From NCBI RefSeq assembly GCF_023702635.1, contig NZ_CP098455.1, positions 496,001 through 560,000 of the forward strand: a DNA stretch of 64,000 bases. The letters are read 5' to 3'. Shown piece after piece: positions 1 through 64,000 of this stretch (positions are counted from its first letter, which is position 1; every line of letters starts with the position of its first letter). The stretch comes from Spongiibacter taiwanensis (lineage in GTDB: Bacteria > Pseudomonadota > Gammaproteobacteria > Pseudomonadales > Spongiibacteraceae). The position numbers and the translations under genes are program-made. The notes under the pieces were generated by a model that worked only from the letters and a program-made list of their open reading frames with translations, ran no database searches and was not told where the DNA came from.

Positions 1-69
1 GCAGCCGGTATCGGGATCGCGCAGGCGGGCCATCAGCGTCAGCAGATCTTCCAAGGTGTAACGTGCCAT
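1..69 (-). CDS. mazG: MazG nucleoside triphosphate pyrophosphohydrolase, N-terminal fragment
   Basis: Only the first 23 codons lie in the window; the gene continues past the left edge. The visible N-terminus begins MARYTLEDLLTLMARLRD, a typical MazG start. MazG hydrolyses (d)NTPs to the monophosphate plus pyrophosphate and in E. coli lowers ppGpp levels under starvation. Its ATG overlaps the relA stop by one base (TGATG), so the two genes are translationally coupled. The relA-mazG order is conserved in many gammaproteobacteria, with or without mazEF between them, and no mazEF is present here. The identification rests on a short peptide plus context. Confidence 0.8.
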   Translation of the reverse strand, partial: MARYTLEDLLTLMARLRDPDTGC

Positions 70-2303
70 CAACCCTCTCTTACTCGCTCGACTGAGATCA
101 CATTTGGCAGACTGTTGACGCGGTTAAATAGCCCCGACAGCGCCGCCAAATCAGAAATTTCCATACGAATACGCATGCTGGCGATGTGCTGCTCGGTATC
201 TGTCACCGTGTTCATCGAGATGACGTTCACTTTCTCAGAGGCAAGCTGCAGGGTGATGTCACGCAGCAGCCCCTGACGGTCGTAGGCGCTGATCAGAATA
301 TCGACGGGATAGGTATCAATATGATCCCCGGCCCAATCCACGGCGATAATGCGCTGGGGCTCGACACTCTGCAATTGCAGCAATTTATTGCAATCCTGCC
401 GGTGCACACTGACACCCCGCCCGACCGTGATATAGCCCGCAATGGCTTCACCAGGCAAGGGCTTGCAGCAGCGGGCGAAATGGGTCATCAAATTGCCCAC
501 CCCGCTGATGCGGACCTTGTCGCCTTTGCTTCCCTTGCTGGGCGGGCGCAGCCGCAACAGCGCAACACCTTCAGCCTCTTCCTTGCCAGCAACCTGGTGG
601 GCTGCCTTAATGATCTGCAGGGTGCTGATCTCCCCTGCTCCCACCGAGGCGTACATATCCTCAACGCTGGGGCAATGGAGGTGATCGGCAATGTACTTGT
701 AGTCGATACTGTTCAGCGCAAGGCGACGAAACTCTTTCTCAAGCAGTGCGCGCCCGGCAGTAATGTTGTCCTCCTTCGCCTGCTGCCGAAACCAGTGCTG
801 AACCTTGGTTCTAGCCCTGGAGGTCTTCAGGTAACCCAGGTTGGTCTGCAGCCAGTCGCGCCGGGGTTCACTGTCTTTGCCGGTGAGAATTTCGACGCGT
901 TCGCCGGTCTTGAGCGTATAGGTGAGCGGCACAATACGACCGTTAACCTTGGCCCCCCGGCAACGGTTACCCACCTCGGTATGTATGTGATAGGCAAAAT
1001 CCAGGGGCGTCGCGCCATTTTGCAAATTGACAACGTGTCCCTCGGGGGTAAATACATAGACACGATCCTGGGCACGACTGAACTGCTCGGCCACGTCAGA
1101 GCTGCTGCCACTCTCTTCATGCCAGTCCAAGACCTGCCGCAACCAGGCAATTTTTTCATCGTAGCTGGAATTGTTCTTGGCGTGTTTGTCGGTGCCCTTG
1201 TACATCCAGTGGGAGCACACCCCAAACTCCGCCTCTTCATGCATACCGCGGGTGCGAATCTGGATTTCCAGCACCTTGCCCTGAGGGCCAATCACCGCGG
1301 TATGCAGAGAGCGGTAGCCATTCTCTTTGGGGTTGGCGATATAGTCATCGAATTCGTTGGGAATATTTCGCCATAGACCGTGGACCAAGCCCAAGGCCGA
1401 GTAACAGGACTTCAGGTCGGGTACCAACACCCGCACGGCACGAATGTCGTAGACCTGCGAGAAGCCTATGCCCTTGCGCTGCATTTTCCGCCAAATGCTA
1501 TAAATATGCTTGGCGCGACCTGCAATATCCGCATCAATACCATCCGCCTTCAGGGCATCGCTCAGCATCTGAATGACATCATCGATGTAGCGTTGTCGGT
1601 CGAGCCGCTTCTCGTCGAGCAGTTTAGCGATTTTCTTGTAGGCCATTGGCTGGAGGTAGCGAAAGGACAGATCCTCCAGCTCCCACTTGATATGCCCTAT
1701 CCCAAGGCGATGGGCTAGCGGCGCATAGATATCGAATACTTCCCGGGCAACGCGCTGGCGCTTTTCACTGTGGTTTTTAACGCTACGGATGGCAGCGGTA
1801 CGTTCCGCCAATTTGATAAGCGCGACCCGGACATCATCCACCAGGGCCACCAGCATCTTGCGAATCGTTTCGCTCTGGGCTTCGGACTGACCGAGCACCG
1901 GCACGTCGAGCTGGGCATTGACCTTGGAAATCGCCGCCATACCCAACACACCGTCAATCAGTTTGGCTACCGGCGCACCGAACTGGGCACTGACGTCATC
2001 AATTGATAAGCGGTGTTCGCGCACCACCCGAAACAGCGCAGCCGCCACCAGGCTGTCTTGATCCAGATGCAGGTCGGCGAGTATTTCGACCATTTCCAAC
2101 GCGGTAAAAAAACTGCTTTGACTCGCATCCTGCTCGCCTGTGAGCTGGGAGGGTCTATCAGCGCATTGCTCGGCCACCCCAAAGGCTCGCTCAAGCTCCA
2201 CCAGACTGACGTGATCTCGATCAATGGGCAGGCGAGCCATCCATCGGCTCAAGTCTACCCGGCCATCGGCCAGCTCGGGAAAATCCTCTCTTACCTTTAC
2301 CAT
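69..2303 (-). CDS. relA: GTP pyrophosphokinase (p)ppGpp synthetase I
   Basis: This 744-residue protein has the RelA/SpoT architecture and makes (p)ppGpp from ATP and GTP/GDP on stalled ribosomes. The N-terminal region that is a hydrolase in SpoT lacks the HD catalytic pair: residues 84-100 read SLVAAALFRVVREHRLS. The synthetase region spans about 260-365. It carries EFDD at 317-320, the acidic EXDD signature of monofunctional RelA, where bifunctional Rel enzymes have RXKD, and it is followed by NPKENGYRSLHT and EIQIRTR. A TGS domain follows at about 412-475 and an ACT domain at the C-terminus. It is therefore RelA rather than SpoT. The gene is coupled to mazG downstream and lies 60 bp from cysM. 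In Pseudomonas rlmD usually sits between cysM and relA; it is absent here. Confidence 0.96.
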   Translation of the reverse strand: MVKVREDFPELADGRVDLSRWMARLPIDRDHVSLVELERAFGVAEQCADRPSQLTGEQDASQSSFFTALEMVEILADLHLDQDSLVAAALFRVVREHRLSIDDVSAQFGAPVAKLIDGVLGMAAISKVNAQLDVPVLGQSEAQSETIRKMLVALVDDVRVALIKLAERTAAIRSVKNHSEKRQRVAREVFDIYAPLAHRLGIGHIKWELEDLSFRYLQPMAYKKIAKLLDEKRLDRQRYIDDVIQMLSDALKADGIDADIAGRAKHIYSIWRKMQRKGIGFSQVYDIRAVRVLVPDLKSCYSALGLVHGLWRNIPNEFDDYIANPKENGYRSLHTAVIGPQGKVLEIQIRTRGMHEEAEFGVCSHWMYKGTDKHAKNNSSYDEKIAWLRQVLDWHEESGSSSDVAEQFSRAQDRVYVFTPEGHVVNLQNGATPLDFAYHIHTEVGNRCRGAKVNGRIVPLTYTLKTGERVEILTGKDSEPRRDWLQTNLGYLKTSRARTKVQHWFRQQAKEDNITAGRALLEKEFRRLALNSIDYKYIADHLHCPSVEDMYASVGAGEISTLQIIKAAHQVAGKEEAEGVALLRLRPPSKGSKGDKVRISGVGNLMTHFARCCKPLPGEAIAGYITVGRGVSVHRQDCNKLLQLQSVEPQRIIAVDWAGDHIDTYPVDILISAYDRQGLLRDITLQLASEKVNVISMNTVTDTEQHIASMRIRMEISDLAALSGLFNRVNSLPNVISVERVREG

Positions 2304-2363
2304 GCTTTCCTACCTGATGGTGTCGACGACACCGAGCCCGTCACCCATAAGGGCGATGGATAC

Positions 2364-3266
2364 CTACGCCAGGGCGTCGTCAAACACCCCGGTGGACAAA
2401 TAGCGATCACCCCGGTCACAAACAATCGCCACAATAACCGCATTCTCGACCTGCGCACTCAGCTGCAGTGCTGCAGCAACCGCACCGCCAGAGGACACTC
2501 CGCAGAAAATCCCCTCTTCCGCGGCCAGCGCGCGCATGGTCCGCTCCGCGGTAGCCTGATCCATATCGACGATTCGGTCCACGCGAGGCGCTTGATAGAT
2601 GCGAGGCAAATACGCCTCGGGCCAGCGTCGAATACCGGGTATGGCAGAGCAATCATCGGGTTGCAGGCCAACAATTTCGATGGCTGGATTCATTTCCTTA
2701 AGATACCGGGACACCCCCATGATGGTGCCGGTGGTACCCATTGAGCTGACAAAATGGGTAATTTCGCCGCCGGTTTCTCGCCAGATCTCCGGGCCAGTGC
2801 CCTCGTAGTGGGCCTGAGGATTATCGCTATTGGAGAACTGATCCAGTACTTTTCCCTTGCCACTGGCTTGCATTTCTAATGCCAAATCCCGCGCGCCTTC
2901 CATACCCGCTTCCTTGGACACCTCCACCAACTGGGCACCGTAGGCCGCCATCGCCAACTTCCGTTCCAGACTCATGTGGCTTGGCATGATCAAAATCATC
3001 TTGTATCCCTTGATCGCCGCCGCCATGGCCAAGGCAATGCCGGTATTGCCGCTGGTGGCCTCAATCAAGGTATCGCCGGGAACGATATCACCCCGATCCT
3101 CAGCACGCTGGATCATACTGATGGCCGGGCGATCTTTTACCGACCCGGCAGGATTGTTTCCCTCAAGCTTCACCAACACCGTGTTGGTGGTAGTTCCCGG
3201 GAGACGCTGCAGGCGCACCAACGGCGTATTGCCGATAAACTGGTCGATGGTGGGGTACTGTTTCAT
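2364..3266 (-). CDS. cysM: Cysteine synthase B (O-acetylserine sulfhydrylase B)
   Basis: The enzyme is PLP-dependent and forms L-cysteine from O-acetylserine and sulfide or thiosulfate. The protein of 300 residues begins MKQYPTIDQFIGNTPLVRL, the usual CysM start. I therefore chose the ATG at 3266 over an upstream in-frame start, which would add residues with no family match. The PLP lysine is K44 in NNPAGSVKDRP. The phosphate-binding TSGNTGIALA loop and the C-terminal CGVSSGGAV loop are both present. Length and motifs fit CysM better than CysK. It is transcribed away from gacS, and the 150 bp between them must hold both promoters. A cysM next to gacS is the Pseudomonas arrangement. Confidence 0.94.
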   Translation of the reverse strand: MKQYPTIDQFIGNTPLVRLQRLPGTTTNTVLVKLEGNNPAGSVKDRPAISMIQRAEDRGDIVPGDTLIEATSGNTGIALAMAAAIKGYKMILIMPSHMSLERKLAMAAYGAQLVEVSKEAGMEGARDLALEMQASGKGKVLDQFSNSDNPQAHYEGTGPEIWRETGGEITHFVSSMGTTGTIMGVSRYLKEMNPAIEIVGLQPDDCSAIPGIRRWPEAYLPRIYQAPRVDRIVDMDQATAERTMRALAAEEGIFCGVSSGGAVAAALQLSAQVENAVIVAIVCDRGDRYLSTGVFDDALA

Positions 3267-3416
3267 AGAAATAAAAAAGCCTCTGTCAGCGCTAACACAC
3301 CGGCATACGACCTCCACTGCCATTGCAACCACTGGGTGGGCAGTGCGAGCAACAGTAGCGAGGGAAAATTTGAGCCGTCATAATACCACTGCCAATAACC
3401 GGGGCTCCACTTGCGA

Positions 3417-6047
3417 ATGCGCAACCGTCTAGGAATAAAAAAACTGATTCTGCTCATGGGCTTGCTGCCGACCTTGGGCATGAGTGTTGCCCTGGGAAGC
3501 CTGCTGGTTTACAACCAGTTGCGCGATGTGAAAACCGCATTGCTCGACCGCAGCCAGCTATCGAGCCAGCAACTTGCTGTGCTCGCCGGGCAATTTCTCA
3601 ACCCCACCAGGCAAGCCGCCCTATCCGATTTGGCAACCGCCGCCCTTGAGGAAGCCGGCCTGCGCAGTATTACCATTTTAGACAGCCAGGGCGCGACACT
3701 GGTTCAAGCCGGCCCGATTGCCGCACCCCCGGACAAAGAAGCCTTACCGCTGCACACCGCCCAGATTATTCACCACGCCTCCGAGCTGCAGATCATTACC
3801 CCTATTCCGCATCGTCAGATCAGCGCCGACGCCCCAGCGGGATGGATCAGCTCTCATTACAGCTGGCATCAATACGAGGTGCGCAAATATCAAACACTGT
3901 TGGCTGCGGTCGTGTTCCTGGTCATGGCGCTGCTGCTCTCAATTGCGATGGTGAGTTATATCACCAAGGCCCTGCGCAACGATTTTGATCAGCTTAAGTT
4001 GATTATTCGCCGACAAATTGACGGCAATAAGGATTTTCAGGCCCACATTCCTGGCAACGACGATTTCAGTGAGCTCGCTCGACAGCTCAACCTGCTCAAC
4101 GAGGCCCATCAGCACGAACTCAGAGAACTTCGCCGGGGCATTGAGCAAAGTAACAGTGATCTTCGCGAAACCCTGGAAACCGTCGAAGTCCAGAATATCG
4201 AGCTGGATCTGGCACGACGGGAGGCGATGAACGCCAGCCGTATCAAGTCCGAATTTTTGGCCAACACCAGCCATGAAATCCGCACCCCATTGAACGGCAT
4301 TCTCGGATTCACCAAAATTTTGCTTAAATCAGAGCTTGAGCAACAGCAATACGATGCGGTGGAGACCATCCGCAAATCAGCAGATAGCCTGTTGACCATC
4401 ATCAACGACATTCTCGATTTTTCGAAGATGGAAGCCGGCAAGCTGGTGTTCGACCAGGCACCGGTGGACGTCCGTGAGTTGATTGAGGACACCCTGACAA
4501 TACTGGCGCCCTCCGCCTATGACAAAAACCTGGAGCTGGCCCTTTTTGTCGACCCCGCCATGCCAGCCATGCTGGTATCAGACAGTCTGCGATTAAAGCA
4601 AATCCTGACGAATCTGCTAAACAACGCGATCAAGTTCACCCCCGCTGGCCATGTTCTGGTCAACGTCATTTTTAATGAACGCCACGGCCAGGATGTTTCC
4701 TTCACCGTGCAGGTCAGTGACACCGGCATCGGCCTGTCCAAGGATCAGCAGCGGGCGCTTTTTAAAGGCTTCAGTCAGGCGGATGCCTCTATCACCCGAC
4801 AGTATGGCGGCACCGGTTTAGGGCTGGTTATCGTCAAAGGATTGGTCGACCAAATGGGCGGCGAGATTGGCGTCGAAAGTGAAATGGCCAAAGGGTCCAC
4901 TTTCTGGTTCACCTTGCGACTCCCCGAAGTGAAGAATGCCATTCGAATGCGCAATTTTGCAGCCATGCAAGGCAAATCAGTCGCCTATTACGATCGCAGC
5001 GCACTTCACGCTGATGCCATCAGCCAGATGCTTAAGCAATGGGGCATGGACGTCAAGCACAGCAGTACCCTCGACGGCTTAGCCGATGAATGCGATTTCA
5101 TTCTTTTGAGTCTGACCACCAGCGAGCAACTGCCTTCGGAAACCGTGCTGCCCTCTGCAGCTCACCCCCCTATCGTGCTTGTCCCCGATATTGACGCCGC
5201 ACCTGAAAGCCTGAAGTTTCGAAGCCTGCAAAAGCCTGTGTCACAGGTGAGACTGTTCGATGCCTTTAACAACAGAGCCCCGCGGGCATCGAATAACGTG
5301 GAGCGCTTCCCCAACATGCGCGTGTTGGCAGTAGACGATAACCCGGCAAATTTACTGATACTTAAAAGCTTTTTGAACGATCACGATGTCGCCGCCCAAT
5401 CTGCTCAAAACGGCGTAGAAGCCATTCAGCTGTGCCGAGAAAATGTCTTTGACCTGATTCTGATGGATATCCAGATGCCCCATATTGATGGGATTCAAGC
5501 CAGCAAGGAAATCCACAGTGACAGCCTTAATAAAAACACGCCCATTGTGGCGCTTTCAGCCTATCTGGCCCCGGAGAACCCAATGCAGCTCCGGGAAGCG
5601 GGCATTGCCGAGTTTTTGAGCAAGCCAATCGACGAAAGCCAGCTCTTGTCTTTGTTGCGAAAAACCGCCTTCGGTCCGGATCAGATCATTAGCAAACCAG
5701 TCGATATCACCAGCTGTCTGAAGCTTGCCAAAGGTCGCCCTGCGCTGGCGGAAGAGATGCTGCAAATGCTGCTCAACAGTTTGCCAGCCCACAAACAGGC
5801 GCTAACTGCGGCACTAGAGGCAAGGGATGTGAAGCGACTGGCGGCGATCCAGCACGATATTAAGGGTGCCTGCTGCTACACGGGCACACCGCTTCTTAAA
5901 GCCGCCAATCTTGATTTAGGTGTAGCGCTGGACAACAGCGGTGAACAAAGCGATCTGCACGCGCAGGTAGAGTTGGTCCTGGCGGCCATGGACGAACTGC
6001 TGCAGTGGCAGGAATGCCACGAATTACCTGTCCTCTTCGCCGACTGA
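3417..6047 (+). CDS. gacS: Hybrid sensor histidine kinase, GacS/BarA type
   Basis: This membrane-bound tripartite kinase is expected to phosphorylate a GacA/UvrY-type regulator and so control CsrA-sequestering small RNAs. The N-terminus has a first membrane segment at about 8-30, a periplasmic sensor stretch, a second membrane segment at about 165-185, then HAMP. The H-box SHEIRTPLNG holds His286. The ATPase domain shows LLNNAIKFT, DTGIGL and GTGLGL. A receiver domain carries Asp684 in LILMDIQMP, and a C-terminal HPt domain carries His813 in IQHDIKGAC. All phosphorelay residues are therefore intact. Start: an in-frame TTG at 3411 is possible and has slightly better spacing to GGGG at 3401; the ATG at 3417 is given. 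Its 3' end overlaps recO tail-to-tail by 24 bp. Confidence 0.93.
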   Translation: MRNRLGIKKLILLMGLLPTLGMSVALGSLLVYNQLRDVKTALLDRSQLSSQQLAVLAGQFLNPTRQAALSDLATAALEEAGLRSITILDSQGATLVQAGPIAAPPDKEALPLHTAQIIHHASELQIITPIPHRQISADAPAGWISSHYSWHQYEVRKYQTLLAAVVFLVMALLLSIAMVSYITKALRNDFDQLKLIIRRQIDGNKDFQAHIPGNDDFSELARQLNLLNEAHQHELRELRRGIEQSNSDLRETLETVEVQNIELDLARREAMNASRIKSEFLANTSHEIRTPLNGILGFTKILLKSELEQQQYDAVETIRKSADSLLTIINDILDFSKMEAGKLVFDQAPVDVRELIEDTLTILAPSAYDKNLELALFVDPAMPAMLVSDSLRLKQILTNLLNNAIKFTPAGHVLVNVIFNERHGQDVSFTVQVSDTGIGLSKDQQRALFKGFSQADASITRQYGGTGLGLVIVKGLVDQMGGEIGVESEMAKGSTFWFTLRLPEVKNAIRMRNFAAMQGKSVAYYDRSALHADAISQMLKQWGMDVKHSSTLDGLADECDFILLSLTTSEQLPSETVLPSAAHPPIVLVPDIDAAPESLKFRSLQKPVSQVRLFDAFNNRAPRASNNVERFPNMRVLAVDDNPANLLILKSFLNDHDVAAQSAQNGVEAIQLCRENVFDLILMDIQMPHIDGIQASKEIHSDSLNKNTPIVALSAYLAPENPMQLREAGIAEFLSKPIDESQLLSLLRKTAFGPDQIISKPVDITSCLKLAKGRPALAEEMLQMLLNSLPAHKQALTAALEARDVKRLAAIQHDIKGACCYTGTPLLKAANLDLGVALDNSGEQSDLHAQVELVLAAMDELLQWQECHELPVLFAD

Positions 6048-6770
6048 CGCTGAATCCGGATTCTCCCCCAACACAACCGCGGCAAACAGCTCTCTGCTGC
6101 GCAGCGGACGGCCGCCGAGCAAGTGGTGAATCAGTTGCCGACTCCAGCGTCTGGCCGCTAACTCCGACTCGCCGTTTATCTTGCCAGAGGCGAGGGAAAG
6201 AATGTCACTGCCACAAAAATAACCCCGCTCTTGGCTGTGAACCCGTTGAAAACCCTGCTCGGGAATAAACTGATACCAAGCCTGTCCGTCAATCAGGTTA
6301 CCGAGAATATCCTGCTTTCCGGAGAAACCAAATCCCAGCGCTGCCAGTAGCGAAAATTCAAAACGGCGAAGGCTGGTGCGCTCTTCCTCACCGGCACACA
6401 ACTGGCTCAGGCAGTACTGGTAATGATGAAAAATATCCGGATGGGGATCGAACTGATGGAGCAAGCGTTGCAACAGCTCATTGAGGTAGAAACCGCAAAA
6501 TAAGGTGCGACCCGCCAGCGGGAATGACTGCTGGGACTGAACTTCAACAAGAGATTTTACCTCTCCGCTTCCTGTCCATGACAGAGACAAAAGCTGGAAT
6601 GGCTGCAGGGATGAGCGCCAGGGTCGGCGCTGGCGCCGACTGCCCCGCACCCCTTTGGCCACAGCGGCGAAGCGGCCATAATCGAGGCTGAAGACATCCA
6701 CCAGCGCGCTGGTCTCACGATACGGCCGCTGATGCAGGATGAAACAGGGCTCCCCGACAGCGCGACTCAT
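6024..6770 (-). CDS. recO: DNA repair protein RecO
   Basis: RecO works with RecF and RecR to load RecA on SSB-coated gaps and also anneals complementary strands. The protein of 248 residues starts with an OB-fold segment in which PYRETSALVDVFS and YGRFAAVAKGVR are the typical RecO landmarks. A helical region follows, with FYLNELLQRLL and RRFEFSLLAALGFG. Length matches the family. It is the last gene of the lepA-lepB-rnc-era-recO run, 6 bp after era. The pdxJ and acpS genes that commonly follow recO in enterics and pseudomonads are replaced here by the convergent gacS gene. Confidence 0.93.
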   Translation of the reverse strand: MSRAVGEPCFILHQRPYRETSALVDVFSLDYGRFAAVAKGVRGSRRQRRPWRSSLQPFQLLSLSWTGSGEVKSLVEVQSQQSFPLAGRTLFCGFYLNELLQRLLHQFDPHPDIFHHYQYCLSQLCAGEEERTSLRRFEFSLLAALGFGFSGKQDILGNLIDGQAWYQFIPEQGFQRVHSQERGYFCGSDILSLASGKINGESELAARRWSRQLIHHLLGGRPLRSRELFAAVVLGENPDSASVGEEDR

Positions 6771-6776
6771 GCCGCA

Positions 6777-7673
6777 CTACTCGAAATCGGTGTAACCGAG
6801 ACTGCGCAGCGCCCGCTCATCATCTGACCAGCCCGACTTGACCTTTACCCACAGGCGCAGCATCACCTTGCTGTCAAAAGCCTTTTCCATATCCTTGCGG
6901 GCTTCAGTGCCAATTTGGCGCAGACGACTACCGCCCTCGCCGATCAAAATTTTCTTCTGCCCTTGGCGTTCAACAAGGATAAGTGCACTGATTTCGATTA
7001 AGCGAGGAGAGGCCTTAAACTCCTCAATCTCCACCGTCATCGCGTAGGGGACTTCTTCACCGAGCTGACGCATGATTTTTTCACGAACCAGCTCTGCTGC
7101 CAGAAAACGTTCGCTGCGGTCGGTAATCTGATCCTCAGGAAACATATGCGGCCCGGCAGGCAGATATCCGCTGATCAGCGCTTCCAGGTCGTCCCGGTTA
7201 TGGCCTCGTAATGCCGACACCGGCACAACGCTGGCGAAGTTTCCACGAGCCTGCATCTGTTCAATCAACGGCAGTAGCTGGGCCTTATCGTCAATCCGGT
7301 CCACTTTATTAATCACCAACACAACCGGACAACCCTGGTTGGAAAGCCGGGACAGCACCAGGTCGTCCTCCTCGGTCCAGCGATCACGATCAATCACAAA
7401 TAACACCAGGTCCACACCCTTGAGCGCAGAGCTGGCAGCTTTATTCATATAGCGATTGATCGCTTTGGCTTCCTTCAAGTGCAAACCGGGGGTATCCACA
7501 TATACCACTTGGGTATCGCCCTCGGTCTTGATACCCAGCACCTGATGCCGGGTGGTTTGCGGCTTGCGCGAGGTAATACTAAGCTTTTGGCCCAAAATGT
7601 GGTTGAGCAGGGTCGACTTGCCAACATTAGGCCGCCCTACTATCGCAACATAACCGCAGCGTTGTTCACTCAT
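6777..7673 (-). CDS. era: Ribosome-associated GTPase Era
   Basis: Era is a GTPase that binds the 3' end of 16S rRNA during 30S assembly. I chose the ATG at 7673, giving 298 residues starting [20 protein letters not shown]. An upstream in-frame extension would run into the rnc coding region and has no family match. The G1 P-loop GRPNVGKS is at residues 13-20, G3 is DTPGLH, and G4 is NKVD. The C-terminal KH domain contains [20 protein letters not shown]. The gene starts 26 bp after rnc, the classic rnc-era order, and recO follows 6 bp downstream. Confidence 0.96.
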
Positions 7674-7699
7674 AGATCGATCCGCATAAATTAAAACTT

Positions 7700-8374
7700 C
7701 TACAGCGCTTGCAGCGCATTGAGAACAGCTTCCGCTGCCGCCTGCTCTGCTTTGCGCCGACTGCCACCGCTGGCCAAAAGTGGCTGATTGAGCATCGCTA
7801 CCGAGCAGGACACGGTAAAACACTGCTGGTGGTCTGCGCCGCTAATATCGACCAGGTCGTACACAGGCAACGCCATTTTCCGCGCCTGCAAAAACTCCTG
7901 CAATTTGGTTTTGGCGTCTTTGTGACTCGACCGGGGATTAATGGATGCCAAGCGGGACGAAAACCAGCTCAGAACGTGCTGGCGGCATGTGTCAAAATCG
8001 CTATCCAGGTAAATCGCGCCAATCAATGCTTCGACAGCGTCAGCCAGAATGGAGTCGCGCTCCCGGCCACCGGCATTCAGCTCGCCCGTTCCAAGACGAA
8101 GAAAGTCGCCCAACTGAAAGTCCCGGCCAATCTCAGCAAGTGTCTCGCCGTTAACTAGCTTGGCCCGCATCCGGCTGAGATTACCTTCGGTTTGTTCCTC
8201 AAAGCGCTGAAACAACGACTCGGCAATAATCAGGTTGAGTAAGCCATCGCCGAGAAACTCAAGCCTTTCATTGTTGTCCGCGCTGTAGCTTCGGTGAGTG
8301 AGCGCCTGATGCAACAGATTGACGCTCTGAAACCGGTACCCCACTCTGCGACAGAGTGACTGAAAATCCTGCAC
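7700..8374 (-). CDS. rnc: Ribonuclease III
   Basis: RNase III cleaves double-stranded RNA in rRNA precursors and regulatory RNAs. The 224-residue protein has the signature [10 protein letters not shown] at 35-44, the second catalytic motif [13 protein letters not shown] near 110-124, and a C-terminal dsRNA-binding domain from about 150 with [20 protein letters not shown]. Length is normal. It lies 2 bp after the DUF4845 gene and upstream of era in a conserved operon. In E. coli rnc cleaves its own leader; nothing visible here shows or excludes that. Confidence 0.96.
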
Positions 8375-8376
8375 CG

Positions 8377-8745
8377 TTAACTCCGTGGAATCACGAAGGT
8401 GTTCCCCTCGAATTTCACAATGGCATCGATATTAAAAAACAGCTTGGTTCGGGTTTCGTAACTCGCATCGATCACCACACCCTCGCGCTCGCTCGTTATC
8501 TCAATATCTCTTAAGGAGATGGATTCCACTCGGTTGGTCACAAAATGACGACTGAGGGCGGATCGTACTTGAGCAGGTGTATTGTCTTTGCCGCTGTACT
8601 CAGCAACAACATCTTCAATGATGTTATCGAGGGTCCAGTTATCAAGATAAATGGGCATCAAACGAACAGCCGCCGTTCCAATGACACTGGCCACCCCAAG
8701 TAACACCAGGGCGGGCAGCATTCCAATACCTTGTTGCTTACGCAT
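8377..8745 (-). CDS. DUF4845 small membrane protein
   Basis: This 122-residue protein has one N-terminal hydrophobic segment (about 8-30, GMLPALVLLGVASVIGTAA) and a polar remainder predicted to lie outside the cytoplasm. Its position between lepB and rnc, together with its size and the pattern MRKQQGIGMLPALVLLG, identifies it as the DUF4845 family that is regularly found there. The family has no established function; the N-terminus superficially resembles a prepilin leader, but no processing motif is clear. It is likely cotranscribed with lepB, which ends 23 bp upstream, and rnc. Confidence 0.82.
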   Translation of the reverse strand: MRKQQGIGMLPALVLLGVASVIGTAAVRLMPIYLDNWTLDNIIEDVVAEYSGKDNTPAQVRSALSRHFVTNRVESISLRDIEITSEREGVVIDASYETRTKLFFNIDAIVKFEGNTFVIPRS

Positions 8746-8768
8746 CGCAGTCGCCTCGACGAAAAAAA

Positions 8769-9824
8769 TTAACGAATTTGCCCGACACGGTCAAAGCTGG
8801 GCAAGTTGTTAAAGCCCCGCCAATGCATCCAGATCGCAAAGGCCTGGCCAACAATGTTCTCTTCGGGTACCTGGCCCCAAACCCGGCTATCACTGCTGTT
8901 GTCGCGATTGTCTCCCATCATGAAATAATGGCCGGGCTTCACCGTGGTGGCAAAATCGCCGCGATAAATCCGCTTGTCGTGGCGCACCAAATGGTCAACG
9001 TTACCCAACTGTTCACGTAGCAATTGGGTAACGGGCTGCAGTGGCGGCACCTCGGCAACCAGGGTTTGGGGAATCAACTCACCATTAATATAGAGTTTCT
9101 TGTTCTCGTAGCGTATTTCATCACCGGGCAAACCGATGACACGCTTGATGAAGTACCGACTGTCATCCGGCGGAAAGAAGACCATCACATCGCCGCGCTG
9201 GGGCTCTCCCACTTCAACAATTTTTGTGCCGATAACGGGTAGGCGCAGTCCGTACTTAAATTTATTTACCAGAATATAGTCACCCACTTCCAGACTGGGG
9301 ACCATCGACGCAGAAGGGATCTGAAAAGGCTCCACCACAAATGAGCGCAGCACCAGTACAACAAGAAGCACCGGAAAAAAGGATCGGGCATTTTCGGCAA
9401 TGGGTAGAGTGCCGCCAAACTGGGCACGCAAGGCATCCTGGTCCTGCTTCACAAAGTAGGTGATGTAGGCAGCCACATTGCCGGCCTTTACAAAGGCTTG
9501 GCGGGAACGCTCAAACACAAAGCGGTCCAGACCACCGATAATGCCGGCGAGAAAGGTCAAAATAACTAGGGCAAGGGCGAAATCACCGTCTTTAACCAGA
9601 ATGACGCTGGCCAGCCACACAAACCAGAGAAACACCACCAGGCGGTAGGTCCATTCCAGCCAGCCGGGCAAAACCTGCTGCTTCAGCGACTCCGCATCGC
9701 TGGCGGTTTTCTTTTCGGCACACCATTGCAGCGTTTGCTGAATTTGGCGCCGCCCCTTCACTTCCTGCAGCAACCAGACCAATAGCGACACTGCCGCAAC
9801 AAAGAGGAGAATAAGATTTACCAT
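8769..9824 (-). CDS. lepB: Signal peptidase I
   Basis: Leader peptidase cleaves signal peptides of Sec and Tat substrates at the periplasmic face of the inner membrane. The 351-residue protein has an N-terminal membrane segment (about 3-20), further hydrophobic stretches near 60-97 and 149-164, and the S26 catalytic dyad: Ser173 in SASMVPSL and Lys227 in RYFIKRVIGLPGD. The C-terminal box GDNRDNSSDSR is intact. It is slightly longer than the E. coli enzyme because of the segment before the catalytic domain. It lies 15 bp after lepA, the standard order. Confidence 0.96.
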   Translation of the reverse strand: MVNLILLFVAAVSLLVWLLQEVKGRRQIQQTLQWCAEKKTASDAESLKQQVLPGWLEWTYRLVVFLWFVWLASVILVKDGDFALALVILTFLAGIIGGLDRFVFERSRQAFVKAGNVAAYITYFVKQDQDALRAQFGGTLPIAENARSFFPVLLVVLVLRSFVVEPFQIPSASMVPSLEVGDYILVNKFKYGLRLPVIGTKIVEVGEPQRGDVMVFFPPDDSRYFIKRVIGLPGDEIRYENKKLYINGELIPQTLVAEVPPLQPVTQLLREQLGNVDHLVRHDKRIYRGDFATTVKPGHYFMMGDNRDNSSDSRVWGQVPEENIVGQAFAIWMHWRGFNNLPSFDRVGQIR

Positions 9825-9839
9825 CCGGCCGAGCGCCCT

Positions 9840-11639
9840 TTAGTCATCAACTTTTAGTACGGCTAGAAAGGCGGACTGGGGAATTTCCACGTTACCCACT
9901 TGTTTCATCCGTTTCTTGCCTGCCTTTTGTTTTTCCAGGAGTTTCCGCTTCCGGGAAACATCGCCACCATAACACTTCGCCGTCACATTTTTGCGCAGTG
10001 CTTTGACCGTTTGCCGAGCAATAACGTGTCCGCCAATTGCCGCCTGAATTGCCACATCGAACATCTGCCGTGGAATCAGCTCCCGCATTTTTTCCACCAG
10101 TTGCCGCCCGCGACTCTGGGCATGATCCCGGTGAACGATAAGCGCCAGCGCGTCGACCCGATCGCCATTGATCAACACGTCCAATTTGACCAGATTTGCC
10201 GCTTGGAAGCGATCAAAGCTGTAATCCAGCGAGGCAAAGCCGCGGCTCACAGACTTGAGCCGGTCGAAAAAGTCCAACACCACCTCGCTCATCGGGATTT
10301 CCCAGCTAACAGAAACCTGCTGTCCGAGAAACTGCATATCCTTTTGCACCCCGCGCTTTTCGGCGCACAGGCTGAGCACGTTCCCCAGATGTTCCTGGGG
10401 AACCAGAATATTGACGGTGGCAATTGGCTCGCGAGTTTCCTCCAGCTCACCCGGGTCGGGCATTGCCGACGGGTTATCCACCAGTACTACCTCGCCATTT
10501 TTCTTCAACACCTCATAGATTACTGTGGGCGCGGTGGTAATCAGGTCGAGATCATACTCCCGCTCCAGACGTTCCTGGATAATTTCCATATGGAGGGTGC
10601 CAAGGAAACCGCAGCGAAAGCCAAATCCCAGCGCGTCGGAAGTTTCCGGCTCATAAAACAGTGAGGCGTCGTTGAGGGTCAGTTTGCTCAGGGCGTCACG
10701 GAAGTCCTCATAGTCGTCGGTCGACACGGTGAACAGACCGGCGTAAACCTGGGGCTTGACCTTTTGGAAGCCAGGCAACGCCGGCAAGTCGCTGGTGCTG
10801 GCGTGGGTGAATGTGTCCCCTACCGGCGCGCCGTGAATATCCTTGATACCGGCGATGACGAAACCCACCTCGCCGGCACGCAGTACGTCAGTATTGGTTT
10901 GCTTCGGGGTAAACACGCCCACATGATCAACCACCTGGGCTTTGCCAATGGTTTTACTGATAATTTTATCGCCGCGGCGCAGCGTGCCATTTTTCACCCG
11001 AACCAGAGAGACAACCCCCTGATAGTTGTCGAACCAGGAGTCGATGATCAGCGCCTGCAGACCTGCCTCAGGATCGCCCTCCGGCGGCGGAATTTTGTGG
11101 ATCAGGTACTCCAACACCTCCGGCACGCCCATGCCGGATTTGGCGCTCACCGGCACCGCCTCGGAGGCATCAACCCCGATGATTTCTTCGATTTCCTGCT
11201 TTACCCGGTCGGGATCTGCCTGAGGCAGGTCCATCTTGTTGAGAATGGGCAGCACTTCCAAGCCCTGCTCGATTGCGGTGTAGCAATTGGCAACCGACTG
11301 GGCTTCAACACCCTGGGCAGCATCGACGACTAACAGGGCGCCTTCACAGGCGGCCAGAGAGCGTGACACCTCATAGGAAAAGTCAACGTGTCCGGGGGTG
11401 TCGATAAAATTCAACTGGTAGGTTTTACCATCCGCCGCAGTGTAATTCAGGGTGACACTCTGCGCTTTGATGGTGATCCCCCGCTCCCGCTCGATATCCA
11501 TTGAGTCGAGAACCTGCTCCGCCATTTCGCGGTCAGTAAGTCCCCCGCAGACCTGAATAAATCGGTCTGCCAGGGTGGATTTGCCATGATCGATGTGGGC
11601 AATGATGGAAAAGTTACGAATCAGCTCGAGACTGTGCAC
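9840..11639 (-). CDS. lepA: Elongation factor 4 (LepA), ribosomal back-translocase GTPase
   Basis: LepA is a translational GTPase that acts on ribosomes and influences initiation and elongation under stress. The 599-residue protein has the P-loop AHIDHGKST near residue 15, [16 protein letters not shown] and NKMDLP motifs, and the LepA-specific C-terminal domain with [22 protein letters not shown]. This C-terminal domain separates it from EF-G. Length is exactly typical. It heads the lepA-lepB-DUF4845-rnc-era-recO run; the 97 bp between rseC and lepA could hold its own promoter, but no strong hexamers stand out. Confidence 0.97.
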
Positions 11640-11736
11640 GCTCGCTTAAAACCTCAGCATTGGGAGACAGGGAAAATCAAAGGCGCGATTGTATCGCAAA
11701 GGCGCGCACCGAAGCTATGCAACCCGGAGGCTTGAC

Positions 11737-12207
11737 TCAAACAGGGGGGTGGATCGGACGAATTGCGCTTGATCCAACCACGACAGGGAGAAATCGTGGA
11801 TTTGCGGCGGTCATGATACTGTGCACTTTAACGCCCGCCAGGCCGGCGATAAATCCCACACCAGCCCCAACGGCACTGAACAGGTCCCCACCGGGGCCAA
11901 TCTGGTTTGCCAGCGCAATTCCGGCCACCAGGGTCAATAGCGGCAGCAGATACACGATGAAGGCCGCCGACAATAGAACCTGATCTGGAATGCTGACCTC
12001 AACCTGGTCCCCCAGTTGAAAGTCAGCCGCAGAGCAGTCGCCTAAAGCGACTTTGAGTTGGTTGCGACGCCCGTCAAGCAAACGATTCATCACACCCTGG
12101 CCGCAGGCCTTATTGGCGGAACAAGTGCCGCAGGTCGAGCGGCTTACCGTCTCCAACCAAAGAAAGTCACTTTCAATACCAATGACACGCCCAAATTCCG
12201 TGCTCAT
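11737..12207 (-). CDS. rseC: SoxR-reducing / sigma-E regulatory membrane protein RseC (MucC)
   Basis: This 156-residue protein is an RseC/MucC homologue, a minor modulator of the sigma-E response that also appears in SoxR-reducing complexes. The N-terminal half has a cysteine cluster CGTCSANKACGQG (C-x2-C-x5-C). Two hydrophobic segments follow, AAFIVYLLPLLTLVAGIAL and AVGAGVGFIAGLAGVKV. I chose ATG 12207, which overlaps the rseB stop as ATGA; another in-frame ATG lies 12 bp upstream. Pseudomonas and many relatives have mucD/degP directly after this gene. Here lepA follows instead, so the periplasmic protease arm must be encoded elsewhere. Confidence 0.88.
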   Translation of the reverse strand: MSTEFGRVIGIESDFLWLETVSRSTCGTCSANKACGQGVMNRLLDGRRNQLKVALGDCSAADFQLGDQVEVSIPDQVLLSAAFIVYLLPLLTLVAGIALANQIGPGGDLFSAVGAGVGFIAGLAGVKVHSIMTAANPRFLPVVVGSSAIRPIHPPV

Positions 12208-13112
12208 TGCCCTGTCCACACAATGGATCGCGCCACTTGCCGAGCGGTTAGCAGGGGCACTTCACCAATGACCGTTACCAGAGCGTGGCGATCGGGAAAC
12301 ACCGCCGTGTAGCTAATAGACGCACCGCGTCGACGGCTTCCTTCAACGGCTACCATGTCAGCGCCATTGGAAGAAATCATCGATTCGACAAAAATAGAAA
12401 ACACCGCAAGGCCATCAGTGTAACTGCGCCCCTGGGCATGCAAATCATCATACTTGGCTGCGGTGAACCCGGCGGGCAACCAACTGGTCTGCCAATTATT
12501 CTGCGGCCGTGAATCCGTGCCGGCCAAGGCATCCGTCGGCGAAGTTGACAGAGAAGGCTCAGATAGGGCTGCCACCCCGTCGACTTCGGGGGCGTAGTTC
12601 AGGGAAACGTACTGCAGGCGTTCCAGCGTTCTACCCTGCTGATCCAGCACTTCAGAACGTAGCAACAACCCCGTGTCCCGGTCGATACCCAGCCGGTAGA
12701 CATCGCGCGGGCGAATTTCAAGCTGCACCACATCACGATCAGCCACCCGGTCCGGGCCAGCCAGATTCACATCGTAGTACCGTTCAAAGCCCTCGCGCCC
12801 GGCGCGACCAGACAATGTGATCAACTTGGGCCCAGCATGCTCACAATCTGGACCATGACCCTGGCGCACCAACTCTTGCTCGGGGCCATCCAGGGTTTCG
12901 ATACGATTAATTTCGTGGCCATCCATCACCAGATGAGCAATCCGAAAACTGCGCATCTGATCGTGATAGAGGTAGGTGAGAACCCCTTCGTAGTTCAGCT
13001 GGCGCTGACTAAGGCTCATCTTAGCCAGCCAGTCAGCCGGGGAGTCCTGCGCAAAACTTCTGCAGACGACAACCAATAAAAGCGACGCTAAGGCTGTTGC
13101 CTGTATCCGCAC
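12204..13112 (-). CDS. rseB: Periplasmic sigma-E regulator RseB (MucB)
   Basis: RseB binds the periplasmic part of the anti-sigma factor RseA and shields it from DegS; mislocalised lipopolysaccharide or lipoproteins relieve this. The 302-residue protein starts with a cleavable signal peptide ending near SFAQ (residues 19-22). A lipid-binding-like domain follows, with NYEGVLTYLYHDQMRSFRIAHL and YDVNLAGPDRV. The smaller C-terminal domain includes WLPAGFTAAKYD. The start codon is GTG at 13112, directly abutting the rseA stop. Order rpoE-rseA-rseB-rseC is intact. Confidence 0.92.
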   Translation of the reverse strand: MRIQATALASLLLVVVCRSFAQDSPADWLAKMSLSQRQLNYEGVLTYLYHDQMRSFRIAHLVMDGHEINRIETLDGPEQELVRQGHGPDCEHAGPKLITLSGRAGREGFERYYDVNLAGPDRVADRDVVQLEIRPRDVYRLGIDRDTGLLLRSEVLDQQGRTLERLQYVSLNYAPEVDGVAALSEPSLSTSPTDALAGTDSRPQNNWQTSWLPAGFTAAKYDDLHAQGRSYTDGLAVFSIFVESMISSNGADMVAVEGSRRRGASISYTAVFPDRHALVTVIGEVPLLTARQVARSIVWTGQ

Positions 13113-13694
13113 TTACTCAGACTCCGGACCAACCACACGGCTGTAAGACATTACACCCTGACCACTGTTCTGGGCCGCACGGTCAGCGTGACGCAGCAGA
13201 TACGTCTCAAACCGGCGCTTGGCTTCATCATCCGCTGCCGCATCGGGGACAGTCACTGGTTGTAACTGGGCATTAACGGGCACGCCGCCATTACCGCCTT
13301 GTACTGCCTGGGCAGGGAACACACGACCCGCGCTGGGGCTGGCTGCAGACGCCACGGCGGTATCGCCGCTACCAACCATGTCGGTGCCCATGGCGCCGAA
13401 CACGACGACCGCCGCCACGCTGGCCGCCACCGCGACCCCCGACAGCGCCTGCCGCCAACCGCTCATGCCCTGGCGAGCCACTGGCTCATCTGCGATTTCC
13501 GCCATGACCCGCTTGGAAATATCCAGATCGGCGAAGGGCACACTTCCCCCGTGACGCACAGTCTGAGCGCGGTTCAACTCGGCCCAGTGCTCACGCACCG
13601 CCTCATCGTCGGCAGCCAGAATACGCCGCAGTTCCAGATCATTTGCTTCATCGTCCAGCAATGCCGACAAAGACTCTTTAAGGGTATCGTTCAT
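13113..13694 (-). CDS. rseA: Anti-sigma-E factor RseA (MucA)
   Basis: This inner-membrane anti-sigma factor holds RpoE inactive until regulated proteolysis. The 193-residue protein has the cytoplasmic anti-sigma domain at its N-terminus (LKESLSALLDDEANDLELRRIL, given here as positions 5-26; key acidic cluster DDEAND). A single transmembrane segment lies near 82-106 (SGVAVAASVAAVVVFGAMG). The periplasmic tail is rich in Ala, Gly and Pro. The ATG overlaps the rpoE stop as ATGA, giving tight stoichiometric coupling to the sigma factor. Confidence 0.92.
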   Translation of the reverse strand: MNDTLKESLSALLDDEANDLELRRILAADDEAVREHWAELNRAQTVRHGGSVPFADLDISKRVMAEIADEPVARQGMSGWRQALSGVAVAASVAAVVVFGAMGTDMVGSGDTAVASAASPSAGRVFPAQAVQGGNGGVPVNAQLQPVTVPDAAADDEAKRRFETYLLRHADRAAQNSGQGVMSYSRVVGPESE

Positions 13695-14287
13695 ACTCCC
13701 ACCTCTTCACCACTGACCTGGGCTTTGACACGGCTATCCACCGCCTCTCGAGCCCGAAAAATACGCGATCTGACCGTGCCGACTGGGCACTCCATCACCG
13801 CTGCGATGTCCTCGTAACTGAGACCATCAAATTCCCTTAAAGTTAGCGCCGCCCGTAAATCTTCTGGCAGCGACTTGATCGCATCCTGAACGACCGCTTT
13901 TAACTCTTCCCCGTACAGCTGATTTTCCGGCGTTTCAATATCCTTGAGCGCCGAGGGGCCGTCGAAGTATTCCGCATCCGCCACATCCACATCGACGCCG
14001 GGCGGGCGACGATTCCGCGCAACAAGATAGTTCTTGGCGGTGTTAATGGCTATACGGTACAACCACGTGTAAAAAGCACTGTCTCCACGAAACTTTGGCA
14101 GCGCCCGGTAGGCTTTGACAAACGCCTCCTGGGCCACATCCTGGATCTCGTCGCTGTCCTTGACGTAGCGAGAAACCAAGCCAAAGATCTTATGCTGATA
14201 TTTCAATACCAGCATATCAAATGCTCTTTTATCCCCTTTTTTAACGCGCTCGACCAGCTGCTGGTCGGTGTGCTTAGCCTCGCTCAT
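13691..14287 (-). CDS. rpoE: Extracytoplasmic-function sigma factor RpoE (AlgU)
   Basis: This sigma factor transcribes envelope-stress genes. The 198-residue protein begins MSEAKHTDQQLVERVKKGDK and contains region 2 with VAQEAFVKAYRALPKFRGDS and FYTWLYRIAINTAKNYL. Region 4 carries LPEDLRAALTLREFDGLSYE and VGTVRSRIFRAREAV. It is nearly co-linear with AlgU/RpoE throughout. An SD GAGGTG lies just before the ATG. Upstream at 14325-14351 sits a sigma-E-type promoter, so the operon is probably autoregulated. Divergent nadB is the conserved neighbour. Confidence 0.97.
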   Translation of the reverse strand: MSEAKHTDQQLVERVKKGDKRAFDMLVLKYQHKIFGLVSRYVKDSDEIQDVAQEAFVKAYRALPKFRGDSAFYTWLYRIAINTAKNYLVARNRRPPGVDVDVADAEYFDGPSALKDIETPENQLYGEELKAVVQDAIKSLPEDLRAALTLREFDGLSYEDIAAVMECPVGTVRSRIFRAREAVDSRVKAQVSGEEVGV

Positions 14288-14324
14288 AGCACCTCACAAA
14301 CAGCTTGCCGACCACACTGGCGAG

Positions 14325-14351
14325 ATAGACCGCGGGTCCTTTTGGAAGTTC
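14325..14351 (-). promoter_or_regulatory. Sigma-E (RpoE/AlgU)-type promoter of the rpoE operon
   Basis: Read on the minus strand, GAACTT (14351-14346) is followed after exactly 16 bases by TCTAT (14329-14325). The known consensus is GAACTT-N16/17-TCTGA. The element is 38 bp upstream of the rpoE ATG and correctly oriented, which implies autoregulation as in E. coli and Pseudomonas. Confidence 0.8.
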
Positions 14352-14517
14352 TGCCATAATCTACTTAAATTTCCATTTTTTAGGTTTTGGGTGGCGCCGA
14401 AACGAAAGACTGGTAAGCCGCCTCGCCACGAGTATACTTTGCGCCAAAATTTTATCCGAGGCCGATGTTAAAAGTGCCTGTAAAAACCTGCCCCAGCCAC
14501 AGGAGTTCCCCGCCAGT

Positions 14518-16116
14518 ATGAGTCACCATCACTCCCACGACGTACTGGTCATCGGCAGCGGCGCCGCCGGCCTCACCCTGGCGCTGAAGCTGGCGCAGCA
14601 GGGCATCAGCGTTGCCGTGATCTGCAAAGGGGAAACCAATCAAGGCTCTACCTACTGGGCTCAGGGCGGCATTGCCGCGGTACTCGACGATCACGATTCA
14701 GTGGATTCCCACGTCCAAGACACCCTCGACGCCGGCGGCCAGCTTTGTCACGAAGACGCGGTCAGATTCACCGTTGAGCAAAGCGCCACCTCAATTAACT
14801 GGTTGCTTGCCCAGGGTGTCCGGTTCAGCCAATACGAGACTAAACAAGGCGAATTTCACCTCACCCGAGAGGGCGGCCACAGCCACCGCCGCATCATTCA
14901 CGCAGCCGATGCCACCGGCCGGGCTCTGTCTGAAACCCTCACCGAACGCGCCCTCACTCACCCAAACATCCAGCTGCTTACTCGCCATGTGGCAGTCGAC
15001 CTGATTGGAAGGTCCGGCCAGTGCCAGGGCGCCTACGTGCTCGATAGAGACAGTGGCCGGGTAAAATTGTTCCACAGCAAAGTGACGGTGTTGGCCACGG
15101 GAGGGGCAAACAAGGCCTACTTATATACCAGCAACCCGGACGGAGCCTCGGGGGATGGCATTGCCATGGCCTGGCGAGCAGGTTGCCGGGTCGCCAATAT
15201 GGAGTTTAATCAGTTCCACCCCACCTGCCTTTACCACCCCAAAGCCAAATCGTTTCTGATTACCGAAGCGATCCGGGGAGAAGGAGGTATCTTGCTCAAC
15301 CCGATTGGGGAACGGTTTATGCCCCGCTACGACGAGCGCGGCGAGTTGGCCCCTCGAGATGTGGTCGCCCGGGCCATCGACCATGAAATGAAACGCCTCG
15401 GTGTGGACTGTGTATATCTGGATATCAGCCATAAATCGGCCGACTTCCTGCTGGACCATTTCCCCACCATTAAAGCCCGGTGCCTTGAGCTGGGAATTGA
15501 TATCACCCGCGAACCTATCCCTGTGGTACCCGCTGCCCACTACACCTGTGGCGGCGTTATGACGGATATGGCGGGCCGGACAGATATCGCGGGGCTGTAT
15601 GCGGTCGGCGAAACCGCCTTTACGGGCCTGCACGGCGCCAACCGACTGGCCAGCAATTCACTGCTCGAATGCGTCGTGTACGGTGGCGCCGCTGCCGAAG
15701 ACATCCTTAAACGACTGCCGGGCTTAAGTTCCCCGCCTACCGCGCCAATGTGGGACGAGTCTCAGGTGACCGATTCCGATGAGGATGTGGTCATCTCTCA
15801 CAACTGGGATGAGCTGCGTCGCTTCATGTGGGATTACGTCGGCATTGTTCGCACCAACAAACGGCTGCAACGCGCCCTGAATCGGGTAGGCTTACTGCAG
15901 CAGGAAATTGCCGAGTATTACTCCAACTACAAGGTCAGTAACGACCTCCTGGAACTGCGCAATCTGGCCATGGTGTCCGAGCTGATCATTCGCTCTGCCA
16001 TGGCACGCAAGGAAAGCCGCGGCTTGCATTACACACTGGATTATCCAGACCAATTGGAAATCGCCCAGGACACCATTCTGACCCCATCGAATTTTGCCGT
16101 GCCCAGGCAGCCCTGA
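14518..16116 (+). CDS. nadB: L-aspartate oxidase
   Basis: NadB is an FAD flavoprotein that oxidises L-aspartate to iminoaspartate, the first step of de novo NAD synthesis. The 532-residue protein has the N-terminal FAD-binding loop [16 protein letters not shown], the [16 protein letters not shown] segment, and HPTCLYHP and [26 protein letters not shown], all diagnostic of NadB. The helical C-terminal domain of the succinate dehydrogenase flavoprotein superfamily is present. The ATG at 14518 has AGGAG about 14 bases upstream, and a TATACT -10-like hexamer lies at 14433-14438. It is divergent from rpoE and its stop lies 1 bp from the convergent ygfX stop. Confidence 0.97.
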
Positions 16117-16117
16117 T

Positions 16118-16546
16118 TTAGCTCATTGCCAGCAGCACGCGCAGCTGCCGCCAGTCGTCTGCGCTCAACTGATCGCGGAACACCGCCACACGGCGCCGCC
16201 GGCCCTGTTCCAGGCGCAGTTTCAGTAGCACCAGTTCCGTACTGAGCTTGAAACCGGCCAGCTCGCCACGGCATGCTCCCGCACAAGACTGGAGGGTCCA
16301 CATATTCTCCCGGTAGTCCAGCCGCCACACCCGTCTTGCCTCGAGGCGCTGTCGCGCCAAGGGGAGAAAATACACCATCGCACTCAGGGCAAGGGCACTT
16401 GACGCGACCGCCATCCAAACCCCCGCCGGTAGCAGCAATATTATGGCCATCGCTGCCAGCAGATGGCTGACTACCAATAAACGCCGGGCAAGCAAGGACT
16501 CCCCGAGGACGAACTCACGCCTTTTTGGTAAATGCGAGGATGTCAT
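16118..16546 (-). CDS. ygfX: YgfX-family inner membrane protein (CptA-like)
   Basis: This 142-residue protein has two central hydrophobic segments (about 25-42 and 45-62) and a C-terminal domain ending LSADDWRQLRVLL, which matches the YgfX family ending. In E. coli YgfX (CptA) is a membrane protein reported to interfere with FtsZ and MreB and is encoded with SdhE (CptB). The start overlaps the end of sdhE by 32 bp, and similar overlap occurs in enterics. Sequence conservation of this family is weak, so the call leans on size, membrane topology, the C-terminal motif and the partner gene. Confidence 0.78.
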   Translation of the reverse strand: MTSSHLPKRREFVLGESLLARRLLVVSHLLAAMAIILLLPAGVWMAVASSALALSAMVYFLPLARQRLEARRVWRLDYRENMWTLQSCAGACRGELAGFKLSTELVLLKLRLEQGRRRRVAVFRDQLSADDWRQLRVLLAMS

Positions 16547-16769
16547 TGACGATTAGCGCCAGCTCAGGATCGTCAGGCTGCCCCTTACCCAGAAACCATT
16601 GGAACAGTTCGGTATCCTCACACTCCAACAGACTGACAAAGCGCTGCTGATTTTCCGCATCCAGATCGCGGAATCGCCCCTCGACGTAGGGCACCATCAC
16701 CAGATCCAGCTCCAACATTCCCCGACGACAGGCCCAACGAATCCGCTTGAACTCATTTTCTGAAAGCAT
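16515..16769 (-). CDS. sdhE: FAD assembly factor SdhE (CptB)
   Basis: SdhE promotes covalent flavinylation of succinate dehydrogenase and fumarate reductase flavoprotein subunits. The 84-residue protein contains KRIRWACRRGMLELD with the conserved RRGMLELD (RGxxE) motif, then VSLLECEDTELFQWFLG. I chose ATG 16769 because it gives the normal family length and N-terminus; longer in-frame extensions add an unrelated hydrophobic stretch. Downstream ygfX overlaps it, and ygfZ is divergent, separated by 105 bp. Confidence 0.93.
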   Translation of the reverse strand: MLSENEFKRIRWACRRGMLELDLVMVPYVEGRFRDLDAENQQRFVSLLECEDTELFQWFLGKGQPDDPELALIVNDILAFTKKA

Positions 16770-16874
16770 TATTTTCCACTGCACGGCGACATCCGCCGCG
16801 ACCTTTCCGATAAAAGCGCACAGTATAGCGGTTAGCAGCGTTCCGAAGCACCCTACCGGCAACAGGCAATATTC

Positions 16875-17906
16875 ATGCAAGCAGTCTGGCAATTTCTATT
16901 AGACACCCACCCCGACAGCACCTTCGACCGAGAGGGCTTCTGGACTACCGCTGACGAACAAGCCAGCGGCGATACCTGGATTGCCCCGCTGAGCCAATAC
17001 GGATTCGTGGACGTTGCCGGGCCCGATGCCAGCAAGTTTCTGCAGGGCCAAACCAGCTGTGACTGGCGGCGCATCACTCGCGAAACGGCCAGCCCGGGCA
17101 GTTACTGCAACATCAAAGGCAGGGCGTTGAGCACCTTCCTGGCAACGATGACGGACGAAACCACCACAACACTGCGCATGCGCGCGGATATCGTGGCCTC
17201 ATTCTGCGACACCCTGGCCAAATACATTGTCTTTTCCAAGGCGAAAATGCGCGATTCTGGCGATACCCGGGTCGCCTTGGGTATTGTCGGCGAAAGAGCC
17301 CGAGACACTGTGCGCGCGGCGTTCGGCGCGGCTCCCGAAGGCCAACACGCTGCGCTGTCCACTGCCGACGCAACCCTTATTCAAGTCGATGCCACCGAAC
17401 AGCAATTTGAGTGCTGGCTGTCGACCCAAAGTCTAGACCACATCTGGCCACAACTCAGCGCACTTGCTCCCCTGGTTGGCAGCCGGCATTGGCAACGGCG
17501 AAACATTCAGCAGGGATCGGCTGACGTGTCAGCGGCAACACAGGATCGCTTTCTCCCTCAGCAGCTGGATTTACATACCAATGGCGGCGTGAGTTTCAAA
17601 AAAGGCTGCTATACCGGCCAGGAAGTGATCGCTCGAATGGCGTATCGGGGGAAACTGAAGAAAAGCCTGCATCGGGCGCTGTTGCCCGGCAGTCAGATTT
17701 TGCCCGCTGCCGGCGAGAAAATCATCATGCGAGACAGCGGTCAGACTGTGGGGGAAATCGTCAATCTCGCCGCGGATACTGACGGTATCGCGCTGCTGGC
17801 GGTCATCAGTTTGGATGCGGCTGGCAGCGGTGCTCCCCTGATAGTGGAATCACAGCCAGACAGCCCACTGCAAAACCTGCGCGCCACACAAAACACTGAG
17901 GTCTGA
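16875..17906 (+). CDS. ygfZ: Folate-binding Fe-S/tRNA-modification protein YgfZ
   Basis: YgfZ is a folate-dependent protein of the GcvT-like superfamily needed for maintenance of some Fe-S enzymes, including MiaB. The 343-residue protein has the diagnostic motif KGCYTGQEVIARMAYRGK (K-G-C-Y-x-G-Q-E) near 247-264. It also has the upstream FLQGQTSCD segment typical of aminomethyltransferase-like folds. Length is close to the E. coli protein. It is divergent from sdhE and convergent with ung, with 11 bp between the stops. Confidence 0.9.
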   Translation: MQAVWQFLLDTHPDSTFDREGFWTTADEQASGDTWIAPLSQYGFVDVAGPDASKFLQGQTSCDWRRITRETASPGSYCNIKGRALSTFLATMTDETTTTLRMRADIVASFCDTLAKYIVFSKAKMRDSGDTRVALGIVGERARDTVRAAFGAAPEGQHAALSTADATLIQVDATEQQFECWLSTQSLDHIWPQLSALAPLVGSRHWQRRNIQQGSADVSAATQDRFLPQQLDLHTNGGVSFKKGCYTGQEVIARMAYRGKLKKSLHRALLPGSQILPAAGEKIIMRDSGQTVGEIVNLAADTDGIALLAVISLDAAGSGAPLIVESQPDSPLQNLRATQNTEV

Positions 17907-17917
17907 TTCAGCCCTGT

Positions 17918-18598
17918 TCAGGGCTCGAATGGCAGCGCCCAATCCAGTGCCTGATCACCCAGGTACTCGTTGGCCTGAGAGAAATGCCGACAGCCAAAAA
18001 ATCCCCGGTAAGCCGACAAGGGCGACGGGTGGGGGGCAGACAGCACCAGGTGGCGAGTTCGATCAATGTGTGCCCCTTTCTTTTGCGCGTAGCTGCCCCA
18101 TAGCATAAACACCACACCCTCTCGCCGACGGTTCAGCTCAGCGATGACCGCGTCGGTAAATTGCTCCCATCCACGCCCCTGGTGAGCGCCGGCCCTGCCC
18201 TGCTCCACTGTCAAAACGCTGTTGAGCAGCAGCACCCCCTGCCGCGCCCAGGATTCCAAATACCCGTGTTGGGGCATGGCAATGCCGATATCGTCATGCA
18301 GTTCTTTGTAGATGTTAAGCAGTGAGGGCGGAATCGGAACCTCCGGCTTTACCGAAAAACACAAACCGTGAGCCTGCCCCGGGCCGTGATAGGGATCCTG
18401 CCCGAGGATCACCACTTTGACCCGCTCCAGCGGCGTGGTATTCAGTGCGGCGAACCAGTTGGATGAATCAGGGTAAATCACCGCGCCGTCACGCTTTCTC
18501 GCCAATAGATAAGCACGCAGGTCTTTCATGTAATCTTTTTCAAACTCAGCACCCAGCGCTGCAAGCCAGGAAGCTTCTAATTGAACCGTCGTCGCCAT
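17918..18598 (-). CDS. ung: Uracil-DNA glycosylase, family 1
   Basis: Ung removes uracil from DNA as the first step of base excision repair. The 226-residue protein contains the water-activating motif [15 protein letters not shown] with catalytic Asp68, the uracil-binding [17 protein letters not shown] segment, and the C-terminal loop [21 protein letters not shown] with the catalytic His. Length is normal for family 1. The ATG at 18598 opens onto the long divergent intergenic region shared with the binding-protein gene. Confidence 0.97.
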
Positions 18599-18988
18599 CT
18601 ATCTCCACCACACTTAAGCCCGCCGCGATCATAACAAACAACGGCATGTATCTGCCCTTTGCCGGCGCGACAACAAGGCAGCAACGACACAATAAAGTGA
18701 TTACAGGCAATTATTTAAAGTTTCTATAGACCATTGTTTGCCAAGCTTTTTTACGTTTCAATGGCCAGAGTAGAATCCGCCAAGGTCGCAAATCACCTCA
18801 CAGATATTGCAACCAACAGGAGTGTCATCAGCGGCAAATTTCGCAGGCGAGATCACTCGCCGAGCGGGTTGAATCAGTATATTCACGCACTGACGCGGGA
18901 CTGCACAACCGGTACGTTCTCAAATTGGCACGAGGACAGTGAAATTGAGACTTTCAGGGAATTGCTTTTGACGCTTCATCCAACAGCA
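18599..18988 (+). other. Long divergent intergenic region between ung and the binding-protein operon
   Basis: About 390 bp with no convincing gene. An open frame continues upstream from the binding-protein gene, but it lacks a signal-peptide-like start, so I read it as non-coding. It contains a possible promoter, TTACAG-N18-TATAGA, ending near 18730. It also holds an 18-mer (18736-18753) that recurs exactly upstream of the second GGDEF/EAL unit at 44238-44255. An AGGGAA stretch lies near 18956, too far from the chosen ATG to act as its ribosome site. Confidence 0.5.
18736..18753 (+). repeat. Copy 1 of an 18-bp exact repeat (GTTTGCCAAGCTTTTTTA)
   Basis: This 18-mer is identical to 44238-44255. 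It lies 253 bp upstream of the binding-protein/porin/GGDEF-EAL unit. Its core contains the palindrome AAGCTT followed by a T run. No function is known. Confidence 0.6.
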
Positions 18989-19480
18989 ATGACTCGTACT
19001 TCCATGAGACATTGGACCCGGCTTCTGTTGGCACTAGGCCTGTATTTGCTTTCGCCCTTAGCGCTGACACAACCCGATAACTCGGCAGTCGGGATTGTCA
19101 TCAATCAATCGGTCTCCCAAAACAATTTAACGCTGCTAACCCTGCGATCCATCTTTTCCCAGCGCAAGCGCAGTTGGGATGACGGCACCCCTATCACCGT
19201 GGTCGTCCTCCCCGACGAGCACCCTGTGCACCGAAAATTTTGCCGAACCAAGCTGCAAATCTACCCTTACGTGCTGCGAGATCACTGGGATCGCCTGATG
19301 TTCAGCGGCACCGGTACCGCGCCCAGAGTGGCGAAATCGGAAGCCGAGCTAAAGACCATCGTCAGCACCACTCCCGGTGCAATCGGCTATCAGTCTGTTC
19401 CCGCTGGCGCTGACGACGAACTCCCCCTATCTACCCTCCCACAGCAAGGCCGCTCTGACACCACAGGGAGATCAGAATGA
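18989..19480 (+). CDS. Small periplasmic PstS-like substrate-binding protein
   Basis: The chosen product is 163 residues with an N-terminal signal peptide (MRHWTRLLLALGLYLLSPLA, from the second ATG at 19004) and a single binding-protein-like domain. LTLLTLRSIFSQRKRSWDDG, VVVLPDEHPVHRKF and IVSTTPGAIGYQSVPAG are the pattern seen in short phosphate-ABC-transporter-substrate-binding-like proteins of marine gammaproteobacteria. It is about half the size of PstS and has no transporter genes nearby. I infer a sensing or accessory role, not uptake. The start is uncertain: neither 18989 nor 19004 has a clear ribosome site. The stop overlaps the porin start as ATGA. Confidence 0.72.
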   Translation: MTRTSMRHWTRLLLALGLYLLSPLALTQPDNSAVGIVINQSVSQNNLTLLTLRSIFSQRKRSWDDGTPITVVVLPDEHPVHRKFCRTKLQIYPYVLRDHWDRLMFSGTGTAPRVAKSEAELKTIVSTTPGAIGYQSVPAGADDELPLSTLPQQGRSDTTGRSE

Positions 19481-20628
19481 ATTCAACAGGGTTTATGAAA
19501 CGTAGCCTGATCATCGCTTCAGCTTGGCTAGCCACACCCGGCCTCGCCCTCACTATTGGCAATGATCTGCAAGTCCACGGATTTGCGTCGCAGGCATTTC
19601 TGAAAAGTGAGGGTAACAATATTTATGGCGATAGCCTTGATGGCTCCACCGACTTCATGGAAGCCGGACTCAATGCCAACTACCGGCACAGCAGCCGACT
19701 CTATGTCGCAGGGCAAGTTATCTCCCGTGACGCGGGCAATACCGACAACGGCGACATCAACCTCGACTACCTCTTTGCCGACTACAAGCTTGGCGAAAAC
19801 GATCAGTCTGGCATTGGCGCCCGAATTGGTCGCGTACGCAACAGCTACGGTTTTTACAACGACACGCGGGATGTGGTTTTTACCCGCCCAACTATTCTGA
19901 TGCCCCAGGCGGTGTACTTCGAGGGCAATGGGCTGCGGGAGTTTCTGTTTTCCAGCGACGGCCTCCAACTCTATGGCTACTGGGATGAAGCCGAGCATTC
20001 CACCAACTTCAGCTTCTCAGTGGGCAAGGACAAAAGCCTTCCCCAGGACTCCCTCGATATCATTACGGGAGGTTCGGGAATGTTCCGCAACGCGGAGATA
20101 AAAAATCCGGTCTATGCCCAGCTGTTGCACAGCCGCAATGGCGGGCAATCCCGCTATGCCCTGTCAACGCTCAACCTTACGCTCCGGGCAGATGGCGCCA
20201 GGTCGCCAATTCCCTCGGCCAGCATTGATGCCTCAGGGGTTGTGCTATCTGCTGAGCGCAACTTTCTCGACTGGGCCCTCACAGCCGAGTACAGTTTCGT
20301 CAGGGTTGAGGGCTACCTTGGCAGCACTCAAAACCAGGACGCCGAGTCCAAAACCTTTTATCTTCAGGCACGCCGACACCTGGCCAACAACCTGGTCGCG
20401 ACCCTGCGCTACGAGCACGGCAGTTACGAGGACAAAGAACTTGGCAGTCTGAGTAATTCCAAACACTGGGTGGCAGGGCTGCAGTGGACCCCTGATATTT
20501 CCTGGCTATTGGCCCTCGATATTTACAGTATCAAAGGCGCTGGCGGTATCCCCGCTATCGATAACCGAGGGCGCGAAGAAGACAAACACACCACGCTGTT
20601 GGCCGCCATGATTGCGTACCGGTTCTAG
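19477..20628 (+). CDS. Porin-like outer membrane beta-barrel protein
   Basis: This 383-residue protein has a signal peptide (an alternative start MKRSLIIASAWLATPGLALT begins at codon 7) and then a chain of amphipathic beta strands. Aromatic-rich turns and a C-terminal ending IAYRF, with terminal phenylalanine, are the usual signature of Bam-inserted barrels. Segments such as LQVHGFASQAFLKSEGN and IGARIGRVRNSYGFYNDTRD resemble porin-family proteins found beside short binding proteins. The substrate cannot be told from sequence. It is translationally coupled to the binding protein upstream and is followed 9 bp later by the GGDEF/EAL gene, so the three very probably form one operon. Confidence 0.75.
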   Translation: MNSTGFMKRSLIIASAWLATPGLALTIGNDLQVHGFASQAFLKSEGNNIYGDSLDGSTDFMEAGLNANYRHSSRLYVAGQVISRDAGNTDNGDINLDYLFADYKLGENDQSGIGARIGRVRNSYGFYNDTRDVVFTRPTILMPQAVYFEGNGLREFLFSSDGLQLYGYWDEAEHSTNFSFSVGKDKSLPQDSLDIITGGSGMFRNAEIKNPVYAQLLHSRNGGQSRYALSTLNLTLRADGARSPIPSASIDASGVVLSAERNFLDWALTAEYSFVRVEGYLGSTQNQDAESKTFYLQARRHLANNLVATLRYEHGSYEDKELGSLSNSKHWVAGLQWTPDISWLLALDIYSIKGAGGIPAIDNRGREEDKHTTLLAAMIAYRF

Positions 20629-20637
20629 GTCTGCCCC

Positions 20638-23457
20638 ATGTCCCAACCGACGAAGCGAATTGTCAGCCTACAGCGCAAACTCAGCACAGCCATCTTTCTG
20701 GTGTTGATTATCGTGCTATGCACGCTGGAGTTCGCCAGTTTCCGTCGCAACATGGCGAATCATCGTGCGGTAATTCTGGAAAACCTCGAACGCGCAGACG
20801 ACACCTTTCGCGCACTGATAGACCGCTCATACACCGAACTATTCCGTATTGCCGACAACTATGACATCCGCTCGAACAACGCCAAATCATTAAAGCGCTT
20901 AGCGCAACCATCACTGCTGGCGGGAATCGATTCCGTGCGCTTCTTTTCCGCCGACGGCCGCGACTTACTCAGCGAATCCAACCCACCAAAATTGACCCGC
21001 AGCACGCGCAGCGCGCTGGAACAAGTCGCAAAAAGCCAGCGGCCCACCGGCTTTGTCGACTGCAAGCAGCAATGCCTGCAACGGGCCTTTGTGCCAACTA
21101 TTGCGGAAGACGGTAGCGAATTGATCGTTAACATCAATCGCAGCCCGAATATCGTGATGCAGGACTTCTTTAATCTGACCAATATGGATGTCGCCCTGCT
21201 GGCCAAAGAGATCGACAATGGCATCACTATTGAAACCATTCTACTTGCCAGTAATGCGGCAACCAGTCGCGACCGGATTTTGCCGCTACTGGAAAAAATC
21301 ATCATAAAGGGCCCCCAGGAAAATCACTTTTTTGGCAAACTAAACACTCGCTACTTCAGCGCTAAACACTTCCCTCTCAACGGCGCAGTCTCCCCCGAAA
21401 TCAGTGTCCTCATTCACGCACCGGAGACGGGCACCGAAGTACTGATCGAAAGCGAGTTCAAAGACACCGTCATCACCGTCTTGGTGACCCTGCTATTTTC
21501 GATGGCAGCGATAACACTAATACTGCGACCACCGCTGCAAAAGGTGCTGGGGCTAGCCAATTTGCTGCGCTTACTGCCCGAAAGTGAGTTTGCCAGTGCC
21601 CGAAGCCAGCTCGCCGAGATAGCAAAAAGCCGCCAGCACCGGGACGAAACTGACGTTTTGCGAGAGAGCATTGGCAGCGTGATAGGTGACCTCGAGCGCC
21701 TGAACGAAAAGAACAACGAGCAGCGGGAAAAACTGAAGCAAAAGATTTTTGAGCTGACTGAGGCAACTAAATTCAACGACATGTTGCTCGACGCCTCTCC
21801 TCTGGTGATCATCATTCATGAGTCGGACGGCACGATTCAAAGCATCAACGCGCTTGGCCGCGAAATGATCAACACCATCAACGACGACGGCCGCCCCGCC
21901 AATATCAACGACTGGGTACGAAACGACTTTCAACAACGCTCTTTGTCAGATGCCCTTGCCAACCTGATGCACGATGAGGGCAAGACCGTTCAGGGCGAGA
22001 TGCCCCTGTTTGACCGCAACGGGCTGCGGGTTGAGATTCTGTGGGTTCACCGGGCAATCAGAGTGAAGGGACAACTGCGCATATTGTCGATGGGCATGGA
22101 TGTCACTGAGCAGCATGAGGCGGTACGCAGCCTGCAGTGGCTGGGACGCCACGACCGCGTCACCGGTCTGCTTAATCGGTTGAGTTTCATTGACGAGGCC
22201 CAGAGCCACATTGTCCATGCTGGCGCGAACACGCAATTTGATATCGTCTTGATCGATATTGATGACTTTGCCCGCTTTAACGATCAGTTCGATTTTTCCA
22301 CTGGCGATAAACTACTGCTGGAGTTGGCCCGCTACATCAGCATGATTCTACCCGAGGGTAGTTTGCTGGCTCGCAGCGGCTCAGGCGAGTTCATCGCACT
22401 CATTGAAGTGCAAAAGGAACTGGACGAAGCCGACTACCACAAAACTCTGGAGTCCCTCACCCGCTATACCATCGATACTACCGAGGGCAGTGAAAACGTC
22501 CATCTATCCGTCGTGCTGAACCATCTCCGCAGCCAGGCGGAAATGGCCATTGACCAACTGATCTCTGACACCACAGCGCTGATGCGCCGGGTGAAAAGCA
22601 AAGCACGCGGCCAAGTATTTGTCGCCACCGAAGAGCATATCGACCGGCTTTCCCGGCAGGAAAAATACCACATGAAGGACCTGATTCAGCAGGCCCTTGA
22701 TGAAAACCGGCTACTGTTGTTTTATCAGCCCATCATCCACATTCATAATCAAGTGATCAGCCATTGCGAATGCTTGGTGCGCCTGCTGGACGAGGAAGGT
22801 CAGTTTATTCCGCCCTACAAATTCCTGGGCGTCGCCGCCGAAATTGGCCTGATGTCTCAGATTGATTTCGCCGTGATCGAAATGGCCATGCAGCAACAAC
22901 GGCGATGGCAGGACAGTGGCGTGGACATCGGCCTGAGTATCAACTTGACCGCGCCGACCATGGAATTGCCCGACTTTGAAATTCACCTCAAACAGCTTAT
23001 TGAAAAAACCGGCGCAGATCCCAGCAAGTTGATTTTTGAGGTCGTCGAAACCGACGCCCTCGATAGTATCCACGAGGCCAACACCCTGCTCAAAAATTTC
23101 CGCAAAATCGGCGCCCGGATTGCCCTGGACGACTTTGGCGTGGGCTTCACCTCCTTCGAGTATGTGCGCGAGTTACCGGTGGACTTCATCAAGATTGATC
23201 AGTCTTTTGTGCGCTTCATTCACGAGCGCCCCAACGACCAGGCGCTGGTGCGCTCAATGATAGAAATGAGCCACAGCCTGAACAAACAGGTTATTGTGGA
23301 GGGGGTAGAAACCCAGGAGGCCATGGAGATTGTTCGCAAACTGGGCGCCGAGTATGTTCAGGGCTACTTCATTTCTAAGCCAATGCCCCTCGACGCATTG
23401 AATCTGAACATGCCCCTGGGGCATCTTCTCAATCCAGACAGCGATAATCAGGACTGA
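20638..23457 (+). CDS. Membrane-anchored sensor protein with degenerate GGDEF and intact EAL domain
   Basis: This 939-residue protein is a likely c-di-GMP phosphodiesterase. Transmembrane segment 1 lies at about 14-33, a periplasmic sensor region of roughly 240 residues follows (with a CKQQC pair), and segment 2 is near 278-300. A coiled linker, a PAS-like domain ([19 protein letters not shown]), GGDEF and EAL follow. The GGDEF motif is altered to GSGEF (581-585, in RSGSGEF), so cyclase activity is doubtful. The EAL domain keeps ECLVRL (Glu711), [23 protein letters not shown] and VQGYF, as expected of an active enzyme. It closes an operon with the binding protein and porin, suggesting that a periplasmic signal controls c-di-GMP. 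Its 3' end overlaps glpK by 10 bp. Confidence 0.87.
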
Positions 23458-24932
23458 CTGCGCACTCTGGCCACCGCGTTTTTCCAGCCGTGGTAACGCC
23501 GCTCCCGGTCACTCTCTGCCATCTTTGGATTAAATGCCTTTTCGCTTTGCCAAAGGGCGGCAATTTCTTCCAGGTCGGCATACACACCCAAGTGAAGACC
23601 GGCCATATAAGCTGCCCCGAGGGCGGTTGTTTCGGTGACTTGGGGGCGTTCGCAGCAGCAGCCCAGCATGTCGGCTAAACGCTGCACCAGCCAGTCATTG
23701 ATCACCATCCCACCATCAACACGAATGTCGTTGAAGTCGGCCCCGTCACCGCGCATGGCTTCAATCAGGTCGCGGGTTTGGTAACACACTGACTCCAAGG
23801 TAGCTCTGGCAATGTGAGCAGCGCTGCTGTCCCGGGTTAAGCCGAGAATCGCGCCGCGGGCATCCGGGTCCCAGTAGGGTGCGCCGAGTCCGGTAAACGC
23901 CGGCACCAGATAAACGCCGTCAGAACTGGTGACACTCTCCGCCAGTTGCTGGGTTTCTGCGGCTGATTTGATGAGTTGTAAACCGTCGCGCAGCCACTGC
24001 ACCGCCGCACCGGCGACGAAAATGCTGCCCTCCAGGGCATAACACACCTTATCGTTAATTCGGTACGCGACGGTGGTCAGCAAGCGATTGCTCGACACCA
24101 TCGCCTGGTCGCCGGTATTTAACACCAGAAAACAGCCGGTTCCGTAGGTGCTCTTGGCCATGCCCGGGGTAAAGCAGGCTTGGCCAACCGTCGCGGCTTG
24201 TTGGTCGCCAATCAGCGCAGCCACCGGCAGCGATGCGCCCAGGAGAGCGGCATCGGTGGTTCCAAAATCATCACAGGTATTTTTAACTTCGGGCAGAATC
24301 GCCCGGGGAATGCGCAGCAACTCGAGCAGTTCGTCATCCCATTGCTGGGTATGAATATTGAATAAGAGGGTACGTGATGCATTGGTGGCATCGGTCGCGT
24401 GGGATTGGCCGCCGGTCAGTCGCCACAACAAGAAGCTATCAACGGTACCGAATGCGAGCTCACCGGCCTCAGCGCGCTTGCGAGCGCCCGGCACATTGTC
24501 CAGCAGCCAAGCCAGTTTACTGCCGGTGAAATAGGGATCGAGCAGCAGGCCGGTACGCCGGGTGACCATTTGCTCCACCCCTTGCGCCTTCAGTTCCGCG
24601 CAGGCTTTCGCCGTGCGCCGATCCTGCCAGACAATCGCGGGATACACGGCTTTACCTGAATCGCGCTCCCACAACAGCGTCGTTTCGCGTTGATTGGTGA
24701 TACCGATCCCGCTCAACTGGTCGGCACGCAGCCCCGCCGCATCGATTGCCGCCCGGCAACTGGCCACTGTTGTCTCCCAAATTTCCTCGGGATCATGTTC
24801 AACCCAGCCGTCGTGAGGATAGAACTGGGTAAATTCTTTCTGCCCTACCCCACAAATATTCCCACCGCGGTCAAAGACAATCGCCCGTGAACTGGTCGTG
24901 CCCTGATCAATTGCCAGCAAGTACTGTCCCAT
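23448..24932 (-). CDS. glpK: Glycerol kinase
   Basis: GlpK phosphorylates glycerol to sn-glycerol-3-phosphate. The 494-residue protein begins [21 protein letters not shown], and I chose the ATG at 24932 for this reason. The FGGY-kinase landmarks [40 protein letters not shown] and [20 protein letters not shown] are present. Length matches E. coli GlpK. No glpF, glpD or glpR is adjacent, so glycerol uptake and oxidation genes must lie elsewhere. The start follows a 102-bp gap after gspN. Confidence 0.97.
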
Positions 24933-25034
24933 CGAAACTCCCCTGTAAAAGCGCTTTGGCAACAGACTACGATCTGCAAAATGTGGATACAAGCATTGGC
25001 GAGGGTCAAATTTGTCCGGGCCACAAAATTTCGA

Positions 25035-25757
25035 TCAGAGCCGAATAACAAAGTCCTTGCCATTGCGTGGCTGGCCCAAAAAGTCGCGCAAACTTAAAAA
25101 CAGCTCACTCCCCGGCGGTGGCGACAGGGTGATTTGCCCCCGCGTGCGTCCATCACCACTCACCGTGAGGCTACCTCGAACCCGGTTCGGATTATTCTCA
25201 TCGATGCTCAAGCGCACGGCGCCACCACGACAGGACAACGCTGCCACGATTGCGCCGAGACTGTCGATGCCCGCAATATCACCGCGCAATCCGGCAATCC
25301 GCAGCTGACCATCCAGTGAGTTACAGCCCTGAGCGGCCAGCGTGGCAGAACTGAGTTTGAGCGAAAATTGTCCCTCGAATCCCATGCTCGGCAGGCCTGC
25401 CGCCGCCAGCAACGGACCAATTTCGCCTTCTACCGAGGAATCCGTCAAAACCAGTTGTTGTTCACCCGTCACCCCCAACAGGGCACTCGCCCGAACCGGG
25501 GTCTGGGTAGAGATCGCCAATGGCGCATGGCCGAACAATGCCCAGGGACGCAGATGCCAGGCGACACCACCAACGCTAAACTGTTGAAATCGTACTGAGT
25601 CGATATCGCCTTGCCACACGGTACCGGAAGCTGGTCCCAGCGCCAGTCCGGGAACCTGCCCCCGAATCGTGTCAAGCAACAGCCAAGCCGGTGCTTTGGC
25701 GACAAGCACCGCCACAAACATCCCCGCCGCCAACAAAATCAAAACCGCTTTTTTCAC
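25035..25757 (-). CDS. gspN: Type II secretion system protein N
   Basis: GspN is an accessory inner-membrane protein of some type II systems, whose exact role is unclear. The 240-residue protein has an N-terminal membrane anchor (residues 3-22, AVLILLAAGMFVAVLVAKAPAW). The remainder is periplasmic beta-rich sequence with GTVWQGDIDSVRFQQFSVGGVAWHLRPW, typical of GspN. It is the last gene of the gspC-N operon. The start is GTG at 25757, overlapping the gspM stop as GTGA. Identification leans on position and the anchor-plus-WHLRPW pattern. Confidence 0.85.
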   Translation of the reverse strand: MKKAVLILLAAGMFVAVLVAKAPAWLLLDTIRGQVPGLALGPASGTVWQGDIDSVRFQQFSVGGVAWHLRPWALFGHAPLAISTQTPVRASALLGVTGEQQLVLTDSSVEGEIGPLLAAAGLPSMGFEGQFSLKLSSATLAAQGCNSLDGQLRIAGLRGDIAGIDSLGAIVAALSCRGGAVRLSIDENNPNRVRGSLTVSGDGRTRGQITLSPPPGSELFLSLRDFLGQPRNGKDFVIRL

Positions 25758-26230
25758 TCGGGCGCTCCCAACGTGACGCGCAGGGAGGCGGTGCCCGGCG
25801 TGGCTAATCGAGAGAGAGTCATATCATTTACGAGCAAACCACGACTGATGACCGTGTCGAGAAACTGCACGCAGGCATTGTAATCGCAACCGGCGATCCA
25901 CACGTTGAAGCGACCACCCGATTGCGGTTCTATTCGATTGAAGGTGATGCCTTGCTCACGCCCGGCGCTGGTGATCAACTGCTGTGGCGAACCGACATTA
26001 TTCGTTACGCCTCGCGGCGCCAGAGCCCGAATCTGCTCGGCGGCACCCAGCATCCACTCATAGGCCTGCTGCTTCTGTTGCGCCTTTTCTGCTGCCTGTG
26101 CCGCGCCGCTCAGGAGAGGTTGCCAAACCAGCAAATAAATAAACAAGGGCAGCGCCACGGCCGCGCCTATCGCAAGGGTGCGGCGCTCCTGCTCGGTGCG
26201 CCCGTCGAGCAATTTTTCAAAACGGCTCAT
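25754..26230 (-). CDS. gspM: Type II secretion system protein M
   Basis: GspM is an inner-membrane protein that pairs with GspL in the assembly platform. The 158-residue protein has a short cytoplasmic N-terminus, one transmembrane segment (about 20-42, LAIGAAVALPLFIYLLVWQPLL), then a coiled stretch (AQAAEKAQQKQQAYEWM) and a periplasmic ferredoxin-like domain. RALAPRG near 65 is a frequent GspM feature. Its start overlaps the gspL stop by one base. Confidence 0.88.
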   Translation of the reverse strand: MSRFEKLLDGRTEQERRTLAIGAAVALPLFIYLLVWQPLLSGAAQAAEKAQQKQQAYEWMLGAAEQIRALAPRGVTNNVGSPQQLITSAGREQGITFNRIEPQSGGRFNVWIAGCDYNACVQFLDTVISRGLLVNDMTLSRLATPGTASLRVTLGAPE

Positions 26231-27420
26231 TATTGTCCCTCCCCGCGCAATACCACCTGACCAACAATGGCCGCGGCTTCCTGATTAAAGGCACCCCGCT
26301 CAACATTGAAACCCTGGGCCGAAAGCGCGGCGACCCATTGGTCGAGCTGCTCAAAGCCCGGTGACGTTACCTGCACCTTCAACAGGGTCGGACGATGCTC
26401 AAAGGTCATCTGTTTGATGTCGATCTTTTGATTTTTGGTCGCCGAGGCCAGGCGCTCCAACCAGGGTAGCAGCTGGCTTTGCTCGCTACTGCCACCTTCC
26501 AGCGCCGCCAATTGCGTGCGCATCTGCGCCCGGGCATTCACTACCCGAGCACCCGGGAAAGTCTGCTGATACAGGGCATCCATCGCACGATCCAGCTGCT
26601 CCGCCCGAGAGTTCGCCGTGATGATCTGAACCCCCAACGCGGCCCAATGCACCAGCAAAACAGCCACCAGCAAAAGCAATGGCCAACGCAACAGCTGAAG
26701 TTCAGCGCTGCGCTGTTCCTTAATAGCGTAAGCACCACAGAGCAAGTTGAGATTCCATGGCGCAAAAACCTCGGCATAAACCTGCAGCCGCTGATTAAAC
26801 GGGTTGCCCGGCCCCTCCGGCAGTTCGTAATCCGGTTGCCAGCCCGCTTCGGTAAACACTTGCAGGTCGTCGTGACTGGAAGGCACCTGATCGCCGGCGG
26901 CAATCTGCCACCACACCGGAAAATTTTCGCTATCGAGGGCGGCGCCACCCGCCGCAAGGTGTGCGCTGGCGCGCTGGCGATCAAGCACCAGCACATTGGC
27001 TGGTAACACCGCGAAATCCGGCAACATGGCGGTCACTTTCAGGCCGGCAGCGCACAACCATTCATGGCAGCGCGTCATCACATCCTTGTCAATTACCAAT
27101 ACATCGCAGGGCTGGTTCGCCCGAATTGGAGTGTGGGCGATGTGTACCTGATCGAGGTCCGTGCAGAGCCGCTCCTCGAGCTGGAATGGCAGGGCGGCCA
27201 TGCCGACGCGACCCGCTTTGGGCAGCACAATGCGATGGTGACTCACCGCCTGGCCATTGATTAGCGCGTAACAAGCCACCCCGGCATATCGCTCCGCCAG
27301 AAAATCAAGCTTCTCCGGGGCCGAACTCCCTGAAGCCAGCTCTCGCCCATCATCCCACACCAACCAGTGAACGGGCTGATCGGGCAACAGGGGCAAATCA
27401 AGCAGTAATTTCTTTGTCAA
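26230..27420 (-). CDS. gspL: Type II secretion system protein L
   Basis: GspL links the secretion ATPase GspE to the inner-membrane platform. The 396-residue protein has an actin-like cytoplasmic domain (about 1-240, with LPFQLEERLCTDLDQVHIA), one transmembrane helix near 245-265 (WPLLLLVAVLLVHWAALGVQI), and a periplasmic ferredoxin-like domain. The start codon is TTG at 27420; AGAGG four bases upstream and the TTGA overlap with the gspK stop support it. Length is typical. Confidence 0.9.
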   Translation of the reverse strand: MTKKLLLDLPLLPDQPVHWLVWDDGRELASGSSAPEKLDFLAERYAGVACYALINGQAVSHHRIVLPKAGRVGMAALPFQLEERLCTDLDQVHIAHTPIRANQPCDVLVIDKDVMTRCHEWLCAAGLKVTAMLPDFAVLPANVLVLDRQRASAHLAAGGAALDSENFPVWWQIAAGDQVPSSHDDLQVFTEAGWQPDYELPEGPGNPFNQRLQVYAEVFAPWNLNLLCGAYAIKEQRSAELQLLRWPLLLLVAVLLVHWAALGVQIITANSRAEQLDRAMDALYQQTFPGARVVNARAQMRTQLAALEGGSSEQSQLLPWLERLASATKNQKIDIKQMTFEHRPTLLKVQVTSPGFEQLDQWVAALSAQGFNVERGAFNQEAAAIVGQVVLRGEGQ

Positions 27421-28409
27421 AAGACCTCTCCATATTCTCGTGCATACGCTACCGCCTTACCGCCCTTGATCACAAACCGGGAGTACATTTTCAGCTGCCG
27501 CTGCTGATAAAAAATATCGGCTAGACCTCGGAAGTACTTCGACTGCACCGCCAGACCTTGCAGCAATTCCGTGCTGGGTTGCTGCTCAAGAGGCAAGGCT
27601 AACTCGCTGATGAAGGTAGCCACATCGGGCCAGCCGTCTTCCGGGCGCGCGTTAAGCACGGCTCTCACCTGCTCAACTGATACAGTGTTACCAATGGCTG
27701 CCGCCAACAGCGCAGCGTGCTCGGGCAGCAATGTGTTGATATTGATCGGTGTGTTGACCTCTGGCAGCGCACACAAAAACGGGCTCAGCGCCTGCCACTC
27801 GCCCTCTTCAAACTCCGCCAGTAAATTCATTTCACTCGGGCTGACCATTACCTGGTTCGGAGGCATGTAGGGAAAATCCTGATCCGAATAGTATAGATCT
27901 TCGGCGCCGTACACCCCTTCGGGGCCAAAATCCTCGTCGATCCAGTCGTTGACCCGGTCAGCGATAAAGTCGGCCCGCTCGGGCGACAGATCCAGGTTCA
28001 GCAGCAGGCCTCGCAACACCGTCAGCGAGGCTGGCTCGGTGATCACCGCACCCGGCTCCGCTTCGGTATTAACCTGGTACAAGTTGTTGACGTTGAAGCA
28101 GGCCTGCTGATCCTCAATATATCCAGCAATTGACCCGCCATCGATTGGGAACAAGGTATCTCGCCGCGCCCACACCTGAGACAAATTGATCGTCGCGTCC
28201 TCGACAGCATCTTTTAAGGCAAATTTAGCGATCTGCTCGCCACCCAGGGCATACCAGTAAGCCTGGTCCATCAGCCGCTGATTCAGCAATCGCTGACTGT
28301 TATAACGAACCGAGTCCACCAGACCCACTGCCAATACCGTCATCAACGCCACCATCAGGATGACCATGATGAGTGCGGCGCCGCCCTGCTTTCGCCCCGT
28401 GTGTCTCAT
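27417..28409 (-). CDS. gspK: Type II secretion minor pseudopilin K
   Basis: GspK caps the pseudopilus tip with GspI and GspJ. The 330-residue protein begins MRHTGRKQGGAALIMVILMV. The prepilin-like cleavage site GG^AALI lacks the glutamate at position +5, which is normal for GspK. The large alpha domain typical of GspK follows, with FNVNNLY and INTLLPEHAALLAA. I chose ATG 28409, which overlaps the gspJ stop as ATGA; longer upstream in-frame sequence has no family match. Confidence 0.93.
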   Translation of the reverse strand: MRHTGRKQGGAALIMVILMVALMTVLAVGLVDSVRYNSQRLLNQRLMDQAYWYALGGEQIAKFALKDAVEDATINLSQVWARRDTLFPIDGGSIAGYIEDQQACFNVNNLYQVNTEAEPGAVITEPASLTVLRGLLLNLDLSPERADFIADRVNDWIDEDFGPEGVYGAEDLYYSDQDFPYMPPNQVMVSPSEMNLLAEFEEGEWQALSPFLCALPEVNTPININTLLPEHAALLAAAIGNTVSVEQVRAVLNARPEDGWPDVATFISELALPLEQQPSTELLQGLAVQSKYFRGLADIFYQQRQLKMYSRFVIKGGKAVAYAREYGEVF

Positions 28410-29044
28410 TGGCCACTCTCTGGCAGCAATACATTCAGGCGCAGATCGGGCCAGATCTCGGTATCCATCGTGATTTGAATACCCGCGGGTTGCGGCGCCG
28501 ACACCTGCGAGCTCGGCGGCCAGAAGGGCGACCACCGGTCGCCGCTGTAGAAATTCACCACAAAGCGTTTAACGTCGCGGATCAGGACCCGCCGCTGCCA
28601 GTCGGTGTTCGCGGTCGGATCAGCCACCGCCACACTGTAGCGAACCAGGGCATCGTCCTCGCGCTCGTAACGCACTCTTTCCAGGCTACTGAGCAGGGTT
28701 TGCCCCGGCAGAATGCGGCGGCCGTCGTGGACAAACTCTATTTCGCTGTCCTCGCCAATTTGCGCTCCCACGATGCGAGCGGCTAAGGGGTCACCCTGGA
28801 CGTCTCGCGGAATTCGCGGTGCCAACTGCTCCAGGTCGCGGCGCAGGGTAAGCAATCCCAGGGCAACCTCCTCCAGGGCCTGTTGGCGCGCACCGATAGC
28901 ATCCTCATTATTCACCGCCGCATTTAGCATCACGCTGGCGGCCGTGCCCAGCAGTGCCATAATGCCAATGGCAATCAGCAGCTCGACCAGCGTAAAGCCG
29001 GCCCGATGGCGCCAAGGGAAGAATTGTGAATTCCGCCGGGACAT
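28406..29044 (-). CDS. gspJ: Type II secretion minor pseudopilin J
   Basis: This minor pseudopilin forms the tip complex with GspI and GspK. The 212-residue protein starts MSRRNSQFFPWRHRAGFTLV, with the prepilin cleavage site before F in AGFTLVELLIAIGIMALLGT and Glu at +5. The body contains EEVALGLLTLRRDLEQL, a common GspJ element. The start ATG 29044 lies 7 bp after the gspI stop. Confidence 0.92.
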   Translation of the reverse strand: MSRRNSQFFPWRHRAGFTLVELLIAIGIMALLGTAASVMLNAAVNNEDAIGARQQALEEVALGLLTLRRDLEQLAPRIPRDVQGDPLAARIVGAQIGEDSEIEFVHDGRRILPGQTLLSSLERVRYEREDDALVRYSVAVADPTANTDWQRRVLIRDVKRFVVNFYSGDRWSPFWPPSSQVSAPQPAGIQITMDTEIWPDLRLNVLLPESGQ

Positions 29045-29051
29045 ATGCTGC

Positions 29052-29411
29052 CTACTTCTCCAGGAAGGCGGAGCGACTGGCCAGAACGTCGCCCTGCTCT
29101 GACTGCAGAATAGTAATGTCGACCCGGCGCATATCGGGGTGGGGAGTATCTGAAATTTCCCGGCGCCAGAAGAATTCATAGCCCGCGAGGGACTGGCTGC
29201 CACTGTTGCGCGTCCCCTGTCCCTCCCGCAAAAAATCGACCAGGAGGTTGTGGGCCATTAGGTCCGCAAATTGCCGTTCCTCCAGGGCTGAGGTCGCGTC
29301 GGCGCTCTGGCCAAGACTCTTGGTCAAGGCTACCGCCGCAGTAGCGAAGATCATCAGTGCGACCAATACTTCCAGCAGGGTAAAGCCTTTGCTACGCGCC
29401 GAGGCCATCAT
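29052..29411 (-). CDS. gspI: Type II secretion minor pseudopilin I
   Basis: This 119-residue minor pseudopilin has the prepilin motif KGFTLLEVLVALMIFATAAV near residue 8, with Glu at +5. Glutamine-rich and Ala-rich helices follow, with LMAHNLLVDFL, typical of GspI. I chose the first of two adjacent ATGs (29411), which overlaps the gspH stop as ATGA. The length fits the family; a longer upstream extension would place more than 20 residues before the leader. Confidence 0.92.
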   Translation of the reverse strand: MMASARSKGFTLLEVLVALMIFATAAVALTKSLGQSADATSALEERQFADLMAHNLLVDFLREGQGTRNSGSQSLAGYEFFWRREISDTPHPDMRRVDITILQSEQGDVLASRSAFLEK

Positions 29412-29938
29412 GGCGAGGTCTCCAGACGCAGGGATTGATCGAACATCACGGACTCGGCGTCGTCGGCAAACAAACGCCATTCAAAGGGCGACACCTGACC
29501 GTCGCCGACAAATAAAATCTGGGGAGACTGGGCTTTGGCTTCGCTATCCTCACGCTCGACAGCAGCCGTTTTCAGAGGCTCGCCACCCACCAAAATGTCC
29601 GCCCGCACACCGTCTGCCAATTTAACCGGTTTGGCCAGCACCCCGGTGTCGATGGGCAGCCAACCCTCCTGCGTCAGAACCTGATACACGCCGCTCCGAC
29701 CCTGCCACAGCAAGCCAAGACTGCGGCCGCTGAATACCGCCTCCGCCCGGGCTGCGCGCAAACTGGAGAGCAGTGAATAGCGCTGCTCGTTCAACAACGC
29801 CGCGCCATCTTTGCCAGGCAAGGTCAACGCCGCAACCCCACTGAGTAAGCCGACGATGAATATCACCACCAGCAGTTCAAGCAGTGAAAAACCTCGGACG
29901 TGTTGCCTCGGCTTATTCGGCCCAGTTAACAATATCAC
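29408..29938 (-). CDS. gspH: Type II secretion minor pseudopilin H
   Basis: This 176-residue pseudopilin has the processing motif RGFSLLELLVVIFIVGLLSG near residue 15, with Glu at +5. It then shows LLSSLRAARAEAVFSGRSLGL, a characteristic GspH segment. The only suitable start is GTG at 29938, which overlaps gspG by 26 bp and has only a weak ribosome site, so coupling to gspG translation is likely. Confidence 0.9.
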   Translation of the reverse strand: MILLTGPNKPRQHVRGFSLLELLVVIFIVGLLSGVAALTLPGKDGAALLNEQRYSLLSSLRAARAEAVFSGRSLGLLWQGRSGVYQVLTQEGWLPIDTGVLAKPVKLADGVRADILVGGEPLKTAAVEREDSEAKAQSPQILFVGDGQVSPFEWRLFADDAESVMFDQSLRLETSP

Positions 29939-30347
29939 GGGCTAACTCGTCGCCGCCTTCTTCGCCGTCGGCACCGGTTGAATACAGGTCGTAGCGACCG
30001 TGCTCACCGGGTTGCAGGTACACATACGGATTGCCCCAGGGATCATCCGGCAAACGTTTAATGTAACCGTCGCTGCGATAGTTTTTGGGCTCGGGGCTAC
30101 GATCTGGCTTGGTTACCAGTGCGGCAAGCCCCTGGTCGGTGCTGGGATACACGTGGTTATCTAACTTATACATATCCAGCGCCTGCTCCAGCACGGCAAT
30201 ATCTGCCCGGGCCTTTTCCACCATGGCGCGGTCCTGGTTTTGTAGAACATTGGGCGCAACAACGGCTACCAACAGGCCCAGGATCACAATAACCACCATG
30301 ATTTCCAACAGGGTAAAACCCTTCTCCGATGGGCGTTGATTCTGCAC
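29913..30347 (-). CDS. gspG: Type II secretion major pseudopilin G
   Basis: GspG builds the pseudopilus that drives exoprotein export. The 144-residue precursor has an 8-9 residue leader ending in SEKG, then FTLLEIMVVIVILGLLVAVV with Glu at +5. The C-terminal calcium-loop region contains DPWGNPYVYLQPG and YSTGADGEEGGD. The start is GTG at 30347, preceded by a perfect AGGAGG six bases upstream, the strongest ribosome site in the operon. That fits the high demand for the major pseudopilin. Confidence 0.96.
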   Translation of the reverse strand: MQNQRPSEKGFTLLEIMVVIVILGLLVAVVAPNVLQNQDRAMVEKARADIAVLEQALDMYKLDNHVYPSTDQGLAALVTKPDRSPEPKNYRSDGYIKRLPDDPWGNPYVYLQPGEHGRYDLYSTGADGEEGGDELARDIVNWAE

Positions 30348-30357
30348 GGGATACCTC

Positions 30358-31572
30358 CTAAAACTGGGTCAAATTATTCAGTTGCAACATTGGCAGCAGA
30401 ATAGCCAAAACAATCGATAGTACAACCAGGCCGAGCACCACGATCAACAGCGGCTCAAACAGGCTTACGAACATCTGAACCCGCGCCTGTAACTCGCGCT
30501 CCAGGTTCGCCGCCGCGCGTTGGGTCATGTCTTCCAGCTCACCGCTGGCCTCGCCATTGGCGATCATATAAATCGCCATTGGCGGTAACAGATCCTCTTC
30601 CTGCAAGCAGCGGCTAAAACTATTGCCCTCCCTCACCTGCTCCCTCACCCGCTCCATACTTTGTTTCAGGTGACTGTTACTCAGGGTATTGCAAGAGACC
30701 TTCAAGGTTTCCAGAAACGGCACGCCAGATGAAAGCAATATGGCGAGGGTGCGAAGCATGCGGGCGGCATCCAGTTCCAATTGCAGCGCGCCCCACAGAG
30801 GCAGCCGCAGGGCGGCGCGGTCGGCTTGCAGGCGGCGACCCGGATCTCTGAGCCACCATTTAACACCCACCACCAACCCAAGCACCGCGATCACGATATA
30901 GACCCAGTAGGCGGCCAAGCCGTCGCTGATGCTAATCAACACCCGGGTCAGCAGAGGCAGCGCTTCGCCGTAATGGTCAAACTGGGCGGTCACCTTGGGC
31001 ACCACGTAGATCATCAGGGCCGCGATGACACAGATCGCCACCAGGCACAGCACTACCGGATAAAGGGCAGCCTGAACGATAACACCGCGCAACTTTTGGC
31101 TGTCCTCGGTGTATTCGGCCAACTGGTTGAGCACCAGCGCCAGATCGCCGGACTTCTCCCCCGAGCTGACCAGTGCCCGAAACACGGGATTGAACACGCC
31201 AGGATGATCCTCTAGCCCATCGGCCAGGGAGTGTCCCTCAAGCACCCGGGAGCGCAGATCCAGAATGATGCGTTTAAGGGAATTTTTACGACAGTGTTTG
31301 GCCGTTGCGGCCAGGGACTCTTCGACTGGAATACCAGACTGGATCAGGGTAGCCAAATGGCGAACGAACAAGGCCAGGTCTGCCACACCAATACGTGCAC
31401 CGCCGAAGCGACGTGCACCACCGGCGGCCTTTTCCCGGGTCTGCTTCACTTCAATTGGAAACAGCTTCTTTTCGCGCAGCATCTGCCGCGCCTGACGACC
31501 GGAATCCGCCTCGATCATTCCCTTGCAATTCGCGCCCGCGGCATCCAGCGCACGATACTCATACGCTGGCAT
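30358..31572 (-). CDS. gspF: Type II secretion inner-membrane platform protein F
   Basis: GspF is the polytopic core of the inner-membrane platform. The 404-residue protein begins MPAYEYRALDAAGANCKGMI, the standard family start, so I chose ATG 31572. Two T2SSF repeats are seen: LALFVRHLATLIQSGIPVEE near 70 and DAARMLRTLAILLSSGVPFL near 270. Three membrane segments lie near 170-195, 220-240 and 370-400. The start overlaps the gspE stop by 14 bp. Confidence 0.95.
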   Translation of the reverse strand: MPAYEYRALDAAGANCKGMIEADSGRQARQMLREKKLFPIEVKQTREKAAGGARRFGGARIGVADLALFVRHLATLIQSGIPVEESLAATAKHCRKNSLKRIILDLRSRVLEGHSLADGLEDHPGVFNPVFRALVSSGEKSGDLALVLNQLAEYTEDSQKLRGVIVQAALYPVVLCLVAICVIAALMIYVVPKVTAQFDHYGEALPLLTRVLISISDGLAAYWVYIVIAVLGLVVGVKWWLRDPGRRLQADRAALRLPLWGALQLELDAARMLRTLAILLSSGVPFLETLKVSCNTLSNSHLKQSMERVREQVREGNSFSRCLQEEDLLPPMAIYMIANGEASGELEDMTQRAAANLERELQARVQMFVSLFEPLLIVVLGLVVLSIVLAILLPMLQLNNLTQF

Positions 31573-33046
31573 CGGTGCCCTCGCGAACACTGCGTAGCAG
31601 TTCATCAATGCTGGTTTTCCCTTCCAGCACGAGGCGGCGCCCCTCCGACATCAGCGAATGCATATTGCCGCCTAAATAGCGGAGGATGTCATTCTCCCCC
31701 GCTTTATTATGAATCATGTCGGCCACTTCCCGATCAACAACCAGCAACTCGTAAACCCCTTGTCGGCCCCGATAGCCGGTGTGCTGGCATTCCTCACAAC
31801 CGGTGGCGACAAAGGCTTGCTGGCCTTCAATGCTCGGATCACCCAACAGGCGCGCTTCTGCCCGATCCAACGAGTGGGGCTGGCGGCAATGGGTGCACAG
31901 ACGGCGCACCAGACGCTGAGCGAGCACACCTTTTAAGCTGGAGGCAATCAGATAGGGTTCAACACCAATATCCACCAAACGGGTGATCGCGCCAACGGCC
32001 GTGTTGGTATGCAGGGTCGACAGCACCATATGACCCGTTAACGAGGCTTGTACCGCTATTTCTGCGGTTTCCTGGTCACGAATCTCACCCACCATCACTA
32101 CATCTGGATCCTGGCGCAAAATCGCCCGCAACCCGCGCGCAAAGGTCATACCGACCTTGGCATGCACCTGAGTCTGGCCAATGCCCTCAATGTCATATTC
32201 CACGGGGTCTTCCACCGTAAGAATATTGCGACGGCGGTCGTTCAGGGCCATCAAGCCGGCGTAAAGGGTGGTGGTTTTTCCCGAGCCGGTGGGACCGGTC
32301 ACCAGAATGATGCCATTGGGCTGGTGCAACAGGTCCTTCAGTGTGGCCAGCTGCTGTTCTGGCATACCCAGATGATTCAGATCAATCCGCGCTGCCTGCT
32401 TGTCGAGCAAACGCATCACCACCCGCTCGCCATAGTTCGACGGAATGGTCGACACCCGAATATCCACCGAGCGACCGGCAATTCGCAGCGACACCCGGCC
32501 ATCCTGCGGCACCCGCTTTTCGGCAATATCCAATCTCGACATAACTTTGATGCGCGACACCAACAGGGGCGCTAGACGGCGATTGGGTGTCAGCACTTCT
32601 TGCAGAATACCGTCTACCCGCAAACGCACCGACATGGATTTTTCATAGGTTTCAATATGAATATCCGAAGCATCACGCTTCAGGGCCTCGCCGAACAATG
32701 CGTTGATCAAGCGAATGACCGGTGCATCGTCCTGGGCGTCCAGCAGGTCCTGGGAGTCGGGAATCTCCTCGGCCAGTCGGTCCAGGTCTACCTCGTTAGA
32801 GATATCACCAATGGCCGACATGGCATCGCCTTGCTGACGCTGAAAGCTGTCGTTGATCTGCTCTTTGAGGGCCTCTTCCTCACACATCACCAGGGAAACC
32901 TTGCGCGGCACCAGGCTGCGCTTGACCTCGGCGATGGCCTGGGGGGGCGTGCTCAGACAGCACAGCAGTTGCAGCCCGTCGCGCTCTCCATCAACGACCA
33001 ATACCCGATTAGATCGGGCAAAGGCATAACTCAAGCCTGCCGACAT
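31559..33046 (-). CDS. gspE: Type II secretion ATPase E
   Basis: GspE is the hexameric cytoplasmic ATPase that powers pseudopilus assembly. The 495-residue protein has the N1E-like N-terminal region, the aspartate-box and Walker A motif GPTGSGKT (251-258), a Walker B region with RQDPDVVMVGEIRD, and the histidine box LTGHMVLSTLHTN. The zinc-binding tetracysteine is present as CTHC and CEEC about 30 residues apart, separating it from PilB-like ATPases lacking the motif. It begins 1 bp after the gspD stop. Confidence 0.96.
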   Translation of the reverse strand: MSAGLSYAFARSNRVLVVDGERDGLQLLCCLSTPPQAIAEVKRSLVPRKVSLVMCEEEALKEQINDSFQRQQGDAMSAIGDISNEVDLDRLAEEIPDSQDLLDAQDDAPVIRLINALFGEALKRDASDIHIETYEKSMSVRLRVDGILQEVLTPNRRLAPLLVSRIKVMSRLDIAEKRVPQDGRVSLRIAGRSVDIRVSTIPSNYGERVVMRLLDKQAARIDLNHLGMPEQQLATLKDLLHQPNGIILVTGPTGSGKTTTLYAGLMALNDRRRNILTVEDPVEYDIEGIGQTQVHAKVGMTFARGLRAILRQDPDVVMVGEIRDQETAEIAVQASLTGHMVLSTLHTNTAVGAITRLVDIGVEPYLIASSLKGVLAQRLVRRLCTHCRQPHSLDRAEARLLGDPSIEGQQAFVATGCEECQHTGYRGRQGVYELLVVDREVADMIHNKAGENDILRYLGGNMHSLMSEGRRLVLEGKTSIDELLRSVREGTDASV

Positions 33047-33047
33047 A

Positions 33048-35132
33048 TCAGTCCACCGACTCCGGCAAGGACGACGCCGGAATCACTCCGTCGTCTTCGC
33101 CCTCGGTTTTCCCCTCGCGCTTGAGCTGCTCTTGCTTTTTCATCACCGCATCCTCAGAGGGCGACAGCGGATTGGGGATCTGCTCCAGGGGAATCGTTCC
33201 CGGCTTTGTCGGTTCCAGTCCCGTCCAGGCCGGCAGCACCGCCATCTCGGTAAAGGGATAAAGGCTGATGCCAGATTCCTTCTTCAGCAATTGCTCGGCC
33301 CGGATATAGTTGTATTTGCGGCCGCTCAGCTCAGACAAGGTGGCTTGATCGCGAATAATGGTCGGCCGGATAAATACCATCAGGTTGCGCTTCACAATAT
33401 TGGTGTTGTCCGCTCGGAACAACCGCCCCAAGAGCGGGATATCACCCAGCACCGGCACCCGGGCAGAGTTCTCATCGACCTGATCGTCAATCAGACCTCC
33501 AAGCACAATCGTCGCGCCATCGTTAACCAGCACCGCTGTTTTAATCGTCCGTTTGTTGGTGATGACATCGGCGGCAATATTGCTATTGCTGAGGGATGAA
33601 ACCTCCTGCTCAATCGCCAACTGAACCGCGTCGCCATCGTTGATCTGTGGTGTCACCAGGAGTTTTACCCCGATTTCCTGACGACTGATGGTCTGGAAGG
33701 GGTTGGTGTTAGTGGAACTGGCCGTCGACCCGGTAACAACGGGAATCTCCTGCCCCACCAGAATTGACGCTTCTTCGTTGTCCAGGGTCAGCAGACTCGG
33801 CGTGGACAGAATGTTGCTTTGGGAGTCACTGGACAGCGCCGTCAGCAGCGCAGCAAAACTGAACGCGTCGTCAGCAATTTTGCCAACACCGAAAGCCGCC
33901 CCACGCAGTGAACTCGCCGCAGTGGCCGCGGCCTCTTCTCCGGCCAGCAGGCTGACAATACCAGGGGTGTTGGTGGTGCCAGAGCCGCCGCCACCAAAAT
34001 TGATGCCACCCACCGGCTGACTGCCATCATCGGTACCGCGAAACAGCCACTGTACCCCCAGCTCCTTCGCGCGATTATTGCTGACTTCGATAATAATGGC
34101 TTCAACCAACACCTGGGCACGACGAATATCCAGATCGCCGATCACCTGATTCAGATTGGAAATAATGTGGGGACTACCCGATAGCACGATCGAATTGGTC
34201 TGCTCGTGGGCCTCAATATTGATCGCCGTCGGCGCCGCCCCTGCCGCGGTCCGGCCAGCGGCTTCATCCTCTTTAACAATGGTATCGCTGATGCTCTGCA
34301 GTACCGGCACCAGATCTTTGGCCTTGGCATACTTCAAGTACACCACTTTGATGTTCGATTGGGAGCTCACTTCGCTATCAAGATCGGCGACCAGACGGCG
34401 CAAATAGGCGCGGGATTCATCGTCACCAAACAAAATCAGATTATTGGTCCGCGAATCCGCTGCCACCACCGGCTTGGAGGCACCGCGCTTGCGGGTCTGC
34501 TGGGAAAGCACTTTGTTAATCACCCGCTCCACCTCCTCCGCGGAGGAATTACGCAGGGTGACAGTCTCCATCAACTGGGAATCCACCGAGTTAATGGAGT
34601 CAATAATCGACATCAATCGGCGAACGTTAGATTCCCGGTCGGTAATCAGTACGATATTCGACTCAGCGTAACTGGTGATCACCCCCACTTTGTTATCTAC
34701 CAGAGGCCGCAGAGATTTCACCAGTTCATCCGCGTCAGCGTTATCGACATGGGCAATACGGGTAACAATGGACTCACTCCGCCCCAGGGAGGCGCGACTG
34801 CCTTGCACCTCAACCCCTTCAATCTTGGCGGCCTGATTGGGAATGACTTTGAGAATGCCATCACCCACTTCGACCGCCGAGTACCCTTCCACACCCAGCT
34901 GCAGCAGAAACACTTGGTAGAGCTCTTCAGCATCAAGCTTGCGGTGACTTTGAATAGTGATTTTTCCCTTTACCCGACTGTCCACCACAATGGTTTTGCC
35001 GGTCTGTTTGGCCACCGTGTCAATGAAGTCGGAAATATCGACATTCTGCATATCCAGCTCATAGCGTTCCTGGGAAATGGCAGACAGGGGCAACAACAAG
35101 GACAGGCACAGCGCCAGGTAAATCAGTTTCAT
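33048..35132 (-). CDS. gspD: Type II secretion outer-membrane secretin D
   Basis: GspD forms the outer-membrane export channel. The 694-residue protein has a signal peptide (MKLIYLALCLSLLLPLSA), an N0 domain (YELDMQNVDISDFIDTVAKQ) and N1-N3 repeats. The secretin domain contains QEIGVKLLVTPQINDGDAV and VPVLGDIPLLGRLFR. A Gly/Ala-rich stretch near 375-410 may be the constriction or gate region. The polar C-terminus (about 640-694) could be the S-domain that binds a pilotin; no gspS gene is nearby. Its start overlaps the gspC stop as ATGA. Confidence 0.96.
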   Translation of the reverse strand: MKLIYLALCLSLLLPLSAISQERYELDMQNVDISDFIDTVAKQTGKTIVVDSRVKGKITIQSHRKLDAEELYQVFLLQLGVEGYSAVEVGDGILKVIPNQAAKIEGVEVQGSRASLGRSESIVTRIAHVDNADADELVKSLRPLVDNKVGVITSYAESNIVLITDRESNVRRLMSIIDSINSVDSQLMETVTLRNSSAEEVERVINKVLSQQTRKRGASKPVVAADSRTNNLILFGDDESRAYLRRLVADLDSEVSSQSNIKVVYLKYAKAKDLVPVLQSISDTIVKEDEAAGRTAAGAAPTAINIEAHEQTNSIVLSGSPHIISNLNQVIGDLDIRRAQVLVEAIIIEVSNNRAKELGVQWLFRGTDDGSQPVGGINFGGGGSGTTNTPGIVSLLAGEEAAATAASSLRGAAFGVGKIADDAFSFAALLTALSSDSQSNILSTPSLLTLDNEEASILVGQEIPVVTGSTASSTNTNPFQTISRQEIGVKLLVTPQINDGDAVQLAIEQEVSSLSNSNIAADVITNKRTIKTAVLVNDGATIVLGGLIDDQVDENSARVPVLGDIPLLGRLFRADNTNIVKRNLMVFIRPTIIRDQATLSELSGRKYNYIRAEQLLKKESGISLYPFTEMAVLPAWTGLEPTKPGTIPLEQIPNPLSPSEDAVMKKQEQLKREGKTEGEDDGVIPASSLPESVD

Positions 35133-36016
35133 AGGTTAAGTCTTTTGGTCAGTATCGCGTCGCCGCGTTTAACCAACAGCTCAAAACTGCTGGTCTCTTC
35201 CATCATCTTAAGTAGTTCGGGGGTCGAGGCATCAACAAGGGATTGGCCATTTACCGACAGCAAGATATCCCCGGCCTTCACATCGAGCAGTTCAAATAGC
35301 CGTTTATCTCGACCTGGCGCCAGAGAATACCCCACCATTTGGCCGTTTTCCTTCACTGGCGAAACCGAGAAGAAGCGCGCCAACTTCAAGGGGCTTTTCT
35401 GTACCGTATCCCGGGGATCGCCAATCAGCTCCCGAATTTCCGGCCGGTCGATATCCAGATTTTCGTCACCAGATTGCACTGGAGCGCTACTCGCATTAAC
35501 CCCGGAGACTTGGGGCCGTTTGTCCAGCTCTAACTTTTCTCGGCGGCGATTGTTCTCAATCAACACATAGTCGCTCAACACGGCCAGCAACTTAACATCG
35601 CCTGGAACCTCAATTTTCTCGCCGACCGCGTAAGCGCGAGTTTTACCGCCATACTGCAGCACGGCTATCCCCGCGTCCCCACCGCCAGCAACCAGACCCA
35701 GGACCTTGATTTTCAGCGCCGAAACTTTCACATCCTCTGCGGCCAAGTCGGCAGTGGGGTTCTCGCTTGCGGGCTTGATACCAAACAGAGGCACCGCCAG
35801 CAGCGCCTGCACGTTAACATCGGCACTATCGCTGGTGACGGCCGGCAGCGCAGCGGAAGACGACGCCACTTGCGGTAACGGCGGCTCCCGGAACAGGGCG
35901 ACCACTTGCCAGGTCAGTTCTGCCAGCAAGTAAATCAACAGGCCGGCAAGCGCGAAGGTAAGCGGCTTTAACAACCGAGGCTGCAGCAGTTTTGTCAGTT
36001 GTGATGCGCTTTCCAC
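35129..36016 (-). CDS. gspC: Type II secretion system protein C
   Basis: GspC connects the inner-membrane platform to the secretin. The 295-residue protein has one N-terminal membrane helix (about 17-38), a periplasmic homology region containing LLAVPLFGIK and LKIKVLGLVAGGGDAGIAVL, and a C-terminal PDZ domain with YSLAPGRDKRLFELLDVKAGDILLSVNGQSL (given as about residues 236-266). This is the C-type with PDZ. It leads the operon gspC-D-E-F-G-H-I-J-K-L-M-N. Its PDZ half clearly resembles the orphan gene at 36629-37393. Confidence 0.94.
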   Translation of the reverse strand: MESASQLTKLLQPRLLKPLTFALAGLLIYLLAELTWQVVALFREPPLPQVASSSAALPAVTSDSADVNVQALLAVPLFGIKPASENPTADLAAEDVKVSALKIKVLGLVAGGGDAGIAVLQYGGKTRAYAVGEKIEVPGDVKLLAVLSDYVLIENNRRREKLELDKRPQVSGVNASSAPVQSGDENLDIDRPEIRELIGDPRDTVQKSPLKLARFFSVSPVKENGQMVGYSLAPGRDKRLFELLDVKAGDILLSVNGQSLVDASTPELLKMMEETSSFELLVKRGDAILTKRLNL

Positions 36017-36145
36017 AATGATTCCATTTTTCCACTATTCGGCGTGTTCGGGGGCATCGCGACAGCCAGGGAACCGGCATGCCGCGCCCAACAATCCAGC
36101 GCAGGAGGCCGCCATGGTAGAAAAGCCCCATGACGTTAATATTAC

Positions 36146-36172
36146 AAAAAACGGCCCGCGCCGGTCTTTTGT
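36146..36172 (-). terminator. Possible weak terminator between the DUF3012 lipoprotein gene and gspC
   Basis: On the minus strand CGGC-GCGG-GCCG is followed by TTTTTT, and outer ACAAAA/TTTTGT arms can extend the hairpin. The GC stem is only four pairs, so strength is doubtful. It would separate the upstream lipoprotein transcript from the gsp operon. Confidence 0.35.
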
Positions 36173-36289
36173 TACAACACCCGCTATAAACAAAACCGGG
36201 CTAATGCAAGGTCAAGCGGCTGTCAGACCAATAGAGGTGGTACTCCCTACTCCCACCTTTACCGCAGACCGGCGTAGGCCGCTGGTAGA

Positions 36290-36457
36290 TTATTTGAAGA
36301 CGCAGTGCTTGGTAAAATCGCCGGCTTCGTTGGCGGACCAATCGCCTTTGGGCTTCTCTTTCATTGCCTCACACCATGCTTCGCTGCCGACTTCCGGGGC
36401 GCAAGCTCCCAGCATCAGCATTGCCAGCAGCAATCCCCCAACCTGAATTATTCTCAT
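36290..36457 (-). CDS. Small DUF3012 lipoprotein
   Basis: This 55-residue precursor begins MRIIQVGGLLLAMLMLGACA, a lipoprotein signal peptide with lipobox LGAC (Cys19). Only about 36 mature residues follow, containing APEVGSEAWCEAMKEKPKGD and ANEAGDFTKHCVF with two further cysteines. This pattern matches the DUF3012 family of tiny lipoproteins common in marine gammaproteobacteria. No function is established; the two mature cysteines could form a disulfide. I chose ATG 36457 because it starts the signal peptide directly. Confidence 0.85.
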   Translation of the reverse strand: MRIIQVGGLLLAMLMLGACAPEVGSEAWCEAMKEKPKGDWSANEAGDFTKHCVFK

Positions 36458-36628
36458 GATGTTATTCCCAATGCAGTTAAGAAAACCCCAAGAGTGTACC
36501 AGAGCCCCGCTACGCGGACAGCACTGCCCCACGCTTTTACCTGAAAAATCAGCTACCTGACAAAACAGCGGCCGGCCTCAGCCCAAACCAGCGCGGCGCC
36601 ACCGACCAAACCAGGGAAATAGGCCGAA

Positions 36629-37393
36629 CTAGAAGGCCAGTAACAGCACAAGATCTTGTTGATTACGAACCAGGGTCACCGTCAGCTGCTGGGCATCGTC
36701 GAGATTCTGATAAATATCGCTGATGGACTCACGGGCCGACAACGGGGTGCCGTTAACCGCAAGCACCTGATCCCCAGCCTGCAGCGGCAGCTCAGAGAAC
36801 AGGCGCCGATCCTTTCCTGGAAACACAAAGAAGCGGCGCTGGCCGTTTTCGCCCTGTTTGATATCCACCTCTATCTGGCCGATCAACGATAAGGGCTTGT
36901 TAAAAAGCCGCGAGCGGTAATCCCGCACCAGTGCGCGCAGACTGGCATTGTCCCGAAGATCGACAATCGATGGCGGGCGGACTCTGTCGGGAGCGGCCAG
37001 ATCCGAAGGCAACGTCAACACTTTGACGCCAATTGACAATTTCAGCAGGTCGTAGCCACCACACAGGTCGAGCAACACACCATCTTCCAGCATGGCGGCC
37101 ACCGACACGCAGGGCGGCAGCAGGGTCTCTCCAACGCGAGCGGTTTCCGGGCGGCCATTGACTTCAAGGGTGGCTATCCCGCCCTCTCCGTCTTCGCCCA
37201 GCGCCAGCAGCGCCACCGAGACACCAACCTCAGGGTCCTCACCAAACCACTCTGCATTGTCGGCATTAAAAATGCGCGCCTCTTCCAGCTCGGCCTGGCT
37301 CAGCGGCCTGCGGGCAAGCTCCACCTGCGTGACCAGCACCAGCAGGCCGACCAGAGCGGCGGCAAATACCACCGCAAATATCCATCGATACAT
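36629..37393 (-). CDS. Orphan GspC-like protein with periplasmic HR and PDZ-type domains
   Basis: This 254-residue protein has an N-terminal membrane anchor (about 3-22) and a periplasmic remainder. Its C-terminal half aligns by eye with GspC encoded 600 bp away. RALVRDYRSRLFNKPLSLIG parallels GspC RELIGDPRDTVQKSPLKLAR, and PGKDRRLFSELPLQAGDQVL parallels PGRDKRLFELLDVKAGDILL; both are followed by AVNGTPLS or SVNGQSLV. The middle region (GGIATLEVNGRPETARVGE) looks like the GspC homology region. I infer a diverged GspC paralogue. It could be a regulator or an alternative adaptor of the type II system, or a relic; nothing suggests pseudogenisation. Confidence 0.72.
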   Translation of the reverse strand: MYRWIFAVVFAAALVGLLVLVTQVELARRPLSQAELEEARIFNADNAEWFGEDPEVGVSVALLALGEDGEGGIATLEVNGRPETARVGETLLPPCVSVAAMLEDGVLLDLCGGYDLLKLSIGVKVLTLPSDLAAPDRVRPPSIVDLRDNASLRALVRDYRSRLFNKPLSLIGQIEVDIKQGENGQRRFFVFPGKDRRLFSELPLQAGDQVLAVNGTPLSARESISDIYQNLDDAQQLTVTLVRNQQDLVLLLAF

Positions 37394-37507
37394 CGGGACC
37401 AGATCTCATCTACCTCAGCTTGCAGTTTATCCAAGTCCTGCGCGCTGATATATACTGCGCCCTTCGGAAAACCGGCCAACACAAGCACTCAGTCTTTGCG
37501 ATCAATT

Positions 37508-38476
37508 ATGCGAATTCACCTTGCCCCGATGGAGGGCGTCGTCAATGCGCGCATGCGCGCCCTCATTACCGCTGTTGGCGGTGTAGATCGCTGCGTAACC
37601 GAATTTGTTCGGGTGTCGGACCAACTACTGCCCGCCCGGGTATTCCATCGCTTATGTCCCGAACTGAAGGACCAGGGTCTGACACCCAGCGGCATCCCGG
37701 TTTACGTTCAGTTGTTAGGCAGCGACCCGGCGCTCATGGGCGAGAATGCCCACCGGGCCGCAACACTGGGCGCACCGGGCATCGATATTAATTTTGGCTG
37801 TCCGGCAAAATGCGTGAATCGGCACCGCGGCGGAGCGGTTCTGCTGGATGAGCCAGCCCTTCTCCATCAGATCGTCAACCAGGTACGCCGGGCCGTCGAC
37901 CCCGCCATTCCCGTCACCGCGAAGATTCGCCTTGGTTATCGAGACACCGGACGGCTCGGGGAGATCGTCGACGCCATCGTCTCGGCTGGGGCAAATGAGC
38001 TCACTATTCACGCGCGCACCAAGGAAGACGGCTACAAACCGCCCGCACACTGGCAGCATATCGCCCCCCTAAAACAGCGCCACTCGCTACCCATCTACGC
38101 CAACGGCGAAATCTGGCAAGTGTCGGACTATCAAGCCTGCGTGATTCAGAGTCAGTGCGAGGATGTCATGCTAGGGCGAGGATTGCTGGCCCAACCGGAC
38201 CTGGCCCTGCAAATCAAGACCGCCATCTCGGGCACCCATTACCTGCCGATGGCATGGCAAGCAGTGCTGCAGTTACTCATATTCCTGTTTGAGGACAGCT
38301 TGATTACCTGCCAACCGCGTCACGTGGGCGGCCCGGTTAAGCAGTGGCTTGGGTATCTGCGCAGAACCTACCCCGAGGCCGGGCAATTATTCAGCACAAT
38401 CAAGCGGCTCACCTCGCCGGAGGACCTGCACAGCGCGCTGCAGCAGCATCGACGCGATGTCGCTATCGCCGCCTGA
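37508..38476 (+). CDS. dusC: tRNA-dihydrouridine(16) synthase
   Basis: This FMN enzyme reduces U16 of tRNA. The 322-residue protein begins MRIHLAPMEGVVNARMRALI. It shows GIDINFGCPAKCVNRHRGGA with the catalytic cysteine in the CPAK-C segment, VTAKIRLGYRD, and ELTIHARTKEDGYKPPAHW. The APMEGV start and HARTKEDGY motif are typical of DusC rather than DusA or DusB. An in-frame TTG at 37496 could add four residues; the ATG at 37508 fits the family. No clear ribosome site precedes it. Confidence 0.9.
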   Translation: MRIHLAPMEGVVNARMRALITAVGGVDRCVTEFVRVSDQLLPARVFHRLCPELKDQGLTPSGIPVYVQLLGSDPALMGENAHRAATLGAPGIDINFGCPAKCVNRHRGGAVLLDEPALLHQIVNQVRRAVDPAIPVTAKIRLGYRDTGRLGEIVDAIVSAGANELTIHARTKEDGYKPPAHWQHIAPLKQRHSLPIYANGEIWQVSDYQACVIQSQCEDVMLGRGLLAQPDLALQIKTAISGTHYLPMAWQAVLQLLIFLFEDSLITCQPRHVGGPVKQWLGYLRRTYPEAGQLFSTIKRLTSPEDLHSALQQHRRDVAIAA

Positions 38477-38526
38477 CGCAGGCAATTCTCAGCCACCTGC
38501 AACGCGCCAACAGGGTGTAAATACCA

Positions 38527-38946
38527 TCAGGTGCTGCGGCGCTCAAGGGTAAGGTAGTGCAGCAACATGCCAGCCACCAGGGCAGCGGCGAAGATAAAGA
38601 AGGGGGCCTGCCCGGTTAACAAGGCAACCAGGGCCGGCGCCGGGCACAAGCCGCTGACACCCCAGCCAATCCCGAACAAGACTGCACCCGCCAACAGTTT
38701 GCCGTCAACTTCCTTCAGGGTGGGCAACGCAAAGGCATCGGCAAACCGCGGCTTGCTCCCCTTGAATAGCAGCCAAAATCCCGGGGTGGTGATCAGCAAC
38801 CCCCCACCCATGACAAAGGCCAGGCTCGGATCCCATTGCCCTGCCAAATCGAGAAAATTCTGCACCTTGGCCGGGTTACCCATTCCAGAAATTGCGATGC
38901 CACCACCAAACAAGGCGCCAGCCAACAGCACGATCAACAAATGCAT
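38527..38946 (-). CDS. YeeE/YedE-family membrane protein, second half (DUF6691)
   Basis: This 139-residue membrane protein has about four hydrophobic segments and the motifs GMGNPAKVQNFLDL and GIGWGVSGLCPAPALV. These belong to the small YeeE/YedE (DUF6691) proteins thought to move sulfur compounds such as thiosulfate or a sulfur donor across the inner membrane. I chose ATG 38946. It lies 11 bp after its partner, and the two together would equal one full-length YeeE/YedE transporter. Confidence 0.85.
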   Translation of the reverse strand: MHLLIVLLAGALFGGGIAISGMGNPAKVQNFLDLAGQWDPSLAFVMGGGLLITTPGFWLLFKGSKPRFADAFALPTLKEVDGKLLAGAVLFGIGWGVSGLCPAPALVALLTGQAPFFIFAAALVAGMLLHYLTLERRST

Positions 38947-38957
38947 AAAGTTTTTCC

Positions 38958-39386
38958 TCAGATCAGATGACGAAGAACAAATACGGTAGCGAAGCCGCTG
39001 GCCATAAATGTGATGGTGGCCCAGATCGACCGCTTGGAGAAACGCGAGAGGCCGCAGATACCGTGACCCGAGGTACACCCCGACCCCAGACGAGTACCGA
39101 AGCCAACCACTAAACCAGCCACCACCAGCCAGGGCCAGCTGGCGGCCGGACCCACACCCTCAAGGGCGTCGCTGGTCGACGCCGCGAGTACCCCGCCGGC
39201 AAACAGCCCGACAATAAAGGCCAATCGCCAGGATCGCTCCGCACCGCCACTCGTCAGCGCGCCGGCGACAATACCCGAGATCCCTGCAATTCGGCCTACC
39301 GACCACATTAATAACAGCGCTGACGCGCCGATCATCATTCCCCCCAGCAATGAAATCACCGGGGTAAATTCCGTAGCCGCAACCAT
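38958..39386 (-). CDS. YeeE/YedE-family membrane protein, first half
   Basis: This 142-residue membrane protein contains the family signature GSGCTSGHGICGLSRFSKRS with the conserved cysteine implicated in sulfur binding. It has several transmembrane stretches (VISLLGGMMIGASALLLMW; WLVVAGLVVGFGTRLGS). It is the upstream member of a two-gene pair. GGAG eight bases before the ATG at 39386 supports this start. A palindrome resembling CsoR/CstR operators lies 56 bp upstream, suggesting persulfide- or metal-responsive control. Confidence 0.86.
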   Translation of the reverse strand: MVAATEFTPVISLLGGMMIGASALLLMWSVGRIAGISGIVAGALTSGGAERSWRLAFIVGLFAGGVLAASTSDALEGVGPAASWPWLVVAGLVVGFGTRLGSGCTSGHGICGLSRFSKRSIWATITFMASGFATVFVLRHLI

Positions 39387-39441
39387 AACCCATCTCCACC
39401 AAGCCAAAACATCGCGCCGCCCAAACCATCGAGCGGCCCAA

Positions 39442-39461
39442 ATATACCCCCTGCAGTATAT
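39442..39461. promoter_or_regulatory. CsoR/CstR-like palindrome upstream of the YeeE/YedE pair
   Basis: The sequence ATATACCCCCTGCAGTATAT has perfect outer arms ATATAC/GTATAT around CCCCTGCA. CsoR-family persulfide or copper sensors bind AT-flanked sites with a C/G tract (TATACC-type). The site sits between the transporter start and the neighbouring terminator, where an operator is expected. No such regulator gene is in the window. Confidence 0.5.
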
Positions 39462-39472
39462 TTCCGGAATTC

Positions 39473-39503
39473 AAAAAAAACCAGCCCTGGCTACAGGACT
39501 GGT
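39473..39503 (-). terminator. Intrinsic terminator downstream of the patatin gene
   Basis: On the minus strand ACCAGTCCTG-TAGC-CAGGGCTGGT forms a 10-bp stem with one imperfect pair and a four-base loop, followed by eight T residues. It lies 25 bp after the patatin stop codon and before the YeeE/YedE promoter region. Confidence 0.88.
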
Positions 39504-39527
39504 CTATCGCGCCATATTGCCTAGCGA

Positions 39528-41018
39528 TCAGGCGGAGCGATTGCTCCGTGCCATTTCCCCACCGAGATGGTGATGCCCTTGCCCCAAGCGGGTAACCTCC
39601 TCGGCCTCGTAGACCTGCAGGATTTCGCTCAATTTTCGGCTGATCTTGGTGCTGACCCGGATCATCTCAATTTTCGGCCAGGTTGCTCGCTCACCCTCGC
39701 GAATAAATTGCAGTAGCTCCTCCTCGTTCACCTCGGTTAACAGGCGCCGGGGGTCAAAGAAACGGTAGCGGGGAATAATATTGATGTCACCGGTATACTC
39801 CTGATTGATCACGGAATACACCAGGTTGGCCACCCTACGCACCCGGGGCGAGTTTTTAAAATACCGGCGGGTCAGATTACTGCTGACCTTCGACCACTCT
39901 TTAATGGTGCGCGCACCAATCTGCCGCGCTGCGCCCAGCACGCTGCTCCCCTGGGATTTAGCGTCGTGCACCGCCCACAACACCAGCGGGTTTGTCTGGC
40001 TCACAATAAAGTGGTTTACCCCGTACAGCCGGGCCAGGCGCTTGGCAGGCAAGTCGTCGCTGAGCGAGCCATCAATCCAACGCCGCGTAGCGAGATAGGG
40101 CTGCGGGTGACCATGCACATTTTTCGCCTCGAGCATGACTGGCGGATAAATGCCGGGAATCGCGCAAGAGGCCAATACCGCCTTGCGAATATAAACATTC
40201 GGCGAAGCAATGGCATTGAGCAAGCGCGAGGTCTGGTGAACATCTGAGGGTGAGATAGAAATATTGATGTGGCGCCCGGTTTTCTCAAAAGCTTCCTGAA
40301 AGGTGAGATCAGGGATCAGCTTGGCAATTTTTTCCTTCAAAACCTGGTGATTAATTCGCGGCGACGCATTGCGCCCCTGATTAACCACTTCCGACTCTTC
40401 ATGGAGTAAATCTTTGAGCAGATTATTGGTATCGAGAAAACGGCTCAGCTCCTCATCGGTTCGGGTGCCCAACACCGCCGCGAGCAATGAGCCCGCACTG
40501 GAGCCCGAAATGACATTGGGCAGCAGCTTCTGCTCCAGCAGGGTTTTGACTACCCCGACATGGAAGTTGCCCAACACCGCGCCGCCACTGAGCATCAGCG
40601 CCGATTGACCAAAGCATTTATTGGCACGGCGAAAAAAGTCGAGCCGCTCCAGAAAACTCGGACAGTCGCCCTCCAGCCGGGCCAGGTGATCAAGGGCATC
40701 GGTAATCTCATCCACATAATCCTGGATGAGTTGCTTGGTACCAAACTTTGCCCGGTTATACAGAACAGGCTTACCCATCCCGCCCATATTGCCGTGAATG
40801 CCCTCATTGAGGGTAAACAGCAGACCAATGTTATCTTCATTGGCCCGAAAATATTTTAGCCGCTCCAGGCGGGAGCGGATGGAGGCATAGTCATACAGAC
40901 TGGTTTTGTCGATTTTCTTCCAATGTTCTCTGCCCGAACAGCGGTCATGCTCGAGGGCCAGCGCTTTCCACTCCTGATAACTGGTTGCCTGATCCAGTTT
41001 TTTCTCAAGTTTCTTCAC
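39528..41018 (-). CDS. Patatin-like phospholipase with N-terminal DUF3336
   Basis: This 496-residue lipid acyl hydrolase has a helical DUF3336 N-terminal region (about 1-140, with SYQEWKALALEHD). The patatin domain begins near 150 (SALMLSGGAVLGNFHVGVVK) with the oxyanion loop GGAVLG and the nucleophile elbow ISGSSAGSL (GxSxG). The catalytic Asp lies in RRWIDGSLSDDLPA (DGS). This architecture matches bacterial proteins related to yeast triacylglycerol lipases. I chose the GTG at 41018 because an AAGGG ribosome site precedes it. A TATAAT hexamer at 41184-41179 (minus) may belong to its promoter. Confidence 0.87.
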   Translation of the reverse strand: MKKLEKKLDQATSYQEWKALALEHDRCSGREHWKKIDKTSLYDYASIRSRLERLKYFRANEDNIGLLFTLNEGIHGNMGGMGKPVLYNRAKFGTKQLIQDYVDEITDALDHLARLEGDCPSFLERLDFFRRANKCFGQSALMLSGGAVLGNFHVGVVKTLLEQKLLPNVISGSSAGSLLAAVLGTRTDEELSRFLDTNNLLKDLLHEESEVVNQGRNASPRINHQVLKEKIAKLIPDLTFQEAFEKTGRHINISISPSDVHQTSRLLNAIASPNVYIRKAVLASCAIPGIYPPVMLEAKNVHGHPQPYLATRRWIDGSLSDDLPAKRLARLYGVNHFIVSQTNPLVLWAVHDAKSQGSSVLGAARQIGARTIKEWSKVSSNLTRRYFKNSPRVRRVANLVYSVINQEYTGDINIIPRYRFFDPRRLLTEVNEEELLQFIREGERATWPKIEMIRVSTKISRKLSEILQVYEAEEVTRLGQGHHHLGGEMARSNRSA

Positions 41019-41238
41019 ATTACACCCTTCTTTACCAAAACCACGCGGGGGCTTTTCGACCCAATGCCTCACTCTAGCTAATCGCGTAGACCGAAGCCAT
41101 AAGGGATTGTAATAATCCGGCCCCGAACTTAAAAATTTATTAATTGGTAGCGAAAAGCCAGAAAATTCGCCGAATCGGATTATATCTAAAAGGAACTGAG
41201 AAAGCCGGAGAAAATTAGAAAAGCGAGTCTACTTCTAC

Positions 41239-42915
41239 TTAACCATCCCCCAACAAACCGGGCCAACCCAGTTGCAGCTGATCCAATGGCGTCGGCATTC
41301 CCAGATAATGGCCTTGGGCGAAGTCCACACCGAGTTTGCGCAGTCGCTCGATGATTGCCGGGCGCTCAACAAACTCGGCGATGGTGCGCTTGCCCAACAC
41401 GCGGCTGATGTCGTTGATAGACCGGACCATCGCCTCATGGATGTCGTTGGTATCCATATCATGGACAAACAGGCCGTCGATTTTGACAAAATCCACCGGC
41501 AACTCCTGCAGGTAGCCAAAGGACGACATCCCGGTACCAAAGTCATCGAGCGCAAAGCGCCCGCCTAACTCGTGAACCCGGGCGATAAAGTCGCAAACCA
41601 CCTTGAAGTTCGTAATCGCAACCGTCTCGGTAATTTCAAAACAAATTAGTTGGGGGTTGATTCCGGGCCGCTGCAAATAGCGGTACACAAATTCGAGGAA
41701 AGACTCCTCGCAGAGGGACTGGCCGGAGATATTGATCGAGAACAGGGCATTTTGCTTGCTAATGTCGGGACGGCTCTGCAAAAAATCGAAGAAATTCTTG
41801 ATCACCCAGCGATCGATCTGCGGCATCAAGCCAAAGCGCTCCGCCGCTGGCATAAACTGCCCCGGTCGCAACAACTCACCGTTGCTGTGCATGCGCACGA
41901 GAATCTCCTGGTAGTGAATATCCTCATCGGCGCCACCGTGCTGCAATGCAATGATTTTTTCACTCACAAGGCGGAATTCGTTTTTTGACAGGGCATGATG
42001 AATTCGGTGTACCCAGTCCATATCAGTATGAAGCTGGTGCAGCTGCTGATCCTGCTCGTCATACAGGTGCAACCGCCCCCGACCACTGTCTTTGGCGGAA
42101 TAGACCGCAATATCCGCCTGACTCATCACCGTTCCTTGATCCACACTGCGGTCATTAATCAGCACCACCCCAATGCTGATGGAAACGTTGTGAGATATTC
42201 CGCCCCAGTGAAACTTAATCTTTTTGGCGGCCTTCACCAGCCGATTGGCCACCGCCTTTGCTTCGAAGGTATCGACATTACTGAGCAAGACGCCAAATTC
42301 GTCGCCGCCCAAGCGACTGATCTCGTCGCCAACCAACAGTTCGTTCTCCAGACTGGCAGCAACAATTTGGACCAGTTTGTCCCCGGCTGTGTGACCGCTG
42401 GTATCGTTAACGACTCGGAACTGGTCGATATCAATGTACAGCAACGCGTGAGTCCGCGAACTGGTCAGCGCATCGTCCACCAGATTCTCGAGCCGCCGTT
42501 CAAATACTCGGCGGGTGGTGATAAACGCGTCATCGCCGCCCTCAGGCGCACTGCCCGTCGGCTTGACGACCTCATCGACATGGGATTGTTGGATTTCAAG
42601 CGCAAAGCCACGCACTTGCCGGTGCTCATCGGTCAGCGGGATAGCACATCCCAGCAAGCCGTCTTTACCGCCGAACTGGGGTAGATATAAGGTGCATCCC
42701 TGCCCTTCCGCCAACTGCTGTAAATCGGCCAGCGAGGCCACCTCGCCATCACTTCGGCGAGGTTCAAAGGCGGAGAAAAAATCCTGCTCGATAACGTCCG
42801 ACGCGCCGACGGCCAGCAGCGATTCGGCGGCAGCGTTAACAAGCTGGACATTGCCCTCGAGATCGAGACATACCATCCCCTTATGTAAACTGCCCAACAC
42901 CCAGGTTGCCCACAT
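41239..42915 (-). CDS. Cytoplasmic PAS-GGDEF-EAL protein
   Basis: This 558-residue protein has a PAS-like N-terminus (GSLHKGMVCLDLEGNVQLVN) and no membrane segment. The GGDEF domain has an intact RLGGDEF (203-207), while the usual inhibitory RxxD site upstream is not kept (LVGD). The EAL domain has EILVRM in place of EALVR, NISGQSL, ALDDFGTGMSSFGYLQ, VKIDGLF and AQGHYLG. The EGVET-like loop reads AEFVERP, which keeps the Glu. Either activity is possible. It starts 27 bp after the response-regulator gene, so the two probably form one signalling unit. Confidence 0.9.
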   Translation of the reverse strand: MWATWVLGSLHKGMVCLDLEGNVQLVNAAAESLLAVGASDVIEQDFFSAFEPRRSDGEVASLADLQQLAEGQGCTLYLPQFGGKDGLLGCAIPLTDEHRQVRGFALEIQQSHVDEVVKPTGSAPEGGDDAFITTRRVFERRLENLVDDALTSSRTHALLYIDIDQFRVVNDTSGHTAGDKLVQIVAASLENELLVGDEISRLGGDEFGVLLSNVDTFEAKAVANRLVKAAKKIKFHWGGISHNVSISIGVVLINDRSVDQGTVMSQADIAVYSAKDSGRGRLHLYDEQDQQLHQLHTDMDWVHRIHHALSKNEFRLVSEKIIALQHGGADEDIHYQEILVRMHSNGELLRPGQFMPAAERFGLMPQIDRWVIKNFFDFLQSRPDISKQNALFSINISGQSLCEESFLEFVYRYLQRPGINPQLICFEITETVAITNFKVVCDFIARVHELGGRFALDDFGTGMSSFGYLQELPVDFVKIDGLFVHDMDTNDIHEAMVRSINDISRVLGKRTIAEFVERPAIIERLRKLGVDFAQGHYLGMPTPLDQLQLGWPGLLGDG

Positions 42916-42942
42916 CGCTGATTACCCCCCGTGACGAGGTCG

Positions 42943-44154
42943 CTACTTAGCAAGCGGGATAGTGAAGAAAAAGGTCGACCCCTTACCCGGCTCGGAGTCC
43001 AACCAAATTTTGCCGCCGTGCCAGCGCACGATCTTCTCGCAGATGGCCAGACCCACCCCGGATTCGCGGGTTACCCCGCTGCCACCGTTATCGCGGTGAA
43101 AAAGATTGAACAAACCGCTGTGATGCTCAGCCTCAATGCCCCGGCCATTATCCGCAACAGAAAAAAGCCAGTTGCGCTCGTAGGACTGGGCGCTGATATG
43201 AATTTCCGGCGCGCGCCCCTCGGTATAGCGGATGGCATTGCTGATCAAATTTTGAAATAGCTGAACAATCTGCCGACGCGACGCGTAGAGCGACGGCAAG
43301 GTATCGCAATGTAAATTGGCGTGACTGGTCTCGAACTGCTGCCGGAGATTGACAAGCACATCACTGATCACCGCATTGCAATCCACCGTTTCACGCACCT
43401 CATTAAAACGCCCGGCCGAGGTCAGGGCCACCAACTTATTCAGCGCCGAGTGCATATGATCGATATTGCAGAAAATTTCGCCCAGATCCTGGCGCAGGGC
43501 TTCAGGCACAACACTCGGGTCATCCAGATCGATCTTGCGTTTGCTGCTGACGATATCCACCAATGGCAATTGCAAATCCCGAGCAGCCAAATGGGATAAC
43601 TGCTCAATTTCATTGACCAGGCCGATGAGCTGATGGCGACTACGGGCCAGGGCAATCAAGTCCCGGTAGGACGACAGCGCGGTGTAAATAACGGAAAACA
43701 AGCGATCCTGGGTGAGCTCCGTCTTTGCCCGATAGTCATTAATATCGTAGACCTTTAGCACCCGCCGTTCTGGCGCAATGCCGGGCTGGCCGGTCCGCAG
43801 AATAATGCGGATAAAATGGTTGCCCAGCTCCTGCCGAATAAATCGGGCAATTGCCAAACCTGCATCATCGGTTTCCATTACCACATCGAGCAAAATGATC
43901 GCGATATCGGGTTGCGCCCGGAGCACGCTGCGCGCCTGCTCGGCGCTGTAGGCACTGATAAACTCCAGGTGGCGCCCACCGAAGTGGAAGTCTTGAAGCG
44001 CCAAGCGCGTCACCACATGAATTTCATCTTCGTCATCAACAATCAGGACCTTCCAGTGGTCCTTGCTGGCGCCATCCAGCTGGGCATAGTCAGCCAGTAG
44101 CCGGGAATATTCCCCCTGCTCTGGCGCCGCTTCGGATAATTTCCGTTCGACCAT
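42943..44154 (-). CDS. Response regulator with receiver domain, DUF3369-like region and histidine-kinase-like ATPase
   Basis: This 403-residue cytoplasmic protein starts with a receiver domain whose phospho-acceptor is Asp90 (AIILLDVVME), with acidic pocket VDDEDE and Lys144. DUF3369-like linker features follow (LRTGQPGIAPERRVLKVYDI). The dimerisation helix reads LSHLAARDLQLPL. In related kinases this is SHDLQEPL, so the expected histidine is Arg192; another His lies four residues earlier. The ATPase domain is intact (NLISNAIRY, DNGRGIE, GVGLAI). I chose ATG 44154 for an AGGAAC ribosome site. It is probably co-transcribed with the downstream GGDEF/EAL gene. Confidence 0.85.
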   Translation of the reverse strand: MVERKLSEAAPEQGEYSRLLADYAQLDGASKDHWKVLIVDDEDEIHVVTRLALQDFHFGGRHLEFISAYSAEQARSVLRAQPDIAIILLDVVMETDDAGLAIARFIRQELGNHFIRIILRTGQPGIAPERRVLKVYDINDYRAKTELTQDRLFSVIYTALSSYRDLIALARSRHQLIGLVNEIEQLSHLAARDLQLPLVDIVSSKRKIDLDDPSVVPEALRQDLGEIFCNIDHMHSALNKLVALTSAGRFNEVRETVDCNAVISDVLVNLRQQFETSHANLHCDTLPSLYASRRQIVQLFQNLISNAIRYTEGRAPEIHISAQSYERNWLFSVADNGRGIEAEHHSGLFNLFHRDNGGSGVTRESGVGLAICEKIVRWHGGKIWLDSEPGKGSTFFFTIPLAK

Positions 44155-44237
44155 GAAGATCTGTTCCTGATGTAGTAAGTCCAGGGAGCACTGCCAATAG
44201 ACTCGCCGTTTTTCACTGATGGCGCAATGTGTTGTCG

Positions 44238-44255
44238 GTTTGCCAAGCTTTTTTA
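44238..44255 (+). repeat. Copy 2 of the 18-bp exact repeat
   Basis: Identical to 18736-18753. It lies 84 bp upstream of the response-regulator start, in the opposite orientation relative to its gene compared with copy 1. Here TGCCAAGC also pairs with GCTTGGCA about 26 bases downstream, forming an inverted repeat. Confidence 0.6.
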
Positions 44256-44303
44256 TTTGAGCAAATCGATCCGCTTGGCAGACTTGAAACGAATGTAGCA
44301 CGG

Positions 44304-44339
44304 CAGGTAGGCCGCCCTATCGTGGCAATTACCTACCTG
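44304..44339. repeat. Inverted repeat downstream of the ABC1 kinase gene
   Basis: CAGGTAGG (44304-44311) and CCTACCTG (44332-44339) are perfect 8-bp arms around a 20-base loop. It lies 18 bp past the kinase stop on the minus strand. There is no T tract, so it could be a stabilising stem or operator rather than a terminator. Confidence 0.45.
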
Positions 44340-44357
44340 GGGAGTCGGGATTGCCCG

Positions 44358-45680
44358 TCAGCGCAAAAACAGCTCCACCCGGTCGTCGCGAAAAATATCC
44401 GCTCCCGGAGCCAGTAATTCCATGTAACGATCAAAGTACAGGAACTGCTTGAGCAGCATGGTAAATGCGCGGGGGAAGCGAATCCCATAGTCGCGGGCAA
44501 TAGCACCGAGATCCGTCAGCAATTGATTGATGCCATCGCCAGCGCCGTTACCCAACACCGCCGACGGCTCCAGGTCATTCATTCCGACAAACAGGCGCTC
44601 GATATCTGCGCTGAGGGCGGCCACATCGACTTCGTCCCGGGTGATGCCCACCACTACCATCGCCTCAGCGATCATCGAATAATTCTGCTCGCTCACCCCC
44701 ATAAAGAGGCTAAACATCGCCTGCCACGACTCGGGCTTGATTCTGCCCACCATGCCAAAATCAATAAACCCCACCCGGCCATCTTCGAGCAACAACAGGT
44801 TGCCGCTGTGCAAATCTGCATGAAAGAAAGCACATTGGGTCAGACTGGCAAACCAGGTATTAAGCGCGTTAAACAAGCCTTCGGCGGGGTCGGCCTTGGA
44901 CGATACCATTCCCTGATCGGTCAGGGCTGTGCCGTATAGGCGCTCCATCGTCAGCACCCGCGCGCCTGAAGCCTGTCGATAGGGCTTGGGCGCCACCACA
45001 GCGGTATTGCGCTGATCGCTCAGAAATTGCCGAAAGGCATCCAGATTGTCGGCCTCTTTGCGAAAATCACACTCATCTATCATTGACTGGTACATTTCCG
45101 AAACCAGTCCCGCTACCGCGTCTTTGTCAGTATTGGGCAAAATAAGCTCGAAAATGCGGGTGACCAGATAGACCGCATTCATATCGGTGGTCAGCACCGC
45201 CTGCACGCCGGGCTTTTGCACCTTCACAACCACATCCTCACCGGTGATCAGTCGCGCGGCGTGAACCTGAGCGATCGATGCCGAGGCCAGGGCTTTGGGC
45301 TCAATATGGGAGAACACCGCCGACAAGGGTTGGCCGAGGTCTTGCTCAATAATCTGCCGAATTTTTCCGAAGGGCAACGAGGGTGTTTGATCTAGGCAGC
45401 GCTGAAACTCTTCCACATAGGCAGCAGGAAAGATTGACGGTGAGCTCGCGATAAACTGCCCCAGCTTGATATAAGTGGCACCGAGGGCTTCGAACAACTC
45501 ACGCACTTCCGCCGGCGTCGGACGACGCCATTGAACCAGCCATTTCAAGGCTCGCGGGTAGACCGCCACCAAAGTTTGCGCCATCCGCCAGGATCCACGC
45601 ACACCCAGTTCGGCGACACCGATTTGGGGCGATGCGGCGCCTTTCACAATGGATTGTCTGTTTGGAATCATCTGTCCCAT
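44358..45680 (-). CDS. ABC1/AarF/UbiB-family atypical kinase
   Basis: This protein of about 440 residues belongs to the UbiB-like kinase family often linked to quinone or isoprenoid lipid metabolism. The family-specific KxGQ motif is ALGATYIKLGQFIASSPSIF. The Ala-rich loop is ALASASIAQVHAA, the VAIK-like lysine is VVVKVQKPG, the catalytic loop is FFHADLHSGNLL, and the DFG equivalent is FIDFGMVG. No ubi gene is adjacent, so UbiB itself is not assured. The start is uncertain: an upstream GTG at 45746 and ATGs at 45710, 45683 and 45671 are in frame. 45680 is chosen because AGGAG lies three bases before it. Confidence 0.9.
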   Translation of the reverse strand: MGQMIPNRQSIVKGAASPQIGVAELGVRGSWRMAQTLVAVYPRALKWLVQWRRPTPAEVRELFEALGATYIKLGQFIASSPSIFPAAYVEEFQRCLDQTPSLPFGKIRQIIEQDLGQPLSAVFSHIEPKALASASIAQVHAARLITGEDVVVKVQKPGVQAVLTTDMNAVYLVTRIFELILPNTDKDAVAGLVSEMYQSMIDECDFRKEADNLDAFRQFLSDQRNTAVVAPKPYRQASGARVLTMERLYGTALTDQGMVSSKADPAEGLFNALNTWFASLTQCAFFHADLHSGNLLLLEDGRVGFIDFGMVGRIKPESWQAMFSLFMGVSEQNYSMIAEAMVVVGITRDEVDVAALSADIERLFVGMNDLEPSAVLGNGAGDGINQLLTDLGAIARDYGIRFPRAFTMLLKQFLYFDRYMELLAPGADIFRDDRVELFLR

Positions 45681-45869
45681 CATCTCCTGAGTACGAAAAT
45701 CGCCGTCCATGGAAAACTGCCGGTGCCGGGCCAAGGGGTTGCCCACGCCACCGTGCTACAGCAGCGCAGCTAGCGGAAATTAACACCCACTGCTTGGAGC
45801 GCGTTTAGGTAATCACAAATCCCGCGTCGAGACTATGACCGCCCGGGGAATATCGAAGAAATTACCCGC

Positions 45870-46529
45870 TCAGGAGGGGCTAATCGCAGGCAGCAAACCG
45901 CTCTCCGCGATACCATCAAACAGGAACTGCACCGCCAATGCGCATAACAGCACGCCGAAGACCCGGCTGATCATGTGGGCACCCGTTACCCCCAGTCGGT
46001 CCTGCAGTTGACTGGCAAGCAGCAAACAAACCAGGGTGATGGCCATAATAAAGACCAGGCTGGCAACCACACCGGCCTGCTCCAGCAAGTGCCCCTCGGC
46101 GTGGGCCATCAGCAGAATGACCGCACCAATGGCACCGGGGCCGGCGATCAGCGGCGTTGCCAGCGGGAAAACACTGATATCCTCACTCTGTTCAGCCTCC
46201 CGAGTCTCCTCACGGGTAGCACCAGTTGCGCCCGAGGATTTGGCCGAAACCAACTCGATACCAATCAACAGCAGGAGCACGCCACCTGCCGTGCGCAATG
46301 CCGCCAACGAAATCCCCATCATATTGAGAACCCACTCTCCGAGCAGCGCAAAGGCAAGCAAAATCCCGGTGGCGATCAATACCGCGGGAATCGCCGCCCG
46401 GCGCCGTGCCGCTTCGGTCATCCCCCCTGACAAGGCGGCAAACATAATTGCCACATCGATGGGGCCAACCATCGCAAAAAAGGTTGCGACAGAAATCGAA
46501 ACGCTTTCTAGCAAGCCGCTCAACGCCAT
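45870..46529 (-). CDS. MarC-family integral membrane protein
   Basis: This 219-residue protein has six predicted membrane segments and typical MarC/YchE/YhgN features. These include ATFFAMVGPIDVAIMFAALS at the N-terminus, RTAGGVLLLLIGIEL in the middle, and FPLATPLIAGPGAIGAVILL in the second half. The family is conserved but functionally undefined despite the multiple-antibiotic-resistance name. It overlaps the pyrD stop by one base (TAATG), so the two genes are probably translated together. Confidence 0.9.
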   Translation of the reverse strand: MALSGLLESVSISVATFFAMVGPIDVAIMFAALSGGMTEAARRRAAIPAVLIATGILLAFALLGEWVLNMMGISLAALRTAGGVLLLLIGIELVSAKSSGATGATREETREAEQSEDISVFPLATPLIAGPGAIGAVILLMAHAEGHLLEQAGVVASLVFIMAITLVCLLLASQLQDRLGVTGAHMISRVFGVLLCALAVQFLFDGIAESGLLPAISPS

Positions 46530-47554
46530 TAACGCGCCTCTTGCTCGGCAATCGCCGCCACACTCTCCCCCACCAGCGATGGTCCCTCGTAAATGAACCC
46601 GGTGTAGAGTTGCACCAACGATGCCCCGGCGGCAATCTTCTCTGCGGCGCTGGCGCCGTCACTGATCCCGCCGACACCGATAATGGGAATCTCCCCGGCA
46701 AGCACGTCGGCAAGCACGCGAATGACATGAGTCGATTTGTCGCGAACCGGCGCACCGCTGAGCCCGCCGGCCTCGTCGCAGTGACGCATACCCTGCACAG
46801 CAGCGCGATCGATGGTGGTATTGGTGGCAATAACGCCATCAATTTTTTGATCCAGAAAAACCTTGGCCACCTGACGGATGTCGTCGTCAGCCATGTCCGG
46901 TGCAATCTTGACCACCAGCGGCACATAACGCTTATGGGAAGCCGCCAGTGCCGACTGGGCATCTTTTAACTGGGACAGCAGATCGATCAGAGGCTGCCCA
47001 AATTGCAAATCGCGCAACCCCGGCGTATTCGGCGAGGACAGGTTCACTGTGATGTAGCTGGCGTGGGGATACACGGCTTTGAGGCAAATCAGGTAATCGT
47101 CGACCGCTCGCTCGGCCGGGGTATCTTTATTCTTGCCAATATTGATTCCCAGCACGCCTCGGTATCCGCTGTGCGTCACCGACTCCACAAGCGCCTCAAC
47201 GCCGCGGTTATTGAAGCCCATCCGATTGATAATGGCCCCGGCAGCGGGCAGGCGAAACAGGCGCGGCTTGGGATTGCCTGGCTGGGGCTTTGGGGTCACG
47301 GTACCGACCTCGATAAAGCCAAACCCCAACGACGCTAAACCGCGAATATGACGTGCATCTTTATCCAGGCCCGCGGCCAGCCCAACCGGATTGGGAAACA
47401 AAATGCCCATTACCTCTTTGGACTGAGGGGGCAACGTGGTGGCGATCAGGCCGCTGAGCCCCAGTCGATCCAGCCAGGACATGGCGGTGAGAGAGACGGT
47501 GTGAGCCATTTCGGGAGGCAGGCAAAACAGCGCCCGACGCAAGAAGCTGTACAT
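46529..47554 (-). CDS. pyrD: Dihydroorotate dehydrogenase (quinone), class 2
   Basis: PyrD oxidises dihydroorotate to orotate with quinone as acceptor at the inner membrane, in pyrimidine synthesis. The 341-residue protein has the amphipathic N-terminal segment of class 2 enzymes. It shows [63 protein letters not shown] and [10 protein letters not shown]. Length fits E. coli PyrD. Between its start and the cysH stop are 181 bp with no gene. Confidence 0.96.
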
Positions 47555-47735
47555 GAAATTCGACCTTCATTGGGAAGCGGGAAGGATACCCAAAACTGCG
47601 CTGGCAAACAAAGCGGGATATCACCCGATCGCCAAGGTCCTCAATGAGAAACCGGCGGCCGATGACGGTTATTCAGGATGATATGCCCTACCCGAGCCAC
47701 GACCACCGGCGCGCCATGTCGCGCCATCAGCACGT

Positions 47736-48365
47736 TCAGGCCGAGGTATGAAGCCCACACTCGCGATTTTCAGCAATCTTGGTGGGATCAAAATAGTGTT
47801 TGCAGCTGGGAAGCTGGTGGGACTGCATGTAATCCAGCACGTCCTGCTCACTCCAGTAAAAAATCGGCGCCACCTTGAGAATGCCGCGGCCATCCCAGGA
47901 CAGAATATCCAAGCCCTGACGGAAAGCGGTTTCTTCCTTGCGAATACCGGTCACCCAAATTTTGGGCGCCAGCTCCTTAAAGGCACGGTCGAAGGGCTCC
48001 AGTTTTACCTGGCGGGTGAACTCCTTGTGCAGTTCGGGATTGTCATCCGGATGGGGAATGCCACCCATCAGCGCATTGCGCCGCTCGGCGGTCATCTCGG
48101 GAATGTAGACCTTCAGATTGGGCTTGAGCAACTTGATCAGCTGCTCGGCCACCCGATAGGTGTCGGGAACATTGTAGCCGCTGTCCGCCCACACCACTGG
48201 CATAGCAGGCGCCGCTTCGGTCACCAATTTAAGCATCACGGCCGAATTGGGCGAAAAGCTGGTGGAAGCCATCATTGGCTCACCCAAACCGACTGCCCAG
48301 CGGATGATGTCCGCGGCAGATTTATCGCGCAATTCCTTGTTGAGTTGCTCCAGGTCGAGATTCAT
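47736..48365 (-). CDS. cysH: Phosphoadenylylsulfate (PAPS) reductase
   Basis: CysH reduces activated sulfate to sulfite. The 209-residue protein starts MNLDLEQLNKELRDKSAADI and contains the nucleotide-binding segment MASTSFSPNSAVML. In most family members this reads SSSFGAQSAV or similar. Later motifs are VWADSGYNVPDTYR, WVTGIRKEETAFRQ and the C-terminal catalytic ECGLHTS. The paired cysteines that bind Fe-S in APS reductases are missing, so it is the PAPS type. I chose ATG 48365. A pair of GTTATAAC-centred repeats upstream probably mediates sulfur control. Confidence 0.9.
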   Translation of the reverse strand: MNLDLEQLNKELRDKSAADIIRWAVGLGEPMMASTSFSPNSAVMLKLVTEAAPAMPVVWADSGYNVPDTYRVAEQLIKLLKPNLKVYIPEMTAERRNALMGGIPHPDDNPELHKEFTRQVKLEPFDRAFKELAPKIWVTGIRKEETAFRQGLDILSWDGRGILKVAPIFYWSEQDVLDYMQSHQLPSCKHYFDPTKIAENRECGLHTSA

Positions 48366-48442
48366 GCTCAGTGCTATCGTTGGCTTAACGGGCCGCCACT
48401 TTACCACAACAGCCGAAAAAGAGAATATTTTTCTATAAAAAT

Positions 48443-48478
48443 CATACAGTTATAACATTAAAGCATATAGTTATAACA
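48443..48478 (-). promoter_or_regulatory. Tandem GTTATAAC operator-like repeats upstream of cysH
   Basis: CATACAGTTATAACA (48443-48457) and CATATAGTTATAACA (48464-48478) match at 14 of 15 positions and start 21 bp apart, two helical turns. Each contains the perfect palindrome GTTATAAC. They lie in the AT-rich gap 78-113 bp upstream of cysH. CysB, a LysR-type activator that recognises AT-rich half-sites, is the obvious candidate. Confidence 0.55.
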
Positions 48479-48510
48479 ATCTCGCTTTTTATAGCACCGA
48501 TTTGTCGCAC

Positions 48511-51165
48511 CTACTCAGCCAAACTCTTCGAGACCACCTCATACACATCGTTGGACAGGGCGGGCTCCGCCATGATGCGCTCCAGCTCCGCCCTCATTCG
48601 GCCTTGCACCGCCGGCAGGTATTTGCGCCACTTGGTCAGTGGCACCAACAGGCGGGAGGCGATCTGCGGATTGCTGCGATTCAGGTCAATCACCTGGTCA
48701 GCCAGGAAGGCGTAGCCGGCGCCATCTTCACGATGGAAGTTCACCGTGTTCTGGCCACAGAACGCGCCGATCAGGGCTCTGACTTTATTCGGGTTGCGGA
48801 TATCGAAGGCCGGATGGCCCATCAAACTGCGGACTTTCTCCAGCGTACCCGGCAGCTGGCACATCGCCTGCACCTGGAACCACTGGTTAATCACCAGGGG
48901 TTCATGCTGCCAATCCTGGTAAAAACGCTGCAAGGCCTGGGCCTTGTACTCGGCTGGGCTGTTGACCAGCTGCGTCAGCGCAGCCAATCGGTCAGTCATG
49001 TTCTTGCTGTTCTCAAACTGGGCGACGGCCGCAGCGACTGCCTGCTCTCCCCCGGCGCGCATCAAGTAGGACAACGCGCAATTCTTCAGGCTCCGTCTGG
49101 CGATCTGCTCAGCGCTTGGGGCATAGGGCTCATCGGACTGACAGCGCTGGTATACCTGCCACAAGATCTCGCTTAGCTGCTTGCCAAGGGCCAAGCGCAC
49201 CTCATCCCGGGCCTGGTGCAATGCATGCACATCCACGGGATGGTACAGCTCGGCCAAATACGCTTCCGAGGGTAGCTGCAGCATCAATGCAACCATGGCC
49301 GGATCCAGTGCGTCGTCCGCCAACAGCGCTCGACAGGCACCGACAAAATCATCAGCCACATTCACCGGCTGGTCTGCCTGCAGGGCAGCCACCGCCGCCT
49401 CAATTTCCATCACCGCCAGTTGTTGAGCGGCATCCCAACGGCAGAAACCATCGGTGTCACTGCGCATCAAGCGGAGCAATTGCGCACGGCTATACCCGAA
49501 GCGCAATTTCACTGGCGCCGAGAAACCTCTCAGCAAAGAGGGAACCGGTTCCTCAGCCAGCCCCGTGAAGACAAAGGTCTCCTCCGGCTGGGTGATGTTC
49601 AGCACCCGCTGCGTATTGTCGGCGGTATCCGGATCGGCAGGCACACCTTCCAAGCTCAGGGGTAATGCCCCTGCCTCGCCAATCAAGCCCATGGCCAGAG
49701 GAATATGGAAGGCTTCTTTAGTCGGCTGGCCCGGTGTCGGTGGGCAGCTTTGTTTCACCGTCAGGGCGTAACTGCCTCGATCAGCATCGAAGGTACCGCT
49801 GACTTCCACAATCGGGGTACCCGCCTGGGAATACCAACGGCGAAATTGACCCAGATCGATGCCACTTGCCGCCTCCATTGCCGCCACGAAATCCTCACAG
49901 GTCACTGCCTGACCGTCATGGCGCTCAAAGTAGAGGTCACTGCCTTTCCGGAAGTTCTCTGCGCCCAGCAAGGTGTGGATCATCCGAACCACTTCCGCGC
50001 CCTTCTCATACACGGTCACAGTGTAGAAATTGGATATTTCAATAAACGAATCGGGCCGCACAGGGTGGGCCATCGGGCCGGCATCTTCGGCAAACTGGGC
50101 GGTGCGAAGCAGGGTAACGTCTTCAACCCGTTTTACGGTTGGGGAGCCCATATCCGCCGAGAACTCCGCATCGCGAAATACCGTGAAGCCCTCCTTCAAG
50201 CTCAACTGAAACCAGTCGCGGCAGGTCACCCGGTTGCCAGACCAGTTGTGGAAATACTCGTGGGCAACCACACCCTCAACCCGTTGAAAGCCCATATCGG
50301 TGGTGGTTTCGGGCTTGGCCAGCACACAGGACGTGTTGAAAATATTGAGGCTCTTATTTTCCATCGCCCCCATATTGAAGTCGTCGACGGCCACGATATT
50401 GAAAATATCCAGATCGTATTCCCGGCCGTAGACCTCTTCGTCCCAGCGCATGGCATTTTTGAGCGACGCCATCGCATGGTCACACTTATCGAGGTCTTTC
50501 TCCTCAACGTAGATATTCAGCTCAACTTCCCGACCAGAGGCGGTGGTGAAGCCGTCTTCCACCACGGCGAGGTCCCCAGCCACCAGCGCAAACAGGTACG
50601 CGGGTTTGGGAAAGGGGTCGTGCCATACGGCGCGATGTTGCCCCTGGCCAATGTCCTCGGCAGATACCAAGTTGCCATTGGAGAGCAAGACCGGATATCG
50701 GGTCGCGTCGGCCTCAACCGTCACGGTGAATACCGACATCACATCAGGCCGGTCAAGGTAATAGGTAATCTTGCGAAAACCTTCGGCCTCGCATTGGGTG
50801 CAGAACATGCCCGAGGATTTATACAGCCCCTCTAGCGAGGTGTTATTTTGCGGATAAATCTGCGTGTGACACTCCAGTACAAATTCATCGGGTACCTCGG
50901 CGATTTGCAGCAGCTCGCCATTGATCTGCCACTGCCCCTCGGCAAGTTCCTCTCCATCAATCGCCAAAGACAGCAACTCCAGGTCGCAACCGTGAAGCTC
51001 CAGCCCCTGAACACCGGCGACCGCGGGATTTCGCCGCAGCCGCAAACGGCTGCGCACCTGGGTGTGCTGCTCACCCAACGCAAAACTCAGCTCGGTCTCG
51101 TCGATTAAAAACGCGGGGGGCTGATAGTCTTTCAGATAAATGGTGCGAGGCTGCGCGTCGCGCAT
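48511..51165 (-). CDS. pepN: Aminopeptidase N
   Basis: PepN is an M1-family zinc aminopeptidase of broad specificity. The 884-residue protein has the exopeptidase motif GAMENKSLNIFN and the zinc site VVAHEYFHNWSGNRVTCRDWFQLSLKEGFTV (HEYFH followed by NRVT and the distal Glu in KEG, about residues 295-325). The N-terminal beta domain and the helical C-terminal domain with DIRNPNKVRALIGAFCGQN are typical of the E. coli-type enzyme. An AGGAGAG ribosome site precedes the ATG at 51165. Confidence 0.97.
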   Translation of the reverse strand: MRDAQPRTIYLKDYQPPAFLIDETELSFALGEQHTQVRSRLRLRRNPAVAGVQGLELHGCDLELLSLAIDGEELAEGQWQINGELLQIAEVPDEFVLECHTQIYPQNNTSLEGLYKSSGMFCTQCEAEGFRKITYYLDRPDVMSVFTVTVEADATRYPVLLSNGNLVSAEDIGQGQHRAVWHDPFPKPAYLFALVAGDLAVVEDGFTTASGREVELNIYVEEKDLDKCDHAMASLKNAMRWDEEVYGREYDLDIFNIVAVDDFNMGAMENKSLNIFNTSCVLAKPETTTDMGFQRVEGVVAHEYFHNWSGNRVTCRDWFQLSLKEGFTVFRDAEFSADMGSPTVKRVEDVTLLRTAQFAEDAGPMAHPVRPDSFIEISNFYTVTVYEKGAEVVRMIHTLLGAENFRKGSDLYFERHDGQAVTCEDFVAAMEAASGIDLGQFRRWYSQAGTPIVEVSGTFDADRGSYALTVKQSCPPTPGQPTKEAFHIPLAMGLIGEAGALPLSLEGVPADPDTADNTQRVLNITQPEETFVFTGLAEEPVPSLLRGFSAPVKLRFGYSRAQLLRLMRSDTDGFCRWDAAQQLAVMEIEAAVAALQADQPVNVADDFVGACRALLADDALDPAMVALMLQLPSEAYLAELYHPVDVHALHQARDEVRLALGKQLSEILWQVYQRCQSDEPYAPSAEQIARRSLKNCALSYLMRAGGEQAVAAAVAQFENSKNMTDRLAALTQLVNSPAEYKAQALQRFYQDWQHEPLVINQWFQVQAMCQLPGTLEKVRSLMGHPAFDIRNPNKVRALIGAFCGQNTVNFHREDGAGYAFLADQVIDLNRSNPQIASRLLVPLTKWRKYLPAVQGRMRAELERIMAEPALSNDVYEVVSKSLAE

Positions 51166-51183
51166 GAATATCTCTCCTGTCCC

Positions 51184-52020
51184 TCAGGACTCCGTAACCA
51201 CCAGGTGGTAACCCGCGTATTTCCGCATGTTGATTACCCCTGTATCGAAAATTAGGTACTGGCCTTTAATCCCCATCAAGGTGCCTTCCACCGAGGGGGT
51301 TTTATCCAGATTGAAGGAACTGACTTTGCGCGGATACGCCTCAACCGGATAACGGATCTCCAGTGCCTCGGCCTCATCCAGAGGCTGGATGGCTTGCAAA
51401 CCCTGTTCCTTAGTCAGCGCAGCGAGCTCAACCTCGCAGGCCTGACGAAGTTCGGCAGCACGCTGATGCAAATCGACGGGCTCGGGCTCGCCTTTCAGCA
51501 TCGCCTGCCAACTGGTCTTATCCGCCACATGAGCCTTGAAAAGAGTCTCGACCAGCCCGGACTGGAGGCGGTTACTCACCCGAAAAATAGGCAATGCTGC
51601 TACCGCGCCCTGATCAATCCAACGAGTGGGCACTTGGGTCCCTCGGGTAATTCCCACCTTCACACCAGAGGAATTGGCCAGATAAACAATGTGGTCGATC
51701 ATACAGTGCTGTTCACCCCACTCGGGCTCCCGGCACGTCCCGGCGAAGTAATGACACTTTTCCGGACTGACAATACAGCTATCGCACTGAGCCAGACGCT
51801 GAAAGCACGGGTAACAATACCCCTGATTGAAGCTCTTTTTACTCAACCGACCACAGTGCACGCAATTGATTTGCCCGGAGTAATGCAGCCGCAGTCGCCG
51901 GCCGATGCGCTCATTCATGGACAGTAACTCGTCGCCGAGGGGCAGGGCGTACTGGGCCTCCCCCTCATTCAGCGCGGTTTTCATCTTGGCCACGGCACCG
52001 GCCATTTCCGTCAACGCCAT
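51184..52020 (-). CDS. DUF2797 zinc-cluster protein with GIY-YIG-like segment
   Basis: This 278-residue protein of the DUF2797 family has no established function. It has a cysteine-rich region (INCVHCGRLSKKSFNQGYCY, then CFQRLAQCDSC and CHYFAGTC) likely to bind zinc. It is followed by HIVYLANSSGVKVGITRGTQ and, shortly after, RWIDQGAV. The latter spacing (V-Y-L-A, V-K-V-G-I-T, R-W) resembles the core of GIY-YIG nuclease-related domains, but that reading is my inference. It starts 3 bp after the DUF1315 stop and ends 18 bp before pepN, so cotranscription is likely. Confidence 0.82.
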   Translation of the reverse strand: MALTEMAGAVAKMKTALNEGEAQYALPLGDELLSMNERIGRRLRLHYSGQINCVHCGRLSKKSFNQGYCYPCFQRLAQCDSCIVSPEKCHYFAGTCREPEWGEQHCMIDHIVYLANSSGVKVGITRGTQVPTRWIDQGAVAALPIFRVSNRLQSGLVETLFKAHVADKTSWQAMLKGEPEPVDLHQRAAELRQACEVELAALTKEQGLQAIQPLDEAEALEIRYPVEAYPRKVSSFNLDKTPSVEGTLMGIKGQYLIFDTGVINMRKYAGYHLVVTES

Positions 52021-52023
52021 GGA

Positions 52024-52302
52024 TCAATCAGCCCACTTCAGGGTTTGGGGGTCGTCCGAGCTGCCATGCTCATGATCGTCGCCGCACAGCTCACCCTCGG
52101 CTTTATGGCCCCGATCGATATACCCAACCCGCTGTTCTTCCTTGTGCATTTTCAGGTCGTAGGCGATGACTGCCGACATGCAATGTTCGCGCTGCTCAGC
52201 ACTGAGGGTACGGCCATCGGGCCATTTTCCTATTTCAATCGCACGTTTTAATGCCTGATAGATTTCGGGGTTGAGGTTGTCGATTAACTGCTGAAAATTC
52301 AT
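52024..52302 (-). CDS. DUF1315 (YeaC-like) protein
   Basis: This 92-residue soluble protein contains LNPEIYQALKRAIEIGKWPDG followed by LSAEQREHCMSAVIAYD, the conserved core of the DUF1315/YeaC family (the first motif covers about residues 10-30). The tail is acidic and His/Asp-rich (GDDHEHGSSDDP), possibly metal-binding. The family has no known function. It sits directly upstream of the DUF2797 gene, an arrangement that suggests a shared transcript. Confidence 0.85.
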   Translation of the reverse strand: MNFQQLIDNLNPEIYQALKRAIEIGKWPDGRTLSAEQREHCMSAVIAYDLKMHKEEQRVGYIDRGHKAEGELCGDDHEHGSSDDPQTLKWAD

Positions 52303-52424
52303 CGGGTGTCTAACCAGGATTGTAGAGAGGACATGACTGCCGGCGGCGCCATCGAGGCGCCCTTGGTGAGCGGCAGTATACCAAAGTCATACGCTGCCAG
52401 CGGCAGTTTGGGATTTGTCGGTAA

Positions 52425-53276
52425 TCAGACCGATGCCCGGCGCGAAAACCAGCCTGCAGCCGCGCCCAGCACCAGGCCGAGAATCAGCCCGCTGATGTGG
52501 GCCGTATTGGCGATATCGCCCGCGCCGAGCAGGCTCGCAAAGCCCACCACACACAGACCAAGCCAGATTAACATGGCGATCGCCACACCCGGCACGAGCG
52601 GAAAGGGCCGCGACGGCGCAAGTTTGTTCCAGGCCAGAATATAACCCAGCAAGCCGTAGATCACGCCAGACATGCCGCCGAACAGGCTGACCCCAACCAT
52701 GGCTTGGGCAATATTCGATCCGGCGCCGACCAAAAGCACAATGGCAATCATCCGCAGGCTGCCCTGACGGCGTTCGATCATTCCGCCCAGCTCCCACAAC
52801 CACAGGCTGTTAAAGGCCAGGTGTAGTAGCCCAAAGTGCAGAAAAATTGGCGTGATGATCCGCCAGGGCTGATCGCTGGGCCACTCCCCCATCAACTGGC
52901 CATTAAAGATGCTCAGCTTGTAAAAGCTGAGCCAGGTCAACCATTGGAAATCCCGGTCGAGCCAGGCCAGCACGCCACCGCAAACGCTCAGCAGTAACAG
53001 TACTGCGAGCACCGGCAAGGCAGCCAAATTGTGGCGAAACAGCCCCCGCTTGGCGGCAACCGGGGCATCGACAATCTCGACGGCGGCAAGCTCACCATCG
53101 TTAAAGCGCTGGTAAAGGGCCCGGACCTGCTCGGCTTCATCCTCCCCCGGCACCCAAACGACCTGCTCGCCGCGCTCTTCTGAAATGCGGTGGGGCAAAC
53201 CGGCCTGCCACAGCAGGCGAGAGAAGCCTTTAAGATCGCGTTCAAGACGCTCGCGCAACGCAACTCGTTCAGTCAT
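52425..53276 (-). CDS. GlpG-type rhomboid intramembrane serine protease
   Basis: This 283-residue rhomboid protease has a cytoplasmic N-terminal domain (about 1-80) and six membrane segments. The catalytic Ser203 is in LFGGMSGVIYG and the partner His260 in NTAHISGLILG. The supporting HLAFNSLWLWELGG motif (His152, Asn156) is also intact. Layout matches the GlpG group. It overlaps the nadK stop by 8 bp. Physiological substrates are not indicated by the context. Confidence 0.92.
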   Translation of the reverse strand: MTERVALRERLERDLKGFSRLLWQAGLPHRISEERGEQVVWVPGEDEAEQVRALYQRFNDGELAAVEIVDAPVAAKRGLFRHNLAALPVLAVLLLLSVCGGVLAWLDRDFQWLTWLSFYKLSIFNGQLMGEWPSDQPWRIITPIFLHFGLLHLAFNSLWLWELGGMIERRQGSLRMIAIVLLVGAGSNIAQAMVGVSLFGGMSGVIYGLLGYILAWNKLAPSRPFPLVPGVAIAMLIWLGLCVVGFASLLGAGDIANTAHISGLILGLVLGAAAGWFSRRASV

Positions 53277-54162
53277 CGCTTGGCTCTATCGGCATGTGTC
53301 CGCCCCAGCCCAGCTTGTCCCGGCAGCTCGCGTAAAAACTATGGCCGAGGGGGTGAATAAGCTTCAGTTTATGGGGCTTTTTGCGCACGTAAATGGCATC
53401 ACCAGGCTGGGTTGTGATTTTCACCTGACCATCGCAGGTCACCGGTGGGTTCACCACATTGCTGGCGCACACCACCATTTTCACTTCGCTGTTACCGCCA
53501 ATCACAATGGGGCGGCTGCTGAGTGTATGGGGGAACATCGGCACAATAACGATGGCATCTAGACGCGGGTGCATAATCGGCCCCCCGGCAGAAAGCGAGT
53601 AGGCCGTTGACCCTGTGGGGGTCGACACAATCAGGCCGTCTGAGCGTTGCCGGTAGACAAACTCGCCATCGACAAACAGCTCAAATTCCATCATGTGGCC
53701 AGAGGTCCCTGAGTTCAGCACCACATCGTTCAGCGCATCACCCCGGCCGATGCGGGCGCCGTCCCGCATCACCTCCACGTCCAACAGAAACCGCTTTTCC
53801 GTCACATAGTGACCGTCCAGCACGGCGCCGATCTGACTTTCAATTTCCCCCGGGGAAATATCGGTGAGAAACCCCAGCCGTCCGCGGTTTACGCCGAGCA
53901 CTGGCGCACTTTGCCGGGTCAGGCTTCGGGCTGCGCCGAGCAGGCTGCCATCACCACCCACAACAATGATCAGATCGCAGATTTCTCCGATCATTTTACG
54001 GGGGCAAACCCGCAGGCCATGGTCGGGCAATAAAGGGGACAGGCTCTCATCAAGGACCGTGGTGACATTGCGGCCCTCAAGCAACACCAGCAGCCGCCGC
54101 AGCGTTTCCACCACACCGTTGCCTTCCCGCCCCATTACTCCGATATTGCGAAAATTTTCCAT
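53269..54162 (-). CDS. nadK: NAD kinase
   Basis: NadK phosphorylates NAD to NADP. The 297-residue protein begins MENFRNIGVMGREGNGVVET and has the catalytic GGDG motif at 69-72 (IIVVGGDGSLLGAAR). It then shows GVNRGRLGFLTDI, LNDVVLNSG and the Gly-rich DGLIVSTPTGSTAYSLSAGG, all family-typical. I chose ATG 54162 from family length. The rhomboid gene follows with 8-bp overlap. Confidence 0.96.
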   Translation of the reverse strand: MENFRNIGVMGREGNGVVETLRRLLVLLEGRNVTTVLDESLSPLLPDHGLRVCPRKMIGEICDLIIVVGGDGSLLGAARSLTRQSAPVLGVNRGRLGFLTDISPGEIESQIGAVLDGHYVTEKRFLLDVEVMRDGARIGRGDALNDVVLNSGTSGHMMEFELFVDGEFVYRQRSDGLIVSTPTGSTAYSLSAGGPIMHPRLDAIVIVPMFPHTLSSRPIVIGGNSEVKMVVCASNVVNPPVTCDGQVKITTQPGDAIYVRKKPHKLKLIHPLGHSFYASCRDKLGWGGHMPIEPSDD

Positions 54163-54398
54163 AAGTCTACGCCGTAAGAGGGTGGCCATTATAACCAGAT
54201 GCGTGAGAAAGAAAGCTACTCACCCGGTTTTAGGACCGGCTCAGCTGCCGGACAGGACACTGGATGCTCGCAGATAAGGCGCCCCTTGCGCCAGCCCCTC
54301 AGCCCGAAGCTGGTCTGCCATCGGCAATTTAGTTAGGCTGACCCAGAATTCAATCGACTGCTACCGGATGCTGCCGGGGCAACGCCGAGGGTCCGATC

Positions 54399-55283
54399 AT
54401 TTACACCGCACCGCTGCCCTACCGCTCAGCGCTGGTAAGAAGCCTCGCCTGGAGCTGCTTTCAATCCGCTCTGATTAACGACGTGTGCCTCGACGGCACT
54501 TCAATTTGCGCGCCAAAACTGCCGTTAACCCCACATCGCGCCGATTGGCTGTGCCAACTGGACGAAGACGACAGCCCCTTGCGCCAGTTCCTGGCCGCGC
54601 GCAATCAGAGCCCACGACTGGGGCTCTTGTTCGAAAGCCTGTGGCATTTCTTTCTCGACCAGGACCCCGAGACCGAGCTCCTTTGCCACAATTTTGCGGT
54701 GCGCCAACAGGGGCGCACCCTGGGAGAGTTCGATGTCATTTATCGCTGCCTGTCCAGTGAACAAACCATTCACCTGGAGCTGGCCGTCAAGTTCTACCTG
54801 TATGCCCCATCGCTCCACAACGCCGCGCCGTATACCGGCTGGCTCGGTCCAAATCAGGCCGACCGACTCGACAAAAAAATCCACCGCCTTGTCACTCATC
54901 AACTCCCCCTTTCCTCCACTGAGGCGGCGCAGCAGAGCCTTCAAGCAGCGGGTATTTGCGTCGACAAGCGGCAACTGCAGTTGAGCGGCCGATTGTTTCG
55001 GCACCGTCGCCACACCGCAGAAGCAACCGAGGACTTTCTGGCAGATCACCCCCAGGGTGAGTGGATGACGGTTTCTGAGTTCATGCAATGGGGGCAGCGA
55101 CAAGAGTGGCGCTACCTGGCAAAGCCGGATTGGCTGGGCGCTACCTTTCAACAGGCCGAAGCGCTGACACTGCGCCACCTCAATCTCGCCCGCGCACGCC
55201 CTATCATGCTGACCCACCCCTCGGGTGGGTTTTTATTCTTGTGCCCTGACCTGTGGCAAGAACTCGGCCCCGTCGCCGAATAA
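54399..55283 (+). CDS. DUF1853 protein with non-canonical start
   Basis: The first canonical in-frame start is GTG 54483, but the frame stays open upstream to a TGA at 54339. It there encodes PYRSALVRSLAWSCFQSALI, which matches the conserved DUF1853 N-terminus (VRDLAWAL-SPPLL type). No ATG, GTG or TTG exists in that stretch. An ATT at 54399 has GAGGG seven bases before it, so I give that start (294 residues). A frameshift from an out-of-frame ATG at 54368 is the alternative. The body has GLLFESLWHFFL, GRTLGEFDVIYR, HLELAVKFYLY and WLGPNQADRLDKK, the PD-(D/E)XK-like DUF1853 core. Its function is unknown. Confidence 0.75.
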   Translation: MYTAPLPYRSALVRSLAWSCFQSALINDVCLDGTSICAPKLPLTPHRADWLCQLDEDDSPLRQFLAARNQSPRLGLLFESLWHFFLDQDPETELLCHNFAVRQQGRTLGEFDVIYRCLSSEQTIHLELAVKFYLYAPSLHNAAPYTGWLGPNQADRLDKKIHRLVTHQLPLSSTEAAQQSLQAAGICVDKRQLQLSGRLFRHRRHTAEATEDFLADHPQGEWMTVSEFMQWGQRQEWRYLAKPDWLGATFQQAEALTLRHLNLARARPIMLTHPSGGFLFLCPDLWQELGPVAE

Positions 55284-56180
55284 GCCGGGAAAACCTCGCC
55301 GCCCCTGCAAACCGCCAGTGTGCAGCAGAAGCATTTTTTCGTCCGCAGCCACTTCACCGGTGGCGATAAGGGTTTGGGCCGCGTAAAACAGCTTTGCGGT
55401 ATAGATCGGATCAAGGGGAATTCCCGCGTCAGCCTCAAAGGCGCGCACAAACTCACCAAGCCCCGCCGGCATACTTCCGTAGCGTCCCCAGTGATGGCGA
55501 AAATCCAATTGCCAACGCGCCCCCTGACCCGCCGGGGGGCCGATCAGCCGGGCAATATCAGCGGCCATAAACTTTTCAGCCTTTAAGACTGGAATACCAA
55601 TAAGCCGCGCCCTGCCCTGATAAGCACCCGCCAATCCGGCTAGGGTTGTGCCCGTTCCACAAGCCACCAGAATAAGGTCATAGTCCCGCCCGCCATCGGG
55701 AAGCAAATCCAGAATCCCGGCACAACCTCGGGCGGCAAGCTCGTTGGCACCGCCTTCGGGCAGCACATAGGGAGCGTCCAGGGAGGCCACCAAAGTCGAG
55801 ATAAATTGGGGGTCATGGCGGCGGCGGTAATCACTGCGGCTTAAGAAACGGATCTGCATTCCCCAGGCCCGGGCATCGGCAAGCATCGACGTCATCGATG
55901 AATCCGCCTCGCCCCTCACCCAGCCCACAGACGCAAAGCCCTCCTCCTGCGCGCAGGCCGCCAGGGCATGAAGGTGGTTCGACCAGGGCCCGCCAAAGCT
56001 GGCCAGGGTCTTCGCCCCCTGGGCGCGGGCGGCGCGGAGATTTTCCCGCAGCTTGAACCATTTATTGCCCGGCGCGAGACCGCCGAGCTGATCCAATCGA
56101 AGGACATCGACGCTGCGTCCAGCCAGGCGAGTCTGTTGCAGCGGAGAGCCCCCCTCCCCGTGCAGTTTTCTTTCAGGCAA
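55233..56180 (-). CDS. ACC deaminase / D-cysteine desulfhydrase family PLP enzyme
   Basis: This 315-residue fold-type II PLP enzyme shows the lysine motif LAPGNKWFKLREN, SFGGPWSNHLHALA, EGGANELAARGCAG and the phosphate-binding CGTGTTLAGL. These place it in the 1-aminocyclopropane-1-carboxylate deaminase / D-cysteine desulfhydrase family. Sequence alone does not choose the substrate, and many marine members are annotated only to family. The start is TTG at 56180 with AGGA seven bases upstream; no earlier ATG is available. It follows the coiled-coil gene by 3 bp and overlaps DUF1853 tail-to-tail by 51 bp. Confidence 0.85.
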   Translation of the reverse strand: MPERKLHGEGGSPLQQTRLAGRSVDVLRLDQLGGLAPGNKWFKLRENLRAARAQGAKTLASFGGPWSNHLHALAACAQEEGFASVGWVRGEADSSMTSMLADARAWGMQIRFLSRSDYRRRHDPQFISTLVASLDAPYVLPEGGANELAARGCAGILDLLPDGGRDYDLILVACGTGTTLAGLAGAYQGRARLIGIPVLKAEKFMAADIARLIGPPAGQGARWQLDFRHHWGRYGSMPAGLGEFVRAFEADAGIPLDPIYTAKLFYAAQTLIATGEVAADEKMLLLHTGGLQGRRGFPGLFGDGAEFLPQVRAQE

Positions 56181-56183
56181 GTG

Positions 56184-57569
56184 TTATTCCTGGACCCCGT
56201 GGCGATGGGCAGTGCAACGATCCCCCTCGCCGGCGCGGAATAATCGCGGCCGCAGCACCTTGTCTACCGGACGACCGCAATAGTGCCCCTCTTCCAGAGC
56301 ACGACAAATAGGCAGGCGGTAGTGGGCCAGCCACTCCTTATAATGCTCCACCGATACCTCACAGCGCTGCGCTGCAAAAGCGACTGGGTCAGCCAGATAC
56401 TCAGGCATATCATCCCGGGCGATCAGCAAATGCTCGATACCGGGGTGGTAGGCAACGAAGACAATTCCCTTCTTTGCCATTTCATCAACAACGTTGTCGC
56501 CGCTGCTCAGCATCAACTCATGATTCTGCTTTTTGACCTCGCTGAGCTGGGCGCGAATTTCGACGATCTCCGTGGCCCTGGCAAACAACTCTTCCTCACG
56601 CCGCTGGATTAGGCCTTCGTACTTCAGCTTCTGCTCCGCCAAAAGCTCGTCTCGCTCGCGCGCGTACTGATCACGCAAGGCACTAATCTGTGCACTGTGC
56701 TCACCACTTCCCTTCGACAGGGCCGACTCCATCTCCCGGGAAGTGTCTTCAATCTGCTTGCGCGCCCGGTGCAGCAACATTTCGGTGTTTTTATCCTGCT
56801 GGCGCAGCGCCTCCAATTCCGTCTGCAATGCCAGAATTTGCGTATCGCGCTGCTGGAGCTGCTCCTGCTGGCGCAATTCCAGGGACTCGCGCCGTCTGCG
56901 CAGCTCCTGCGCTTGTGTCGCCATGGCAAGTCGATACCGGGCGATCAAGGCCTTGCGCTTTTGGCGATAACGACGGTTAAACACCGGCCCTGCCGGCTTG
57001 GCTTGAGTTTGCAGCGGCGGCGCGGATGCTGGCTGCGGCGGGGACACCGGAGTGGGTGCAGGGCTTGCCTGATCTGGAGAAGACCCGGCATAACCATCAA
57101 AAAATTGGGCAGCGACGGGCTGATGTACCGGCGCACTGCGCTCACTCAAAATCCCCAAACGGTTGCGCTCAATGGCCGCGCTGAGTTGACGAAAGGTCTT
57201 GCCCTCCGTCATATCCGGGTCCCAGAGCTGGTTCTTATACCAGTCTTCCGGACAAGCGCTATAACACGCCACTTTGATTGGCCCGCCGCCTAAATCGGGG
57301 CCCAGGGAGGCATAGTCCATCAGATGACGTAACGGGATATTCCAGCTACCGGAAACCCGGCCACGGGCATCGAAACTAATCAAAAAGAAAACCGCAGCCG
57401 TGATTTTCAGTTGGGAGTTAACCTGCAAAAAAACCGCGTGGACCTCGTCGCCGGCAAAGTCATTAATGCCGACCACCTCATCCAACACGGCTTCAAACTC
57501 GGACAGATACATCTCCTTGACGATGCTACCCTCACGGAAAAACACCACGGCTTCGGTAATGGCACCCAA
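56184..57569 (-). CDS. Coiled-coil protein of unknown function with Cys/His C-terminus
   Basis: I do not recognise a named family. The 461-residue protein has a globular N-terminal domain (about 1-150, with GRVSGSWNIPLRHLMDYASL) and a Pro/Ala-rich linker near 165-200. A basic segment RRYRQKRKALIARYRLAM is followed by a long coiled coil of roughly 140 residues (AQELRRRRESLELRQQEQLQ onwards). The C-terminal domain is rich in Cys and His: CEVSVEHYKEWL, PICRALEEGHYCGRP and GDRCTAHRH could bind zinc. There is no signal peptide or membrane segment. The start TTG at 57569 has AAGGGG eight bases upstream; a GTG at 57548 and an ATG at 57512 are alternatives. Confidence 0.7.
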   Translation of the reverse strand: MGAITEAVVFFREGSIVKEMYLSEFEAVLDEVVGINDFAGDEVHAVFLQVNSQLKITAAVFFLISFDARGRVSGSWNIPLRHLMDYASLGPDLGGGPIKVACYSACPEDWYKNQLWDPDMTEGKTFRQLSAAIERNRLGILSERSAPVHQPVAAQFFDGYAGSSPDQASPAPTPVSPPQPASAPPLQTQAKPAGPVFNRRYRQKRKALIARYRLAMATQAQELRRRRESLELRQQEQLQQRDTQILALQTELEALRQQDKNTEMLLHRARKQIEDTSREMESALSKGSGEHSAQISALRDQYARERDELLAEQKLKYEGLIQRREEELFARATEIVEIRAQLSEVKKQNHELMLSSGDNVVDEMAKKGIVFVAYHPGIEHLLIARDDMPEYLADPVAFAAQRCEVSVEHYKEWLAHYRLPICRALEEGHYCGRPVDKVLRPRLFRAGEGDRCTAHRHGVQE

Positions 57570-57725
57570 GAAGTTGTCCCCTTGTTATCTCTGCAACATG
57601 CTGATTATAGGGGGGGCTTATCCGGATAAACAACGACACCAACCACGTTTTGCCAAATACAACAGCGCCCCAGATTCTCTAGAAGCGCTATGACACAAAA
57701 TATCAGCCTCCTCCCGTTCCGTACC

Positions 57726-57760
57726 ATGCCCCTCCCCACCTTTGAGGCAGCAAGGGGCAT
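57726..57760. repeat. Inverted repeat just downstream of the vWA lipoprotein gene
   Basis: ATGCCCCT (57726-57733) and AGGGGCAT (57753-57760) are perfect 8-bp arms with a 19-base loop, 21 bp past the lipoprotein stop on the minus strand. It lacks a T tract, so at best it is a weak or Rho-assisted end signal. The rest of the 212-bp gap contains a 12-bp palindrome TTATCCGGATAA at 57618-57629. Confidence 0.4.
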
Positions 57761-57781
57761 TGCGAGAGAAAGGACTACGCG

Positions 57782-59470
57782 TTAGGGCGCTGGGGGGAGT
57801 GATTGGTAGGTAACGGAGATTTCATCACCCGCCTGGGGCAACGCATCACCATAAAATACAAGCGCTGCTCCCTGATTACTGTAAAGCACGTCAAAGCCAT
57901 TGCTGTGACCCACATCCCGCGGTACAGCAACACCATCGACAGTCACCTCAACCGTGGAAGCCAAAGGCACGAAATCTAACTGAAAACTACTGGCGAGGCC
58001 CGTAGCCGCCTGAATAACCTGCTCGAACATCACGTTCCAGCTATCTGCACTGGCGCAAATTGAAGAGGCGCTGCCCCCCGTACTCAAAGCGATATCCCGG
58101 TAGTGTGCGCCGCCGCTGGCCGACCCGCCATCACCCACGCAATCGTAACCTTCGCCCGACGGCATCGGAGATTCAAAGGTGTCTCGGGTCTGCTCCGACG
58201 GGCCGACAATGGCGAAGAACGTCGTACCACTCGCGGTAAAAACTTGTTTGTACGTGTTGAAATTTCGAGCCACATAAATGGAATCGGCACCGTGGGGTTT
58301 AACCTCATAAACCGATTCATTTTCCGGCTCGTCAGAAACAAAGACCGCGATATTTGGCGCCGTTTCTCGATCAAAATCGCCGAGGGCCACCTGATCAGCG
58401 CAGAAAAATCCGGTTTCGGAGCCGCTACCATTTGCGCCGGGGCGCGCAATTCCGGAAGGGGCCTCTCCCTCCGCTTCATGACTCCACATTGCCTTCCCAT
58501 TGACGGTGGCAGGAGAAATGAAACGATCGCCAGAACCGTCAGGCAATTCAGTCAGTGCGGTGCAAAATCCCGAATCCGTCGTGGTGGCGCCCAAATGGAA
58601 GTCCACACCCGCCGTGATCAAGCTATCGAAAAACTGGTCTACTCCGCTGCCCAGATTTTGTTGCTCTTCAGACATTGAGCCCGAGTTATCGATAACCCAA
58701 AGAATATCCGCCGCATTGCTGGCCTCCTCGTTCTGACTGAAGCTCTGGGAATTGTCGACCAAATTTGCAGCGGTGCCCGCGGTCATCACCGCAGAACCGT
58801 TATTGATGTCGCCATAGGTTCGAGTGACCTGCTCGGCGAAGCTGCTGGCAAATACCGCTAGCCAAGTAAAAAGCTGATCGTCGAGCTGCCAAAATGCCAT
58901 GCTAACCCGAAACTCACGACCTGCCGCTCCGCCTGAAGGCAACACGGCAACATTTGCATCGGAGCCAAACTGATCGAGCAGTAGGTTACGGATTGCCGAA
59001 CTCGTGTAGGCGCTTCCGGCAAACTCCACATCAAGCACAATCAAGCTGACAGCGGCTTGAATGCCAGAAATATTGCGATTGACCAGTTCGTTTACCGAGG
59101 CACCTTGCTCCTCCAGCGCCGAGCGAACTAGTTGAAGCTTTTCATCGACCGCATCAGACGTCGGAGTGGCATCGCCCTCGGCCTGAGCCACAGCAGGCTC
59201 CTGCACATTGACAAATTGCATCCCGAATGCCGAATAATCGATATCTTCATCATCGAGTAAAAGAGAGGGTTGAGACTCGCCAGCCTCCGTGGTTTTGTTT
59301 GGGTCGATGTCGCCAAAAAGCGCGAGATTGGCATGCTCACTTTCAACAGCGGGTGTCGCCGTTTCTGGCCCAGAGCTACCGCCACTGCCTTTACTATCGT
59401 CGTTACAGGCAGAGAGAGCGAAAAGGAAAAGAAAAGATAATAAAAAAACCTTCAGGTTTTTCTGACGCAT
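57782..59470 (-). CDS. vWA-type surface lipoprotein
   Basis: This 562-residue precursor has a lipoprotein signal peptide with lipobox LSAC (Cys22), then a low-complexity Ser/Gly linker. An N-terminal domain of about 200 residues follows, then a von Willebrand A-like domain. The latter shows the MIDAS start WVIDNSGSMSEEQQ (DxSxS at 261-265). A segment NIAVFVSDEPENES probably supplies the second metal-site loop. Near the C-terminus is FVPLASTVEVTVDGVAVPRD, a beta-rich tail. It has several cysteines that could pair in the periplasm. It is probably an outer-membrane or surface adhesion-type protein. I chose ATG 59470, which has a perfect AGGAGG. A possible own promoter TTGCTT-N17-TTTTAT lies 75-105 bp upstream. 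Confidence 0.82.
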   Translation of the reverse strand: MRQKNLKVFLLSFLFLFALSACNDDSKGSGGSSGPETATPAVESEHANLALFGDIDPNKTTEAGESQPSLLLDDEDIDYSAFGMQFVNVQEPAVAQAEGDATPTSDAVDEKLQLVRSALEEQGASVNELVNRNISGIQAAVSLIVLDVEFAGSAYTSSAIRNLLLDQFGSDANVAVLPSGGAAGREFRVSMAFWQLDDQLFTWLAVFASSFAEQVTRTYGDINNGSAVMTAGTAANLVDNSQSFSQNEEASNAADILWVIDNSGSMSEEQQNLGSGVDQFFDSLITAGVDFHLGATTTDSGFCTALTELPDGSGDRFISPATVNGKAMWSHEAEGEAPSGIARPGANGSGSETGFFCADQVALGDFDRETAPNIAVFVSDEPENESVYEVKPHGADSIYVARNFNTYKQVFTASGTTFFAIVGPSEQTRDTFESPMPSGEGYDCVGDGGSASGGAHYRDIALSTGGSASSICASADSWNVMFEQVIQAATGLASSFQLDFVPLASTVEVTVDGVAVPRDVGHSNGFDVLYSNQGAALVFYGDALPQAGDEISVTYQSLPPAP

Positions 59471-59598
59471 GTGCACCTCCTGTTGTGCTTTGTATTCGAC
59501 CAGCCTCCCTTGGCCAGACCGGCAAGATAAAATCACAGCCTATGAGCAAAAGCAATTTTCCATGCCGCCGTCGCCAGATGCGGTGTAACTTCGGCAAT

Positions 59599-59631
59599 AA
59601 AAAAACCCCAGCCGACAGCGTCGACTGGGGT
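59599..59631 (-). terminator. Strong intrinsic terminator between pycB and the lipoprotein gene
   Basis: On the minus strand ACCCCAG-T-CGAC-GCT-GTCG-G-CTGGGGT forms an 11-pair stem with one mismatch and a three-base loop, followed by seven T residues. It can terminate both the pycAB transcript and the short transcript that would start at the Fur-box promoter. Confidence 0.9.
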
Positions 59632-59704
59632 CAATACGGAGAGACAAGCCACCGGCAATGGCGTGTGAAACGAGGGGGAGACATTAACCACCACCGGCGA
59701 CTTG
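59599..59704 (-). ncRNA. Candidate Fur-repressed small RNA, about 100 nt
   Basis: The sequence between a sigma-70-like promoter under a Fur box and a strong intrinsic terminator would give a transcript of about 100 nt. The expected start is near 59705-59703, 7-8 bases past the -10. The transcript carries an unpaired C-rich stretch GTCTCCCCCTCG (59682-59671, minus), a typical anti-ribosome-site seed. It also carries CACGCCATTGC (59665-59655), which from memory resembles the CACGACATTGC of the RyhB core. A small hairpin GCCAT-TGCCG-GTGGC precedes the terminator. A 17-codon reading frame (ATG preceded by GGTGGTGG) is a less likely alternative. It has not been shown to be transcribed; this is inference from signals. 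Confidence 0.55.
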
Positions 59705-59706
59705 TT

Positions 59707-59731
59707 GTTAATGATATTTATTATCATTAAC
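59707..59731. promoter_or_regulatory. Fur box
   Basis: GTTAATGATA-TTTAT-TATCATTAAC is a perfect inverted repeat with 10-bp arms. The inner 15 bases (59712-59726) read TGATATTTATTATCA against the Fur 7-1-7 consensus TGATAAT-N-ATTATCA, with one mismatch. It covers the -10 and spacer of a minus-strand promoter, the expected position for iron-dependent repression. Confidence 0.82.
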
Positions 59732-59739
59732 GTTTGCAA
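59711..59739 (-). promoter_or_regulatory. Sigma-70-type promoter overlapping the Fur box
   Basis: Minus strand: TTGCAA (59739-59734), 17-base spacer, TATCAT (59716-59711). Five of six bases match the -10 consensus, and spacing is optimal. It points toward the terminator at 59599-59631 and, past it, the lipoprotein gene. Confidence 0.7.
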
Positions 59740-59787
59740 GCCTCGACGGTGATTTTTTTCTATTTAATTCAGGCAACCGCCCCGCGG

Positions 59788-61599
59788 TTATTCCGGCGCG
59801 ATCTCCAACAGTACTTCGCCCGGGGTCACGCGATCGCCTTTGGCAACATAAATACTCACCACTTTGCCCGCCACGGGCGCCTGGACCTCGGCCTCCATCT
59901 TCATGGCTTCGGTCACCAGCACCGCCTGGCCAGCCTTCACGGTGTCGCCCTCGGCTACCAGCACTTCAACGATATTGCCCGGCATATTGGTGCTGACGTG
60001 GCCGGGCTTACTGGCCTGCTTGCGGCCACTGCTACCCTCGGCCTGATACTCGTTCAGGGCCTCAAACACCACCTCTTCTGGCATGCCATCCAGGGTCATG
60101 TACACGTGGCGTTTGCCGGCGCCTTTGATCCCCACTCCGGTGATCGCCACCTGATAACTTTCGCCGTGAACATCAATCACAAACTCCGTCGGCACGCCGC
60201 CTTCGCCAACGGGCCGACTGGCACCCGCCTGGGGTTCAAGCACTTCGGGTTTGAGGCTGCCGTCCCGACGCTGCTCCAAAAAGCTCCGCCCCAGGTCCGG
60301 GAACATGGCGTAGGTCAGCACGTCTTCTTCACCCTCTGCCAGGTCACCAATTTCCTTGCGCAGTTTGTCTAGTTCAGGGGGAAGCAAATCGGCGGGACGC
60401 ACGTCGATCACCTCACCACTGCCGATCGCCTGAGCGCGCAATTCCTTGTTTACCTCTGCCGGCGCAGCGCCATAATGGCCCTGCAAATATCGCTTCACCT
60501 CATTGGTGATGGTGGTGTATCGCTTGTCAGCAAGAATATTCATCACCGCCTGGGTGCCGACAATCTGTGAGGTTGGTGTTACCAGAGGGGGATAACCCAG
60601 ATCCTTTCGCACTGCGGGAATTTCGGCAAAGACCTCATCGATTCGATTCAGCGCGCCCTGCTCTTTCAGCTGATTCGCCAGATTCGACATCATGCCCCCG
60701 GGCACCTGATTGATCTGAACGCTGACATCTTCCCGGGTGAACTCACTCTCAAACTGATGGTATTTCTTGCGCACCGCCCAGAGCTTTTTGCTCACGCTCT
60801 GCAGTTTCTCAAGGTCCAGCCCGCTATCTCTGGCGGTTCCTTTCAAGCCGGCCACCATGGTTTCGGTAGCCGGGTGGCTGGTGCCATTGGCGAAGGCTGC
60901 CATTGCGGTATCGATGATATCCACGCCCTCGTCAATTGCGCGCAGCTGGCACAGGCCGGCCAGCCCCGAGGTCATATGGCTGTGCAAGGCGATGGGCACA
61001 TCGAATTTATCTTTCAGTGCCGCCACCAAATCGGCGGTGGCATCCGGGGTCAGCAGGCCCGCCATATCCTTGATGGCTATCGAGTCGACCCCCATGGCGA
61101 CCATCGCTTTGGCCTGCTTCACAAAGGTTTTGGTGTTGTGGACCGGGCTGGTGGTGTAACACAGGGTGCCCTGGGCATGCTTACCGGTTTCCTTCACAGC
61201 GGCAATCGCCGTTTCCAGATTGCGCACATCATTCATGGCATCGAAGATACGAAAAATATCCATGCCATTGTCGGCGGACTTCTGCACAAAGGCTTTCACC
61301 AGGTCATCGGCGTAGTGCCGATAGCCCAGCAGGTTTTGGCCACGCAGCAGCATCTGCAACTGGGTATTGGGCAAGGCAGCGCGCAGTTTGCGCAGACGCT
61401 CCCAGGGGTCTTCCTTCAAAAAGCGCACGCAGGAATCAAAGGTGGCACCGCCCCACACTTCCATGGACCAGAACCCCACCTCGTCCATCTCCGGACACAC
61501 CGGCAGCATGTCGTCGGTACGCAGGCGGGTGGCGATCAAGGATTGATGCCCGTCGCGCAGGGCAACATCGGTAATTTTGACTGCTTTGGCTTTGCTCAT
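59788..61599 (-). CDS. pycB: Pyruvate carboxylase subunit B (OadA-like, biotin-carrying)
   Basis: This 603-residue protein carries the carboxyltransferase domain and the biotin carrier of a two-subunit pyruvate carboxylase that makes oxaloacetate from pyruvate. The N-terminal TIM-barrel shows ITDVALRDGHQSLIATRLRT, FRIFDAMNDVRN and the metal-site HSHMTSG. The conserved carboxyltransferase segment follows (QVPGGMMSNL). The C-terminal biotinyl domain has the EAMKMEAEV lysine. It resembles oxaloacetate decarboxylase alpha, but the paired biotin carboxylase pycA and the lack of membrane beta and gamma subunits indicate pyruvate carboxylase, as in Pseudomonas. It lies 37 bp after pycA. Confidence 0.92.
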   Translation of the reverse strand: MSKAKAVKITDVALRDGHQSLIATRLRTDDMLPVCPEMDEVGFWSMEVWGGATFDSCVRFLKEDPWERLRKLRAALPNTQLQMLLRGQNLLGYRHYADDLVKAFVQKSADNGMDIFRIFDAMNDVRNLETAIAAVKETGKHAQGTLCYTTSPVHNTKTFVKQAKAMVAMGVDSIAIKDMAGLLTPDATADLVAALKDKFDVPIALHSHMTSGLAGLCQLRAIDEGVDIIDTAMAAFANGTSHPATETMVAGLKGTARDSGLDLEKLQSVSKKLWAVRKKYHQFESEFTREDVSVQINQVPGGMMSNLANQLKEQGALNRIDEVFAEIPAVRKDLGYPPLVTPTSQIVGTQAVMNILADKRYTTITNEVKRYLQGHYGAAPAEVNKELRAQAIGSGEVIDVRPADLLPPELDKLRKEIGDLAEGEEDVLTYAMFPDLGRSFLEQRRDGSLKPEVLEPQAGASRPVGEGGVPTEFVIDVHGESYQVAITGVGIKGAGKRHVYMTLDGMPEEVVFEALNEYQAEGSSGRKQASKPGHVSTNMPGNIVEVLVAEGDTVKAGQAVLVTEAMKMEAEVQAPVAGKVVSIYVAKGDRVTPGEVLLEIAPE

Positions 61600-61636
61600 G
61601 GTGAGACTCTCTGCGGCAATGTTTGATTGTCAGGCA

Positions 61637-63052
61637 TTACAGCCCGGCGTAAGCGGCAATCGCGGCGGCCACCGCCAGGGCGACCTCCTCGGGGCGACTC
61701 TTATCCGAGTACTGGGTTAGCTCGGGGTGGCTTTCCACAAAACTGGTGTCGAATTTGGCAGCGCGAAAATCCGGGTGTTTCAGGATTTGCTGATAGTAGG
61801 CCGCCGTGGTTTTCACCCCTTGTACCCGCATGTCGTTCAGAGCACGCTCGCCCCGATTCAGGGTCTCCTCCCAGGTCAGCCCCCATACGATGAGCTTTAA
61901 GCACATCGAATCAAAATAAGGCGGAATGCTGTAGCCGGTGTAAATAGCGGTATCGGTGCGCACACCCGGCCCACCCGGCGCGTAATAGCGGCTGATCTTG
62001 CCGAAACTCGGCAAAAAATCGTTCTTGGGGTCCTCGGCATTCACCCGAAACTGCAGGGCATAACCGCGGTAAGAGATGTCCTCCTGGCGGTAGGACAAGG
62101 GCAGGCCCGAGGCAATGCGAATCTGTTCCCGCACAATATCCACCCCGGTAATCTGCTCGGTGATGGTGTGCTCGACCTGCACCCGCGTGTTCATTTCCAT
62201 GAAATAGATCTGGTTGTCAGCGAGAAGAAATTCGACCGTGCCTGCATTTTCATAACCGACTGCCTCCGCCGCGCGCACCGCAAGATCGCCGATATAGGCC
62301 CGCTGTTCAGGCGTAAGCTGGGGCGATGGCGCAATTTCGATCAGCTTCTGATTGCGCCGCTGGATAGAGCAATCCCGCTCGAACAGGTGAATCACATTGC
62401 CCTGGCTATCGGCGAGGATCTGGGCCTCGATGTGCCGGGGATTAACAATGCACTTCTCCAGAAAAACATCCGCCCTGCCAAAAGCCTTGGTGGCTTCAGA
62501 GACGACGCGACCAAACTGACGACGCAAATCGGCCTCGCTGTCACAGCGACGAATACCGCGCCCGCCACCGCCCGAGGTTGCCTTGAGCATCACCGGGTAG
62601 CCAATATCGGCGGCGACCTTGGCGGCCTCGTCTTCATTGGCCAGGTTGTCTTCCGTGCCGGGTGTAACCGGCACACCGGCCGCTTTCATCGCCCGGCGGG
62701 CCTCGGTCTTGTCACCCATGCGCCGGATCACTTCACTGCTGGGGCCAATAAACACAATGCCCCGCTGGGCGCAGATTTCCGCCAGCTCGGCATTCTCAGA
62801 CAGAAAACCGTAGCCGGGATGCAGACCATCGCAGCCGGTCTCCACCGCCAGAGCCACCAGCTTGCGAGGATTGAGATAGCCCTCAAGGGGGTCACTGCCC
62901 ACGTTATAGGCTTCATCCGCGCGCTTAACATGGAGCGAAAACCGGTCCGGTTCGGTGTAGATGGCCGCCGAGCGAATGCCCATTTCGGCGCATGCTCGAA
63001 CAATTCGCACCGCAATCTCACCGCGGTTGGCAATGAGGATTTTCTTTAACAT
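61637..63052 (-). CDS. pycA: Pyruvate carboxylase subunit A (biotin carboxylase)
   Basis: This 471-residue biotin carboxylase uses ATP and bicarbonate to charge biotin on PycB. It begins MLKKILIANRGEIAVRIVRA. It shows PGYGFLSENAELAEIC, the ATP-grasp glycine loop KATSGGGGRGIRR, ERDCSIQRRNQKLIE, FMEMNTRVQVEHTITEQITG and the FRVNAEDP segment. It is close to AccC; the adjacent pycB and the divergent LysR gene support the PycA assignment. A second, fatty-acid AccC should exist elsewhere in the genome. Confidence 0.92.
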   Translation of the reverse strand: MLKKILIANRGEIAVRIVRACAEMGIRSAAIYTEPDRFSLHVKRADEAYNVGSDPLEGYLNPRKLVALAVETGCDGLHPGYGFLSENAELAEICAQRGIVFIGPSSEVIRRMGDKTEARRAMKAAGVPVTPGTEDNLANEDEAAKVAADIGYPVMLKATSGGGGRGIRRCDSEADLRRQFGRVVSEATKAFGRADVFLEKCIVNPRHIEAQILADSQGNVIHLFERDCSIQRRNQKLIEIAPSPQLTPEQRAYIGDLAVRAAEAVGYENAGTVEFLLADNQIYFMEMNTRVQVEHTITEQITGVDIVREQIRIASGLPLSYRQEDISYRGYALQFRVNAEDPKNDFLPSFGKISRYYAPGGPGVRTDTAIYTGYSIPPYFDSMCLKLIVWGLTWEETLNRGERALNDMRVQGVKTTAAYYQQILKHPDFRAAKFDTSFVESHPELTQYSDKSRPEEVALAVAAAIAAYAGL

Positions 63053-63181
63053 TCCCGCGCTCCCTGTTCACGCCGCCAATACCGACCCCACCATTGGGCG
63101 GAGTCGCCCACAGGCGCTGAATTTGCTAATACCCTAGCCAAAAGCCATCACAATAAAAAATTAATAATAATTTACAGCACC

Positions 63182-63197
63182 ATAAGGAATTACTTAT
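63182..63197. promoter_or_regulatory. Candidate LysR-regulator operator between pycA and the divergent regulator
   Basis: ATAAG-GAATTA-CTTAT is an inverted repeat with perfect 5-bp arms in the 177-bp divergent region, 33 bp before the LysR start. LysR-type regulators usually bind AT-rich interrupted dyads of this kind. The spacing is not an exact T-N11-A, so the match is approximate. Confidence 0.4.
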
Positions 63198-63229
63198 ATT
63201 TCAAAAACGCATCCGTCAGGCCAGTTTCC

Positions 63230-64000
63230 ATGCAACCCAGCTACTTGAATCGCCTCACACTGCGCCAGCTCGACGTCTTTTTAGCCGTGTGCCAACACCG
63301 CAGCTACTCCAAGGCCGCCGATCATCTGGCCTTAACCCAACCCGCGGTGAGCAGCCAGATGCGCAGCCTGGAAGAACTGGTCCAGCAGCCCCTGTTTGAC
63401 TATATCGGTCGCCAGCTCTATCTCACCGCGCCGGGCGAATTGCTCGAGCGGGCCGCCCGAGAGATCAAGCAAAGACTGGTCCATCTGGAAATTGAGCTCA
63501 CCGAACTGCATGGCAAATTGTCCGGCACCTTGAGCATCGCCATTGAAAGCAGCGCGGAGTATTTACTGCCCAGATACATCCTGCCCTTTTGCCATCAACA
63601 CAAAGAAGCGGAAATTGTTCTGCATGTGGAAAATCACCAGCGGCTGATGGAACGGCTGCAGGAAAACCTCGACGATCTGGCGATCATGACCCAGGTTCCG
63701 GGCGACCGCAGCTTGAACTACACCCCCTTTGCCGAGCATCAATTACTGGCCGTGGCACGACCCACTCACCCCCTGGCCCACAGTACGCAACTCAGCCTCC
63801 TCGACCTGCTCGACCATCGCCTGCTTTGTCGCGAACCCGGCTCCGGCACCCGGCAAATATTCGAGAGCTTTTGCCGGGAAAACAGCCTGATCCTGCAGAG
63901 AACACGCCAGCTGGGCAGCCACCAGACCATCTTGGCCACCCTTCTCAGCCAAGCAGGCGACGCCGATGAATACGCCATATTGCCTCGCCCCCTTGTTGAG
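63230..64000 (+). CDS. LysR-family transcriptional regulator, probably of pyruvate carboxylase (partial)
   Basis: 257 codons are visible; the gene runs off the right edge. The N-terminal helix-turn-helix is canonical: LRQLDVFLAVCQHRSYSKAA, then ALTQPAVSSQMRSLEELV and the linker helix. The effector-binding domain follows with LSGTLSIAIESSAEYLLPRY. It is divergent from pycA, exactly as the PycR regulator is in Pseudomonas aeruginosa, so I infer that it controls pycAB. The start ATG 63230 gives the usual short lead before the HTH. Confidence 0.88.
   Translation, partial: MQPSYLNRLTLRQLDVFLAVCQHRSYSKAADHLALTQPAVSSQMRSLEELVQQPLFDYIGRQLYLTAPGELLERAAREIKQRLVHLEIELTELHGKLSGTLSIAIESSAEYLLPRYILPFCHQHKEAEIVLHVENHQRLMERLQENLDDLAIMTQVPGDRSLNYTPFAEHQLLAVARPTHPLAHSTQLSLLDLLDHRLLCREPGSGTRQIFESFCRENSLILQRTRQLGSHQTILATLLSQAGDADEYAILPRPLVE

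Follow-up and report, generated by a model that had tools for sequence, protein, structure and literature searches.

The question raised by this locus is what is encoded between pycB and the gene for a vWA-domain lipoprotein in Spongiibacter taiwanensis, where a promoter, a Fur box and a strong terminator follow one another within little more than a hundred nucleotides. The window analyzed here, a stretch of 64,000 nucleotides, is part of the complete 3.71-Mb genome of this organism (G000, NZ_CP098455.1), and a first-pass annotation had proposed that the locus specifies a small RNA with the layout of RyhB and PrrF. Based on the comparative data presented herein, we consider it very likely that the minus strand of 59599-59707 encodes a Fur-repressed, trans-acting small RNA (sRNA) that would spare iron by pairing with the sodB and sdhC mRNAs, and that is probably switched on when iron is short. 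The features on which this proposal is built are collected in Table 1. The annotation held that no gene fits between the promoter and the terminator, and we agree, as the sole overlapping entry in the list of open reading frames is a mechanical one of 167 aa on the plus strand (59227-59730), which is mostly antisense to the vWA gene and which we do not accept as a gene.

Table 1. Coordinates of the predicted small RNA, its parts and its neighbors in the window.
Feature	Position	Strand	Remarks
pycB	59788-61599	-	upstream neighbor, conserved synteny anchor
-35 hexamer TTGCAA	59734-59739	-	TTG exactly 17 nt from the -10 in 13/13 copies
Fur box TGATAATAAATATCA	59712-59726		13/14 to the 7-1-7 consensus, over the -10, within a 25-nt palindrome (59707-59731)
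-10 hexamer TATCAT	59711-59716	-	aligned across copies
Predicted small RNA	59599-59707	-	about 105 nt; putative start near 59704-59706; covariance-model match 59707-59599; fold z -7.0
5' hairpin	59644-59705	-	19 pairs (59705-59687 with 59662-59644); 16/19 pairs changed on both sides, 92.5% of cells paired
C-rich apical loop GTCTCCCCCTCG	59671-59682	-	C-run conserved, 91-100% unpaired
Proposed seed linker UGUCUCUCC	59638-59646	-	includes UCUCUCC (59644-59638), kept in 13/13 full copies
Intrinsic terminator	59599-59632	-	13-pair stem, then T7; 5/9 modelled pairs with compensatory changes
vWA-domain lipoprotein gene	57782-59470	-	downstream neighbor in the window

The control region described in the first-pass annotation is borne out by our analysis. 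The TTGCAA-N17-TATCAT promoter is found on the minus strand, and the palindrome that covers 59731-59707, GTTAATGATA-ATAAA-TATCATTAAC, places over the -10 a Fur box with one mismatch to the 7-1-7 consensus. No other site in the window has fewer than three mismatches, and three sites with up to three mismatches were found against 1.2 expected. In all 13 full copies of the element the -35 TTG, the 17-nt spacing and a Fur box (11-14/14) overlapping the -10 are retained, so that the arrangement typical of Fur-repressed iron-sparing sRNAs, a Fur box over a sigma-70 promoter, occurs in 13 genomes. From this arrangement we infer that Fur would bind the palindrome and control transcription of the RNA.

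The predicted RNA (59706-59599) folds at -53.4 kcal/mol, compared with a mean of -30.3 kcal/mol for shuffled sequences (z = -7.0), into a 19-pair hairpin with a C-rich apical loop, an unpaired linker and a terminator, and it thereby resembles the short, structurally conserved and terminated non-coding RNAs of the class. The terminator hairpin (59632-59604) has 13 pairs leading into T7, just as the strong intrinsic terminator had been described; it probably also ends pycB transcription, and its poly-U end is compatible with an Hfq-dependent sRNA. Since an alignment made with MAFFT alone mis-registered the stems for consensus folding, a structure-guided alignment was used instead. In that alignment 94% of the cells are paired (66% in shuffles, 43-47% in slid controls), 86 cells carry double changes (32 in shuffles) and 21 of the 28 pairs show changes on both sides, counts that lean towards the structure because the alignment was fitted to it, although single-sequence folds agree with it. 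The UCUCUCC linker is single-stranded and invariant, being kept while the stems vary.

To place the element in its phylogenetic context, pycB and its flanks were compared in all 18 genomes of the genus, which includes named Zhongshania, Spongiibacter and Neomelitea records among its members, together with 80 named records. A Fur-like site (11-14/14) lies downstream of pycB in 11 of the 18 genomes, and none was seen in the Pseudomonas, Marinobacter or Alcanivorax loci examined. The same 11 genomes-out-of-18 count holds for the module as a whole directly after pycB, namely TTG-N17-(-10) with its Fur box, the hairpin with the C-run loop, UCUCUCC and the terminator, and two more genomes (G005 and G008) have it one gene further on. 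A covariance model built from two sequences found 12 loci (E 1.5e-27 to 0.02), including a decayed copy in G006, and a broader model run over the genus added the G005 and G008 copies and a decayed remnant without a Fur box in G011. The RNA is thus present in 13 of the 18 genomes, absent in three (G002, G015 and G010) and decayed in two. The covariance and synteny search that the first-pass annotation had named as a check therefore finds promoter, Fur box, structure and terminator conserved together in 13 genomes, that is, beyond the terminator alone. No convincing further copy was found by covariance search among 391 genomes of the order; the matches outside the genus were weak, with an upstream Fur box never above 10/14 among the loci inspected, and were rejected.

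Several observations accompany this distribution. The vWA lipoprotein gene can lie on either side of the RNA, the order being pycB-RNA-vWA in the window and pycB-vWA-RNA in G005 and G008, and in G011 the vWA gene precedes the decayed remnant (L134:1501-1594), which has lost both Fur box and C-run. The decayed G006 copy (L132:1501-1592) keeps the C-run and CUCUCC, with the palindrome GCGTTCACCATTATAAATGATGAACGC replacing the Fur box. In two genomes from another family there is a terminator-linked RNA (L144:1501-1591 and L145:1501-1598) that has a linker-like TATCTCCGCATT and no clear Fur box and is possibly a distant relative.

Which part of the RNA would contact its targets? The annotation had singled out the C-rich stretch 59671-59682 as suited to pairing with ribosome sites. 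This stretch is indeed a real, conserved and unpaired loop, but it has no convincing target: its complement stands next to an ATG at few plausible genes, among them one for a cydB-like oxidase subunit in G013 with the same matched sequence in G014, and we therefore name no firm targets for it. Better support as the main seed goes to the linker UCUCUCC (59644-59638), either in place of the C-rich loop or in addition to it. Specifically, UCUCUCC is complementary over 7-11 bp to GGAGAGA at the Shine-Dalgarno sequence of sodB, a region that reads AGGAGAGA in every RNA-bearing genome in which sodB was found (it was not found in the incomplete genome G003). The predicted duplex has 9 bp in G000 and G012 (-16.5 kcal/mol), 8 bp in G004 and only 7 contiguous bp in G001, G007, G013 and G014, and in the Zhongshania-type clade it reaches 10-11 bp at about -18 kcal/mol, a value equalled by none of 500 shuffles; overall the energies run from -12 to -18.6 kcal/mol, and 0 to 7% of shuffled leaders do as well. 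The extra pairing base tracks lineage, with GGAGAGAC facing GUCUCUCC in G000, G012 and G004 and GGAGAGAAU facing AUUCUCUCC in the Zhongshania-type clade; there the two partners vary in step (sodB GGAGAGAAUCA, RNA UGAUUCUCUCC). Among genomes that lack the RNA, G010 has GGAGGAUA at the sodB site instead, and the G002/G011/G015 clade keeps GGAGAGA, as expected of a ribosome site. The Shine-Dalgarno core itself accounts for part of the complementarity to sodB.

As evidence for a target, the leader of sdhC is more telling than sodB, to judge from sequence comparison. It contains, about 80 nt ahead of the start codon, a hairpin with GGAGAG in or near the apical loop (-77 to -82). All 13 RNA-bearing genomes have this motif and the four that lack the RNA (G002, G011, G015 and G010) do not, while in G006, whose RNA copy has no Fur box, it is altered to UUAGAGAA. 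The co-occurrence gives a Fisher p of 4e-4 when ancestry is ignored. In the pycB tree a single clade unites G015, G011 and G002, with G010 placed beside the outgroup. The pattern therefore reduces to two or three independent events: RNA and motif were lost together once, were either gained together or lost together a second time, and decayed together once. When the whole leader is folded as a single sequence, the GGAGAG hairpin is in some cases (e.g., G004 and G012) not the minimum-energy form. A leader peptide with GGAGAG as its Shine-Dalgarno sequence was considered upstream of sdhC and rejected, there being no consistent start codon. We tentatively suggest, at somewhat less than even probability, that the sdhC leader could carry a dedicated docking hairpin whose GGAGAG loop is gained and lost with the sRNA, and that loop-linker contact some 80 nt upstream, not the masking of a weak ribosome site, would control sdhCDAB. 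In the sdhC leaders (L160-L177) GATCCACTNCC is conserved in most, and several folds pair it with AGTGTGG just before the start codon. Sequestration of AGTGTGG by CCACT, as in several of the predicted folds, may relay the signal as far as the sdhC start codon.

Further targets were sought by pattern and by family. The sequence GGAGAGAC stands 2-10 nt before an ATG at 23 sites in G000 and G012, many of them not at genes; nine distinct genes remain that encode 100 aa or more, and five of these belong to families that we take, from knowledge of the families, to depend on iron: SodB, a Rieske protein, a Tll0287-like lipoprotein with CxxCH, PhoX and a radical SAM protein. The other four we take to be LptB-like, AsmA-like and a CpaF-like ATPase, these three named by eye, and an SDR. 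A control Shine-Dalgarno pattern gave no iron proteins among six distinct genes, also named by eye, and the enrichment (Fisher p 0.04) rests on small counts and is therefore supporting, not decisive. In Zhongshania-type genomes the matching pattern falls at sodB in the five genomes having sodB sequence, at rubredoxin in two and at a cytochrome P450 in one, and also at non-iron genes such as ilvC; for one recurring match a truncated globin had been suspected, which Pfam did not bear out. The idea that the RNA pairs with iron-protein mRNAs thus gains from sodB, the sdhC leader and the pattern search, which includes the Rieske and CxxCH lipoprotein genes, and it fails for acnB, a classical target of iron-sparing sRNAs, in whose leader no complementary site was found, GGAGAG and GGGGG both being absent. 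Separately, about 80 nt upstream of acnB (L294-L310) the sequence ATCGATGATGGGCATCGATAGCCCCGG...CGATCCCGG is strongly conserved in all genomes examined, with or without the RNA, and may represent an independent cis-acting element.

We now put forward a mechanism for the proposed sRNA, in its simplest form a Fur-repressed RNA acting in trans that would cover either ribosome sites or structures in the leaders of mRNAs for iron proteins. When iron is plentiful, Fur-Fe(II) would occupy the palindrome over the -10 and block transcription. When iron is low, an RNA of about 105 nt would be made from near 59704 to the terminator, and both the apical loop of its 5' hairpin and the UCUCUCC linker would be exposed as C-rich, single-stranded segments. 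On sodB and several further mRNAs for iron proteins, the linker would bind GGAGAGA at the Shine-Dalgarno sequence and keep ribosomes from loading. On the sdhCDAB message it would bind the GGAGAG loop of the leader hairpin, which lies about 80 nt before sdhC. The predicted outcome is an iron-sparing response, in which the targets would be repressed, possibly in dependence on Hfq.

The position of this locus, on the same strand as pycB and about 80 nt past the pycB stop codon with no other obvious pycB terminator between, would suit an element that is only the pycB terminator or 3' UTR with a chance palindrome, any small RNA being a by-product without trans targets. We regard this as very improbable, as the promoter and Fur box recur at exact spacing in 13 genomes, even where the vWA gene intervenes (G005 and G008), and the single-stranded UCUCUCC is kept while the stems change. 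It is barely credible that the Fur box instead governs vWA expression by read-through or attenuation at the terminator, with the RNA as the vWA leader: vWA is the next gene on the same strand in the window, but a strong terminator intervenes, in G005 and G008 the gene comes before the RNA, and in most other genomes it was not found in the stretches searched. A different objection concerns the sdhC leader, where GGA in a hairpin loop is the classical CsrA/RsmA signal, and the match to the linker might be coincidental. That the loop is such a site seems to us improbable, since conservation extends to GGAGAG and is lost in RNA-less genomes even though the hairpin-forming sequence remains in G002 and G011.

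The Fur-repressed sRNA that we favor could also be a true, highly diverged PrrF by common descent, which would change its name and not its mechanism. PrrF1 and PrrF2 of Pseudomonas (RF00444) are Fur-repressed, about 115 nt long and have sdhCDAB and other iron enzymes among their targets (PMC2851614). The only matches of the Rfam PrrF model in the genus fall at exactly this locus (G012 at 35.4 bits and G007 at 26.7 bits), and the model has a similar order of Fur-type promoter, 5' hairpin, single-stranded UCUCC part and terminator. Yet the best score is far below the gathering score of 90 bits, the best alignment draws its score from the Fur box and the terminator with the PrrF hairpin deleted, and the other 16 genomes, G000 included, have no match. 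The new RNA also has one strong copy per genome (covariance model R2), unlike the two near-identical PrrF copies, it adjoins pycB and has a C-run apical loop, and no site was found for it in acnB, which PrrF regulates. We judge remote common descent unlikely; given the sub-threshold scores and the deleted hairpin, membership in PrrF is not claimed. The likeness in layout pointed out by the first-pass annotation thus stands for PrrF, and the size matches as well, but the RNA is not PrrF or RyhB by Rfam thresholds.

RyhB (RF00057) shares the Fur-controlled layout and the sodB and sdh targets (PMC7377471), but gave no covariance match at any threshold used. The likeness to its core of CACGCCATTGC (59664-59654), a string within the hairpin's 3' arm, is accidental, and relatives do not conserve that string. 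In Rfam no family covers the RNA at gathering thresholds, and matches to Betaproteobacteria toxic sRNA, NsiR1, anti-hemB and Spot 42 were sub-threshold, mostly carried by the terminator, and set aside. By description rather than sequence relation the RNA resembles the Fur-regulated IsrR of Staphylococcus, in which C-rich regions in hairpin loops and abutting a stem pair with Shine-Dalgarno sequences of iron enzymes (PMC9410917), although IsrR belongs to another phylum and has three hairpins before its terminator. FsrA of Bacillus subtilis, as cited in the same paper (PMC9410917), is an iron-sparing sRNA with a C-rich motif that binds Shine-Dalgarno sequences, but it needs FbpA, FbpB and FbpC and is likewise from another phylum. 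BrrF of Burkholderia, a low-iron sRNA acting on sodB and sdhC in one taxon only, is by analogy a precedent for a taxon-restricted analogue, while differing in its place beside hemP and in that most of its predicted interactions lie outside Shine-Dalgarno sequences; no relatives are reported beyond Burkholderiales (PMC7377471). The literature searched on the present bacterial group yielded no description of the RNA.

The RNA is best called a new, genus-restricted family of Fur-repressed iron-sparing sRNAs, previously undescribed as far as searched, and it would enlarge the group of Fur-controlled iron-sparing RNAs by a new sequence family, from marine bacteria. RNAs of this kind turn up repeatedly in distant bacteria with no sequence relation that can be detected, and the one proposed here would join a PrrF-like layout to C-rich seeds like those of IsrR and FsrA. 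Since natural losses of the RNA are matched by loss of the sdhC site, a single genus offers a test of how an sRNA and its target co-evolve.
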